48,407 bases of DNA, taken from Rhodopirellula sp. Its GTDB lineage: Bacteria > Planctomycetota > Planctomycetia > Pirellulales > Pirellulaceae. Positions 1 to 48,407 of this stretch are shown here, piece after piece; the stretch's first letter is position 1; each line of letters opens with the position of its first letter. The stretch covers positions 29,150 to 77,556 of the forward strand of contig NZVD01000085.1 in NCBI GenBank assembly GCA_002701385.1. Direction: 5' to 3'. The notes beneath the pieces are model-generated. The model ran no database searches. It had not been told where the DNA came from and was given only the letters and a program-made list of their open reading frames with translations. Position numbers and translations under genes: made by a program.

Positions 1-644
1 ACAATAGCGGTCTGGTAGGCAAGAGTTTCACGATCATTGGAGACGGAGTGGTACTTGATGGGAGAACGGAAGTACCTAAAGACGATTGGGAATTACTAGG
101 AGACAGTACCTACAGTACTCCAGCCCCTTCCGAATTTACAATTCTTTACCTCGATGATAAGCCCGCTGAAAGAGTCACGGTCGAAGATGCGGCGACCTCC
201 ATTCCCGAACTAACGGAGCACCAATGGTGTATGTTTAACCGTCGAATCTATTTCAAGACGGAATCGACGAAATTGCCGCGTGAATATGACCTCACCTATA
301 ACATGCGTAGGGTTGGAATCACTCTGGTGAATTGTCGCAATGTCGTGATCCAGGGATTTGTCGTTCAGGGTTTTCAGTTAGACGGTATCAATGCGCATGA
401 CAACGTGTTTGGCGCCACGGTTCTGGGAGTCGTCGCACGCGGGAATGGGCGTAGCGGCATCAGCGTTGGTGGAGCTTCCCGAGTTACCATCGAATCTTCT
501 TTGGTCGGCAATAACGGCACAGCTCAGATTCGCACGGAAGGCTTTAGCGAGACCAAACTGAAGAACAACGACCTGATCGATGATGACCCCAATGCTCCAG
601 CCTTGGTAAGCGAAGGCGGGAAAGTTAAACAGGTAGACAATTAA
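1..644 (+). CDS. Right-handed beta-helix protein, C-terminal part (5' end outside window)
   Basis: The reading frame is open from the first bases (codons from position 3) with no stop, so the gene begins upstream; the GTG at 48 is an internal valine rather than a convincing start. The visible part contains short hydrophobic-polar repeats of the parallel beta-helix type, for example LVNCRNVVIQGFVVQGF followed by GINAHDN, GISVGGASRVTIESSLV and KLKNNDLID. Such PbH1-like rungs occur in secreted polysaccharide-active or surface proteins. No catalytic motif can be assigned from this fragment, and the substrate is unknown. It converges with the minus-strand gene ending at 712. Confidence 0.75.
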   Translation, partial: NSGLVGKSFTIIGDGVVLDGRTEVPKDDWELLGDSTYSTPAPSEFTILYLDDKPAERVTVEDAATSIPELTEHQWCMFNRRIYFKTESTKLPREYDLTYNMRRVGITLVNCRNVVIQGFVVQGFQLDGINAHDNVFGATVLGVVARGNGRSGISVGGASRVTIESSLVGNNGTAQIRTEGFSETKLKNNDLIDDDPNAPALVSEGGKVKQVDN

Positions 645-661
645 ACAATTGGACCTTTGTT

Positions 662-688
662 CAATGGACTATTGAGAATTGACCATTG
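662..688. other. Weak hairpin between convergent genes
   Basis: A 6-bp inverted repeat (CAATGG at 662-667 and CCATTG at 683-688) with a 15-nt loop lies between the convergent genes ending at 644 and 712. It has no U-tract on either side. It could help end transcription, but the evidence is thin. Confidence 0.25.
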
Positions 689-711
689 CTACATGGTTAA
701 TTGGTTAAAGG

Positions 712-3700
712 TTACAGATTTTGTCCGCCGGGCAGGACAGGGACCTGCAGATTATTCAGATCCAGTGGATTGTTGTTAACCGGTGCCTGCTTTGGAAATG
801 CTATGTCTGAATTGAGATGAAGCTTTCCTTCGTTATATCTAGCCAACCGTAACGTCAGATCGGTTAAGAAGTCTTCGTATCCTCGGCGAGCTTCTGAAGG
901 ACTGATATTATGCAAGATTGCCAATTCACTGGTGAACTGATCAATCATATTGACTGCGGAACCGACCAGACGTTTAGCGGCCTCAAAGTCACCGAGCATT
1001 GCTGTGGCGGCCGCCTGATTCGAAACCAATTGCGCCTTTTGGATAACAGAGACATCCGTCGCCTGCAGCCCTGCCTCAACGAGCCTGAGAGCATATTCAG
1101 GATCCTGCAATTGCGGCTCAGGTGACATCGCATTAATCGTGGCAAGGAAGATCAGCGATTCAATATCGTCGGGATTGGCATTGAGAATGTCTTCACCGAT
1201 GGGAGCTGGCATCGTGACACGAACACATTGTTTCAAATGCTGAACGACGGCCAATATATTTCGCTCTTCATAGGCAATGGTTGCCAGTGTCGAGTGAGCT
1301 TTCCAATGGTCATTGTCGATTTGAGTCGTTGTGAACATGAATTTCCGGGCATCGTCGAGATACTTGGCAACGGTCGCCTGATCCTTCACCTCTCCGGCGT
1401 TGTTCTTAATTCCCAAGATTCGCTGTAGCATGATGGCCAGATCGTAATTCGCTTCGGCGTAGTTGGGATTGAGAATCAATGCATGTTTGAGGTAGGCGAC
1501 TGCTTCGTCGTACTGGCCGTATGTGAATTTGACTTTAGATGCATCACTATAGGCCTTGGCTTCGATATGAGACAAGTTGTGCTGACGCAATACATGGCAA
1601 GCTCCGGTGAGAGCTGGGCCCAGGTCTGGAATGATCGTGGGGATCGGGGTCAGGTGATCGCGAATGATGTTGAGTACAGGCCGATGAAAATCGAGCGATT
1701 CGTTTGTCCTGTATTCCAGGCGTGGGTGGTCATCGTAGAGTAATTGTGTTGTGGAGCCACCGGTCGCCTGCACCATAGTTTTCAATTGGGGGCCGCTGGC
1801 CAGGAAGCAGGAAAGGAAGACGTCTGGATTAGCAAGTTGATGCTTAGCACCTCCCCAGTGTCGGTACTTTAGGTCATCCATGAATAGTGGATTAGCCTGC
1901 ACGTCGAATGTTTTCGAAATTTCGTCCCTTGAGAACGTCTCGGTGTCGTCTCCATTGACTCCCAACAGAAGTAGCTCGGAAGTGTTATACCAAAGCTGCG
2001 CATTTGGAAAAGTCTCGATAAAGGTTGCGACGACAGATTGGAATTCAGCGGCGGCAAGGAATTCCAAGGGGACGAATTGTGAGATTACGCCGCCTTCGTT
2101 AAGGCGTTGGCGAGCTCCCTGATAAAACTCATGGGTGTAAAAGCTTGTGACCCCTGGCCTGAACACCTGCCCAACTTCGATCGAGATGACGTCATATTTT
2201 TCTTCTGTATGTGTAAGATAGTTGCGCCCATCTTCCACAATCAATTCGATATTAGTTTTTTCGCGAGCAGGACTGCTTTCGGCAAGCCAGTCACCGTTGA
2301 AAAAGCGGATCAATAATGGTTCTAGTTCTGCTTCGATTTCAATAAGATGTAACTCGTCGATGTCATGCATCAGGAATCGTTGCGCCGTTTGCCCCGTTCC
2401 TAGTCCGACGACACAGACACTCTTCGGATTCCCGTGAACCAGAGAAGGGATGTGCCCGGCCATGAATTGTTGTGTCCGTTTCGAATTTCCCTGCCATTGT
2501 TTATCAATATGCAGTTCATACAGATCGTTATTCTCGACGACGGTTATGAACGAATTGACTCCTTCAATTAAAGCCAGGTTGGTTCCGTCTAAAGTGGGAA
2601 TCGTTCTGCCCTGGCTAAGCATGTCGAATGGAATTCTTGTTCGTTGAATAAACATACTGTTACTCGACATGCGAATCCCTACAAAGGCGAGCGCGACGAG
2701 GAGAATCCAGCCAACTCGATTTTCAAGCAGGCGGCCGTCCTCGAGTTTCATCCATGCTAGGAATCCTGCCACCACACTGCAGACACTTGTCAGTGCGACG
2801 GCGTTTTCAAGCCCCAGGCGAGGTAAGATTAGAAAACCAACCAGGATGGAGCCGATGATTCCTCCGCATGTGTTCAGAGCCGACAGACGACCGACATCGG
2901 CGCCAATACCGCTGGCATTGGCGTTGGCCAGGCGAATACCTAAAGGAAAGGCCATCCCGGCCATGATGGAAGGTATGAGCATGATCATGCCAATCAATAT
3001 TAGTTGTTGGCTTAAACGCCCCGTACCGAACGATTCCATGAAGTTAATCCAGACAATTTCAGCTGGAGCCATGATGATCGCAAATGTGATCAGCCCACTG
3101 AGAATCATCAGGGCACCGAATTGAAAGGTGTTACGTTTAAAGTCCGGTTTGATACTGGAGGCAAACAGGCTTCCCAGCACAATACCGAAGAGTATAACGG
3201 TCAACGTAAGCGTGTATGTGTAGACATTGTTGTCGATCAGAAGAGTGAGGAATCGAGTCCAGACTACTTCGTTTCCAAGTGCGGTGAATCCCGCTAACGC
3301 AAAAACCCATCCCAACGCTTTGGATTTCTGAGTCCCGGTTTCAGAGTCTTCTTCATTCGCAGCCGGTGCTTCTTCGTCGTCGGCTGTAATCGGCGATGGT
3401 AGTTGTAGGGACAGTACCGTGGCTCCGATAAGGAGATTGATGCCGCCGGCAAGAAAGATGGATGTGTTAATGCCAATCGAGGGTAGTAACAAGAATCCAC
3501 AGATCGCTGCGCCAATGGTGGCGCCGAGTGTATTTAGAGCGTAGAGCCAACTTACCGAATTCAAAACACCGTTTTGATGACGGACAAATTGACGGCAAAA
3601 CAGCGGAAGTGTCGCTCCCATCAAAATAGTTGGTGGAAGAAGGCAGAGACTTACCAGAACAGCACGCACAGCTAGTGATGCGAGCAAGGATCCTCGGATT

Positions 3701-4047
3701 GAGTCATAGATGGTGGTATAGATGGAATCCACCAACGGTAAAAGAAAGACACTGACGATACATAGCAAGCCAACTGCGATTTCGATCTTCCCATAGAGCT
3801 TAATAGGAGTGGCTAGGTTTTTAGTACGCTTTCCAAACAAGTGACTTCCAATCGCCAAGCCGCCAAAGAAGACGGCCAATACCGTACTGACGGCATAGGT
3901 TGTTCCACCCACAATGACGCTGGCTTTGCGGATCCAGCTGATTTCGTAGACCAGTGCTGCGAAGCCGGATAGGACAAAGCAAATAAGGGCAACTAGTTCT
4001 GGTTTGCTGAGGGAAGAGTTTGGAGAGGCAGTAGTATTTTCGGACAT
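712..4047 (-). CDS. Fused polytopic membrane / spermidine-synthase-like / TPR protein
   Basis: About 1111 residues if translation starts at the ATG at 4047 (MSENTTAS). The frame extends upstream to a TTG at 4122, which I consider less likely. Residues ~15-460 form two blocks of hydrophobic helices typical of the membrane-embedded spermine/spermidine synthase family (start LVALICFVLSGFAALVYEIS). Residues ~520-770 are a Rossmann methyltransferase-like aminopropyltransferase domain with the SAM/dcSAM loop VVGLGTGQTAQRF and acidic strand end LHLIEIEAELE. The C-terminal ~250 residues carry TPR-like repeats (YGQYDEAVAYLKHALILNPNYAEA). Related fused proteins are common in planctomycetes and often lack a proven polyamine role, so the substrate is open. 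It lies downstream of birA on the same strand and may be co-transcribed. Confidence 0.8.
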   Translation of the reverse strand: MSENTTASPNSSLSKPELVALICFVLSGFAALVYEISWIRKASVIVGGTTYAVSTVLAVFFGGLAIGSHLFGKRTKNLATPIKLYGKIEIAVGLLCIVSVFLLPLVDSIYTTIYDSIRGSLLASLAVRAVLVSLCLLPPTILMGATLPLFCRQFVRHQNGVLNSVSWLYALNTLGATIGAAICGFLLLPSIGINTSIFLAGGINLLIGATVLSLQLPSPITADDEEAPAANEEDSETGTQKSKALGWVFALAGFTALGNEVVWTRFLTLLIDNNVYTYTLTLTVILFGIVLGSLFASSIKPDFKRNTFQFGALMILSGLITFAIIMAPAEIVWINFMESFGTGRLSQQLILIGMIMLIPSIMAGMAFPLGIRLANANASGIGADVGRLSALNTCGGIIGSILVGFLILPRLGLENAVALTSVCSVVAGFLAWMKLEDGRLLENRVGWILLVALAFVGIRMSSNSMFIQRTRIPFDMLSQGRTIPTLDGTNLALIEGVNSFITVVENNDLYELHIDKQWQGNSKRTQQFMAGHIPSLVHGNPKSVCVVGLGTGQTAQRFLMHDIDELHLIEIEAELEPLLIRFFNGDWLAESSPAREKTNIELIVEDGRNYLTHTEEKYDVISIEVGQVFRPGVTSFYTHEFYQGARQRLNEGGVISQFVPLEFLAAAEFQSVVATFIETFPNAQLWYNTSELLLLGVNGDDTETFSRDEISKTFDVQANPLFMDDLKYRHWGGAKHQLANPDVFLSCFLASGPQLKTMVQATGGSTTQLLYDDHPRLEYRTNESLDFHRPVLNIIRDHLTPIPTIIPDLGPALTGACHVLRQHNLSHIEAKAYSDASKVKFTYGQYDEAVAYLKHALILNPNYAEANYDLAIMLQRILGIKNNAGEVKDQATVAKYLDDARKFMFTTTQIDNDHWKAHSTLATIAYEERNILAVVQHLKQCVRVTMPAPIGEDILNANPDDIESLIFLATINAMSPEPQLQDPEYALRLVEAGLQATDVSVIQKAQLVSNQAAATAMLGDFEAAKRLVGSAVNMIDQFTSELAILHNISPSEARRGYEDFLTDLTLRLARYNEGKLHLNSDIAFPKQAPVNNNPLDLNNLQVPVLPGGQNL

Positions 4048-4149
4048 GGCTAACAGGTCATACAGACCGATTGAATAATGTGGAAATCGTGCAGGGTCAG
4101 ACACAGTGGGGCATGAAGTCAATACGAACGGACTTGCCAGTTCGTTCTG

Positions 4150-4920
4150 CTAAATAACAGCCGAGCCTGAGTAAAAAGGCCTGATTTCACTCTCGATTTC
4201 CAGTAAAAGAGCTCCGTCTACCTGAACGCCGTGACAATGCCCTTGAAACCGAATATCACCTTGAACGAAATCTACCTCGCTACCATTTAACATACAACGC
4301 GGATTCCAGAGCGACGGGATATCAGCTGTATTTGCTATAACTTGGCCGTAAAAGTTCTCCAGTTGCTGGAGTATCTCGATCAATACGTCGGTTAGCGGTA
4401 CATCTGTATCGGTTACATCGGTTATAGAAATACTTTTGGAAGCGACATCAAAGGGGGCGTTAGCAAGCGAGTTATTGACATTAATCCCAATACCGATGAC
4501 CAACGTTTGTGGGCTTTCCTGAGTCGTTTCAATTAGGATGCCTCCGAGTTTCTTGCGATGCAGGAAAATATCGTTGGGCCATTTGAGTTGGACTGATTGC
4601 GGAAGCCATGGCTCAAGTGCTTCTGCAACCGCAATGCCGGTGACGAGTCCTAGGGAGGCCAGCGCATTCCCCCTTAGTTCCGGGAAGTATTTTATCAGTG
4701 AAAAAGTCAGAGCACCTGAATCGGCATGCCAGCGATGGTTTCCCCGACCGCGTCCGGCATTCTGTTGTTCCGTAAGAACCAAAACATTGTCCAAAGTGGA
4801 GTCTGCTTTAATGCGTTGTAACGCAGACGTATTTGTAGATTCAGTCGATTCAAAATACTCGATTGAATCCAGTGAAGTTGCCTGACGAATTTTCGTCAAT
4901 TGAAATGGCATGCCCGACAT
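4150..4920 (-). CDS. birA: Biotin--[acetyl-CoA-carboxylase] ligase
   Basis: This 256-residue enzyme activates biotin with ATP and transfers it to the biotin carboxyl carrier protein. The biotinyl-AMP loop is visible as GRGRGNHRWHADSGALTFSL, followed by LKWPNDIFLHRKKLGGILIE, both hallmarks of the BPL catalytic core; a short C-terminal BPL_C-like region follows. There is no N-terminal helix-turn-helix, so this is a monofunctional ligase without the repressor function of E. coli BirA. The ATG at 4920 lies 44 nt after the pckA stop on the same strand. The link with pckA (anaplerosis) and biotin-dependent carboxylation is plausible but inferred. Confidence 0.93.
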   Translation of the reverse strand: MSGMPFQLTKIRQATSLDSIEYFESTESTNTSALQRIKADSTLDNVLVLTEQQNAGRGRGNHRWHADSGALTFSLIKYFPELRGNALASLGLVTGIAVAEALEPWLPQSVQLKWPNDIFLHRKKLGGILIETTQESPQTLVIGIGINVNNSLANAPFDVASKSISITDVTDTDVPLTDVLIEILQQLENFYGQVIANTADIPSLWNPRCMLNGSEVDFVQGDIRFQGHCHGVQVDGALLLEIESEIRPFYSGSAVI

Positions 4921-4964
4921 AACGAGTTTCCGGAATTAAAAACTAGTCCTGGACAAAGAGTGCT

Positions 4965-6554
4965 TTAACCGGTCTTCCGTAGTGGATACCCCGGGCCTGC
5001 CGCGAGGACTTCCTCATCCACTTGATCAATGTACTTCGTAAAGTTGTCTCTGAAAAGCTGGGCTAGTTGCTCGGCCGACTTGTCATAAGCTAAAGGATCT
5101 TTCCAGGTGACCCGTGGAGTGAGAATTTCAGTGGGACAGCCAGACACCTTATGAGGGATAGCTAGCCCAAAGACAGCCTCTGTTTGAGTGGGAGTTTCGG
5201 CCAATTGTCCGTCGTGTATGGCATTAATGATTGCACGGGTGGTTTTGAGTTGAATACGTTCGCCTTCGCCAACTCCTCCGCCGGACCAGCCGGTGTTGAC
5301 CAGCCAGGCATGCGTCCCATGTTCATGCATTTTTTCGGCGAGTAGCTGGCTGTAACGATTGGGGTGATGCACTAAAAAGGCAGCTCCGAAACAGGCAGAG
5401 AACGTGGCTTCTGGTTTGGTGACTCCCATCTCTGTCCCAGCGACTTTTGCAGTGTAGCCGTTAAGAAAAAAGTAACTGGCCTGAGCAGGTGTTAGCTTCG
5501 AAACGGGCGGTAGAATCCCAAAAGCATCACAGGTGAGCAATATGATGTTACTCGGATGGGCTCCGACACATGGAATGGCAGCATTGTCGATGAAGTCGAT
5601 CGGATAAGCCGCACGCGTGTTTTGAGTGAGTTGTGTATCCGTAAAATCGACCGCGCGAGTAGTCGGGTCAACATACGTGTTTTCCAAAACCGTGCCAAAT
5701 CGAATGGCATTGTAAATCTCTGGTTCAGACGCGGCGGTCAAATCAATGACCTTGGCGTAGCATCCACCTTCAATATTAAAGACGCCCTTGTCCGTCCAGC
5801 AATGTTCGTCGTCACCAATCAGCGACCTTGAAGCGTCAGCGGACAACGTGGTTTTACCGGTGCCAGACAAACCGAAAAAGAGTGCGACGCTGCCATCGTC
5901 ACCGGCATTGGCGCTACAGTGCATGGAAAGGATCGACTGTTGGGGCATTAAGTAATGCATGACAGTGAAAATCCCTTTCTTCATTTCACCGGCATACTGA
6001 GTGCCCAGTATGGTTAACTCTTTGGATTCCAGATTGAGAGCGACGCTGGTCGTACTGCTATTTCCCTCGAGTTCAGGATCAGCCGGGCATTCGCCTGCAT
6101 TAAGGATCGTGTAGTCGGGCTTGCCAAACTGCTCAAGTTGCTCGGCAGTCGGTCGAATCAGCATGTTGTGCATGAACAGAGCATGGTAAGGACGTGCGCA
6201 GATGATTCGTACTTTGATTTGGTGCTGAGGGTCCCAGCCTGCAAATCCGTCCATCACATACAGATGGTCGCACTCTTCAAGAAACTCGACTGCACGCAAT
6301 CGATTGGCCTGATAGGACTTTTCGCTCAATGGGATATTAACCGGTCCCCACCAGATGTCGTCCTGTGATTCAGGATTGGTGACAATGCGTTTGTCGAGTG
6401 GACTGCGTCCAGTCTTTTCGTGCGAGCAATTACAGAGTGCTCCGGAGTCAACAATCTCGGCCTGGTCAAACCGAACGGCATGTTCGTACAAGACCGACGG
6501 AGCAAGATTGCGATAGACGTTTAAGTTACTAATTCCGTGGTGTCTGAGATTCAT
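4965..6554 (-). CDS. pckA: Phosphoenolpyruvate carboxykinase (ATP)
   Basis: This 529-residue enzyme converts oxaloacetate plus ATP to phosphoenolpyruvate, CO2 and ADP, the entry step of gluconeogenesis. The kinase-1a P-loop GLSGTGKTTLS is near residues 227-240, followed by GDDEHCWTD, the metal/ATP-binding kinase-2 region. The substrate-binding TGRSPLDK is near the N-terminus, and NTGWSGGGVGEGERI matches the C-terminal nucleotide site. Length and motif order fit the ATP-dependent, not the GTP-dependent, family. ATG start at 6554. It appears to be the first gene of a minus-strand cluster with birA and the spermidine-synthase-like gene. The 231-nt divergent spacer to the BNR gene (6555-6785) must hold its promoter, but I could not pick a convincing one. 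Confidence 0.96.
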   Translation of the reverse strand: MNLRHHGISNLNVYRNLAPSVLYEHAVRFDQAEIVDSGALCNCSHEKTGRSPLDKRIVTNPESQDDIWWGPVNIPLSEKSYQANRLRAVEFLEECDHLYVMDGFAGWDPQHQIKVRIICARPYHALFMHNMLIRPTAEQLEQFGKPDYTILNAGECPADPELEGNSSTTSVALNLESKELTILGTQYAGEMKKGIFTVMHYLMPQQSILSMHCSANAGDDGSVALFFGLSGTGKTTLSADASRSLIGDDEHCWTDKGVFNIEGGCYAKVIDLTAASEPEIYNAIRFGTVLENTYVDPTTRAVDFTDTQLTQNTRAAYPIDFIDNAAIPCVGAHPSNIILLTCDAFGILPPVSKLTPAQASYFFLNGYTAKVAGTEMGVTKPEATFSACFGAAFLVHHPNRYSQLLAEKMHEHGTHAWLVNTGWSGGGVGEGERIQLKTTRAIINAIHDGQLAETPTQTEAVFGLAIPHKVSGCPTEILTPRVTWKDPLAYDKSAEQLAQLFRDNFTKYIDQVDEEVLAAGPGYPLRKTG

Positions 6555-6785
6555 GTTCTCGACTCCGGACAGCGACTAAAAATAGTAAGCAATGATCTGT
6601 GAATCAAAGAGGGTAGGACATTTAGTGTCTAAACGTCCCCTGTTGAGGAATTCTTTAAGCCAAATGAAAAATTGGAATGGTTGTTTTTGAAAAAAGGCAA
6701 ATTTCTTAAACTACCTGCATTAAGATGGAAGGCTGTTGAACTTTAAAGCTCCAGTGAAAACTCCAACCATTTAAAGACTCAGGCA

Positions 6786-7937
6786 ATGAAACGACGCTCA
6801 GCAATTCAGCTTTCGATGGCATCTGTAGCATCCCTTGCATCGATTGGATTACCACGGCATTCCGGATTGGTCGCTAAGACCAAGATTCAATCCACTCAGG
6901 TGATCGATGTGAGTGTTGGGCACTATAGCGGTTGGCCTACTTTAGCTAAACGCGCTAATGGTCAATTAGTTTTAGTTGCTTCCGGTACCCGTGAATCGCA
7001 CGTGTGTCCCTTTGGTTCGGTACAGTTGTATCGAAGTAATGATCGAGGTAACACCTGGTTGTTGCCTCAGACGATTTTAGATACGCCCATCGACGATCGG
7101 GATGCAGGTATTCTAGAAACGGATCAGGGCACGCTTCTGGCAACGACCTTTACTTCGAATGCGTATGTCTCGATTTTGGAAAAGGCCCGAGCCGAAGGAG
7201 GCTGGGATGCCGAGCGATTGAAGCAGTGGGAATTAGCTCATCAACGAGTGACCGCGGAAGAATTGCAGGCAACACTGGGGACGTGGATGATCCGATCCAC
7301 CGACGGAGGGATCACCTGGTCAAAACCCTATGATTGCATTTTGAATAGCCCGCATGGCCCTGTTCAACTGGCCAACGGGAATCAGCTGTACGCCGGAAAG
7401 CATCTGTGGCGGGAAGATAGTTACATAGGTACGGTGCTATCAGAAGATGACGGAAGGACCTGGCAGCGACAGGCACGAATTCCCACACGCGTTGGGGATG
7501 ATCCAGCTCAATACCATGAACTGCATGCTGTAGAGGCAGTGAGCGGAAAGTTGATTGTTCATATCCGGAATCACAATACGAAAAATGCAGGGGAAACGTT
7601 GCAGTCGGAGTCGACCGACGGTGGGAAGACCTGGAGTGTGCCACATTCCATTGGGGTTTGGGGCTTTCCGTCTCACTTACTGCGTTTACAGGATGGTCGA
7701 CTGTTAATGTCTTATGGATATCGCCGTGGGTCGATGGGAAACCAGGCTCGCCTGAGTGAAGACGAAGGTGATTCATGGTCTGAGCCGATGACCATCAGTG
7801 ACAATGCAGATAATTACGATTTGGGATACGTGACCACCGTGGAATTTGATGATGGCGAGTTGCTTAGTGTTTGGTATGAAAAGATGGCTGGGAGTTCCAA
7901 GGCTGTTTTGCGCCAGGCACGGTGGAGTCTTACGTAA
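6786..7937 (+). CDS. BNR/Asp-box sialidase-family protein with twin-arginine-like leader
   Basis: 383 residues. The start MKRRSAIQLSMASVASLASIG has a paired arginine and a hydrophobic stretch, resembling a Tat signal without the full consensus. Five Asp boxes (S-x-D-x-G-x-[TS]-W) are visible: SNDRGNTW (about residue 84), STDGGITW, SEDDGRTW, STDGGKTW and SEDEGDSW, spaced as in a six-bladed sialidase propeller. Members hydrolyse sialic acids or other sugars, but many planctomycete copies are of unknown substrate. I did not verify the arginine triad or nucleophilic tyrosine. Its TAA overlaps the next ATG (TAATG), so the CPBP protease gene is translationally coupled to it. Confidence 0.85.
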   Translation: MKRRSAIQLSMASVASLASIGLPRHSGLVAKTKIQSTQVIDVSVGHYSGWPTLAKRANGQLVLVASGTRESHVCPFGSVQLYRSNDRGNTWLLPQTILDTPIDDRDAGILETDQGTLLATTFTSNAYVSILEKARAEGGWDAERLKQWELAHQRVTAEELQATLGTWMIRSTDGGITWSKPYDCILNSPHGPVQLANGNQLYAGKHLWREDSYIGTVLSEDDGRTWQRQARIPTRVGDDPAQYHELHAVEAVSGKLIVHIRNHNTKNAGETLQSESTDGGKTWSVPHSIGVWGFPSHLLRLQDGRLLMSYGYRRGSMGNQARLSEDEGDSWSEPMTISDNADNYDLGYVTTVEFDDGELLSVWYEKMAGSSKAVLRQARWSLT

Positions 7938-8695
7938 TGCCGGAAGATACCAGGCTTTGTGAATTGTCGGTGCGACAGCCCGGCGAAGAGTTATCGTTGG
8001 CAGAGAGAATTCCTCTGTCCTTGTGGTTTGCCATGACGTACCCGTTTGTGTTGACGGTGATCTATTTCATATTCATGAATGGTCGCGACACAGGGATTCA
8101 AAACACTGTCTTCAGTTCACTCAAATTGATTCAGTTTGCCTTCCCGGCAGTGTTTGTGTTTTTGGTTTGTCGTGAGTCAATTGAGCTGCCTGTTTGGAAG
8201 AAACCGGCAATGAGACTCGGAGTGGTCTTTGGCATACTGATTCTCGTAGCAGCGTTGGGATTGTATTTTGGCCTGCTGAAGGGAACGGCACCTTATATGC
8301 ACCTTAAATCGAAGGTGCTGGGGAAAGTGGAAGGCTTTGGACTGGCAAGTGCCGGAGCCTATGCGGCCTTTGCTATTTTTTACTCGGTCATTCATTCCGG
8401 AATGGAAGAGTATTATTGGCGATGGTTTGTGTATAAGCGATTGGCGAAATCGGTTCCGGATTGTTTGGCGATTTGTTTTTCCAGTATTGGCTTTATGGCA
8501 CACCATGTGGTGATCATGGTGGTGTTTTTTGGACTGACTTCACCGCTGGCCTACCTGTTTTCGATAGGCGTGGCCGTGGGCGGTGCGTTTTGGGCCTGGC
8601 TATATGGGCGGTCGGGGAATTTCATGGCCGTTTGGTTGAGCCATGCGATTGTTGACACCGCACTATTTATCATCGGCTACGACCTGATTTTCTGA
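7937..8695 (+). CDS. CPBP-family (CAAX/Abi-type) intramembrane metalloprotease
   Basis: 252 residues with about seven hydrophobic segments. The CPBP signature motifs are in order: the EE pair at residues 157-158 in HSGMEEYYWRW, then GFMAHHVVIM and WLSHAIVDTA, which supply the glutamates and histidines of the membrane active site. I chose the ATG at 7937 because it overlaps the preceding stop codon as TAATG; the frame also has a GTG at 7922 inside the sialidase gene. The family includes type II CAAX endopeptidases and bacteriocin-immunity proteins. The substrate here is unknown, and pairing with an exported BNR protein suggests a cell-envelope job only by inference. Confidence 0.85.
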   Translation: MPEDTRLCELSVRQPGEELSLAERIPLSLWFAMTYPFVLTVIYFIFMNGRDTGIQNTVFSSLKLIQFAFPAVFVFLVCRESIELPVWKKPAMRLGVVFGILILVAALGLYFGLLKGTAPYMHLKSKVLGKVEGFGLASAGAYAAFAIFYSVIHSGMEEYYWRWFVYKRLAKSVPDCLAICFSSIGFMAHHVVIMVVFFGLTSPLAYLFSIGVAVGGAFWAWLYGRSGNFMAVWLSHAIVDTALFIIGYDLIF

Positions 8696-8762
8696 TGGAA
8701 GTTGTTTGCGGCGGTGGTTAGATCAATGAGTCTGATGTTCGTAACGGCTGGACTTAGATAAA

Positions 8763-8822
8763 CTAAAACCATTGAAAAGACTCATTTTTCGAGTTAGGAA
8801 TCATTGGCTAAATCGGTTTTAG
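8763..8822 (+). promoter_or_regulatory. Inverted repeat in the M32 peptidase leader, right arm touching the Shine-Dalgarno
   Basis: CTAAAACC (8763-8770) is perfectly complementary to GGTTTTAG (8815-8822). The right arm runs into AGAAGGA, the likely ribosome-binding site 8 nt or so before the ATG at 8836. A fold could influence initiation, but the arms are AT-rich and 44 nt apart, so chance is possible. Confidence 0.25.
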
Positions 8823-8835
8823 AAGGAACTCCACT

Positions 8836-10338
8836 ATGTCAGATGCTTTTGAGAAGCTCTGTGATCATTCCCGTGAAATTGCACTTTTGAATTCTATCGA
8901 GTCGCTACTCGATTGGGACGCTCGCTGTAAACTTCCGGAACAAGGCAGTGCCTACCGGACGGAACAACAAGCTTATGTGGCAAAACTCGTTCATCAAAAA
9001 CAAACCGATCCACGGATCGGAGACTGGCTCGCCGATGTTCAGGGAACGAACCTAACGGCCGATCCACAAAGTGACACGGCCACAATCATTCGTGAAGCCC
9101 AAAGGAATTACGATAAACAGACCAAGCTGCCAGTAGAACTCGTCGAAGCCTTAACCCGCGCAACCAACGATGGACAACATGCCTGGGTCGAAGCAAGGCG
9201 GGAAAATGACTTTTCCAAATTCCTGCCCTATCTGGAAAATGTCTATCAACTCAAACGCGAACAGGCCGATGCGATCGGGTATGAATCATGCCGCTATGAT
9301 GCATTGCTGGATGATTACGAACCCGGTGAAAAAACGAGTACCGTCCGCGCAGCACTTGAAGCACTGCGAACGGATCTCGTTCCACTACTTGAGGCCATTC
9401 AGGGAAGTGGGAAATCACCAGATCGAAGTATCCTCACGCGTGACTACCCAGTGTCCAAACAGGAATCGTTTGGATCCCAGGCGGCCAAAGCAATTGGTTT
9501 TGAATTTGATCGAGGCCGATTGGATGTCACTCATCATCCGTTCTGTACCGAAGCTGGTCCCGATGACTGTCGTATCACCACTAGGTACGACCTGAACTTC
9601 TTTAATATGGCGTTCTTCGGAATCTTGCACGAAGCAGGGCATGGCATCTACGATCAGGGACTTAGGAAATCTCAGTACGGTCTGGGGCCGGGACATTATT
9701 TGTCACTTGGAATCCATGAGTCTCAATCCAGAATGTGGGAAAACCAAGTCGGTCGAAGCCGCCCGTTTTGGGATCACTGGTATGGAGCTGCTCAAGAGCA
9801 CTTCAATAGCTTGCAAGACGTCTCGCTAGACGACTTTTACTTTGCAATTAATCACGTCGAACCTTCCTTGATTCGAGTGGAAGCAGACGAATTGACCTAT
9901 AACCTGCATATTATCATTCGATTTGAGTTGGAACAGGCACTGATCGACGAACAAATCAAACCAGCCGATTTGCCCGAAGCCTGGAATACGAAATATCAGC
10001 AGTATCTTGGTATTCAGCCACCGACCGATGCCGATGGTGTCATGCAGGATGTGCACTGGAGCGCCGGATTGGTTGGATACTTCCCAACCTATTCGCTTGG
10101 CAATCTATATGCTGCCCAATTCTATCAGCAGGCCGATAAAGACCTCGGCGGATTGGATGAGTTGTTTCGACGTGGTGAATTTCTGGAATTAAAACGATGG
10201 GCCGGAGAGAAGATCCACCAACGAGGCCGTAATGTCACACCGGCGGAACTCGTTCAGGAGGTAACCGGTGAACCTCTGAGTCACACTTACCTGATCGATC
10301 ACCTGCAATCGAAACTGTCGCCGCTGTATGGAATATAA
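8836..10338 (+). CDS. M32 family metallocarboxypeptidase (Taq carboxypeptidase type)
   Basis: 500 residues, the usual length for the family. The zinc motif HEAGH is at residues ~265-269 within FFGILHEAGHGIYDQGL, and the third ligand region HESQSRMWEN lies about 30 residues later. DDCRITTRY just before the zinc motif and the closing YNLHIIIRFELE region are also family signatures. The enzyme releases C-terminal residues from peptides in the cytoplasm; no signal peptide is seen. ATG start preceded by AGAAGGA. It stands between unrelated genes, 140 nt from the CPBP gene, and probably has its own promoter. Confidence 0.95.
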   Translation: MSDAFEKLCDHSREIALLNSIESLLDWDARCKLPEQGSAYRTEQQAYVAKLVHQKQTDPRIGDWLADVQGTNLTADPQSDTATIIREAQRNYDKQTKLPVELVEALTRATNDGQHAWVEARRENDFSKFLPYLENVYQLKREQADAIGYESCRYDALLDDYEPGEKTSTVRAALEALRTDLVPLLEAIQGSGKSPDRSILTRDYPVSKQESFGSQAAKAIGFEFDRGRLDVTHHPFCTEAGPDDCRITTRYDLNFFNMAFFGILHEAGHGIYDQGLRKSQYGLGPGHYLSLGIHESQSRMWENQVGRSRPFWDHWYGAAQEHFNSLQDVSLDDFYFAINHVEPSLIRVEADELTYNLHIIIRFELEQALIDEQIKPADLPEAWNTKYQQYLGIQPPTDADGVMQDVHWSAGLVGYFPTYSLGNLYAAQFYQQADKDLGGLDELFRRGEFLELKRWAGEKIHQRGRNVTPAELVQEVTGEPLSHTYLIDHLQSKLSPLYGI

Positions 10339-10427
10339 TCTTTCATTGGCCTGTACTCAGTCCTTGGCATAGAATTAGGCTTAATCATTAGAGAAGTATA
10401 CGATCGAAAAGGTCAGGGAGAGGATTA

Positions 10428-11765
10428 ATGGCAGTTGCCAATTGCCCCGAATGTCAGGAGGAAGTTTCACTACCGTCAGCTAGTGAGGAAGCGACCGTCC
10501 AATGTCCGCTATGTGGCGCTGAATATGTTCTTTCCACAATCATCAATGCTTTGCCGCCGGCATTGATTGTGTTGGATGATCCGCTGGCAGTAAGTCCTGA
10601 AACCGATCGAAATGACGAACTAAATTTGGCTCCAGCCGAAGATGTGGCGGTTAGCAATTCTGCCTTTGCATTTGATGAAGAAGCGGCGCCGGGAAGAGCG
10701 TTGGTAGAGCGAGCGGCTGCCCGGGGAGCTTCCAGTGGTTCGCCAGTGAAGACAATCGTACAAATATTCCTTGGAGGTGCCTTGGCGTTGCCTTTGGCTC
10801 AGCTTGTACTTTGGCATCTCCCGGAAGAACCACGAGATCCAGTTGGGCTGGGAGAAGCGATTTATGCGAATGATTCGTTGGAATTCCTGCATTCCATTGT
10901 TCCCGCTGAGCTGAATGCCAGTGGTTCGAGTGACGACAGTTCCAATGGTGATGATGAATCAGCTGAACAGGATGTGCATCGTCCGCTGACAAATCCACTC
11001 CAACAGGATACCGGCTTTAATGTCGGCCCTATGGAAGAAGTGGAATTGGGATCCGGAACACCTTTAGGGAACCCGTTTGGTGTTGATGAAAATCCTGAAG
11101 AAAATCCCCAGCCTACGATTGATGAGATTGCAGCACAGCCCAAACCTGCCGGGCCTGCTCCACTGTCACCTACCGAATACATTCGAGCTTCAATCGTTTT
11201 TCAAAACGTAGTAATCAATAGTATGTATGCTCAGGCTCAGGATAGTTTGAAACAATGGGACGAACTCGGGCCGGATGCCAATGAGAATTTACGAAAAGTT
11301 GAAGGGCGGGAATTGTTTTTGTCGTTGGGGCAACTGGCGTCCGGCATAACCTATCAAGACCCGGATATGAATCAAAGCTTCGAAGCCGTGGAGGACGCAT
11401 TTAATTTCTTTAGCGAATTGGCGGGTCGAGAGGAGATACTCGATCTGGTTAATGCCGAATTTGAAAACAGTCTGCGAACCAAACAGAGTCCCCTCTCGGG
11501 AGTATTGTTTACCGCTCACAGTGTCGGCGAAGAAGAATCTGTAAGTGGATATCAACGATTGATGCTTGAGCTAGATGGTGGTGCTCTGGAACTTCCTCTG
11601 GTTTACTCCCCGGAGATCGCTCAGCCGATTTCGGAAGATACCTCGAGCCTGGTTCTCGGCAGTTTAATCCGTCGCCCCAGACAAGATCTCAAGAACTACT
11701 TAGGAACGGATGAATTTGTCATCATCTTCGGTGCAGCCGTCCCATTGGCTGTGAACCCTCAGTGA
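10428..11765 (+). CDS. Zinc-ribbon, single-membrane-span protein of unknown function
   Basis: 445 residues. The N-terminus has a CxxC...CxxC zinc ribbon (Cys 6, 9, 26, 29: CPECQEE and CPLCGAEY). An acidic linker leads to one hydrophobic segment near residues 106-125 (VKTIVQIFLGGALALPLAQLVL). A low-complexity stretch rich in Ser, Asp, Pro and Glu follows, then an alpha-helical C-terminal domain of ~190 residues with no motif I recognise. Zinc-ribbon-plus-TM proteins of this layout are common in planctomycetes and uncharacterised. ATG preceded by GGGAGAGG. It ends 29 nt before the amidase gene, so co-transcription is likely. Confidence 0.7.
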   Translation: MAVANCPECQEEVSLPSASEEATVQCPLCGAEYVLSTIINALPPALIVLDDPLAVSPETDRNDELNLAPAEDVAVSNSAFAFDEEAAPGRALVERAAARGASSGSPVKTIVQIFLGGALALPLAQLVLWHLPEEPRDPVGLGEAIYANDSLEFLHSIVPAELNASGSSDDSSNGDDESAEQDVHRPLTNPLQQDTGFNVGPMEEVELGSGTPLGNPFGVDENPEENPQPTIDEIAAQPKPAGPAPLSPTEYIRASIVFQNVVINSMYAQAQDSLKQWDELGPDANENLRKVEGRELFLSLGQLASGITYQDPDMNQSFEAVEDAFNFFSELAGREEILDLVNAEFENSLRTKQSPLSGVLFTAHSVGEEESVSGYQRLMLELDGGALELPLVYSPEIAQPISEDTSSLVLGSLIRRPRQDLKNYLGTDEFVIIFGAAVPLAVNPQ

Positions 11766-11794
11766 GAACCTGTCGTTAGTAAAGCAACTGCCAG

Positions 11795-13354
11795 ATGACC
11801 ACCCATTCAGAGCTCCTTCCTGCTGAACCACTACATGCATTAAAGTTAGCTCAGCAAATTCGCGACGGAAAACTGTCGTCAATTGAGGCAACCCAGCAGT
11901 GTATCGCCCGAATCCAAAAAGTCGATCCACACATTAACTCGGTGGTTATTCCGCTGTTCGATTTGGCACTGAAGGATGCCGCTCGGTTAGATACAATGGC
12001 TGCGCGAGGCGAATACGCCGGTCCGCTACATGGTGTTCCGATCACGATCAAAGAGTGTTTTTACGTTGCCGATACCGACTGTTGTCTGGGAGTTGATGGC
12101 TTGACTCAGCAACCATCTGAGCGTGATGGAGTCATGGTCGAACGTTTGAAAGCGGCAGGTGCTGTCGTATTAGGGAAGACCAATATTCCTCAGATGATGC
12201 TCTGGCATGAGTGCGTCAATCCGGTGTATGGCCGAACGAGTAATCCCTGGAATCTTTCGCGTACGCCCGGGGGAAGTTCAGGAGGGGAAGCGGCGATTCT
12301 TGCAGCAGGAGGCTCCTATCTTGGACTAGGCAATGATCTAGGAGGCAGCCTGCGCGTACCAGCTCACTTCTGTGGAATCTACTCACTTAAACCGACCAAT
12401 GGCTTGCTAACACGTCGCGGCTCAAGAGGCAACTTCCGTGGAATGGAAGCAATGCTGGCACAGCCTGGGCCGATGGGACATTCGGTTGAAGATTTGGAAT
12501 GCATGCTGCGGGTGCTGATCGGAGATCTGGAATCAGTGAATTCGCTTGAGCAGGCTCCGGTAGGGTTGCAGCCCATCGCTGACTCCGTGGAGGGGATGCG
12601 AGTCGGGGTGATCGAGGATGATGGCTTTTTCCGGCCGTCGCCTGCAATCCGGCGAGCCGTCCGGGAAGCCGCAGATTTCTTAGAATCACGAGGTGCGGAA
12701 GTTGAGCGTTTTGAAGTGCCCGAAGCTGATAAAATGTTTCGCATGTACGTTGGTGCGATGTCCGCAGACGGTGGCTTTCAGGCTCGTTATGCGGTTAGGA
12801 AGAGTCGATTGCATGGGCCCTTTCGGAAACTGATCATGGCCACCAGAATTCCGGAGTGGATGCGTTCGACCGTAGCAGGACTGTTAAACCTGCTCGGGCA
12901 AAAATATCAGGCCACGCTGGTTCGGGCTGGCCGGAAATTGTCTGCTAGTCATTATTGGTTATTGATCCATGCTATGAATCGCTATCGGCGGAAATTTGCT
13001 AAGCAGTTTGAGCAACAAGGTCTCGACGTCCTTCTTAGTCCGGCATTTGCTTTACCCGCTATGTGCCACGATGACGGGATTGATCTATTGCCGGCAGGAA
13101 GCCATGCGATGTTACAGAATCTAGTTGGAGGACCTGGAGGAATGGTGCCTTGGTCGACGGTTCTCGAAGGTGAAGAAACGGATCGTCAGGCGAATCGTGA
13201 TGGTGCCATACGGCGGGCGATCAAAACCGAGACAGACAGTGTCGGTCTTCCGGTTGGCGTTCAGGTGTCCAGCCTTCCGTGGCAGGAACATCGAGTGCTG
13301 GCGGTCATGCGTGAACTGCAGCATGACATTCGTAGTCGGCAACGCAGCGGGTAG
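11795..13354 (+). CDS. Amidase-signature family amidohydrolase
   Basis: 519 residues with the complete amidase-signature triad: Lys86 in VPITIKECF, cis-Ser161 in GGSSGGEAA and nucleophile Ser185 in DLGGSLR. The 24-residue spacing of the two serines equals that in fatty acid amide hydrolase (S217/S241). The enzyme hydrolyses C-N bonds of carboxamides; the exact substrate cannot be read from sequence. A GatA role is unlikely because no gatB or gatC neighbours are present and the C-terminal half is closer to FAAH-like amidases. ATG start, 29 nt after the zinc-ribbon gene. Confidence 0.88.
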   Translation: MTTHSELLPAEPLHALKLAQQIRDGKLSSIEATQQCIARIQKVDPHINSVVIPLFDLALKDAARLDTMAARGEYAGPLHGVPITIKECFYVADTDCCLGVDGLTQQPSERDGVMVERLKAAGAVVLGKTNIPQMMLWHECVNPVYGRTSNPWNLSRTPGGSSGGEAAILAAGGSYLGLGNDLGGSLRVPAHFCGIYSLKPTNGLLTRRGSRGNFRGMEAMLAQPGPMGHSVEDLECMLRVLIGDLESVNSLEQAPVGLQPIADSVEGMRVGVIEDDGFFRPSPAIRRAVREAADFLESRGAEVERFEVPEADKMFRMYVGAMSADGGFQARYAVRKSRLHGPFRKLIMATRIPEWMRSTVAGLLNLLGQKYQATLVRAGRKLSASHYWLLIHAMNRYRRKFAKQFEQQGLDVLLSPAFALPAMCHDDGIDLLPAGSHAMLQNLVGGPGGMVPWSTVLEGEETDRQANRDGAIRRAIKTETDSVGLPVGVQVSSLPWQEHRVLAVMRELQHDIRSRQRSG

Positions 13355-13375
13355 AAGCCTGCAGACTCGAAGCAA

Positions 13376-13415
13376 TGAGTGCAACGAATTGATGTTTACT
13401 CGATCGTTGCACTCA
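13376..13415. terminator. 12-bp perfect hairpin between convergent genes
   Basis: TGAGTGCAACGA (13376-13387) pairs perfectly with TCGTTGCACTCA (13404-13415) around a 16-nt loop. It sits between the amidase stop (13354) and the minus-strand DUF1573 gene. The right arm and part of the loop lie inside the last codons of DUF1573. There is no U-tract on either side, so this is not a textbook intrinsic terminator. A bidirectional terminator or mRNA 3'-end stabiliser is the likely role. Confidence 0.5.
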
Positions 13416-14412
13416 GTGGACAGGTAAGTGTGATTTCACCGTTCAGGTTTACTTTCGCTGTAATGGTCGCTCGGACTTTTTGTGGAGATAGCCCCGAGTT
13501 AAATGTCACCGGGACGAGATGGATCTTCTTTGGTTCGTCTCCGGTCAGTTTGAAACTGACGCCAGGATGATCGCACTTGAGTGAATCGATGGTGAACGGC
13601 TGATCGGCTCGCAGAATCAAACGTTTGGTTATTTCGGAATCCTTCTGCATAATGCCCAGTAAAAGCGAAGCTGGACTAAGCGTGACCGGTGCTGAGACTT
13701 TACCTGTAACAGGCAGTTTGATTTCCTGATTTTGGAGATCGTTAGTAACGATGATCAGGTGGTCCTGAAGATAGCCTACTGGTATGTTGTCTTTCAGTTG
13801 TACTCCGAGTTTATAACCGACCTGATTGGCCAATTGTGTTCTTTCAAGGATTTCAACTTCGTAATATGATTTTTTGCTCCGAACATCGGTGATTTGCCAG
13901 TCGCTCACTCCTGCATGTGAGACGTTGAATTCCATACGAGGCTTGTCCGAGATTGAGAATTCACCAAATTCTAATCGTGACGGTGAGAAAGTGAGGTCGG
14001 TACGTATAAAGCCGGCAACTTGGAGTTGAACTTCCGCAAAATACGGTTTGTCGAACGTGACGGTTACCGTCGCTCCCCGGGCTCCGGCAAACGCCTCGGT
14101 GTTATAGGTTGCCAGGATGGTACCTTTTTCAAACGTCTTTATGGTGTCTTGTTCGGCCGTGGGAATCGTACAACCACAGCTAGCTCGGACACCTGTGATA
14201 TGAAGAGACTCTTCATAGAGATTTGTGAATTCAAACCGGAATTCCTGCTTCGAATTTTTAGCCACCGTGCCGAAATCATGTTCGAGAGTAGCAAACATTT
14301 TCTTAGCCCAGTCTTGAGCCTGTAACGAACTGGTAGCAACTAACAGCAAAGTGAAAAGGCTGAGTCCGTTCATGGAAACGGTCGAATTTAGCTTGAGAGA
14401 TTTTGGATTCAT
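13396..14412 (-). CDS. DUF1573 domain exported protein
   Basis: 338 residues with a Sec-type signal (hydrophobic GLSLFTLLLVATSSLQAQ after a basic start). The DUF1573 core follows directly: HDFGTVAKNSKQEFRFEFTN and the invariant-looking GVRASCGCTIP cysteine pair. The rest is beta-rich Ig-like sequence, as in ASH/MSP-type domains. DUF1573 proteins are abundant in planctomycetes and Bacteroidetes, and their function is not established. The ATG at 14412 is divergent from the NHL/thioredoxin gene. The stop codon falls in the loop of the convergent hairpin. Confidence 0.85.
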   Translation of the reverse strand: MNPKSLKLNSTVSMNGLSLFTLLLVATSSLQAQDWAKKMFATLEHDFGTVAKNSKQEFRFEFTNLYEESLHITGVRASCGCTIPTAEQDTIKTFEKGTILATYNTEAFAGARGATVTVTFDKPYFAEVQLQVAGFIRTDLTFSPSRLEFGEFSISDKPRMEFNVSHAGVSDWQITDVRSKKSYYEVEILERTQLANQVGYKLGVQLKDNIPVGYLQDHLIIVTNDLQNQEIKLPVTGKVSAPVTLSPASLLLGIMQKDSEITKRLILRADQPFTIDSLKCDHPGVSFKLTGDEPKKIHLVPVTFNSGLSPQKVRATITAKVNLNGEITLTCPLSATIE

Positions 14413-14538
14413 CTGACCTTTCGCCAGAAAGGGAGGTTAGGAGTGCCAGTGTATTTTTACTAGTTTAACATGTTTACAGCGGTGGACTTAAAAAACTACC
14501 GAATTGCTGGCGAGCAGTCTTCAGTAGGTGCCTGATAG

Positions 14539-14568
14539 TTGTTGGTTTCCACTAGAATGGGATATAAT
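14539..14568 (+). promoter_or_regulatory. Candidate promoter for the NHL/thioredoxin lipoprotein gene
   Basis: A perfect TATAAT at 14563-14568 is preceded by TTGTTG at 14539-14544 (18-nt spacer; three of six bases match the consensus). It is about 100 nt upstream of the ATG at 14671. Confidence 0.4.
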
Positions 14569-14576
14569 CGGACAAC

Positions 14577-14595
14577 GAATCCCAATGAGGGATTC
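14577..14595 (+). promoter_or_regulatory. 7-bp hairpin at the presumed transcript start
   Basis: GAATCCC (14577-14583), a five-base loop and GGGATTC (14589-14595) form a perfect stem that begins 9 nt after the TATAAT. That position fits a 5'-end mRNA hairpin or an operator. Confidence 0.35.
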
Positions 14596-14670
14596 ATTGT
14601 AGCAGAGTCATTGTGTCGGAAGCGGCGGCTCTGAAACCTTTCAGCTGAATGAATATTGAGGATCGAATTG

Positions 14671-16464
14671 ATGCGCTTGCGAAGTCTTAGTGCTTTAGTC
14701 TGTTGTTTGGTAGCCATGATGATTACCGGGTGCGGTGAAGAGACACCATCGGCACAGACCCCACAACGATCGATGTCGTCTGTGGCTCAGGTTAAAGATT
14801 TAATGCCAGGCGTTACTGACGCAACCCAGGTGGATGACACTCAAGTCTCCCTGCAAACGGTGGCTTTACAGGAAAAGAATCCGTTCCAACGTAGGTTCCC
14901 AATTCCGGAAGCACCCTTTGCGAAGAAGTCAGGGAAGGTTGAGTGGCTTAATACAGAGCCGCTTACATTGAAAAAACTCCGCGGTAAATTCGTAGTGCTC
15001 GATTTTTGGACTTACTGCTGCATTAACTGTCATCACATCTTGCCAGTACTTAAGAAGTTGGAAGAGAAATATCCCAACGAAATTGTGGTGATCGGTGTTC
15101 ATTCCGCGAAATTCGATGAAGAGAAAAACACGGAGAATATACGCGACGCTATTCTACGTCACGATATTCGCCACCCGGTCGTGAACGATCATGATCATTA
15201 CCTATGGAATTTCTTCGGTGTGAATAGTTGGCCTACGCTGACGGTGATCGATCCGGAAGGTTATTTTGTAGCAATAAATCGCGGTGAAATTGATTTTGAA
15301 TCTCTCGACGGCTTTTTTAAGAATTGCATTCCTTATTACGAGAAAGCCAAATTACTGGATAAGACCCCAGTTGAATTTGAGTTGGAGATTTATGAGGAAG
15401 AGCCAACGCCGCTGAAGTATCCGGGGAAAGTGCTGGCAGATACTGAAAATAACTTGCTCTATATTACCGACAGTAGTCATAACCGCATTGTGGTATCAGA
15501 CCTTGATGGGAATGTACAGGAAATTATTGGCTCAGGGAAAGTGGGGCGGGAGGACGGAAACTATGCGTCCGCGTCCTTTGATCATCCTCAGGGACTCGCG
15601 TTAAACGGTGACACCCTGTATGTAGCTGATGTTGAAAACCATATGATTCGCAAAGTCGATTTAGCTACCAAGACGGTCAGTACTATTGCCGGACTGGGGC
15701 GGCAGGCGAGTTTTCAGGAATCATTCCCTGGCGTTACGGCGACCAAACAGACGGGGCCATGGTTCGGGAATCCTCAGAAAACTCCCATCAATAGCCCATG
15801 GGCTTTGTGGGTTCATGAAGAAAATCTATATATCGCGATGGCCGGGCCTCATCAAATTTGGATTATGCCATTGGATGAATCGCGGATTGGACCGTATGCC
15901 GGTAATGCCCGTGAAGATATTGTCGACGGTCCCTTGTTACCTAATCAGCCACTAGGGATGGGAGCAAGTTCTTTCGCGCAGCCGTCAGGTTTGACATCAG
16001 ATGGAGAATACATCTATGTCGCTGATAGCGAAGGCAGTTCCATCCGAGGCGTTCCGTTTGATAAGACCAAGTCTGTCTTCACCGTGGTGGGAACCAATGA
16101 TCTGCCCAGAGGAAGATTGTTCACTTTCGGTGATGTCGACGGAAAGAAAGATGATGTCTTGTTACAGCATGTACTTGGAGTTCACTATGATGCTGGCAAG
16201 ATCTATATCACCGATACCTACAACAATAAAGTCAAAGTCGTGGATGCAAAGACGGGTGAGACTCTTACTGTAGCCGGTTCAGGAGATCCCGGAATCTCCG
16301 ACGAAGGTGTTGGTGAATTTGATGAGCCCTCTGGAATCACTAAATTGGGAAATACGCTTTATATTGCTGATACGAATAACCACTTGGTTCGTACGATCGA
16401 TTTGGCCACCAAAAAGGTCGGAACGATGTCCTTTAAGGGGCTGGAACCGGTTGAAACTGAGTAA
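14671..16464 (+). CDS. NHLRC2-like thioredoxin-fold / NHL-repeat lipoprotein
   Basis: 597 residues from the ATG at 14671, which has GAGG nine bases upstream; an upstream in-frame TTG at 14656 is rejected. The N-terminus is a lipoprotein signal (LVCCLVAMMITGC, lipobox cysteine). Residues ~85-215 are a TlpA-like thioredoxin fold with the redox motif CCINC at 116-120. Residues ~250-590 form an NHL beta-propeller (repeats such as LYVADVENHMIRKVDL and IYITDTYNNKVKVVD). The order thioredoxin fold, CCINC, NHL propeller matches human NHLRC2. The protein is presumably anchored outside the cytoplasmic membrane. The substrate or partner is unknown. Confidence 0.87.
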   Translation: MRLRSLSALVCCLVAMMITGCGEETPSAQTPQRSMSSVAQVKDLMPGVTDATQVDDTQVSLQTVALQEKNPFQRRFPIPEAPFAKKSGKVEWLNTEPLTLKKLRGKFVVLDFWTYCCINCHHILPVLKKLEEKYPNEIVVIGVHSAKFDEEKNTENIRDAILRHDIRHPVVNDHDHYLWNFFGVNSWPTLTVIDPEGYFVAINRGEIDFESLDGFFKNCIPYYEKAKLLDKTPVEFELEIYEEEPTPLKYPGKVLADTENNLLYITDSSHNRIVVSDLDGNVQEIIGSGKVGREDGNYASASFDHPQGLALNGDTLYVADVENHMIRKVDLATKTVSTIAGLGRQASFQESFPGVTATKQTGPWFGNPQKTPINSPWALWVHEENLYIAMAGPHQIWIMPLDESRIGPYAGNAREDIVDGPLLPNQPLGMGASSFAQPSGLTSDGEYIYVADSEGSSIRGVPFDKTKSVFTVVGTNDLPRGRLFTFGDVDGKKDDVLLQHVLGVHYDAGKIYITDTYNNKVKVVDAKTGETLTVAGSGDPGISDEGVGEFDEPSGITKLGNTLYIADTNNHLVRTIDLATKKVGTMSFKGLEPVETE

Positions 16465-16536
16465 ATTCGTTAAATTGTTTTTTGCACAAATAGTAATTGC
16501 ATAAGCAAATCTAATTAAAGGATGGTTGGGGTTGTT

Positions 16537-16668
16537 TGCCGAATCGGCACTGTCTTCATCATTGCCAGCCAGAAGTATTAAATGTTACTTGGCGGCCTAG
16601 GGGGAAAAGACTCGGATGATGGGCCACCTAAAAACCGCTTATTTAAGCCGGCGAAAGCCGGCTTTTTT
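16537..16668 (+). ncRNA. Candidate small RNA or structured 3' UTR ending in a strong terminator
   Basis: Three stem-loops follow each other over ~130 nt and end in an intrinsic terminator, with no ORF. The middle stem encloses a purine-rich loop (GGGGGAAAAGACTCGG). This could be the structured 3' end of the NHL mRNA or an independent small RNA. The SRP RNA signature is absent. Confidence 0.3.
16645..16668 (+). terminator. Intrinsic terminator upstream of ffh
   Basis: AAGCCGGC, a GAAA tetraloop and GCCGGCTT form a perfect 8-bp GC-rich stem, followed by a run of six T (16663-16668). It separates the NHL transcript from the ffh operon. Confidence 0.9.
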
Positions 16669-16681
16669 CGTATTCTGCTCA

Positions 16682-16711
16682 TTTACAAGGTTTTAGTTTC
16701 GATTGTAGAAT
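16682..16711 (+). promoter_or_regulatory. Candidate sigma-70-type promoter of the ffh operon
   Basis: TTTACA (16682-16687) and TAGAAT (16706-16711) each match the consensus at five of six bases with an 18-nt spacer. It lies directly after the terminator and ~145 nt before the ffh ATG. Confidence 0.5.
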
Positions 16712-16854
16712 ACGAGTTTCCCCTATAGTCATGGGACTCGGCAGTGTTATCACGAAGAGTAAAGTGACTGTGGACGTACGCGGTGCGCTGTTTATTCGAA
16801 TAACAGTGTGCGAAGTGAATGTGAATTTACTTCCAAGTGTTTTAGGACTTATTC

Positions 16855-18327
16855 ATGTTTGACAGACTTTCCGAAGGCCTTCAGGGCGCCATTAAGTCAC
16901 TCAGTGGCAAAGGGCGGTTAACGGAAGCCAACATGCGAGAGGGTCTGAAGCAGGTAGAGCAGTCTTTACTTGAAGCGGACGTAAGCTATGACGTGGTGCA
17001 GTCTTTTATGGCGAACGTCACGGAACAGGCTTTGGGAGAAAAAGTACTACTGTCACTGGATCCGAGTGAGCAAGTCATTGGGATTGTACGTGACGAGCTG
17101 GTCGAAATTCTTGGAAAAGAAGACTCAGCACTTTCCTTAGATCACGATGTGAATGTCATCATGCTTTGTGGTCTGCAAGGGTCGGGGAAAACCACCACGA
17201 CCGGGAAGCTGGCTCGACTGATTCGAGAATCCGGTGGCAAACCGATGCTGGTCGCGGCTGACCTTCAGCGAGCGGCAGCTGTGCAGCAGTTGCATGTGCT
17301 GGGAGAACAGTTGGGTATTCCGGTTTATTCGGAAGCGGATTCAACTGATCCGGTAAAGGTATGTCAGAACGGAGTGAAGAAGGCTAAAGAGAATGACGCA
17401 AATGTCGTTATTCTTGATACCGCCGGCCGGTTGGCGATTGACGAAGAGTTAATGGCTCAGCTGGTTAATATTGACCGGAAAGTTCAGCCTCATCAGGTCT
17501 TCCTGGTGGTGGATGGGATGACCGGGCAGGACGCAGTCAACAGTGCCAAAGCTTTTAACGAAGCATTGGAACTCGATGGCGTGATTATGACCAAGCTCGA
17601 TGGTGATGCTCGTGGTGGAGCGTTGCTGTCGGTGAAATCCGTCACTGGTGTACCTATTAAGTTCATCGGTACGGGTGAACACCTCGATTCGCTGGAGCCT
17701 TTCCGACCGGAAGGGATGGCGGGGCGGATTCTGGGACTGGGAGATATTCTTGGTCTGGTGGATGTTGCCCGGCAGGTTGTTGATGAAAAGCAACAGGCGG
17801 AACTCGAGGAAAAACTCCAGAAGGGGAAGTTCACTCTAGATGACTTTAAGAATCAGCTGGCCAGCATGGCGCAGCCCGGACTCGTCAAGCGAATGCTTGG
17901 TATGCTGGGTGGCCCGATGGCTCAGATGAACCAGATGTTGGAAGATGAGGAAACCGAAGGCGGTATTCGTCGTACTGTTGGCATCATCAATTCGATGACG
18001 CTCGAAGAACGGCGCGACCCCACGGTGATTTCCGGAAGCCGTCGGAATCGTATTGCCCAAGGGGCTGGTGTGCAGGGTAACGAAGTTACTCAGCTGATCA
18101 AGCAGTACGAGCAAATGAAACCGATGATGGAAGGCATGGCTGGAAAAGGTATGCGGGAACGCCTGAAGGCAGTTCGCGATTTGCATGACAGTGCCATGAC
18201 GAATCCACTCGGAGGTGTCCAGCGGACGAAAAAGTCCACGGGAACCAGATTGTCCTCGAAAGACAAACGAAATAATCGAAAGGAACGTGAGAAGTTACTC
18301 AAACAGACGCGCCGACGGCGACGATAG
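16855..18327 (+). CDS. ffh: Signal recognition particle GTPase Ffh (SRP54)
   Basis: 490 residues. The N-terminal helical bundle is followed by the G domain with G1 GLQGSGKTTTTGKLA (~residue 106), DTAGRL (~188) and TKLDGDARGGALLS (~246). The methionine-rich M domain (GMLGGPMAQMNQML and later PMMEGMAGKGM) binds SRP RNA and signal peptides. The tail is basic (KDKRNNRKEREKLLKQTRRRRR). Ffh binds signal sequences at the ribosome and delivers nascent membrane proteins to FtsY. It heads the ffh-rpsP-trmD-rplS cluster, a widely conserved order. ATG at 16855. Confidence 0.97.
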   Translation: MFDRLSEGLQGAIKSLSGKGRLTEANMREGLKQVEQSLLEADVSYDVVQSFMANVTEQALGEKVLLSLDPSEQVIGIVRDELVEILGKEDSALSLDHDVNVIMLCGLQGSGKTTTTGKLARLIRESGGKPMLVAADLQRAAAVQQLHVLGEQLGIPVYSEADSTDPVKVCQNGVKKAKENDANVVILDTAGRLAIDEELMAQLVNIDRKVQPHQVFLVVDGMTGQDAVNSAKAFNEALELDGVIMTKLDGDARGGALLSVKSVTGVPIKFIGTGEHLDSLEPFRPEGMAGRILGLGDILGLVDVARQVVDEKQQAELEEKLQKGKFTLDDFKNQLASMAQPGLVKRMLGMLGGPMAQMNQMLEDEETEGGIRRTVGIINSMTLEERRDPTVISGSRRNRIAQGAGVQGNEVTQLIKQYEQMKPMMEGMAGKGMRERLKAVRDLHDSAMTNPLGGVQRTKKSTGTRLSSKDKRNNRKEREKLLKQTRRRRR

Positions 18328-18391
18328 TAAGCGAGTACTTGCGGCTTTTCGAAAGAATATTCAAAACGAAACTAATTAGTATTTTAGATTT

Positions 18392-18412
18392 GAAACGGTA
18401 AGTTACCGTTTC
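18392..18412 (+). promoter_or_regulatory. 10-bp perfect palindrome in the rpsP leader
   Basis: GAAACGGTAA (18392-18401), one central base and TTACCGTTTC (18403-18412) form a near-continuous palindrome 19 nt upstream of the rpsP Shine-Dalgarno AGGAGG (18432-18437). It could be a mRNA hairpin, an operator or a weak terminator after ffh; only a short mixed AT stretch follows it. Confidence 0.5.
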
Positions 18413-18441
18413 ATTAGATAAGAAGACTCAAAGGAGGAATC

Positions 18442-19014
18442 GTGGCAGTTCGAATTCGACTGAAACGAATGGGCCGTACTCACCGACCTTTCTACCGCAT
18501 CAGTGCGATGGATAGCCGGAGCCCACGAAATGGTAAAGATATTGAGCGTCTTGGGTATTACGACCCAATGGTGTCTGAAAAGGATGCTCGAGTAAAACTA
18601 AACAATGAGCGTATTGCTTACTGGCTAAGTGTTGGTGCTAAGCCAACCGAAAAGGTGAAAGTGCTTATCGATAAGTACGGTCCGGAAGGTACTCACCTGG
18701 AAGCTCAGGCAGAAGCCTTTGCTCGTTTGCAAGCCAACAAGCCAATGGCTCCACCACCGGAAGCCTTGCCATCATTTGATGAGCCGGAATCGGAAGCTGT
18801 GACTGAAGAAGCTGCGGAAGCCACTGAAGCTCCAGCCGAAGAAGCTGTGACTGAAGAAGCTACGGAAGCTCCGGCTGAAGAAGCCGCTGCAGAAGAGGCT
18901 CCTACTGAAGAAGCTGAATCTACAGCCGAAGAAGCCGAAGCACCTGCGGAAGCCGAAGCAGAAGCTGCCGAAACATCGGCTGAAGAGGCTGCGGACGAAG
19001 AAGCCAGCGAGTAA
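18442..19014 (+). CDS. rpsP: 30S ribosomal protein S16 with long acidic C-terminal extension
   Basis: The first ~80 residues are a standard S16 (MAVRIRLKRMGRTHRPFYRI, then GKDIERLGYYDP, closing at KVLIDKYG). Residues ~100-190 are an Ala/Glu-rich tail with repeated EEA and APAEEA units and almost no basic residues. S16 usually has about 80-100 residues, so this protein is nearly twice as long. The core helps assemble the 30S body near the central and 5' domains of 16S rRNA; the role of the tail is unknown. It starts with GTG, six or so bases after a perfect AGGAGG. Confidence 0.95.
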   Translation: MAVRIRLKRMGRTHRPFYRISAMDSRSPRNGKDIERLGYYDPMVSEKDARVKLNNERIAYWLSVGAKPTEKVKVLIDKYGPEGTHLEAQAEAFARLQANKPMAPPPEALPSFDEPESEAVTEEAAEATEAPAEEAVTEEATEAPAEEAAAEEAPTEEAESTAEEAEAPAEAEAEAAETSAEEAADEEASE

Positions 19015-19073
19015 TCTCGCCGGCTCAGTTGCGTAAGTGCCAACTGCGATTATGTATGTCGTTGGGAATTGTC

Positions 19074-19754
19074 ATGCGGTTTGATGTGCTCACTTTGTTC
19101 CCCGAGATCTTTATGAGTTATCTGGGGCAGAGTTTACTTCACAAGGCAATTGAAAACGAACTGGTCGAAACAGCCTTACACGATATTCGTCGGTGGTCGG
19201 ACGATAAACACGGACGTGTTGATGACCGACCGTTTGGCGGAGGCCCGGGCATGGTGATGCAGGCCAAACCTGTCGTTGAGTGTGTCGAAGCTGTTCAGCA
19301 ACTGGGAGATACTCCCGGAAACCTGATTATGCTCACGCCCACTGGCCGTAAACTGGATCAACGGCTTGTAGAAGAATTGGTTCAAACACCTCGGCATCTA
19401 CTGCTTTGTGGTCGATACGAAGGATTTGATCAGCGGGTTTCAGATATTCTGAAGCCCATGGAAATTTCGATAGGGGATTATATCCTCAATGGAGGCGAAG
19501 TCGGTGCCATGGTGCTGATCGACTCCATGATTCGTCTCGTTCCGGGAGTACTCGGGGATGAGCAAAGCAGTCAAGAAGATTCCTTTTCCTCGGGGAATAG
19601 ATTGCTCGAATTTCCACAGTACACCCGACCTCGGGAATTTCGGAACTTAGAGGTTCCTGAAATCCTGTTAAGTGGTGACCATCAGGCGATTGCCCGATGG
19701 CGGGAACAACAAAGCCTCGAACGTACGCAGGAGCGTCGTTCGGATTTGTTATAA
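19074..19754 (+). CDS. trmD: tRNA (guanine-N1-)-methyltransferase
   Basis: 226 residues from the ATG at 19074 (MRFDVLTLFPEIF, the typical TrmD start); the frame continues upstream without a credible start. The SPOUT knot motifs are visible: LLCGRYEGFDQRV and SIGDYILNGGEVGAMVLIDSMIRLVPGVLG. It methylates N1 of G37 in tRNAs to prevent frameshifting. Only 59 nt separate it from rpsP, and rimM, which often lies there, is missing. Confidence 0.97.
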   Translation: MRFDVLTLFPEIFMSYLGQSLLHKAIENELVETALHDIRRWSDDKHGRVDDRPFGGGPGMVMQAKPVVECVEAVQQLGDTPGNLIMLTPTGRKLDQRLVEELVQTPRHLLLCGRYEGFDQRVSDILKPMEISIGDYILNGGEVGAMVLIDSMIRLVPGVLGDEQSSQEDSFSSGNRLLEFPQYTRPREFRNLEVPEILLSGDHQAIARWREQQSLERTQERRSDLL

Positions 19755-19855
19755 GACGACGCGAGTTATTGGCAATCAGCCGGTCACTCAACTGACATCC
19801 AAAACAACAAAACACTTGTGAAGATAGAAAAGTCAATTTAAAAGGAAGGCAAACC

Positions 19856-20209
19856 ATGAGTCAAAAACTACTTGACCTGGCCGAACAATCCAGCTTGAAA
19901 GAGGATAAACCTCAGTTTGAAATCGGCGATACCGTCGACGTGCATGTACGAATTCTCGAAGGTGAGAAAGAGCGTATTCAGGTATTTAGCGGAGTGGTTA
20001 TTGCGATGAGCGGTAGCGGAACTCGCGAAATGTTCTCAGTACGTCGTATTGTTGCCGGTGAAGGTGTTGAACGTAAATTCGCTATCCATTCACCGCGCAT
20101 TGCAAAGGTTGAAGTAACTCGCTCCAGCCACGTACGCCGTGCGAAACTGTACTTCCTTCGCGATCGCGTCGGAAAGGCAACCCGCCTGAAGGAACGTCGC
20201 AGAAGCTAG
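19856..20209 (+). CDS. rplS: 50S ribosomal protein L19
   Basis: 117 residues, the usual length. Family blocks are FEIGDTVDVHVRILEGEKERIQVFSGVVIA, SGTREMFSVRRI and the C-terminal KVEVTRSSHVRRAKLYFLRDRVGKATRLKE. L19 sits at the 30S-50S interface. ATG at 19856 follows AAAAGGAAGG. It is separated from trmD by 101 nt with no terminator seen. Confidence 0.97.
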   Translation: MSQKLLDLAEQSSLKEDKPQFEIGDTVDVHVRILEGEKERIQVFSGVVIAMSGSGTREMFSVRRIVAGEGVERKFAIHSPRIAKVEVTRSSHVRRAKLYFLRDRVGKATRLKERRRS

Positions 20210-20298
20210 GACGCTTTTGCAAACCAGCCTGGATTTCCAGCACGGCGGCCGCGTCAGATTCATTCGCGAGCCTGATTGTGTTTATTGTTTGGAATCTA

Positions 20299-20766
20299 AT
20301 GCTGGGAGCAGTCCTGGGTGTGTTGGCGATCAGCCAACGCTGTATTCTACGACTGCGATCTGCCTGTGGGCAGATGCCTCCTTCACTCACAAGTGATCAA
20401 CTCGGGCGGCAGGCTGAATTGCTTGCCGCCCGGTTTTTTATGCGCCGCGGGTACTCGATACTCGAACGCCGCGTTCAAAACGAATTCGGTGAAATGGATT
20501 TGGTGCTGATCGATCACTGGCATCGGGAGCCTCAGATTGTAATCGTCGAGGTGAAAGCCGGTTTTCGTCATGAGGCCCAACCTCAGCGGAGGCTGAAAGT
20601 CCGCCAGCGTCAGCGTTTGGAATTAGCGGCGAGGCAGTTTCTCAAACAGCAGCATCTTCGCGAAACCGTCTGGCGGCTCGAACTTGTTGCAGTCGTCTGG
20701 CCCATGCCCGACTCGCTACCGCAACTACGCCGCTTTCCTGTAGACCGTCTTATGCGAAAGGGATGA
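20299..20766 (+). CDS. yraN: YraN/UPF0102 family nuclease-fold protein
   Basis: The UPF0102 core is clear: LGRQAELLAARFFMRRGYSILERRVQNEFGEMDLVLID then IVIVEVKAG, which has the E-x-D...ExK arrangement of the restriction-endonuclease-like fold. The start is uncertain: GTG at 20278, ATG at 20299 (weak GGA upstream) or ATG at 20374, the last giving the usual YraN length of ~130. The longer forms add a hydrophobic N-terminus not typical of the family. The gene follows rplS, as yraN does in many genomes (there usually after rnhB, absent here). Its cellular role is not established. Confidence 0.85.
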   Translation: MLGAVLGVLAISQRCILRLRSACGQMPPSLTSDQLGRQAELLAARFFMRRGYSILERRVQNEFGEMDLVLIDHWHREPQIVIVEVKAGFRHEAQPQRRLKVRQRQRLELAARQFLKQQHLRETVWRLELVAVVWPMPDSLPQLRRFPVDRLMRKG

Positions 20767-20804
20767 TGCCGTTATTTCATAGAAGGGATTCGATCCCGGT
20801 TGAC

Positions 20805-21944
20805 CTATCGTTTTGCCTTTCGTTTGCCTCGGCTTTTCATGACAGCCACACAGATTTCCTGACGGTTAAATGCTAACTGTCGCGTGCGGATGTACTGGTA
20901 TCCCCAACTGCGAATTCGGTCGAGGTAGGCAGGCAAATCGGCAGCAAGTTCCCATTTGATCATTTTGAGTGTCAGTAACATGCCGCGAATGTTTGCTTTG
21001 GGGCTGGTCACGATGTGCTCGACACTGTCCAGCGTATAGTTGGGCGCCACGTTGGAGTCGGACATTAGCCATTTGACCTCCGAGAAGTCAGAGCGTTTCA
21101 TGTCGGCTACTTTTTTGCGAATGTGAGTGAACTCTGGAATCTCCAAAAGCGATTCATGCATTTGCGCCGGATCGATGCCAAGAACGTTGAGTCTGCGTTT
21201 AAGTAATGCCTGACAGGAGCCACCGGGGCTACTACCGATTTCGGCTACTAAATCTCCGGACTTCATTGGCAGGCGAGACCATTGAATCGCTTCTTCCATT
21301 TTCAGATAAGCCCGGCTGACAATGTGTTCGGGTAAGACAATGGAATAAACGCCTCCGGGCCAGCATCGTGGAGTCGTGGTCGCCTGATGCCAGCCGATCC
21401 ACCATTGATTGTCCTCGACAAGAATGATGTCGAGTATCTTTTCGTCTGGCCTTGCAATTTTATTCACCGTCAATTTATCGGTAACGCCCGATGGTTGGAG
21501 CAGGTCAGCGAGTTGATTAGCGAGTGCGTCCGTATGTGGCTTTCGCCCCGGTTCAAACTGGCGTTCGCCAGGTACGCTTGTATCACGTTGCCATAGATGG
21601 AGATGCTTGATGTTTTCTAAATTACTTTGACTTACGAGCTCGGCGGCTTGTTTAAGGAGCTCATCGGCGTCTTGGGCCTGGACTTTCCCGAGGCAAATTC
21701 CGGAAGTCCGAGTAAAGGTTGATTTGAGGTCGAGTGTTGGAAGGGATTTTAATGGGAATCCTTCTGGAACTTTGAAAGTAACGAATCCCGGGCGGGAAAA
21801 GGCGAATTTGAATTCAGGCCAGTGGTTCAGGATTTCCTGTTTCAGAATGGCCTGAGCGCCGTATTGGCAGCTGCAGAAGATAAAAGTCGAGGGAGTGGCC
21901 ATGCTGGTGGTTCCGGGAGCAGGAGGGTTTGAAGACTGAACCAT
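20805..21944 (-). CDS. RlmM/FtsJ-like 2'-O-ribose RNA methyltransferase
   Basis: 379 residues. A Rossmann methyltransferase domain begins near residue 220 with SAM motif I VAEIGSSPGGSCQALLKRRLNVLGIDPAQM. WLMSDSN later supplies the expected acidic residue, and LLTLKMIKWE carries the lysine of the K-D-K-E-type tetrad. The N-terminal ~200 residues resemble a THUMP-like RNA-binding region. The C-terminus is very basic (MKSRGKRKAKR). The layout fits the RlmM group, which methylates C2498 of 23S rRNA, but I cannot exclude a different RNA target. ATG at 21944; an alternative is at 21902. It converges with yraN. Confidence 0.75.
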   Translation of the reverse strand: MVQSSNPPAPGTTSMATPSTFIFCSCQYGAQAILKQEILNHWPEFKFAFSRPGFVTFKVPEGFPLKSLPTLDLKSTFTRTSGICLGKVQAQDADELLKQAAELVSQSNLENIKHLHLWQRDTSVPGERQFEPGRKPHTDALANQLADLLQPSGVTDKLTVNKIARPDEKILDIILVEDNQWWIGWHQATTTPRCWPGGVYSIVLPEHIVSRAYLKMEEAIQWSRLPMKSGDLVAEIGSSPGGSCQALLKRRLNVLGIDPAQMHESLLEIPEFTHIRKKVADMKRSDFSEVKWLMSDSNVAPNYTLDSVEHIVTSPKANIRGMLLTLKMIKWELAADLPAYLDRIRSWGYQYIRTRQLAFNRQEICVAVMKSRGKRKAKR

Positions 21945-22072
21945 TTAAGATGGAATGTTAGATCGAAATTGGGATTTGGATAATTGTGCCGTTTTTGGAG
22001 CCTGAGAAGCGAAACAAACAGGCTATTAGAGGGGTTAAATCAATAAGTATCGTTTATTAGTGTCATAGACCT

Positions 22073-22078
22073 TATAAT
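22073..22078 (+). promoter_or_regulatory. Possible -10 element of the EF-hand gene
   Basis: A perfect TATAAT lies ~140 nt before the ATG at 22220. No good -35 hexamer lies at the correct distance, so this is tentative. Nothing else stands out in the divergent spacer 21945-22219. Confidence 0.25.
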
Positions 22079-22219
22079 CGATACTGTTTAGTGGCTAAAG
22101 TACTGTAGAACTCTAAACTCTTCATTTGTAATACGAAGGTTGTGCTGTAGGCTTTAGTTTGTAGGGATTTCATTCGATTATTATCTCTGCATGCCGAAGT
22201 TTAATCTGGAATAAGAAAT

Positions 22220-23779
22220 ATGTTGAAAACACGTCTGCTAAGTGCTGTTGGATTGATTATGATTCTTTCTACCGGAGCTTTGCACGCACAGGGGCCTCCT
22301 GGGGGGCCGATGTCATTCATTTCACGACTCGATGTGAATAAGAATGGGCAGTTAGATCCTGACGAACAAGGCCGTGCTCGACCGTTCTTGGAACGAATTG
22401 CGCGTGAAACAGGCGGATTGGACCTCAATCGTCCAATTTCATTGCAGGCCTTGGCAGGAAAAGTCCAGCAGATGCAGAATGGCGGAGGCGGTGACCAAAG
22501 TCGTGACCGAAGTCGCTCGCGAGATCGTGGGCAATCTCCCGCTCGGAACTCCGGGGATCGTCGATATGACGAAGATGCTCAGGCTGCGATGGAAAACCTC
22601 GTTCCTGGATTTAACGAGATCCCGGAAGATCTGATTCCTCCAGTTGGATTTGGATCAAAAGCAGAATATCTCAGCGTCGATGTAATTCAGGCTGACTTCG
22701 AAGAAGCAGAACGTACAATTAAACGTTACGACCGGAATAGAAATGGTGTTTTGGAACAGGACGAGATTCGTAATGGTAAATGGCTCTACGGCAATCCGAT
22801 GAATCAGGATCGCAACGGTGACGGTAAACTGACCAAATCAGAATTGGCTGTTCGCTATTCTATTCGCCGTGATACGCAAAAGGATCAGGCTCGCGAAAAG
22901 TCCTACCGAGATTCACAAAATCCTCAAGCGAACCAATCACAGCCGCAGGGTCGCCCTCCTCAGGGAGCCCCTCCATCTCGCGGAAGCAGTCGTTTTGGAG
23001 GTGGTGGAGACTCAGGTGATCGCATGAAACAGTTTGCTGATGGTATTTTCCAGCGTTACGACACCAATAAAAGTGGAGTGTTTGAAAAGGATGAATGGAA
23101 GAATTTCCGTACCGATCCAACTCCATGGGACTTCAATAAAGACGGAAAAATCACTCGCGACGAACTAATCAAAGGGATGTCCGAACGCTTCGGTGGCGGA
23201 CGTTCCAGTGGTGGAGAACAGGGCGGCAGGGATCGTAGCACCTGGAATGGTGGTGATAAGGGACCTGCTGGCGGCGGTAGTGGTGAATCTCCGAAGTCGT
23301 ACCGGTTCAAGACAGCTCATGAACGTTTACCTGAAGGGATTCCTCAGTGGTATCGAGACGGTGACCGCAATAAAGATGGTCAGATCGCGATGTCTGAGTA
23401 CTCCGGCCAATGGAGTGCCAAGACGCTGGCAGAGTATTACGTCTATGACAAAAACCGTGACGGTCTTGTGACGGTGGAAGAAGTGATGGCGGCTACTAAG
23501 ACCGGTTTTGTACGAGGGGTTAGTGAGCCACCGGTTGCAGCCAGTTCTGACCAGCCGAGTCAGTATGCGAAATCAGGTCCCGCAGAAACAGTAGGCGGAG
23601 TGGATCCCAAAAACATGAAATATGCGATGTTCATGGTTGGTAAATATGACAAGAACAAGGACGGCCTGCTGGATCTGGCTGAAAGTAAGGGTAGTTCGAT
23701 GATTAAACCAGAATACGATACGAATAAAGACGGTAAGTTAACACCGCAGGAATTGGCTATCGGGCTAGGTAAGAAATAG
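22220..23779 (+). CDS. Secreted multi-EF-hand calcium-binding protein
   Basis: 519 residues with a signal peptide (MLKTRLLSAVGLIMILSTGALHAQG). Nine EF-hand-like loops can be counted: DVNKNGQLDPDE (~37), DRNRNGVLEQDE (~171), DRNGDGKLTKSE (~198), DTNKSGVFEKDE (~281), DFNKDGKITRDE (~304), DRNKDGQIAMSE (~382), DKNRDGLVTVEE (~410), DKNKDGLLDLAE (~476) and DTNKDGKLTPQE (~499). Linkers are Gly/Ser/Pro/Arg-rich and disordered. Many loops are closer to the shorter dockerin or calerythrin-like pattern. The role is likely extracellular calcium binding or scaffold; no enzyme domain is visible. A terminator follows. Confidence 0.88.
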   Translation: MLKTRLLSAVGLIMILSTGALHAQGPPGGPMSFISRLDVNKNGQLDPDEQGRARPFLERIARETGGLDLNRPISLQALAGKVQQMQNGGGGDQSRDRSRSRDRGQSPARNSGDRRYDEDAQAAMENLVPGFNEIPEDLIPPVGFGSKAEYLSVDVIQADFEEAERTIKRYDRNRNGVLEQDEIRNGKWLYGNPMNQDRNGDGKLTKSELAVRYSIRRDTQKDQAREKSYRDSQNPQANQSQPQGRPPQGAPPSRGSSRFGGGGDSGDRMKQFADGIFQRYDTNKSGVFEKDEWKNFRTDPTPWDFNKDGKITRDELIKGMSERFGGGRSSGGEQGGRDRSTWNGGDKGPAGGGSGESPKSYRFKTAHERLPEGIPQWYRDGDRNKDGQIAMSEYSGQWSAKTLAEYYVYDKNRDGLVTVEEVMAATKTGFVRGVSEPPVAASSDQPSQYAKSGPAETVGGVDPKNMKYAMFMVGKYDKNKDGLLDLAESKGSSMIKPEYDTNKDGKLTPQELAIGLGKK

Positions 23780-23814
23780 ACCGGGACAACCCAATAGTTT
23801 GCCTTTCGAACTTG

Positions 23815-23870
23815 ACGGCTTATCATTGCGTATCGTAACTAAACGGTAGGTCTTGGTAAGCCGTTTTTTT
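23815..23870 (+). terminator. Intrinsic terminator after the EF-hand gene, with two alternative stems
   Basis: TAAGCCGT (23857-23864) followed by seven T can pair with ACGGCTTA (23815-23822). The overlapping CCGTTT can instead pair with AAACGG (23841-23846). Either fold ends in the same U-tract, 94 nt after the stop codon. Confidence 0.6.
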
Positions 23871-23915
23871 AATAGTAGATATTTCATCATCACCAGAATC
23901 GTCGGAGTTTTGAAA

Positions 23916-25070
23916 ATGAAACAGACAATTTGGGTTACTTTCTTTGCAGCAGCTTTTGGAGCACTATTTGGCGTATTTGTCGCTCAGGATCGAGCGGTGA
24001 CTCCGGCCATTGCAGAGCAATCTTCGGTGAACGAGCCAGGTGCTCTATCGACGGTGTCAGACACTGCGACTGTCGACGAGACTAGATATACGGCAGAGGA
24101 ATTGGTTAATTTCAATGTCTACGATTCTACCAACCGTGGCGTGGTACACATCACGACACGTAGTGCACGCACTTCGGCCTTCTTGTTGTTCGAGACGCCT
24201 ACCGAGGGCGCCGGGTCGGGATCGGTGTTGGATCGTGACGGACACATTCTTACCAATAATCATGTGGTTCGCGGTGCGAGGGAGATCTATGTTCGACTGT
24301 ATAACGGTGAGGAATATCCGGCAGGTATTGTGGGTTCAGATGACTTAAACGATCTGGCTGTCTTGCGAATTGAGGCGCCCCAGGAATTCCTGCACCCCAT
24401 CAAATTCGGAGACTCAGCCGCTTTACGCGTGGGTCAGAAAATTCATGCCATTGGGAACCCCTTTGGATTAGAGCGTACTTACACAGTGGGGATTGTGAGT
24501 AGCTTGAATCGCCAACTGCCCACGGCAGATCGCCGTACGATGAAATCGATCGTGCAGATTGATGCAGCCATCAACCCTGGGAATTCGGGGGGGCCTCTGT
24601 TAAACAATCAGGGAGAAATGGTGGGAGTTAATGTCGCTATCGCTAGTAAAGTGGGTGAAAGCTCTGGGGTGGGATTTGCAATCCCGGTAAATACCGCTAA
24701 ACGCGTAGTTCCGCAATTGATCGAAAATGGACGAGTGATTCGACCAGATATTGGAATTACTCGAGTCTACAAGACGGAAGAAGGACTGTTGATTGCCACG
24801 GTGGCTCCGGAAGGCCCCGCAGACCGCGCTGGCTTACAGGGGTTTAAGTTAGTAAAGACGCGGACGCAGCGTGGCCCGTTTATCTATGAGCAAACGCGAG
24901 TGGATCAGTCGCAAGCAGATTTGATCGTTGCAGTCGATGGGCAGGCCGTAATCAATGTGGATCAGTTTATGACGGTGATCGAATCTAGGCAGCCAGGTGA
25001 TGAGGTCGTTGTGACAGTGATTCGCGACGGCCAACGTCAAGACGTCAAAGTCCTGCTTGGCGGTGAGTGA
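23916..25070 (+). CDS. HtrA/DegP-type serine protease with one PDZ domain
   Basis: 384 residues from the ATG at 23916 (GGAG at 23904-23907); an upstream in-frame TTG at 23853 is inside the terminator and rejected. An N-terminal membrane anchor (IWVTFFAAAFGALFGVFVAQ) precedes the protease domain. The catalytic triad is His116 (TNNHVV), Asp146 (NDLAVLRI) and Ser224 (GNSGGPLL). One C-terminal PDZ domain (~280-380) includes LIVAVDGQAV. It resembles DegS/HtrA proteins that act in envelope protein quality control or signalling. It converges with the SLC13 gene. Confidence 0.92.
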   Translation: MKQTIWVTFFAAAFGALFGVFVAQDRAVTPAIAEQSSVNEPGALSTVSDTATVDETRYTAEELVNFNVYDSTNRGVVHITTRSARTSAFLLFETPTEGAGSGSVLDRDGHILTNNHVVRGAREIYVRLYNGEEYPAGIVGSDDLNDLAVLRIEAPQEFLHPIKFGDSAALRVGQKIHAIGNPFGLERTYTVGIVSSLNRQLPTADRRTMKSIVQIDAAINPGNSGGPLLNNQGEMVGVNVAIASKVGESSGVGFAIPVNTAKRVVPQLIENGRVIRPDIGITRVYKTEEGLLIATVAPEGPADRAGLQGFKLVKTRTQRGPFIYEQTRVDQSQADLIVAVDGQAVINVDQFMTVIESRQPGDEVVVTVIRDGQRQDVKVLLGGE

Positions 25071-25110
25071 GTTTCGGGGCACTTCCAACCTTTGTGCTGA
25101 GATCTGACGG

Positions 25111-26943
25111 CTAAACCGAAAATGGCCAAACCAATGGAATGATGATCAACGCACTGACTCCCATTAACAACGCTAATGGAATGCCGCACTTGAGATAGTC
25201 TCGGCTGCGATAGCCTCCAGGGCCCATTACCATCAGATTGGTCTGATAACCAATGGGAGTGATAAAGGATAGTGATGCTGCTAGGGTAATCGCGATAATC
25301 AATGGTCGAGCGCTGATGTCTGCCGCTTCCGCCATTTCGATTGCCAGTGGAAGTAACATCGCCGCAACGGCGTTGTTGGAAATTGTTTCTGTTAAGCCAA
25401 CCGTGATCAGGTAAATCGCGATGAGTAGCCAAATCGGATTTGTGCCTCCGGTGGATACGAGAGAGTGAGCCAGAGCCTCCGCTGCTCCACTGGCGGATAG
25501 AGCCTTTCCGAGTCCCAGAGCTGCCGCGATTGTCAGCAAGACCTGTAGGTTGATGGAATTCCTTGCGTCACTCGGTTTAAGGCACCGAGTTAGGACCATT
25601 AGTACGGCAATGCCAAGCGATGCGACTGCCGGGGAATTGAGCCCCAGCGGACTGTCGGTGGACTGAAAGAGGGAGCCAAGGATGAGCCAAGCCAGCAAGC
25701 AAATCAATAAGAACAGGGCCGTTCGGGCTTTTTGGTGATGACGCGTCTCGAGACCTTCTACGCTTGAGACCAAATAAAAATCCTTGCTGTTCCGGTAAGT
25801 ACTGACAAAATCATTGCCTGTTTGCAAAAGTAAAGTGTCCCCTGCCTGTAACGTAATGTCACCTACTTTCCCCTGTAATCGCTCACCTTCTCGATGTACA
25901 GCAACGATGGCTGCGTTGTAACGTTGTCGAAAACTTGCTTCTCGAATTGTAGTTTGCAGTAATGGGAATTTTCGTGATAAGACGACTTCCACTAAATGCC
26001 GCTCCGGATGGTGATGGAATTCAGATTCGACTGCCGGAACCAGTCCCGGTATCTGTTCTAATTCGACGATGGTATCCACGGCTCCTGTGAAAACCAGAAT
26101 GTCATTTTCCGCGAGGATGGTATTGGGAGTGACCGGTGTGATCACATGTCCCGCTCGATCGATTTCAATAAGGAAGAGACCGTCGAGGTGACGAAGGCCC
26201 GCTTGCTCCACCGTTTGTCCTACTAACAAACTGCCCAGTTCAACGGACATTTCAACCAGATATTCACGGCGTTGCTCATCTAGCTGTTTAATGATGCCTG
26301 AGCGAAACGGTAGAAGTTTGGGACCAAGTGTCAGAAGGAATGTGGAGCCAATCAGAGCACAGGGGACGCCGATCGCGGCAAGTTCAAATAAGCTCAGCGG
26401 ATTTGTCCCCGCGGTCACTAGCCCTTCCTGAGCCCGTTGTTGTAGTTCTCCATTGACGACCAGTGTCGTGCTTGTGCCAATCAGTGTGCAGACGCCCCCA
26501 AGAATTGCTAGATAACTGACCGGAAGTAACAGGCGGGACGGAGAAATATTACGTCGTCGGCACCAGGAGACAACTACGGGCATCAGCATGGCGACCACAG
26601 CCGTGTTGAGCAGAAATGCACTGGCTGCAGTGGTTACCGTGGTTAGGCGGACCAGTGCCTGTTTCTCCGTTGTGGCACTTCCGAGTAATTTGTGGCCGAG
26701 CCAATCCAGTACTCCTGATGTTCTTAGTCCTGCAGTGATGGCCAATAGACCCGCAATCGTGAGTACAGCGGGATTAGAAAACCCGGAGAATGCTTCTTCA
26801 GCAGGTAGGATGCCAGCAGCGGTTACCAGTAGCAGAGCTCCTAAAAAAAGTATATCGGTGGACGCCCGTCGTTGTAATTGAAGCGTAATAAAGATGGCTG
26901 CGGTGACACCGAGTGTGAAATAGGCTTGCCAGGATAGGTCCAT
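25111..26943 (-). CDS. SLC13/DASS-family permease with central TrkA-C domains
   Basis: 610 residues. Hydrophobic N-terminal (~1-195) and C-terminal (~410-610) halves flank a soluble region with two TrkA-C-like (RCK_C) domains (~205-290 and ~300-385, e.g. FLIEIDRAGHVITPVTPNTILAENDILVFTG). The SLC13 signature is visible around NTAVVAMLMPVV and again at SNNAVAAMLLPLAIEMA. Proteins of this architecture are Na+-coupled transporters for sulfate or dicarboxylates, and the RCK_C domains suggest nucleotide or ion gating. The substrate is not readable. ATG at 26943. Confidence 0.88.
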   Translation of the reverse strand: MDLSWQAYFTLGVTAAIFITLQLQRRASTDILFLGALLLVTAAGILPAEEAFSGFSNPAVLTIAGLLAITAGLRTSGVLDWLGHKLLGSATTEKQALVRLTTVTTAASAFLLNTAVVAMLMPVVVSWCRRRNISPSRLLLPVSYLAILGGVCTLIGTSTTLVVNGELQQRAQEGLVTAGTNPLSLFELAAIGVPCALIGSTFLLTLGPKLLPFRSGIIKQLDEQRREYLVEMSVELGSLLVGQTVEQAGLRHLDGLFLIEIDRAGHVITPVTPNTILAENDILVFTGAVDTIVELEQIPGLVPAVESEFHHHPERHLVEVVLSRKFPLLQTTIREASFRQRYNAAIVAVHREGERLQGKVGDITLQAGDTLLLQTGNDFVSTYRNSKDFYLVSSVEGLETRHHQKARTALFLLICLLAWLILGSLFQSTDSPLGLNSPAVASLGIAVLMVLTRCLKPSDARNSINLQVLLTIAAALGLGKALSASGAAEALAHSLVSTGGTNPIWLLIAIYLITVGLTETISNNAVAAMLLPLAIEMAEAADISARPLIIAITLAASLSFITPIGYQTNLMVMGPGGYRSRDYLKCGIPLALLMGVSALIIIPLVWPFSV

Positions 26944-27513
26944 GATTGGTTGATCGGTAGAACTAAGTGTCTAAAGAGAAAGTGAATTGGTGGTTTAGTA
27001 TCGCTGATCGTTGGTTTTAACGTGATTTACCTTTGGCCAGCCGATGCTATCTGTAAATCGGTGTTTTGATGGTTTCATAATGCCCTCGATTTGGAATAAT
27101 GTCAACTAAGTTCATCGAAATAGTAAACAATAAAAGGGTGTTTTGGACGTTGTTGGGACTAACAATGGATTGAATGGGGGTGATTGGTCGAACTTGTAGT
27201 TAGTGCAATCGTCATAACCGGAACATTCGGTAGATAAATTCGGTTTTCGTCGAGGAAATGCACGAGTCCGCTATACCGACACAATAGGAATATTCGAACC
27301 TAAGACTAAGACGTGCTATTTGTGTGTCTCACAGGATCAGGATGATCCTGGGCTGTAATTAGTAAGACTTACCTGATTTCTCTAAATTGAAATATTTGTT
27401 GGTCAGAGACTATTCAGCTGAATAAAATAATGTGGTTGCTCGAGAAGCCCTAAGTTTTCAAGAGCAACAGAACAGAGAAGTAAATTCAAATCTTGCGTTG
27501 GAGTTTTTTGGCC
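26944..27513. other. 570-nt divergent intergenic region
   Basis: No ORF with a credible start lies here. The only clear structure is the palindrome at 27332-27350. The region is AT-rich and must hold the promoters of the SLC13 gene (minus) and the VWA gene (plus). Confidence 0.6.
27332..27350. promoter_or_regulatory. 8-bp perfect inverted repeat upstream of the VWA gene
   Basis: CAGGATCA (27332-27339), GGA, then TGATCCTG (27343-27350). No U-tract follows, so an operator or a leader hairpin is likelier than a terminator. It is 164 nt before the ATG at 27514. Confidence 0.4.
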
Positions 27514-30500
27514 ATGTCCAAACGCATTGCGCTAACTACCCTGATTTTCACCCTGGCAACATTCGCTCTGTCACCGTTGACACATGCGGCCGATTCTGAA
27601 GGTGTTTTGCACACCTATAAGAAGGTAACTGGGGAAACTTATTTTGCTTTATCGTTGAAGGCAGACCAGCAGCTTCCACAAGCTGGTGCTCACGATATTC
27701 TTGTGTTATTCGATACATCTGCAAGTCAGATTGGTGAATACCGAAAGGATGCGATGTCGTGTCTGGATTCCATGCTGGCAAATCTGGATGGAACCCATCG
27801 AGTGAAGCTAATGGCAGTGGATCTCTATGCAGTACCGATGTCGCGTGATTTTGTCGCAGCTGATAGTGAAGAAATGAAGGCTGCGATCGCGAAACTAAAT
27901 CGTCGAGCAGCATTGGGTTCCACCGATATGGTTGAGTTGCTGAAGGCCACAGCAAAACAATTCAACGTGGAAAGCAAGAATCAGAAGAGTGTCGTCTACA
28001 TCGGTGACGGCATGAGTAAAGCGAATTTACTTCAAATCAATGACTACAAAGAGCTCGTTAGCGAATTGGTATCCAAACAACTTTCGTTCTCTTCCTTTGC
28101 TATTGGTCCCCAACGAAACATTGAATTATTAGCAGCACTCGGTAATAGTACCGGTGGTGTTATTCGAGTGGATAACGAAGATCAACAAACCAGTGTCAAA
28201 AGTGGATTTGATTTGGCTGGTGCTGTTGTCGCTCCTGTACTCTGGCCGACCGAAATCACTTCGTCGGAAGGAGTTAAGTCGGTTTACACAAGTGAAACGA
28301 CACCTCCAGTCCGAATGGATCGTGACACGATTCTCGTAGGAGAATTAGAAAAAGCAGGTGCAATCGAAGTTAGTATTTCAGGTACAGTTGCAGGGCAAAA
28401 AGTTGAGCTTTCCTGGGATGTAGCTCAAAGTGGTTCCAACGAAGACTATAACTTCCTTCCAACTTTGGTCGATAATGCAGCTCCTCATCAGGGGGTTGGT
28501 TTGCCAACACTGGGAACAGAAGGGTTGATCGAGGTCCGTCGCAGTGTTCAGAACAATGTAGGTGAGTTGAATACAGTTGGCCTGCACGCATTGAGGACCG
28601 GTGATGTGAAAGGGGCAATCGAAGTGGCAGATGAAGTCCTTCGTAAAGATCCCACCAATACAGAAGCCAAGGCGATCAAAGGTGCTGCTGAACGTGGCCC
28701 CGTCACAACAGAAATTGCCTTAGTACAGGATGCCCAGCCCGCACCAGCTGCTCCAGCTCCGGCAAATCCAGGGGCCTTGGTTCTAGATGGCTCGGACGAT
28801 ATTGATACCAGCCTCGAAGATCCATCAAGCTTCCTTGATAACGTTGAAAACGAACGAAAAGTCCTGGCAGGTAAATTACAGGCGGTCGTTGAAAACGGCC
28901 TCGAACAAGCTCGGGATCTCATGGGACGTTCACCCGAAAAAGCGATTCAGGAACTGAAGCTGCTTTTGGAACAGGTCGACAGTGCTACCGATGTTGCTGG
29001 TGACATCCGTCAGCAATTGCGTAAGCAAATCGAAGACGCTATCCGGGAAACCGGTGCTCGTCAGGTCGATGTCGATGAACAGAAAATGCTCGCACAGAGC
29101 CGCGAAGCCAATGCACAGCGTCTTAAGAATCTGGCGGATGAAACGGCTCGAAAACAGGAATTGATCACCAGTCTGATGGAAAAATTCAATGTCCTGATGG
29201 ATGAAGCGGCTTTGGAAGATGACCGTAAGCGAGTCGATGAAGGTGAGAAGTACCTGACAGCTGACGCAGAAATCGCGATGCCGATTCGAGTTTTATTACC
29301 GTACGACGGAACGCCAACGACGGCCGTTTGGAAAGCTCGAATCCTTCGCCAATACAAAGGTTTGGAGAAATTCCGGGACCTGCGACACAAAAACTTTGCC
29401 GACGTCATGTATGAAAACGACGAGGCATTGATTCCGTTCCCCGGTGGCGATTCGCCGATTCGTTATCCAGAAGCAGAATTCTGGCATCGAATTACTGTCG
29501 AACGACGAAAGTATGTTACCGATCAGGGGAATAATCCTGCGGAACAGAAAATCGTCGATGCGTTGGACGAAGAAACTGTCATGCTGTTCTTCGATCAGCC
29601 ACTTGGTGAAGTTGTCGACAGCGTGAAGACTCGTCACAGCATTCCAATGATTATCGACGAAAAAGCATTAGCCGACGCCGGGTTGGATTCGCAAATGGCT
29701 GTAAATCAGGATCTTCGAGGTATTACCCTTCGAAGTGGGCTGAAGCTAATGCTTAATAGCCTCGGATTAACCTATGTGATTAACGATGAAGTCTTGAAAA
29801 TCACAACACCCGAAGCTGCTGAAAATGAACTGATCATCCGTACCTATGAAGTCGGTGACTTGGTTATGCCAATTATGTCCGGCATGGGCATGGGCGGCAT
29901 GGGCATGGGCATGGGCGGCGGCATGGGCATGGGCGGTGGCGGCATGGGCATGGGCGGCGGCATGGGCATGGGCGGCGGCGGCATGGGCATGGGCGGCGGC
30001 ATGGGTATGGGAGGCGGTGGATTCCAGCACGTTGATGACGAACTCATCCTGGGTGCTAAACCTGTTACTCTCAAAACTACTCAAGAAGAAACTGCTCCCG
30101 AAGCTAAGCCTGTCGCTGAAGACCAAGTCGAAGTTCCGGAAGCAATTAAGAAACAGCTCACTAAAGTGACCGTGGAGCCACGAGCCGGCGAATCCGTCGA
30201 TGCAGCCTGGGATCGCTACTTCGCAGAACAAGCAAGCCTCGAAGGGGAAGCAAAAGTTGCTCATGATAGTCAGGTCCGTTATACCGTGCAGCTTCATATG
30301 ATGCAGGCCAGCCGGTTGCATCAATCCGATAACAGTCAAAAAGCCAAAGCCCTGGTGGATGAATCGATTTCAATCATGATGGCTGCGATTCGAAATGAAC
30401 AGTCGCAATTCTGGATGTACGAAGGACTAGGGCTGGCCATGCAGGCTAATCACGCTCCCATCGAAGAAGTGGAGCGAGCTTTGATGTCGGCGGTGGATTA

Positions 30501-31629
30501 CAGTAACGATGAGGAGTCGTTGCTTGCAGCTGGAATCTATATGTCGGAAGTGGGACTCCATAAGCGTGCATTGCAGGTGTTACAAGATGTTTCTGAAGTG
30601 AATCCCTATCGGCCTGAGCCCTATGTGCGAGGACTCGCTCTGGCAAAACGATTGGGTGATTTGGAAGCGATCAAATGGGCCTCGGTTGGTGTTCTGAGTC
30701 AAGCTTGGACGAATGAGCAACGTCATGTTGAATTCGATGCACAACGCACAGCCGAAGCTGTCATGTTGCAGCTTAAACAAGCTGGACTGATGGAACAGGC
30801 TAAGTCGTTCGGTGAGAATCTTTCCAGTGCAACACATCGGGATTGTCGAGTCGTTGTACGCTGGACGGGGAATGCAGATATTGATTTGTTTATGCAGGAG
30901 CCAACAGGCACAGTCTGCTCACTTCAAAACGAGCGCACCACGGCTGGCGGAGTGTTACTTGGGGATCAATTCTCAGTTGCAGGCCAACAGCCAGTTAATG
31001 GTTACAGTGAATCCTACGTTTGCCCCAAGGCATTCAAGGGAGAATATCGGCTACTCATTCGTCGGGTTTGGGGAAATGTTACCGCTGGTAAAGTGACAGT
31101 AGATATCTATACGGATAACAAGGAAAATCCACATATCCATGAGCAGTTGGAGTTGGATGAAACCGGGGCCGTTGTGATCTTCGACGTATTACACGGACGA
31201 CGAGTTGAACCCATCGGAGCTCATCAACTGGAGAATATGCGAGAGCATCAGGAAATGGTGGGGCAGGCTTTGTTAGCACAACAATTGCATAGTCTTTCAG
31301 ATTCAGATGCGGCTCGGAATTTTGCCATCTCACGAAAGTTGGCAGCCCGAGATGGACGATTTTTCCTGCCAGGCCGAGGGGCCGTAGGGTATCGACCCGA
31401 TATTTCGATTCTACCTGAAGGTGCTAACTTCACCGCAATGGCTCCGATTGTATCGCCAGACCGACGCTATGTTCGTGTTACGGTTCCTCCAATACCAATT
31501 AAGACGGGGGTAGGAGATGTTCGAACATTTAACTTCGCCACCGGTCAGGCTCAGAATTTAGAGGACCGAAACGATCGGGGCAATAACCAGGGACAAAACG
31601 GCCAAGGTGGCGGCAATAACAACAACTAA
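27514..31629 (+). CDS. Large exported VWA / STN / DUF2135 mosaic protein with Met-Gly repeat
   Basis: 1371 residues from the ATG at 27514 (TTGGAG ten bases upstream); an earlier TTG at 27493 is rejected. A Sec signal (RIALTTLIFTLATFALSPLTHA) is followed by a VWA domain (~58-215) with MIDAS-like DTSAS and GSTDM. A coiled-coil-rich region spans ~450-600. A secretin/TonB N-terminal (STN)-like domain lies at ~680-785 (FFDQPLGEVVDSVKTRHSIP, then LNSLGLTYVINDEVLKIT). A Met-Gly repeat (~789-835), TPR-like helices (~870-1090) and a DUF2135-like domain (~1108-1210, VVVRWTGNADIDLFMQEPTG) follow. The tail is Asn/Gly-rich. Planctomycete STN proteins of this kind are uncharacterised; the protein is presumably periplasmic or on the surface. 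Confidence 0.85.
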   Translation: MSKRIALTTLIFTLATFALSPLTHAADSEGVLHTYKKVTGETYFALSLKADQQLPQAGAHDILVLFDTSASQIGEYRKDAMSCLDSMLANLDGTHRVKLMAVDLYAVPMSRDFVAADSEEMKAAIAKLNRRAALGSTDMVELLKATAKQFNVESKNQKSVVYIGDGMSKANLLQINDYKELVSELVSKQLSFSSFAIGPQRNIELLAALGNSTGGVIRVDNEDQQTSVKSGFDLAGAVVAPVLWPTEITSSEGVKSVYTSETTPPVRMDRDTILVGELEKAGAIEVSISGTVAGQKVELSWDVAQSGSNEDYNFLPTLVDNAAPHQGVGLPTLGTEGLIEVRRSVQNNVGELNTVGLHALRTGDVKGAIEVADEVLRKDPTNTEAKAIKGAAERGPVTTEIALVQDAQPAPAAPAPANPGALVLDGSDDIDTSLEDPSSFLDNVENERKVLAGKLQAVVENGLEQARDLMGRSPEKAIQELKLLLEQVDSATDVAGDIRQQLRKQIEDAIRETGARQVDVDEQKMLAQSREANAQRLKNLADETARKQELITSLMEKFNVLMDEAALEDDRKRVDEGEKYLTADAEIAMPIRVLLPYDGTPTTAVWKARILRQYKGLEKFRDLRHKNFADVMYENDEALIPFPGGDSPIRYPEAEFWHRITVERRKYVTDQGNNPAEQKIVDALDEETVMLFFDQPLGEVVDSVKTRHSIPMIIDEKALADAGLDSQMAVNQDLRGITLRSGLKLMLNSLGLTYVINDEVLKITTPEAAENELIIRTYEVGDLVMPIMSGMGMGGMGMGMGGGMGMGGGGMGMGGGMGMGGGGMGMGGGMGMGGGGFQHVDDELILGAKPVTLKTTQEETAPEAKPVAEDQVEVPEAIKKQLTKVTVEPRAGESVDAAWDRYFAEQASLEGEAKVAHDSQVRYTVQLHMMQASRLHQSDNSQKAKALVDESISIMMAAIRNEQSQFWMYEGLGLAMQANHAPIEEVERALMSAVDYSNDEESLLAAGIYMSEVGLHKRALQVLQDVSEVNPYRPEPYVRGLALAKRLGDLEAIKWASVGVLSQAWTNEQRHVEFDAQRTAEAVMLQLKQAGLMEQAKSFGENLSSATHRDCRVVVRWTGNADIDLFMQEPTGTVCSLQNERTTAGGVLLGDQFSVAGQQPVNGYSESYVCPKAFKGEYRLLIRRVWGNVTAGKVTVDIYTDNKENPHIHEQLELDETGAVVIFDVLHGRRVEPIGAHQLENMREHQEMVGQALLAQQLHSLSDSDAARNFAISRKLAARDGRFFLPGRGAVGYRPDISILPEGANFTAMAPIVSPDRRYVRVTVPPIPIKTGVGDVRTFNFATGQAQNLEDRNDRGNNQGQNGQGGGNNNN
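29878..30018 (+). repeat. Tandem Met-Gly coding repeat
   Basis: About 47 codons are almost only ATG and GGC/GGT, arranged as GMGMGG/GMGMGGG units (hexamer GGCATG alternating with GGCGGC). The DNA is a low-complexity repeat that keeps the frame. The mirrored frames give His-Ala or Pro-Met shadow ORFs, which are artefacts. Confidence 0.95.
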
Positions 31630-31661
31630 TCAGGTATTGTTCCCAACTTGTTGGAAATTTG

Positions 31662-31694
31662 AAAAAGGCCGGACTTTGATAGTCCGGCCTTTTT
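31662..31694. terminator. Bidirectional intrinsic terminator
   Basis: AAAAAGGCCGGACT (31662-31675), a five-base loop and AGTCCGGCCTTTTT (31681-31694) form a perfect 14-bp stem with A-tract and T-tract flanks. It serves both the VWA gene (plus) and tsaD (minus). Confidence 0.95.
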
Positions 31695-31727
31695 TAATTA
31701 TCTGTGACGTCAATACGCATAGGCTCT

Positions 31728-32759
31728 TCAGTTCTTCCCAATACGCATAAGGCCAGGGGAGATGTCTAATGTTAGATCCTCTACTAACCCGGCTTGAAGC
31801 CGCTCAATGGCTATCGCTCCCATTACTGCATTGTCAGTGCAAAGTTTGAACGGAGCGATATGCAGTACGACTCCCGCCTGCTCACATTCCGCTTGCAGGC
31901 GATCTCGCAAAACATGATTAGCCGCCACGCCACCGCCGACGCAAAGTGTGTTCATCCCGGAACGCTCAAGTGCTAGCATTGCTTTGCCAGCCAAACAATC
32001 GACTACAGCAGCCTGAAAACTTGCGGCTACATCAGCAATCTTTTGTTCGGGGATTTGCAAGGCGGAAAAATCGACCTGTCCCTGTCCCGCGATTTCGTAT
32101 CGAACTGCCGTTTTCAAACCACTAAAAGAAAAGTCCAGTGACTCCTTATCTCTCAGAAATGGGCGTGGGAATGAATAGGCTTTATCATCTCCCTCAACAG
32201 CGGCTTTGGATATCGATGGACCGCCCGGATAGGGAAGTCCCAGCATCGTGGCAACTTTATCAAATGCTTCCCCCGCAGCGTCATCAATCGTGCCTCCGAG
32301 TGGGGTGAAGTCCAATGCAGTATTGCACTTATAGAGATTTGAGTGGCCACCGCTGACGATTAAACCAACGCAGGGAAATACATTCTTTTCGGCCGCTAGA
32401 CGACAGGCAAAGATGTGGGCTTGCAGATGATTTACTGCGACGAGTGGAATATCATGAGCCAGGCAAAGTGCTTTGGCTGCGACCACGCCAACCAGGAGAG
32501 AACCTGCTAGTCCCGGTTCGTTAGCCACGGCCACGGCATCGAGATCTGTCAGACCAATGGAGGCACGCTCTAAAGTTTCATTAATGACCGGTAGAATTCG
32601 CTCCACGTGCGCACGGGCCGCGATCTCTGGCACCACTCCGTTAAATTTTTGGTGCAGTTGTTCCTGAGAGGCAACTACGCTACTGAGGATTTCAAATTCA
32701 TCGGTAATTACTGCGGCAGCGGTTTCATCACAGGTGGATTCGATGGTGAGTATTTTCAT
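31728..32759 (-). CDS. tsaD: tRNA N6-adenosine threonylcarbamoyltransferase
   Basis: 343 residues, the standard length. ASKHA-fold motifs are MKILTIESTCDETAAAV at the start, the metal-binding HLQAH in VAVNHLQAHIFA, SGGHSNLY and the C-terminal GGVAANHVLRDRL. It transfers threonylcarbamoyl from TC-AMP to A37 of ANN-decoding tRNAs, together with TsaB and TsaE, which are not in the window. ATG at 32759 lies 8 nt after the S41 protease stop, so the two genes form a minus-strand operon. Confidence 0.96.
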   Translation of the reverse strand: MKILTIESTCDETAAAVITDEFEILSSVVASQEQLHQKFNGVVPEIAARAHVERILPVINETLERASIGLTDLDAVAVANEPGLAGSLLVGVVAAKALCLAHDIPLVAVNHLQAHIFACRLAAEKNVFPCVGLIVSGGHSNLYKCNTALDFTPLGGTIDDAAGEAFDKVATMLGLPYPGGPSISKAAVEGDDKAYSFPRPFLRDKESLDFSFSGLKTAVRYEIAGQGQVDFSALQIPEQKIADVAASFQAAVVDCLAGKAMLALERSGMNTLCVGGGVAANHVLRDRLQAECEQAGVVLHIAPFKLCTDNAVMGAIAIERLQAGLVEDLTLDISPGLMRIGKN

Positions 32760-32767
32760 TGGTGGAA

Positions 32768-34291
32768 TTATTCAGACGACTGGCGTTTCTTGGGGCGTTT
32801 AAAGGGTCTGCGATTATCCTGTCCCGAATTCGTCTCAGATTTGTTAGACAGATTCTCTTCCGAGTTTTCTGGGATCTCTGGGATTTCAAGCTCCGGTAAC
32901 TGCAATTCACTATAGAGATAGTTCTGAGCTTTCATAAGTTGGGTATCGACTAGTTTTAAGTATTCTTTACCCTCTCTTGGGTCATGAGTGGCACCGTTTA
33001 GCACGATGTCTGAATCCTGTCGAGCTTCCCTAAGTAGACGAGTTTGTTCATCACTGAAGATCACTTCGAACCCTTCATTAGGAGAGACTCCCCATTCGTC
33101 CGTACCTTCGGCTGATGGCTTGTCGATGTTCTTTCCACTGGGACGGAAATATCCAGCGGTCGTTAGTTTAAGGACGCTCTTTCCGTTTTCCAGCTCAATG
33201 ATGTTTTGGACGCTTCCTTTTCCATAGGATCGTTGCCCAACAATGACCGCTCGGTCGTGATCCTGAAGGCAGGCCGAAAGAATTTCACTAGCACTCGCAC
33301 TAAACTGATTAATCAGAATGGCCATCGGGAATTCGTCAAACGTCCCAACGCTCTTCGCGTCCCAGATTCGCTTAGGCGTACTTCGTCCCTCCGTACTAAC
33401 GATCCGTCCTTCTTTAATGAACAGATCAGAGATTTGGATGGCGGCCGAAAGGAGACCGCCTGGATTGTAGCGTAGGTCGATGATCAGGCCCTGCACATCC
33501 TGACTCTTGAGTAGCTTTACGGCATCCAGAATTTCGCTGGTTGTATGACGGCCAAAATTCGTAACCATCAAATATCCAATTTTGTTTTCTTCGTCGATGA
33601 AATAATTCCAGCTGTCGTCTTGATTTCGAGCGGCGCCTAATACGGAGCTCATACGGATTAGTTTTCGTTCCACTTCAACGACTTTGGACTGGTTCGAGGA
33701 GGGTGTACGAATTGCAAGTTTGACAGTCGTCCCAATCTTGCCTTTTAGAGCTTTGACAATATCAGCCGACGGTAATCCAGCGGTGGGAGTGCCATCGATG
33801 GATTGGATGACGTCTCCAGGGCGTAGCCCGGCGTTGTAGGCTGGACTGCCATACATCGGAGTAATGATCGTTGGTTTACCGCTCTGGTTGTTGAGGCGGA
33901 TACCGATTCCCCCGAATTCGTTTTCCACTCGGGACTTAAACCGGTCGACATTAGAGGGAGGGATGTAATTCGAATGCTTGTCGAGCTTTTCAAGCATGCC
34001 CTGAATGGCCCCGTCGACAAGCTCGCGACGGTTCACATCTTTGACATAATTTCGGTCGATCTGATCCAACGTGTCGACGAACAGTTTGATGAGCTCGTAG
34101 AGTTCCTCGTCCTTTTTATCGTCCGCGCTCGTCGCAGTTGTATCCGTACTATCGCCGTCCTCGAGAAGCGAGATGGAAGGCGTGTCGCTGTAGGAGGTTG
34201 TCGATTGAGCCTGACCCGTTAAGGGAAGGTTGCACAAAAATGCGATGACTAGTAGCGTGTGGCCGAGAGCTGAATGAGAGCGGTATGCCAT
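32768..34291 (-). CDS. S41-family C-terminal processing peptidase (CtpA type)
   Basis: About 507 residues from the ATG at 34291 (MAYRSHSALG), chosen because AAAGGA lies ten bases upstream and a signal peptide follows (LLVIAFLCNLPLTGQAQ). In-frame ATG at 34321 and GTG at 34459 are less likely. A PDZ domain (~115-200, IRLNNQSGKPTIITPMYGSPA, GDVIQSIDGT) precedes the S41 core with the Ser-Lys dyad in INQFSASASE and GQRSYGKGSVQ. The C-terminus is Ser/Lys/Arg-rich. It is an exported tail-specific protease. Overlap with the tsaD region suggests co-transcription. Confidence 0.92.
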   Translation of the reverse strand: MAYRSHSALGHTLLVIAFLCNLPLTGQAQSTTSYSDTPSISLLEDGDSTDTTATSADDKKDEELYELIKLFVDTLDQIDRNYVKDVNRRELVDGAIQGMLEKLDKHSNYIPPSNVDRFKSRVENEFGGIGIRLNNQSGKPTIITPMYGSPAYNAGLRPGDVIQSIDGTPTAGLPSADIVKALKGKIGTTVKLAIRTPSSNQSKVVEVERKLIRMSSVLGAARNQDDSWNYFIDEENKIGYLMVTNFGRHTTSEILDAVKLLKSQDVQGLIIDLRYNPGGLLSAAIQISDLFIKEGRIVSTEGRSTPKRIWDAKSVGTFDEFPMAILINQFSASASEILSACLQDHDRAVIVGQRSYGKGSVQNIIELENGKSVLKLTTAGYFRPSGKNIDKPSAEGTDEWGVSPNEGFEVIFSDEQTRLLREARQDSDIVLNGATHDPREGKEYLKLVDTQLMKAQNYLYSELQLPELEIPEIPENSEENLSNKSETNSGQDNRRPFKRPKKRQSSE

Positions 34292-34320
34292 GAGAGTCAG
34301 GTCCTTTTTTGATTGACGCA

Positions 34321-34343
34321 TTGCAACAACGGTTTTGTTGCAA
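34321..34343. promoter_or_regulatory. 9-bp perfect inverted repeat in the S41/lhgO divergent spacer
   Basis: TTGCAACAA (34321-34329), a five-base centre and TTGTTGCAA (34335-34343). It lies 30 nt upstream of the S41 ATG and ~105 nt before lhgO, so it may be an operator shared by both genes or an S41 leader hairpin. Confidence 0.45.
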
Positions 34344-34447
34344 GAGGGTACAATGATTAGTTGACCCTGACGGAAATTATAGAGAAACGCCCTGACGCGA
34401 ACAATATTCAACCCGTTGTCCTGGGTGAGAGGATTGAAAACAGATCG

Positions 34448-35659
34448 ATGAATACTCACAGCAAAAGTGATGTTGTTATTGCCGGAGGTGGCATCGTCGG
34501 ATTAGCCACGGCTTATCAGATTGCGAATAAATACCCTCAGATGACGGTGACAGTGCTGGAGAAGGAAGCGGAAGTTGGAGTCCATCAGACGGGAAGTAAC
34601 TCTGGAGTGATTCACTCGGGAATCTACTATAAGCCCGGTTCACTCAAAGCCCTGAATTGTCGAGAAGGCCGCTCGATGATGGAGCGATTCTGCAAAGACG
34701 AAGGCATCGCCTATGATATTTGCGGCAAAGTAATCGTCGCTGTTAATGATAGCGAAGTCGAACGTTTGATGCATATCTATGAACGCGGTCAGAAAAATGG
34801 CGTTCGTTGTGAAGTGATAGACCGCGAGCGGTTGTGTGAAATCGAGCCGCACACGGCTGGAGTTAAAGCGATTTGGGTTCCAGATGCCGGGATCGTGAGC
34901 TATCGGGATGTGGCATTACGACTGGCTGAAATTCTTGCTCAACGAGGTGGGCGAGTCATCAATGATGCCTTCGTGAAGGGAATCAAGAAGAGTGGGGATG
35001 AAGTCGTGGTGCAATCCACTGCTGGTGATTTTCACGGTAGTTACATGATTAACTGTACGGGATTATTTTGTGATCGGATTGCCAAAAAGACAGGGGAGCG
35101 TCCCGAATCTAAGGTCGTACCGTTTCGTGGGGAATACTATGACTTGAAGCCTGAGTCGTATCACCTTTGCAATAATCTCATTTACCCAGTTCCAGACCCG
35201 CAATTCCCGTTTCTCGGTGTCCACTTCACTAGAATGATCGATGGAAGGTTTGAATGTGGCCCCAACGCAGTGCTGGCATTTGCTCGTGAAGGATACCGTA
35301 AACGAGACGTGAATTTCAGAGATCTGTTTGAGGCTTTGTCTTATAAGGGCTTTCGAAAAATGGCTTCTCGTCACTGGAAGATGGGGATGGGGGAGATGTG
35401 GCGTTCTTTCAGTAAGAAAGCGTTTGTGAAGGCGTTGCAGCGTTTGGTTCCGAGTGTCACGGAAGATGATCTGATACGGGGACGAGCAGGGGTTAGGGCC
35501 CAGTTATTGGGGACTGACGGCAGTTTAATAGATGACTTCATAATCCTATCGTCGCCGCGAGTAATTAATGTTTGTAATGCTCCTAGTCCGGCGGCAACCA
35601 GTTCTCTGAAAATTGGTAAAACGATTGTTGAACATCTTAGCGAACAGGTAGACAGGTAA
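34448..35659 (+). CDS. lhgO: L-2-hydroxyglutarate oxidase
   Basis: 403 residues from the ATG at 34448; the open frame begins at a TTG at 34361 that I reject. The FAD-binding DVVIAGGGIVGLATAYQIA and VGVHQTGSNSGVIHSGIYYKPGSLKA are signatures of LhgO within the DAO superfamily; the C-terminal GRAGVRAQL...NAPSPAATSSLKIG is also typical. The enzyme oxidises L-2-hydroxyglutarate to 2-oxoglutarate and passes electrons to the quinone pool. It heads a plus-strand group with three genes resembling glycolate oxidase subunits. Confidence 0.92.
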   Translation: MNTHSKSDVVIAGGGIVGLATAYQIANKYPQMTVTVLEKEAEVGVHQTGSNSGVIHSGIYYKPGSLKALNCREGRSMMERFCKDEGIAYDICGKVIVAVNDSEVERLMHIYERGQKNGVRCEVIDRERLCEIEPHTAGVKAIWVPDAGIVSYRDVALRLAEILAQRGGRVINDAFVKGIKKSGDEVVVQSTAGDFHGSYMINCTGLFCDRIAKKTGERPESKVVPFRGEYYDLKPESYHLCNNLIYPVPDPQFPFLGVHFTRMIDGRFECGPNAVLAFAREGYRKRDVNFRDLFEALSYKGFRKMASRHWKMGMGEMWRSFSKKAFVKALQRLVPSVTEDDLIRGRAGVRAQLLGTDGSLIDDFIILSSPRVINVCNAPSPAATSSLKIGKTIVEHLSEQVDR

Positions 35660-35787
35660 CACAGAGATTGGAAAGGATAGATTTTTGCTTCTAGTTCGCA
35701 TAACCCACCTTCTGGCTATCAGTGGCTAGGAAATACAGTGCTATAATGAACGAAACATCTTGTGGACTATCAATAAAAGAGAAAAGT

Positions 35788-37245
35788 ATGCACGGACAAA
35801 CAGATGTGGATTTCGACATTCCCATTGAACTGATTCATGAACTCCAGCAGATCATTGGTTCAGACGGAGTACTGACTGCGCATTCAGATCGTATGGTGTT
35901 CGAATGCGATGGATTTACGATCGAGAAGAATTGTCCGGATGTCGTGGTTTTTCCAACATCTTCTGAACAGATTGCAGATGTTATAAAAGCCTGCAACCGG
36001 CACAAGATACCATTTCTTCCACGAGGTGCCGGGACTAGCCTGGCAGGCGGCACACTACCGGTTGGCGGCGGTGTGATGTTGGTTCTAACCCGGATGAAAG
36101 AGATCGAAGAGATCAGTTTACGGGATCGATACGCCGTGGTTCAGCCTGGTGTCGTTAATATCCGGCTTACCCAGGCGCTTAAGGGCACTGGCTACCACTA
36201 TGCGCCGGACCCCTCGAGCCAGGGAGCCTGTACAATCGGCGGTAATGTGGCGACCAATTCAGGCGGGCCTCATACGCTGAAATACGGCGTCACGGTGAAT
36301 CATGTATTAGGCGTCGAAGCAGTCAGTTCGGATGGTGAAATTTTTCGTTTGGGAGGACCCAACGCGGATCCGAGCGGATTGGATTTAGCAGGAGTAATGG
36401 TCGGAAGTGAAGGGACGCTGGCCGTCGTGACACGTGTTTGGGTGCGGTTAACACGTAACCCTGAAGGTGTCCGTACTTTACTTGGTGTCTTCGATAGTGT
36501 CGATGATGCGACCAATGCGATTAGCGCTATTATTGGTGCAGGAATTATTCCAGCAGCATTGGAAATGGTGGATCACGATATCATGGTCGCTCTGGAAGAG
36601 GCATTTCAGTTTGGGTTCCCACTAGATGCAGAAGCAATCCTGATTATTGAAGTCGATGGAATCGAAGCGGGACTAAATGCACAGCGTGATCAGATAATTG
36701 AAATTTGTCAGAAGATAGGAGCGCGGGAGGTCCGGCAGGCAGAAAACGAAAAACATCGACAGCAGTTGTGGAAAGCTCGTAAGCAAGCCTTTGGTGCTAT
36801 TGGTCGCCTGGCGTCAAGTTTAGTGACTCAGGATGGTGTCGTACCTCGGACGCAGATTCCTCAAATGTATAAGACTATTATGGAAATTGGGAAGAAGTAC
36901 GATATTCAGATCGTTAATGTCTTCCACGCAGGGGATGGTAATATCCATCCGGTAATGCTATTTGATGAACGTGACCCTTCTCAAACCGAACGCGTTTTAA
37001 AGGCAGGCGGAGAAATTCTTCAGGCTTGTTTGGATGCCGGCGGAAGTGTTACCGGAGAGCACGGAATCGGTGTTGAAAAAGTAAAGTTCATGAAACAAAT
37101 GTTTAGTGAAGATGATTTGGATGTGATGTCGGCACTACGTTCTGCTTTTAATCCCAATAATCGCCTGAGTCCGGATAAGATGTTGCCGACCGCCGGCGCC
37201 TGTGGACATGAAAGAAAAGCACCCAGCAAAATGGTGGCGATGTAG
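35788..37245 (+). CDS. glcD: FAD-linked 2-hydroxyacid oxidase, GlcD-type subunit
   Basis: 485 residues from the ATG at 35788, which follows AAAGAGAAAAG; alternatives are ATG 35746 and GTG 35722. The PP-loop FAD domain shows FLPRGAGTSLAGGTLPVGGG and GACTIGGNVATNSGGPHTLKYG. The FAD-oxidase C-terminal domain holds NVFHAGDGNIHPVMLFDERD and GGSVTGEHGIGVEKVKFM. GlcD is the catalytic flavin subunit of glycolate (or D-lactate/2-hydroxyacid) oxidase. It is followed closely by glcE and glcF. Confidence 0.92.
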   Translation: MHGQTDVDFDIPIELIHELQQIIGSDGVLTAHSDRMVFECDGFTIEKNCPDVVVFPTSSEQIADVIKACNRHKIPFLPRGAGTSLAGGTLPVGGGVMLVLTRMKEIEEISLRDRYAVVQPGVVNIRLTQALKGTGYHYAPDPSSQGACTIGGNVATNSGGPHTLKYGVTVNHVLGVEAVSSDGEIFRLGGPNADPSGLDLAGVMVGSEGTLAVVTRVWVRLTRNPEGVRTLLGVFDSVDDATNAISAIIGAGIIPAALEMVDHDIMVALEEAFQFGFPLDAEAILIIEVDGIEAGLNAQRDQIIEICQKIGAREVRQAENEKHRQQLWKARKQAFGAIGRLASSLVTQDGVVPRTQIPQMYKTIMEIGKKYDIQIVNVFHAGDGNIHPVMLFDERDPSQTERVLKAGGEILQACLDAGGSVTGEHGIGVEKVKFMKQMFSEDDLDVMSALRSAFNPNNRLSPDKMLPTAGACGHERKAPSKMVAM

Positions 37246-37280
37246 AAGCCCGCTCAAGACCTCTTAATGAGATACCGAAA

Positions 37281-38513
37281 GTGTCAGATTCAATTTATCA
37301 ATTACCTATTATCCAGACTTTGGAACCATCCTCAGCAGAGGAATTAGCGGCTCATGTGAAGCAGGGTTTCGAACAGGCGATGGCGATGTATCCCCTAGGG
37401 GGCCAGACATCGCTGCACTATGGATTGGCACCCCAAACAGAAGGCTGGGGAATTTCCACCGCGGGCGTCAGCCAAATCGTTGATTTTCCAGTGAAAGACC
37501 TAACGATTACGGTTGGAACCGGTATCACAATGGGCTTCTTAAAGCAGACTCTTGCAAACGAAGGGCTCATGCTTCCTTTAGATGTGCCTCAGCAGGAGTC
37601 GGCGACGCTAGGGGGAGTGATTGCCACGAATACTAACGGCCCGCGACGATTCGGGCTTGGGACGGTGCGAGATTATGTGATTGGAATTGAAGCGGTCAAT
37701 GGCAAAGGGCAACTGTTTCACGGCGGAGGACGTGTCGTAAAAAACGTTGCCGGATATGACTTTTGTAAATTGCTTACCGGGTCGATGGGGACTTTGGGAG
37801 TGATTACTCAGGCAACGGTCAAGTTGAAGCCGATTCCGGAATCGGCTTCAACAGTTGTGGTCGCCTTAGATGATTCAGATATTGCTGACGGTTGTATTTC
37901 GATGTTACTTGAGTCACCGACTGTTCCGATTGCCGTCGAGCTTTTAGCAGGTGAGGCCTGGTCAGAACTTACAGGGGTTTCTAGATCGAAATTGATTCTG
38001 GCGATCCAGCTTGCCGGTACCGAGGTTGAAGTTGCCTGGAGCCGGGAGCGATTAATTGGCGATCTAAAACGCAAAGGAGCTCCGGGAGCTCTAATATTAG
38101 ATGGGGAATCGCACACGCGTCTATGGAACTCAATTCAGGAATTCCCTGCAGGTGCGCGTGAATTGACGATACAGGTTAAAACCGTTTCCAGTGGTACGTT
38201 ACCCGTGATCGAGAAATGTTTACAAGTTGATCCCACCTGCACAATCCAGTCAGATGCTGGCAATGGAATTGTTACAATCGGTTTTGCGGAAGTACCTGCT
38301 GGTGGAGTCGCTGGTATCGCGATTACTGAATTAGGGCCTGTCGCTTCTAATTTTCACGGGCATGTCGAAACGTTAGGTTGCAGCAACCCTGAAGAATTAA
38401 CTATGGGAACAATGTGGGGGCAATTGTCAGGTCCTCAGTGGCTACATAATCGAATTCGAGAACAGTTTGACCCTCTTGGATTACTCAATCCTGGGAGGTT
38501 TGTATACTCATGA
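37281..38513 (+). CDS. glcE: FAD-binding glycolate oxidase subunit GlcE
   Basis: 410 residues. The FAD_binding_4 domain is recognisable at MAMYPLGGQTSLHYGL, ATLGGVIATNTNGPRRFGLGTVRDYVIGIE and GRVVKNVAGYDFCKLLTGSMGTLGVIT, the typical GlcE pattern. It ends with LLNPGRFVYS. The start is GTG at 37281, 35 nt after glcD. Its last four bases (ATGA) overlap the glcF start, so translation of the two is coupled. It acts as part of the GlcDEF membrane-associated complex. Confidence 0.9.
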   Translation: MSDSIYQLPIIQTLEPSSAEELAAHVKQGFEQAMAMYPLGGQTSLHYGLAPQTEGWGISTAGVSQIVDFPVKDLTITVGTGITMGFLKQTLANEGLMLPLDVPQQESATLGGVIATNTNGPRRFGLGTVRDYVIGIEAVNGKGQLFHGGGRVVKNVAGYDFCKLLTGSMGTLGVITQATVKLKPIPESASTVVVALDDSDIADGCISMLLESPTVPIAVELLAGEAWSELTGVSRSKLILAIQLAGTEVEVAWSRERLIGDLKRKGAPGALILDGESHTRLWNSIQEFPAGARELTIQVKTVSSGTLPVIEKCLQVDPTCTIQSDAGNGIVTIGFAEVPAGGVAGIAITELGPVASNFHGHVETLGCSNPEELTMGTMWGQLSGPQWLHNRIREQFDPLGLLNPGRFVYS

Positions 38514-39868
38514 GCGAACAAAAAATGCTAGACGTGTCGCAGGATACGAACGAGTCTTCTTTGCCGAACTTATCATTTAATCCCGGTGAGAAGATCGATT
38601 ACGAATATTTTCTGGATTGCGTACATTGTGGCCTTTGTACTCAAGCCTGTCCTACTTATGTAATGACAGGTAACGAAAATGATTCTCCCAGAGGCCGTAT
38701 CTATCTGATGCGTGCTGTTACCGATGGGCGTGTCGACCTTAATCAAAACGTGCGCCGGCATTTGGAGTTGTGTCTGGACTGTCGGAGTTGCGAGACGGCA
38801 TGCCCGTCTGGTGTGCAGTACGGTCGATTGATCGAACCATTTCGATTGGAGATGGAAAAGGAGATCGATACGGAACGGAAGACGGATGATTGGTTCCATA
38901 AGTACATTTTGTTTGGACTGTTCCCATATCCCAAACGGCTGCGAAAAGCACTTAGCTTTGCAAAAATTGCCCAACGACTAAAACTCGATTCATTAGTGCT
39001 GGCGACGGGCTTATGGAAATTGCTGCCAGCTCGGCTGGGACGTATGGCCACACTATTACCAAAGATTCGAAAAGCCGATGGTAAGTTGGAACATGTCATG
39101 CCAGCCATTGGCAAACGTCGAGCTCGAGTGGCATTGTTTACTGGTTGTGTTCAGAGCGAAGTTTTTGCGCAAACTAACTATGCCACTGCGCATGTGCTGC
39201 AACAAAATGGTTGTGATGTCGTGATTCCCGAATCTCAGGGGTGTTGTGGTGCGATTCACTATCACACCGGTAGTGAAGCGCCGGCAGTGGCCATGGCGGC
39301 TCAGAATATAGCAGCTTTTGACCGGGATGATATCGATGCCATTATTATCAACGTCGCCGGATGTGGCTCTATGCTGAAGGATTACGCCCATCTATGGAAT
39401 GATGAGGAATCGGCCGATGCACGATCTGGCTTTGCATCCAAAGTAAAGGATGTCCATGAATTTCTCGATGAACTTGGGTTTATTCCTCCTAAGGCACCAC
39501 TGGATGTCAAAGTGACGTACCATGATGCCTGTCATCTGGCACATGCTCAGAAAGTGACACAGCAACCCCGAAATCTAATTCGCCAGATTCCCGGTGTTGA
39601 GTTAATTGATCTGCTAGAGAGTGATATGTGTTGTGGTGCAGCGGGGACTTACAATCTAACCGAAACAGATATGGCCGATCAGCTTAGTCAGCGTAAGCTT
39701 GGTAATATTCGTGATACCGGTGCCAGTATTGTGCTCACCGCAAATTCCGGATGTCTGATGCAAATTGACCGGGAACGCCGAGTTCAGGATGAGAGTGTCC
39801 GAGTGATGCACCCAATGGATTTAATTTACTGTGCCTATACGCACCAATCTCCCTACGATTATTGCTAG
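38510..39868 (+). CDS. glcF: Glycolate oxidase iron-sulfur subunit GlcF
   Basis: 452 residues. Two [4Fe-4S] motifs lie near the N-terminus: CVHCGLCTQACP (Cys 37, 40, 43, 47) and CLDCRSCETACP. Two CCG domains follow (GCVQSEVF...GCCGAIHYHTG and CHLAHAQ...CCGAAGTYN), typical of heterodisulfide-reductase-like quinone-linked subunits. It passes electrons from the flavin subunits to the membrane. It overlaps glcE by 4 nt. Confidence 0.93.
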   Translation: MSEQKMLDVSQDTNESSLPNLSFNPGEKIDYEYFLDCVHCGLCTQACPTYVMTGNENDSPRGRIYLMRAVTDGRVDLNQNVRRHLELCLDCRSCETACPSGVQYGRLIEPFRLEMEKEIDTERKTDDWFHKYILFGLFPYPKRLRKALSFAKIAQRLKLDSLVLATGLWKLLPARLGRMATLLPKIRKADGKLEHVMPAIGKRRARVALFTGCVQSEVFAQTNYATAHVLQQNGCDVVIPESQGCCGAIHYHTGSEAPAVAMAAQNIAAFDRDDIDAIIINVAGCGSMLKDYAHLWNDEESADARSGFASKVKDVHEFLDELGFIPPKAPLDVKVTYHDACHLAHAQKVTQQPRNLIRQIPGVELIDLLESDMCCGAAGTYNLTETDMADQLSQRKLGNIRDTGASIVLTANSGCLMQIDRERRVQDESVRVMHPMDLIYCAYTHQSPYDYC

Positions 39869-40001
39869 GCGTTCGGGTCTTAGTGGCACCTGGCTAGCTA
39901 GGAGTCGGTTGCGTAGATGTGTAGACACTTGCATGCCGCGGTGTTTCTTTTCTTCAAAAAAGGCCTTGCTCCCGAAATTACTATTGAAATTTGACTCTAA
40001 A

Positions 40002-40032
40002 TTTACATGATAGTGTTTGTAGATCATGTAAA
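40002..40032. promoter_or_regulatory. 10-bp perfect inverted repeat, candidate operator
   Basis: TTTACATGAT (40002-40011) and ATCATGTAAA (40023-40032) are perfectly complementary with an 11-nt spacer. Half-site centres are 21 bp apart, two helical turns, as expected for a dimeric regulator. The left arm overlaps the possible -10, which would suit repression. Confidence 0.55.
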
Positions 40033-40105
40033 CGCAACATGATGAACTGACGACCGTGAAGAAGTTATCTGGTACAAAGGTGACAGAAACGGAAGCTGTA
40101 TTGTG

Positions 40106-40117
40106 AAAGGAGGTGAT
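40106..40117 (+). promoter_or_regulatory. Exceptionally strong Shine-Dalgarno
   Basis: AAAGGAGGTGAT is complementary over 12 nt to the canonical 3' end of 16S rRNA. The core GGAGG is followed by 6 nt and then GTG at 40120. This is by far the best ribosome-binding site I found in the window, which otherwise uses weak ones. Confidence 0.8.
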
Positions 40118-40119
40118 TT

Positions 40120-40164
40120 GTGGACCATTACGACTGTACGAATTTAAGAGGTGGAAACGCCTAA
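40120..40164 (+). CDS. Candidate 14-residue leader peptide
   Basis: GTG at 40120 begins a short frame, MDHYDCTNLRGGNA, ending at TAA 40162-40164. It is backed by the strong Shine-Dalgarno at 40106-40117 with ideal spacing. Its stop overlaps the next ATG as TAATG, and its last codons lie in the first stem of the leader RNA. A translated leader peptide controlling attenuation is the simplest reading; no run of identical codons is present to reveal a sensed amino acid. Translation is inferred, not shown. Confidence 0.5.
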   Translation: MDHYDCTNLRGGNA

Positions 40165-40265
40165 TGCCAATCGGCGGATTGCCCGCATGGGCGTCCACCC
40201 ACCTGAGACCGGTGCCGTGTCAACGGATGGATCAGGTCCAATTAATGGTGCAACCGTGTCGATGA
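40164..40265 (+). CDS. Candidate second small leader ORF (33 residues)
   Basis: ATG at 40164 overlaps the stop of the first leader ORF (TAATG), allowing re-initiation. The frame starts MPIGGLPAWASTHLRP, has two Cys and ends at TGA 40263-40265, within the terminator loop region. It may be a real microprotein, or chance coding of a structured RNA: the same DNA is also open in another frame. Confidence 0.3.
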   Translation: MPIGGLPAWASTHLRPVPCQRMDQVQLMVQPCR

Positions 40266-40295
40266 CTCATCCAGTCTCGGCACGGTTGTTTTTTT
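40251..40295 (+). terminator. Intrinsic terminator 32 nt before the dehydratase ATG
   Basis: CAACCGTG (40251-40258) pairs with CACGGTTG (40281-40288); an inner GACT/AGTC helix (40264-40267, 40273-40276) extends it. Seven T follow (40289-40295). Its place inside a leader with no other gene end nearby argues for regulated attenuation. Confidence 0.85.
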
Positions 40296-40327
40296 ATCTT
40301 TACCAACAAGTTTCCTATGCTGAATCC

Positions 40328-41428
40328 ATGAAGATCCAATCCATCGCTAGTGATTTGTTCTATATCCCCCTGCCCGAGGTCCTCACAGACTCTACCCACG
40401 GTGTGATGGAGCATTTCTCGCTCGTGACTGTCCGCATCAGAGATAACCAAGGTCTGGAAGGGCTTGGGTACACCTATACTGTTGGTAAAACCGGCGGTGC
40501 AGCTATCCTCTCTATGCTGGAGTTCGACATCAAACGTTTGCTATTGGGCGAAGACCCCAATGAGATCGATCGTATTTTCGACAAGCTTTGGTGGGCGTTG
40601 CATTACGTCGGACGTGGTGGAATTGCATCGTTTGCGATCTCCGCGGTCGATATCGCGTTGTGGGATTTAAAGTCCAAACGAGCCAACCAACCCCTCTGGA
40701 AGTTTCTCGGAGGTGTAGATGATCAGGTCAAAGCTTACGCGGGAGGTATCGACCTGCAGTTACCGATAGATCGTCTTGAGGCACAAACACAAGACAATCT
40801 TGATCGTGGCTTTAGAGCGATCAAGATGAAAGTTGGTCGTGACAAACTGGAAGAGGATGTTCAGCGAGTCGCCGCGATGCGAGATTTTTTGGGGCCGGAT
40901 TTACCACTAATGGTGGACGCTAATATGCGTTGGTCCGTCAATCAGGCCACCGAAGCGGCCAAAGCCTTTGCAGATTACAATATTTACTGGCTGGAGGAAC
41001 CCGTCATCCCTGAGGACTTCCAAGGTCATCGACGGGTATTGGTAGAAGGGGGGATACCAATTGCCAGTGGCGAAAATCTACATACCATTTATGAGTTTGA
41101 AAAACTAATCACTGCCGGAGGGGTTTCATACCCGGAGCCTGATGTCGCCAATGTTGGTGGCATCACGATCTGGCGTAAAGTTGCGCAAATGGCAGAGCAG
41201 GCAGGACTGCCTGTAACATCTCACGGCGTACATGATCTGCATGTCCACTTGTTAGCCGCCGCACCCAACGCATCTTTTTTGGAAGCCCATGGGTTTGGCC
41301 TGGAAAGATTCTTAGAGTATCCACTTCAAATCGAGGAGGGGTTTGCTACTGCTCCCTCACGTACCGGGCATGGGGTCTGTCTGGACTGGGATGCATTAGA
41401 ACATCATCGAGGTCCCAACCTGAATTAA
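40328..41428 (+). CDS. Mandelate racemase/muconate lactonizing enzyme superfamily dehydratase
   Basis: 366 residues from the ATG at 40328. The frame is open further upstream (GTG 40151), but that part crosses the leader RNA and terminator. Enolase-superfamily residues are in place: Lys166-x-Lys168 (AIKMKVG), metal ligands Asp197 (MVDANMRW), Glu223 (WLEEP) and Glu249 (ASGENLH), and the His299-Asp272 dyad (TSHGVHDLH, PEPDVANVGG). This is the mandelate-racemase subgroup pattern, usually acid-sugar dehydratases. The exact acid sugar is not deducible. It may feed a 2-keto acid pathway, fitting the neighbouring hydroxyacid oxidases. No clear Shine-Dalgarno is present. Confidence 0.88.
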   Translation: MKIQSIASDLFYIPLPEVLTDSTHGVMEHFSLVTVRIRDNQGLEGLGYTYTVGKTGGAAILSMLEFDIKRLLLGEDPNEIDRIFDKLWWALHYVGRGGIASFAISAVDIALWDLKSKRANQPLWKFLGGVDDQVKAYAGGIDLQLPIDRLEAQTQDNLDRGFRAIKMKVGRDKLEEDVQRVAAMRDFLGPDLPLMVDANMRWSVNQATEAAKAFADYNIYWLEEPVIPEDFQGHRRVLVEGGIPIASGENLHTIYEFEKLITAGGVSYPEPDVANVGGITIWRKVAQMAEQAGLPVTSHGVHDLHVHLLAAAPNASFLEAHGFGLERFLEYPLQIEEGFATAPSRTGHGVCLDWDALEHHRGPNLN

Positions 41429-41712
41429 CAGAGTTGCTTTCATCGTCGTATAAGACAACTTTGTTTTCGCAACTCAGCCTGTGGCAAAACGTTTATGGCA
41501 GTTTGACCACACGCTTCCTACATCGGGAATCATCCAGAGGAAAAACAATCTGTAATCGTTTTATTGCACGTTCCTGTGGGACTGAAATTCCTTTGTTATT
41601 TCGAATGTAAGCGAAGAACGATTAGTTTTTCGCTAAGTTCTGAAGCTTTTAGGCTAACCGCTTATTTCTTCGTGAATACCATGCATTTGTAATGTCGTAA
41701 TAGGAATTTAAG
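41429..41712. other. 284-nt spacer before the DUF2071 gene
   Basis: I see no gene here. A weak 6-bp stem (AGCGAA 41610-41615 with TTCGCT 41629-41634) is the only structure noticed. Confidence 0.4.
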
Positions 41713-42432
41713 ATGAGTATTAACCGCACTCTTCCAAGACAGCGTCCTGCAGAGAAATTAAAAGGATACCAATCTTGGAGAAACCTAGCTTTCCTTCACT
41801 GGGAAGTCCCTGTGAAAGAATTAGAAGCCGTGCTGCCTGAAGGGCTTCAGCCGGACCTTTTTCAGGACAAAGCATATGTAGGATTAGTCCCTTTTGAAAT
41901 GAAGAACATAAGGCCTGCTTGGTGCCCTAAAGCTTTAGGCTTTAACTTTCTAGAAACCAACGTCAGAACTTACGTGCTTCATAAGAACGAACCGGGGGTA
42001 TTCTTTTTTTCGCTGGATGCTAGTTCATTGACGGCCGTTAAAATTGCGAGGTGGATTTGGCACCTCCCGTATTTCCACTCTCATATGGAGTTTTCGAATG
42101 AACAAATGACCTATGAGTACAGTTTGAAACGGGGCAACAATATCGAATCGAATATCAAAATAAAGGTCGGCCAGCCAATACCTCCAAGCCAACCGGACTC
42201 ATTGGAATATTTCCTTTTAGAGCGATATCTACTATTCACTCAATTAAGGGGGAGAATATTGCGTGGCCAAGTCCATCATGTCCCGTATCCCACCCGTAGC
42301 GCAAGTTTAATCGGCTTCGAGGATCAGTTATTGGAAGTCAATGGATTTACGGCACTAAATACATCACCGGATCTTGTACATTTTTCTACCGGAGTCGATG
42401 TGGAAATCTATTCGCTTAAACGAACCAATTAA
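41713..42432 (+). CDS. YqjF-like DUF2071 protein
   Basis: 239 residues. The start NLAFLHWEVPVKELEAVLPEGLQPDLFQDKAYVGLVPFEM and the block FLETNVRTYVLHKNEPGVFFFSLDASS are typical of the DUF2071/YqjF family, a beta-rich acetoacetate-decarboxylase-like fold. It has no visible signal or membrane segment. Biochemical function is unknown for the family. ATG at 41713 follows TAGGA. It stands alone, 179 nt before the next gene. Confidence 0.8.
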   Translation: MSINRTLPRQRPAEKLKGYQSWRNLAFLHWEVPVKELEAVLPEGLQPDLFQDKAYVGLVPFEMKNIRPAWCPKALGFNFLETNVRTYVLHKNEPGVFFFSLDASSLTAVKIARWIWHLPYFHSHMEFSNEQMTYEYSLKRGNNIESNIKIKVGQPIPPSQPDSLEYFLLERYLLFTQLRGRILRGQVHHVPYPTRSASLIGFEDQLLEVNGFTALNTSPDLVHFSTGVDVEIYSLKRTN

Positions 42433-42611
42433 TTCAAACTAATAACAAATATGATCTATCCTAAATAATTGTTGATTAGCAATATTATTTGCACGTGATT
42501 TTACAAGCCTAGAAAGATAACCTCTGCTATTCTTGTGTTAGTTTATCTAAATGGCGTTATGCCTCAGCATATTCAACTGGCGAGGTTTCACTATTCAGGA
42601 AGGCAAAACCT

Positions 42612-43301
42612 GTGAACAAGCAACGATTGGGAATCTACTTATTCTGTGCAATTTATCTGGGAATCTCACCACCATTTACAGCCTCAGCGACAGTAAAAAA
42701 TAAAGTAGAGACGGATTATGTAGCTGGTGCAGTGCTGACAAAATCGCAAGAAAAGATTGTGTTGGATTTGGCTGCTCAACGAGGAATTAAAAAGGTAGCC
42801 AAAATTTCCACCTATTATCTTCTGCCCACTGACGCTCGTGGCATTCAGGTGCAGAGTGTGGAACAAGTTAAAGATCGAAAAGTCACCAGCCATATCCTGA
42901 ATATTAGCTATAGGAAATGGTGGCTCCCCAACGAAGGACCAGGAAATGATGATCTGCAAGTTGGTGAATTCTGGGCAGGCAAACCGGCGATTCGCAAGGA
43001 GACTATTCTGAAGGTAGGAAAAAAAGATTATCGAACGCGAACAATACAAGGGATGACACTGGAAGAGGCTGAGAGAATCCTGCAGATGTTGCTGGAGCCA
43101 AATTATACGGTGGAACCGGCTGTCCGGCAGGAAAACTTCGAACAAATTGCATGGGATAAGCCAATGAGCTTTCGCAAGCAAGGCAATAATTATTCTGTGA
43201 CTTTTCCCCATCTCGCTCGCGGTGCCGGATTCTCCGATCTGCAAATCAAGATAAATAACGGCGACCTAATCATTCATCAGATGTTTCAGGCGATACCTTA
43301 A
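42612..43301 (+). CDS. Exported protein of unknown function at the head of the phosphonate operon
   Basis: 229 residues with a Sec signal (MNKQRLGIYLFCAIYLGISPPFTASA). It starts with GTG at 42612, eight bases after GGAAGG. The mature part is mixed alpha/beta with many Lys, Glu and aromatic residues and no motif I recognise. It ends only 15 nt before the DUF5690 gene, so co-transcription is likely. If it belongs to the operon, a periplasmic or surface role in phosphonate capture is conceivable, but nothing in its sequence shows this. Confidence 0.6.
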   Translation: MNKQRLGIYLFCAIYLGISPPFTASATVKNKVETDYVAGAVLTKSQEKIVLDLAAQRGIKKVAKISTYYLLPTDARGIQVQSVEQVKDRKVTSHILNISYRKWWLPNEGPGNDDLQVGEFWAGKPAIRKETILKVGKKDYRTRTIQGMTLEEAERILQMLLEPNYTVEPAVRQENFEQIAWDKPMSFRKQGNNYSVTFPHLARGAGFSDLQIKINNGDLIIHQMFQAIP

Positions 43302-43316
43302 CAGCCACCAGAATTA

Positions 43317-44585
43317 ATGAGCGATCAATCCAGTACGAGCAGAAAAAGTCTTTGGATCGCTGCGGCAGCAGCTTTCTCTGTTTACTTCTGCATGTATGCG
43401 TTTCGAAAACCGTTTACAGCAGCAGCCTTTGAAGGCAAAGAGGTTTTCAACAATGAATTGAAGTCGATGCTGATTATTTCTCAGCTGATTGGCTACATGA
43501 CTTCCAAGTTTGTGGGGGTCAGACTCGTCTCCGAGCTTAACCGCAAATATCGCGCATTAGCGATCGTTGGATTAATTGTCTTTTCCGAACTTGCCTTAGT
43601 TCTCTTTGCAATTCTTCCTGATGATTACAAATTGCTTGCCATGTTTCTGAACGGTTTGCCGCTGGGTATGGTCTTCGGCTTTGTCCTTTCGTTCCTGGAA
43701 GGCCGTACCACAACCGAAGCTTTATCAGCCGCACTTTGTGCAAGCTTCATCATGTCCTCGGGTGTAGTTAAATCTATTGGTCAATGGTTAATTCAGTCTA
43801 AAAATGTGGGTGAATTCCAAATGCCCATGGTCACCGGTTTGATATTCCTGCTGCCATTACTTTTCTCTGTCTGGGTTCTCCAGAAAACTCCTCCTCCTAG
43901 TACACTCGACGTTCAGGCCCGAAACAAACGTTCCACCATGAACAAAGGTGATCGTTGGAACTTTTTTGCGGCCTATTGGCCCGGGCTTTTATTACTATTT
44001 ATTGTGTACGTCACGTTAACGATCATTCGTACCTTCCGGGATGACTTTGGTGTAGAAATCTGGCAGGGCTTGGGGGTCAGTGATAAACCGTCCGTTTACG
44101 CGAGTTCCGAGACAATCGTGATGGTAATCGTAACGATGCTGAACGCGGTAGCCATCTATATGCGAAATAACCTCCACGCGCTTCGCGTAACGTTTATCAT
44201 CATGACTCTGGCATTTGGGCTTTTGATCTGTTCAACGTTTATCCAGAATCACGGCGGAATTACGCCGTTGTTTTACATGGTACTTTGTGGGATTGGACTT
44301 TACATTCCATACGTTGCCTTTCACACCACCGTCTTCGAAAGAATTGTCTCTGCATCGCCCTTAAGAGGTAATCTTGTTTTTTTAATGTATCTAGCCGATT
44401 CGATTGGATACCTCGGTTATGTCGTTCTATTATCTGTTAAACCGTTCTTTGAATCTTCAACCAATAAATTAGCCCTGTTTCAAAATATACTCTACACTCT
44501 GGCTGGTTTTTCAATCCTTTGCCTTATCATCGCGGCCATCTATTTCCAAAACCGGCTCTCCAATAAAGAGGCTTTGAGACGTTGA
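43317..44585 (+). CDS. DUF5690/MFS-like membrane transporter, probable phosphonate importer
   Basis: 422 residues with about 12 hydrophobic segments. The opening FSVYFCMYAFRKPFTAAAFEG and FVGVRLVSELNRKYRA are DUF5690 signatures; the family is a divergent branch of the major facilitator superfamily. ATG at 43317. It is the only transporter in the phosphonate cluster, so import of 2-aminoethylphosphonate or a related organophosphonate is the natural inference, but its substrate is not proven. 41 nt separate it from the dehydrogenase gene. Confidence 0.82.
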   Translation: MSDQSSTSRKSLWIAAAAAFSVYFCMYAFRKPFTAAAFEGKEVFNNELKSMLIISQLIGYMTSKFVGVRLVSELNRKYRALAIVGLIVFSELALVLFAILPDDYKLLAMFLNGLPLGMVFGFVLSFLEGRTTTEALSAALCASFIMSSGVVKSIGQWLIQSKNVGEFQMPMVTGLIFLLPLLFSVWVLQKTPPPSTLDVQARNKRSTMNKGDRWNFFAAYWPGLLLLFIVYVTLTIIRTFRDDFGVEIWQGLGVSDKPSVYASSETIVMVIVTMLNAVAIYMRNNLHALRVTFIIMTLAFGLLICSTFIQNHGGITPLFYMVLCGIGLYIPYVAFHTTVFERIVSASPLRGNLVFLMYLADSIGYLGYVVLLSVKPFFESSTNKLALFQNILYTLAGFSILCLIIAAIYFQNRLSNKEALRR

Positions 44586-44626
44586 AACACATCCTCCTTT
44601 TGAGCTTTTGTTAAAGGACACCGATA

Positions 44627-45697
44627 TTGAATTCAAAATCAGCTAAGCCTGAGACCTGCCAGGTTGCTATTTTTAATGAACCTAATCAGACGCTTGAAAT
44701 ACGCCATGAAGCCATTCCGGTTATTACTAATGATGAACTATTAGTAAGAGTCAATGCGTGTACTATTTGCGGAAGTGATCTACATACAATCACTGGTAAA
44801 CGAAAAGAGGACACCCCCACGATCCTGGGGCATGAAATTATTGGAGATGTCGAAGCAATTGGCTCCACACCGCGATTTGATCTTACGGGCACCCAAATTA
44901 AAAAAGGAGATCGACTTACCTGGTCGATTTGTATTAGTTGTGGCCATTGCGACCGATGTGAGGAATCAATCCCGCAAAAATGCGGTGAACTGAAAAAGAT
45001 CGGGCATGAACAATTTGAACCGGTTTCTGGTTTTCTAGGAGGATTCGCAGAATACGTTTTGCTACCCAAAACCACTGCTGTCTATAAAATCGAATCTGAT
45101 CTGGAGGATGAAGTACTTTGTCCGGCAAACTGTGCAACGGCCACAGTAGTGGCAGCTTGCAGGCAACTTCGCGCCATTACTGAGAAAAAGGTGCTGATCA
45201 TCGGAGCAGGCATGCTAGGCTTGACCGCAACGGCTTACTTGAAAACTCATGGTGCGACCTGTGTCACGGTGGTTGAACCCGATAACAAACGACGTGAACA
45301 AGCTTTTGAATTTGGTGCCGATGAAATCGCGGCGGACATTCAGTCCTTATCGGGGAAATTTGATGCCGTGCTGGACTTTTCCGGGTCCTCTGCAGCCATC
45401 GAAGCTGCGGTTCAGTTGCTAGACATTCACGGAACATTCGTACTTGTAGGTACCGTCGCCCCCAGTCCTGCTATTTCGCTCGACCCTGAATTTCTTGTTC
45501 GTAATCTGATTCAGCTCGTCGGCGTCCATAACTACCGGCCAGATGATCTTGGGGCAGCGATTTCTTTCCTTGAAGAAACGGCCTCACAATTTCCATTCCG
45601 AGAGCTAGTCGAAAAGTCTTTTAAACTCGTGGATATTAATGAAGCGATTGACTTTGCTCTTCGGGAGAAACCAATACGTGTGATGGTAAGACCATGA
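44627..45697 (+). CDS. Phosphonate-associated zinc alcohol dehydrogenase (TIGR03366 type)
   Basis: 356 residues. The medium-chain dehydrogenase pattern is complete: catalytic zinc site CTICGSDLHTITG and GHEIIGDV, structural-zinc-like cysteines in CISCGHCDRCEESIPQKC, and the NAD loop VLIIGAGMLGLTATAYL. The opening FNEPNQTLEIRHEAIP matches the subfamily found in phosphonate catabolism operons. It starts with TTG at 44627, eight bases after AAAGGA; there is no nearby ATG. Possible substrates are a hydroxyalkylphosphonate or the aldehyde/alcohol pair around phosphonoacetaldehyde. Its stop overlaps the next start by 4 nt (ATGA). Confidence 0.85.
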   Translation: MNSKSAKPETCQVAIFNEPNQTLEIRHEAIPVITNDELLVRVNACTICGSDLHTITGKRKEDTPTILGHEIIGDVEAIGSTPRFDLTGTQIKKGDRLTWSICISCGHCDRCEESIPQKCGELKKIGHEQFEPVSGFLGGFAEYVLLPKTTAVYKIESDLEDEVLCPANCATATVVAACRQLRAITEKKVLIIGAGMLGLTATAYLKTHGATCVTVVEPDNKRREQAFEFGADEIAADIQSLSGKFDAVLDFSGSSAAIEAAVQLLDIHGTFVLVGTVAPSPAISLDPEFLVRNLIQLVGVHNYRPDDLGAAISFLEETASQFPFRELVEKSFKLVDINEAIDFALREKPIRVMVRP

Positions 45698-46251
45698 GCC
45701 TGCGAACTATCTCAAGTGTAAGTGAAGTACTTGCCCTCTTCAAAAAAGGAGGCCATTCCGAATATGGAGGTGAAGAAGTGACACAGCTTCAGCATGCATT
45801 GCAGACGGCACAATTAGCCGAAAAAGAGAACAGTCCGGTAGAACTTGTGGTGGCCGCGCTGCTTCACGACTTTGGACATCTTCTGCATGATTTGCCTGAC
45901 GATGCCCCAGATCGTGGTGTTGATGATCTTCATGAAACTGCCGCTGTACATTCTTTGGCTTCACTTTTTCCGGCGGCTGTTACTGAACCAATTAAGCTTC
46001 ATGTTCAGGCAAAGCGTTTTTTGTGTAGTACCGACAATACTTATCACTCTAAATTAAGTGAAGCCTCAATTACCAGTCTGGAATTACAAGGTGGTACGAT
46101 GTCAGATCAGGAACTATTGGAGTTTAAGTCAAATCCTCACTGGCAGGATGCTATTCGATTGCGAATTTGGGATGATTTGGCAAAAGAGCCGGAAGCTAAA
46201 ACTCCACCATTGGATTATTACCGAATTATTTTAGAACAGGTGAGTTTATAG
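45694..46251 (+). CDS. PhnZ-like HD-domain mixed-valent di-iron oxygenase
   Basis: 185 residues. The HD ligand set is visible: His34, His58-Asp59 (LLHDFGH), His80 (DDLHE), His103 and Asp160/161 (IWDD). Tyr24 and Glu27 are at the same positions as the lid/substrate residues I recall for PhnZ (H34, H58, D59, H80, H104, D161, Y24, E27). PhnZ cleaves the C-P bond of 2-amino-1-hydroxyethylphosphonate to glycine and phosphate with O2. Overlap of 4 nt with the dehydrogenase and a 6-nt gap to the FAD oxidoreductase place it inside a tight operon. No PhnY dioxygenase is seen nearby. Confidence 0.85.
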   Translation: MSLRTISSVSEVLALFKKGGHSEYGGEEVTQLQHALQTAQLAEKENSPVELVVAALLHDFGHLLHDLPDDAPDRGVDDLHETAAVHSLASLFPAAVTEPIKLHVQAKRFLCSTDNTYHSKLSEASITSLELQGGTMSDQELLEFKSNPHWQDAIRLRIWDDLAKEPEAKTPPLDYYRIILEQVSL

Positions 46252-46257
46252 AAGACC

Positions 46258-47382
46258 ATGGAAGCGGATTATGATGTAGCAATCATTGGGGGAGGCATCG
46301 TTGGACTTGCTCAGGCCTGGATGGCAGCTCGGCGGGGTTATAAAGTAGTCGTCTTTGAGAAGACTTCGATTGCTCAGGGAGCCACGGTGCGAAACTTTGG
46401 AATGATCTGGCCTATCGGACAGCCTGCCGGAGAGCTTTATCAAATAGCCAATCGCTCCCGGGAATTCTGGCTGGAACTGGCGGATGCCGACGTTCTCGAT
46501 GTAGAGACATGCGGTTCCATTCATCTGGCACACAGAGAAGATGAAATGCGGGTACTGCACGAGTTTGTAGACCAGCAAACGCACGCTGCCGCATTGATTT
46601 CACCCACTGAGATCTGCCAACGATCAGCCTTAGTGAATCCGGAAGGTCTGCTGGGCGGAATGTTTTCTGCCACCGAACTCCGCGTGGATCCAAGAACGGC
46701 AGCAGAAAGAATTCGAAGATGGTTAAAGCGGGAATTCTCCGTCCAGTTTCACTTTGAAACATTGATTACTTCCATCAACGGTAAAGAGGTTCTTTCTTCT
46801 AATGGACAAAAATGGAATGCCGAGAAAATAATCATTTGCAGTGGCAGTGATCTGCATACTCTCTACCCAGAGCACTTTGCAAAGTCCGATCTGGTCCTCT
46901 GTAAGCTCCAGATGCTGCGATCCGTAGCACAGTCGAAGCCGTTGTCGGAAAACATCCCGCATATTGCAAGTGGATTAACCCTCCGACACTATGAATCCTT
47001 TAATGGTTGCCCTTCATTAGATTTATTAAAACAAAGGATTAAAACGGAATCTCCGGAGTTGGATAAGTTCGGTATTCACGTCATGGCCTCCCAATTCCAG
47101 TCGGGCGAAATTATTCTGGGTGATTCTCATGAATATGGAAAAGATATCAGCCCCTTTGACAAAATAGAAATTGATGAACTAATGATAAGAGAGCTTAAAA
47201 ATGTTATTCGTCTAGATGATTGGAAGGTGAAGGAAAAATGGCATGGTATTTATGCGAAACATCCCGACCTTCCTGTCTACGAAGAACAAATCAATCCAAC
47301 CGTTTCATTGTTTGTGGGTACCGGCGGTGCCGGTATGACGATGTCTTTTGGTCTGGCCGATAAATATTGGAAAAATAGATAA
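46258..47382 (+). CDS. Phosphonate-associated FAD-dependent oxidoreductase (TIGR03364 type)
   Basis: 374 residues. The FAD-binding Rossmann motif DVAIIGGGIVGLAQAWMAARRGYKVVVFEK starts the protein, and ATVRNFGMIWPIGQPAGELYQIA is characteristic of this glycine-oxidase-like subfamily that travels with phosphonate genes. The C-terminus GTGGAGMTMSFGLADKYWK completes the flavin site. By family, it oxidises an amine; in this context 2-aminoethylphosphonate or an N-methyl derivative to phosphonoacetaldehyde would feed PhnX. I recall related enzymes named PbfC/PbfD, but do not rely on that. ATG at 46258. Confidence 0.85.
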   Translation: MEADYDVAIIGGGIVGLAQAWMAARRGYKVVVFEKTSIAQGATVRNFGMIWPIGQPAGELYQIANRSREFWLELADADVLDVETCGSIHLAHREDEMRVLHEFVDQQTHAAALISPTEICQRSALVNPEGLLGGMFSATELRVDPRTAAERIRRWLKREFSVQFHFETLITSINGKEVLSSNGQKWNAEKIIICSGSDLHTLYPEHFAKSDLVLCKLQMLRSVAQSKPLSENIPHIASGLTLRHYESFNGCPSLDLLKQRIKTESPELDKFGIHVMASQFQSGEIILGDSHEYGKDISPFDKIEIDELMIRELKNVIRLDDWKVKEKWHGIYAKHPDLPVYEEQINPTVSLFVGTGGAGMTMSFGLADKYWKNR

Positions 47383-47386
47383 TAAT

Positions 47387-48214
47387 ATGAATCAGTTAAA
47401 ACATATCAAAGCGATCGTCTTCGATTGGGCGGGTACCATGATCGATCACGGTAGCCGAGCACCTGCCATCGTCTTTGTTGAGATCTTCAAGCGTCAGGGA
47501 ATCGAAATTTCGTTTGCGCAGGCCCGTGAACCTATGGGCATGGCCAAACGAGAACATATCGCAGCAATTACAAAAATGCCTGAAGTAAAGAGTCAGTGGC
47601 TCGCTAAATTCGGTCGTGAATGCGAAGAGAGTAACATCGATCAGATGTATGAGCAATTCCTGCCTCTGCAGATGGAAACTCTAAGAAACTACAGTCAATT
47701 AATTGATGGGGCCGCTGAGGCTGCAGATACCTGCAGAGCAATGGGCCTGAAGGTCGGTTCATCAACCGGTTACACAAGGGAACTAATGGTCGATGTCAAA
47801 ACAAAAGCAAAAGAGCAGGGTTATGAACCAGACATAACTCTTTGTGCAGAGGATGCTCCTAGGGGACGACCTGCCCCATATTTATTGTTCGAAGCGGCAA
47901 AACAGTTGGACGTATTTCCCATGCAAAGCATTGTCAAAGTAGATGACACCATTCTTGGCGTAGAAGCTGGTATTAATGCCGGGTGTTGGAGCATTGGTAT
48001 AACACAGACGGGAAACCTTCTAGGCCTCTCTGAGGTTGAAATCCAAGCTCTTACTTCTGACGGATTAAATGACCAGACTAATGAAATTTGCCGGCAGTTT
48101 CAGGCTGCGGGGGCCCACATGGCAATCAATTCTGTTAGAGAGATTGAACAGGCACTCCGCAGGATTGATACGGCTATGGAAGCCGGCTCGTTTCCACAAC
48201 GCTATGAACTGTAA
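47387..48214 (+). CDS. phnX: Phosphonoacetaldehyde hydrolase (phosphonatase)
   Basis: 275 residues from the ATG at 47387; an upstream in-frame TTG at 47348 is rejected. This HAD-superfamily enzyme splits phosphonoacetaldehyde to acetaldehyde and phosphate. Nucleophile Asp13 is in AIVFDWAGTMID and the Schiff-base Lys54 in MGMAKREHI (D12 and K53 in the Bacillus enzyme). Later motifs are GSSTGYTRELM and VKVDDTILGVEAGINAGCWSIG. It ends the recognisable phosphonate operon, four nt after the FAD oxidoreductase. Confidence 0.95.
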   Translation: MNQLKHIKAIVFDWAGTMIDHGSRAPAIVFVEIFKRQGIEISFAQAREPMGMAKREHIAAITKMPEVKSQWLAKFGRECEESNIDQMYEQFLPLQMETLRNYSQLIDGAAEAADTCRAMGLKVGSSTGYTRELMVDVKTKAKEQGYEPDITLCAEDAPRGRPAPYLLFEAAKQLDVFPMQSIVKVDDTILGVEAGINAGCWSIGITQTGNLLGLSEVEIQALTSDGLNDQTNEICRQFQAAGAHMAINSVREIEQALRRIDTAMEAGSFPQRYEL

Positions 48215-48251
48215 TTACCTGGCACTGTCTATAGTAATGATTGTCCTTTAA

Positions 48252-48407
48252 ATGCAAAGCGTTTCGAGTCTCAAGTCGGCTGCCGGGCTATTTATTGCCT
48301 TCCTGATATGCTTCTCAGCGGCTGCAATTGGCAGTTTGGCCACAACTCCTCAGATTCCCAATTGGTACGCTGAGATAGCCAAACCGAGCTGGACGCCACC
48401 TAATTGG
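48252..48407 (+). CDS. TspO/MBR family protein, N-terminal part (3' end outside window)
   Basis: 52 residues are visible from the ATG at 48252 to the window edge, with no stop. A first hydrophobic helix (AAGLFIAFLICFSAAAIGSLA) is followed by WYAEIAKPSWTPPNW, the tryptophan-rich signature of TspO/CrtK-type tetrapyrrole- or sterol-binding membrane proteins. It starts 37 nt after phnX on the same strand and might be in the same transcript, although no functional link with phosphonates is obvious. Confidence 0.8.
   Translation, partial: MQSVSSLKSAAGLFIAFLICFSAAAIGSLATTPQIPNWYAEIAKPSWTPPNW

Follow-up and report, generated by a model that had tools for sequence, protein, structure and literature searches.

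The window analysed here, a stretch of 48,407 nucleotides from a Rhodopirellula sp. genome, holds a putative structured RNA directly upstream of a dehydratase gene (MR_MLE, enolase superfamily), and the question raised by this locus is whether that RNA is a leader of the dehydratase or a gene in its own right. The initial annotation had proposed an attenuator, a riboswitch sensing a sugar acid or a leader peptide system. The letters it described were all present in the window; the true upstream edge of the element lies beyond the position it gave, a promoter-like site and a 5' hairpin being included. The resulting block of ~320 bp (window positions ~39974-40295) comprises, in this order, the promoter-like site, the 5' hairpin, an extended Shine-Dalgarno, a 14-codon ORF (ORF1), a three-stem junction and a terminator, located as follows.

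39984-40011, plus strand: sigma-70-like promoter site, with -35 TTGAAA (39984-39989), -10 CATGAT (40006-40011) and a spacer of 16
40018-40295, plus strand: predicted transcript of ~280 nt, beginning immediately downstream of the -10 and finishing with the T-run, as given by the promoter and terminator positions
40023-40043, plus strand: 5' hairpin ATCATGT-AAACGCA-ACATGAT, with a conserved loop around AACGCA
40105-40117, plus strand: extended Shine-Dalgarno GAAAGGAGGTGAT, complementary to the canonical 3' end of 16S rRNA
40120-40164, plus strand: micro-ORF1, GTG start, MDHYDCTNLRGGNA-stop, 14 codons, stop TAA
40150-40154 and 40195-40199, plus strand: stem P1, GGTGG/CCACC, covarying in the alignment
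40158-40161 and 40190-40193, plus strand: stem P2, CGCC/GGCG, covarying in the alignment
40172-40177, plus strand: hairpin P3, C[GGCG]G loop, covarying in the alignment
40164-40265, plus strand: ORF2, 33 codons, ATG to TGA, overlapping the ORF1 stop (TAATG), not conserved
40251-40295, plus strand: intrinsic terminator, hairpin 40251-40288 (-23.4 kcal/mol) and seven T at 40289-40295

A search of relatives returned 1197 of 1200 bases identical to the window, at the same place, in G006, a 96% match over window positions 39975-40294 in G004 and an 86% match over 39974-40295 in G012, the last two both ending in the terminator T-run; G253 resembles G012 at the block. Conservation runs up to the T-run and no further, and the flanks are unrelated loci. 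By names read off translations, the block is flanked by protein-kinase-like and Gfo/Idh-like genes in G004, and by M81-peptidase-like and DUF1549-like genes in G012 and G253; the DUF1549- and DUF1080-like neighbours in these genomes are presumably typical planctomycete gene content. In G002 the element is cut by a contig end. Comparison of these loci shows that the segment behaves as an independent, putative RNA gene, usually single-copy and with no fixed gene neighbourhood.

The intrinsic terminator described before the dehydratase is real and ends 32 nt before the dehydratase ATG (40328); a simple terminator scan of the window returned no terminator (0 found), thus missing this hairpin. A hairpin directly before a T-run was detected in 44 of 55 family loci, 42 of these at -17 kcal/mol or below; none was found by the script in the other 11, which include one locus truncated at a contig end and several whose T-run is spaced from a hairpin. 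The second small ORF was open in the window as described, but is not conserved: only six of 55 loci retain an ATG that overlaps the stop of ORF1, and the frame is truncated in G012 and G253; we therefore rejected it as a functional ORF. Similarly, the two copies of CCGTGTC are present (40215-40221 and 40254-40260), but the first is altered in G012 and G253.

A cis-acting attenuator or riboswitch of the dehydratase agrees with the terminator standing immediately before that gene in G000, G006 and G002; however, in G004, G012 and G253 the block has unrelated genes at its sides, and the element and the dehydratase are unlinked elsewhere and within G012 itself, where the dehydratase ortholog (80% identity) is on a contig other than that of the block, with an upstream ORF ending 10 nt ahead of its ATG, and the sole model match is on contig C179. 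Moreover, the next ORF of 90 aa or longer (counting mechanical ORFs rather than gene calls) was found on the same strand in 26 of the 55 family loci, the window among them, on the opposite strand in 27 and was absent in two, that is, its strand is random. No neighbour family recurs widely (largest group, six of 55 loci), and a conserved same-strand downstream gene, as an attenuator or riboswitch leader needs, was not found among these loci. Together with the lack of conservation of ORF2, these results speak against the attenuator proposed earlier; we rejected a dehydratase leader and consider cis regulation of this gene highly improbable. An N-terminal extension of the dehydratase was also considered, its frame being open upstream across ORF2, the junction and the terminator region (425 aa from the GTG at 40151; 40151-41428). 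In L019 the same frame is open for 86 codons with no dehydratase after it, and the extension was rejected because the block exists without that gene. No dehydratase relatives were found in viral contigs.

As to the surroundings of the dehydratase, three same-strand genes at window positions 35722-39868 resemble a glycolate-oxidase set: Pfam assigns them FAD-binding/FAD-oxidase_C, FAD_binding_4 and 4Fe-4S with CCG domains, and we take them to be GlcD, GlcE and GlcF. Other neighbouring genes, at 41713-42432 and 43317-44585, are of the DUF2071 and DUF5690 types.

The Shine-Dalgarno of ORF1 is unusually long: AAAGGAGGTGAT occupies 40106-40117, the complementarity to the 16S 3' end amounts to 12 nt, and the whole Shine-Dalgarno/start segment reads GAAAGGAGGTGATTTGTG; the 16S 3' end used here is the one we take to be canonical. 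ORF1 was compared among 55 loci, each from a different genome, and every one of them has a suitably spaced GTG or TTG that begins an ORF of 12-15 codons (13 codons in 44 loci, 14 in six, 12 in three and 15 in two). Starts were GTG in 49 loci and TTG in six, with no ATG, and stops were TAA in 24, TAG in 21 and TGA in 10. The distance from start to P1 is 24, 27, 30 or 33 nt and divisible by three in 54/54 rows of the alignment (A5), whereas that from P1 to the loop, mostly outside ORF1, is spread over the three frame classes (30/12/12). This difference shows selection on the reading frame of ORF1, its translation being predicted. The family consensus peptide is approximately M-x-Y-x-C-T-S-Q-R-G-G-x-[A/P]-stop (~13 residues), and among 43 ORFs of 13 codons the core residues C5, S7, R9, G10 and G11 were kept in 42, 40, 39, 43 and 40, respectively. 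R9 is encoded by CGA (24), CGG (11) or AGA (4), whereas C5 is always TGT and S7 always AGC, and so part of the conservation of ORF1 is at the RNA level. Thus, the strong Shine-Dalgarno and the 14-codon ORF reported earlier were borne out, and the suggested check of codon-level conservation was positive for ORF1, frame and residues being kept across the 55 loci.

In 47 of 54 loci, the native codons 5-9 pair with the ribosome-binding site worse than at least half of the synonymous sets, with no locus individually extreme in this pairing and none in the best 5%. The ribosome-binding site therefore seems to be kept open by codon choice, as far as predicted pairing can tell, and a hairpin gating the site through these codons, which would require the opposite tendency, was rejected.

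The last codons of ORF1 form the 5' arms of the three-stem junction. Paired cells in P1-P3 made up 90.7% on A5 versus 82.4 in shuffles, and 12 of 16 pairs were changed on both sides versus 7.1 in shuffles. The covariation score on A5, an alignment fitted to a model built from five of its own sequences, which favours the structure, was 0.321 versus 0.179 in shuffled alignments; none of 500 shuffles scored as high, and structures slid along A5 reached at most 0.103. The covariation sought by the initial annotation was thus found in the stems. Folding of the 201-nt stretch was not matched by any of 200 dinucleotide shuffles (z -3.1), a stability to which the terminator hairpin contributes much. 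Single-sequence folding of the core alone (95-111 nt) gave z values of -0.6 to -1.9 in four members, which are not exceptional, and the case for the junction stems therefore rests on comparison.

Upstream of the Shine-Dalgarno, the 5' hairpin was found in 55/55 loci, starting ~78-99 nt before it, with a stem of at least six pairs in 54 loci versus 153 of 1100 mononucleotide shuffles; with 46 distinct 5' arms among the 55 loci, the comparison shows this predicted hairpin to covary. Promoter-like matches are no commoner in the window than in shuffles, and it is the relatives that give positional support: in 50/55 loci the end of the top-scoring promoter match falls 88-108 nt upstream of the Shine-Dalgarno, TTG[CA][CA] occurs upstream in 38/55 loci versus 571/2750 shuffles, and the mean best match is 7.98/12 in the loci versus 7.17/12 in shuffles.

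The distribution of the element was studied with two covariance models, R1 (five sequences) and R2 (54 sequences). R1 matched 190 of 239 genomes of the family, representing 49 of 68 genera, at E<=0.1, and 181 of these 190 at E<=0.001; three genomes had two matches and the others one. The element is thus kept in many relatives, as the conservation check proposed earlier had asked. At E<=0.01, R2 gave matches in 159 of 296 genomes of the order, two in each of four rows, and in 45 of 324 genomes of the phylum. Twenty of the 45 come from a single further family within the class (f21), with one match each and E values from 7.5e-19 to 2.7e-8; deprived of its Shine-Dalgarno part, L123 of this family still scored 36.1 bits (E 8.7e-10). 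Outside the class, 21 genomes gave weaker matches (E 1.1e-6 to 0.0084), based largely on the Shine-Dalgarno: R2 scored L137 at 6.0 bits (E 0.018) once that part was removed. L138 and L141 have CTGTAC and a CGACGG loop in common as well.

Five of the eight other genomes of the same genus (G001, G003, G005, G007 and G008) showed no copy even with laxer filters, which, applied to 23 genomes, almost all previously matchless, yielded one match (G032, known from the order search). Though frequent, the element is thus not present everywhere; loss, divergence or relocation has occurred in this genus, and in those five genomes the element is either dispensable or very different. Among weaker DNA matches read individually, L021 and L022 are real, both keeping GAAAGGAGGTG, a GTG-started 13-codon ORF (peptides MQYVCTSQRGGSA and MNYFCTSRRGGNA) and a terminator. 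L002, L014 and L015 look like chance matches, and L003 looks like an ordinary strong Shine-Dalgarno before a longer ORF and was rejected as a copy of the element. Separately, the ~320-bp block was seen in three unrelated places in two close genera (G000, G006, G002, G004, G012 and G253; L010-L013 and L019) and had no match in the five same-genus genomes, as if it were a cassette gained, lost or moved.

The search against Rfam gave no match at gathering score in the whole window, riboswitches included, which upholds the earlier statement that no known riboswitch core is recognisable; the only match within the element at E<=1 was a trypanosomatid snoRNA on the opposite strand (E 0.046), taken as chance. 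A tmRNA (RF00023) was rejected, as the own-genome search had no match at the element: the tmRNA over the cut-off lies at G000:C8:110383-110745 (162.8 bits), and the three weaker matches also fall outside the element. The nearest Rfam family is the alphaproteobacterial sRNA CC2171 (RF01867), with which the element shares the Shine-Dalgarno/GTG segment. CC2171 carries GAAAGGAGGUGAUCCAGUG close to the 5' end, and its model includes a 3' hairpin resembling a terminator; the GAAAGGAGGUGAUCCAGUG segment, with a GUG opening a short ORF, recurs near-identically in members of our family. The peptides differ by group and are unlike that of the element (e.g. MSHCHQPL... and MSRVILERGVGTV...).

By score, the window falls outside CC2171, whose gathering threshold is 75 bits, with no match at E<=1. 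Seven loci of our family were compared with CC2171: L083 (31.6 bits) and L040 (23.2 bits) matched, and the other five had no match at E<=1; without its Shine-Dalgarno/start part L083 gave no match at E<=10, and similarity to CC2171 beyond this segment is at most putative. The exact 19-mer GAAAGGAGGTGATCCAGTG was present in at least 119 stretches of genome contigs. Among the 80 matches listed for it, 72 are by name what we take to be alphaproteobacterial, and the rest comprise two Phycisphaerales, four unplaced Proteobacteria, one Nitrosomonadales and one Deltaproteobacteria; the GTG opens an ORF of 11-33 codons at 79 of these 80 loci. When seven loci were compared with Rfam, five alphaproteobacterial or planctomycete 19-mer loci matched CC2171 and two of them passed the cut-off, namely the alphaproteobacterial L205 (91.2 bits) and L150 (88.5 bits); L163 (41.7), L137 (37.2) and L142 (37.0) scored below it, and L199 and L141 had no match at E<=0.1. 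GAAAGGAGGUGAUCCAGUG is exact in L137, L139 and L140, from other classes, and has one difference in L071 (GAAAGGAGGTGATCTAGTG). The element and CC2171 share a common design and perhaps an origin; convergence is possible, since the shared letters are the complement of what we take to be the universal rRNA 3' end. On these comparisons, the element appears to be a small RNA with a micro-ORF outside CC2171, covered by no Rfam family at threshold.

Taken together, we consider it probable, with some reserve, that the element is a stand-alone, ribosome-engaging small RNA that carries a micropeptide and acts in trans. It would be transcribed as a molecule of ~280 nt, whose extended Shine-Dalgarno, kept open, would capture 30S subunits; the ribosome would then translate the ~13-residue peptide and, when at the last codons and the stop, sit on P1 and P2 and keep the junction open, so that the RNA would have two states, ribosome-engaged and folded. 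Its action in trans could be that of a dual-function RNA (peptide plus RNA) or of a small RNA sensing the state of ribosomes, and is proposed only because there is no fixed cis target. The combination of a weak start and an extreme Shine-Dalgarno leads us to guess that retaining a ribosome counts for more than a high yield of peptide. A wider version, tentative and somewhat doubtful, would place the planctomycete RNAs and the CC2171 sRNAs in one ancient class of stand-alone, ribosome-sensing RNAs, in which a near-full complement of the 16S 3' end and a weak GTG load a ribosome onto a micro-ORF, and its presence there decides fold and trans activity.

The rival explanations overlap with this preferred one, and the probabilities attached to them do not sum to unity. 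Conservation of the frame and residues, the encoding of Arg9 by CGA, CGG and AGA and an initiation site that tends to stay open would also suit a tiny mRNA with the peptide as its sole functional product, the stems only stabilising or tuning it. Nevertheless, the stems covary (in L087 Gly11 is changed to Ser with P1 kept as GGAAG/CTTCC), the Cys and Ser codons are fixed and a conserved 5' hairpin stands outside the ORF, which makes this reading rather unlikely. A bait or sponge, in which 30S subunits would be retained through the long complementarity to the 16S 3' end and the ORF would serve merely to load them, is distinctly unlikely: the conservation of the peptide within the class exceeds what a bait needs, and titrating ribosomes would demand great abundance of one RNA species, despite the 12-nt complementarity in the window and the recurrence of a near-identical segment in RNAs from another phylum whose peptides are quite unlike this one.

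We regard as very unlikely a non-coding, antisense-type sRNA in which an anti-Shine-Dalgarno-like segment (a GATCACC hairpin or CACCU) would block target mRNAs and the ORF would be incidental, given the selection on the ORF frame. Stretches complementary to the RNA's own Shine-Dalgarno slightly exceed those of shuffles in length (5.69 versus 4.98 nt), and 18/55 loci have one of at least 6 nt located 6-16 nt after P1; however, only 10/55 loci reach p<=0.05, and the window has p 0.615. An internal anti-Shine-Dalgarno mimic was likewise set aside as modest, with p<=0.05 singly in those 10 of 55 family loci and in 9/79 19-mer loci.

Stand-alone small RNAs with a short peptide, as proposed for the element, have a counterpart in rnTrpL/peTrpL of Sinorhizobium meliloti, described as a small RNA carrying a functional 14-residue peptide (PMC7298713; PMC10117765). 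It differs in deriving from the trp attenuator before trpE and in its leaderless ATG ORF (PMC10117765), with no extended Shine-Dalgarno. The uORF leader of a DUF1127 gene in the same species is proposed to monitor ribosome availability through the binding site of the small ORF (PMC12218461); as described there, it is a cis attenuator with an ATG start, whereas the element has no fixed downstream gene, and the site-codon pairing proposed for that leader is not favoured in the element. By analogy, this leader makes the ribosome-sensing idea reasonable, without showing that it holds here. On the other side, a 2014 Caulobacter study reports that its mostly intergenic ncRNA regions were not translated (PMC4117421), which counts against translation of the possible alphaproteobacterial cousins if CC2171 is one of those regions. 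The Rhodopirellula-1 RNA motif, which the initial annotation suggested for comparison, appears in a table of a 2010 study as a candidate RNA of Proteobacteria and Planctomycetes with no Rfam number (PMC2864571); it is known here by that table entry alone, and identity with the element is neither claimed nor excluded. No description of this RNA, of its peptide or of a function for CC2171 was found in the open-licence PMC literature.

One would ordinarily assume an important role for a structured RNA gene that is usually single, occurs in most of the family genomes searched and extends over the order and to a second family of the class, and a 13-codon gene is easily overlooked by annotation; the element offers concrete conserved bases for testing in a culturable planctomycete. 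For CC2171, itself an uncharacterised sRNA of Alphaproteobacteria, the comparison suggests a micro-ORF as well. Among the 19-mer loci, RNAs of Rhodobacterales type (L142, L147, L153, L176 and similar) have MSRVILERGVGTV-like ORFs and often CACCTCC or CATCTCC downstream, a mimic of the 16S 3' end. Finally, at L205 3224-3297 (Brevundimonas), BjrC68 (RF02353; 27.5 bits, cut-off 39) overlaps the 3' part of CC2171, and the two may be parts of one RNA.
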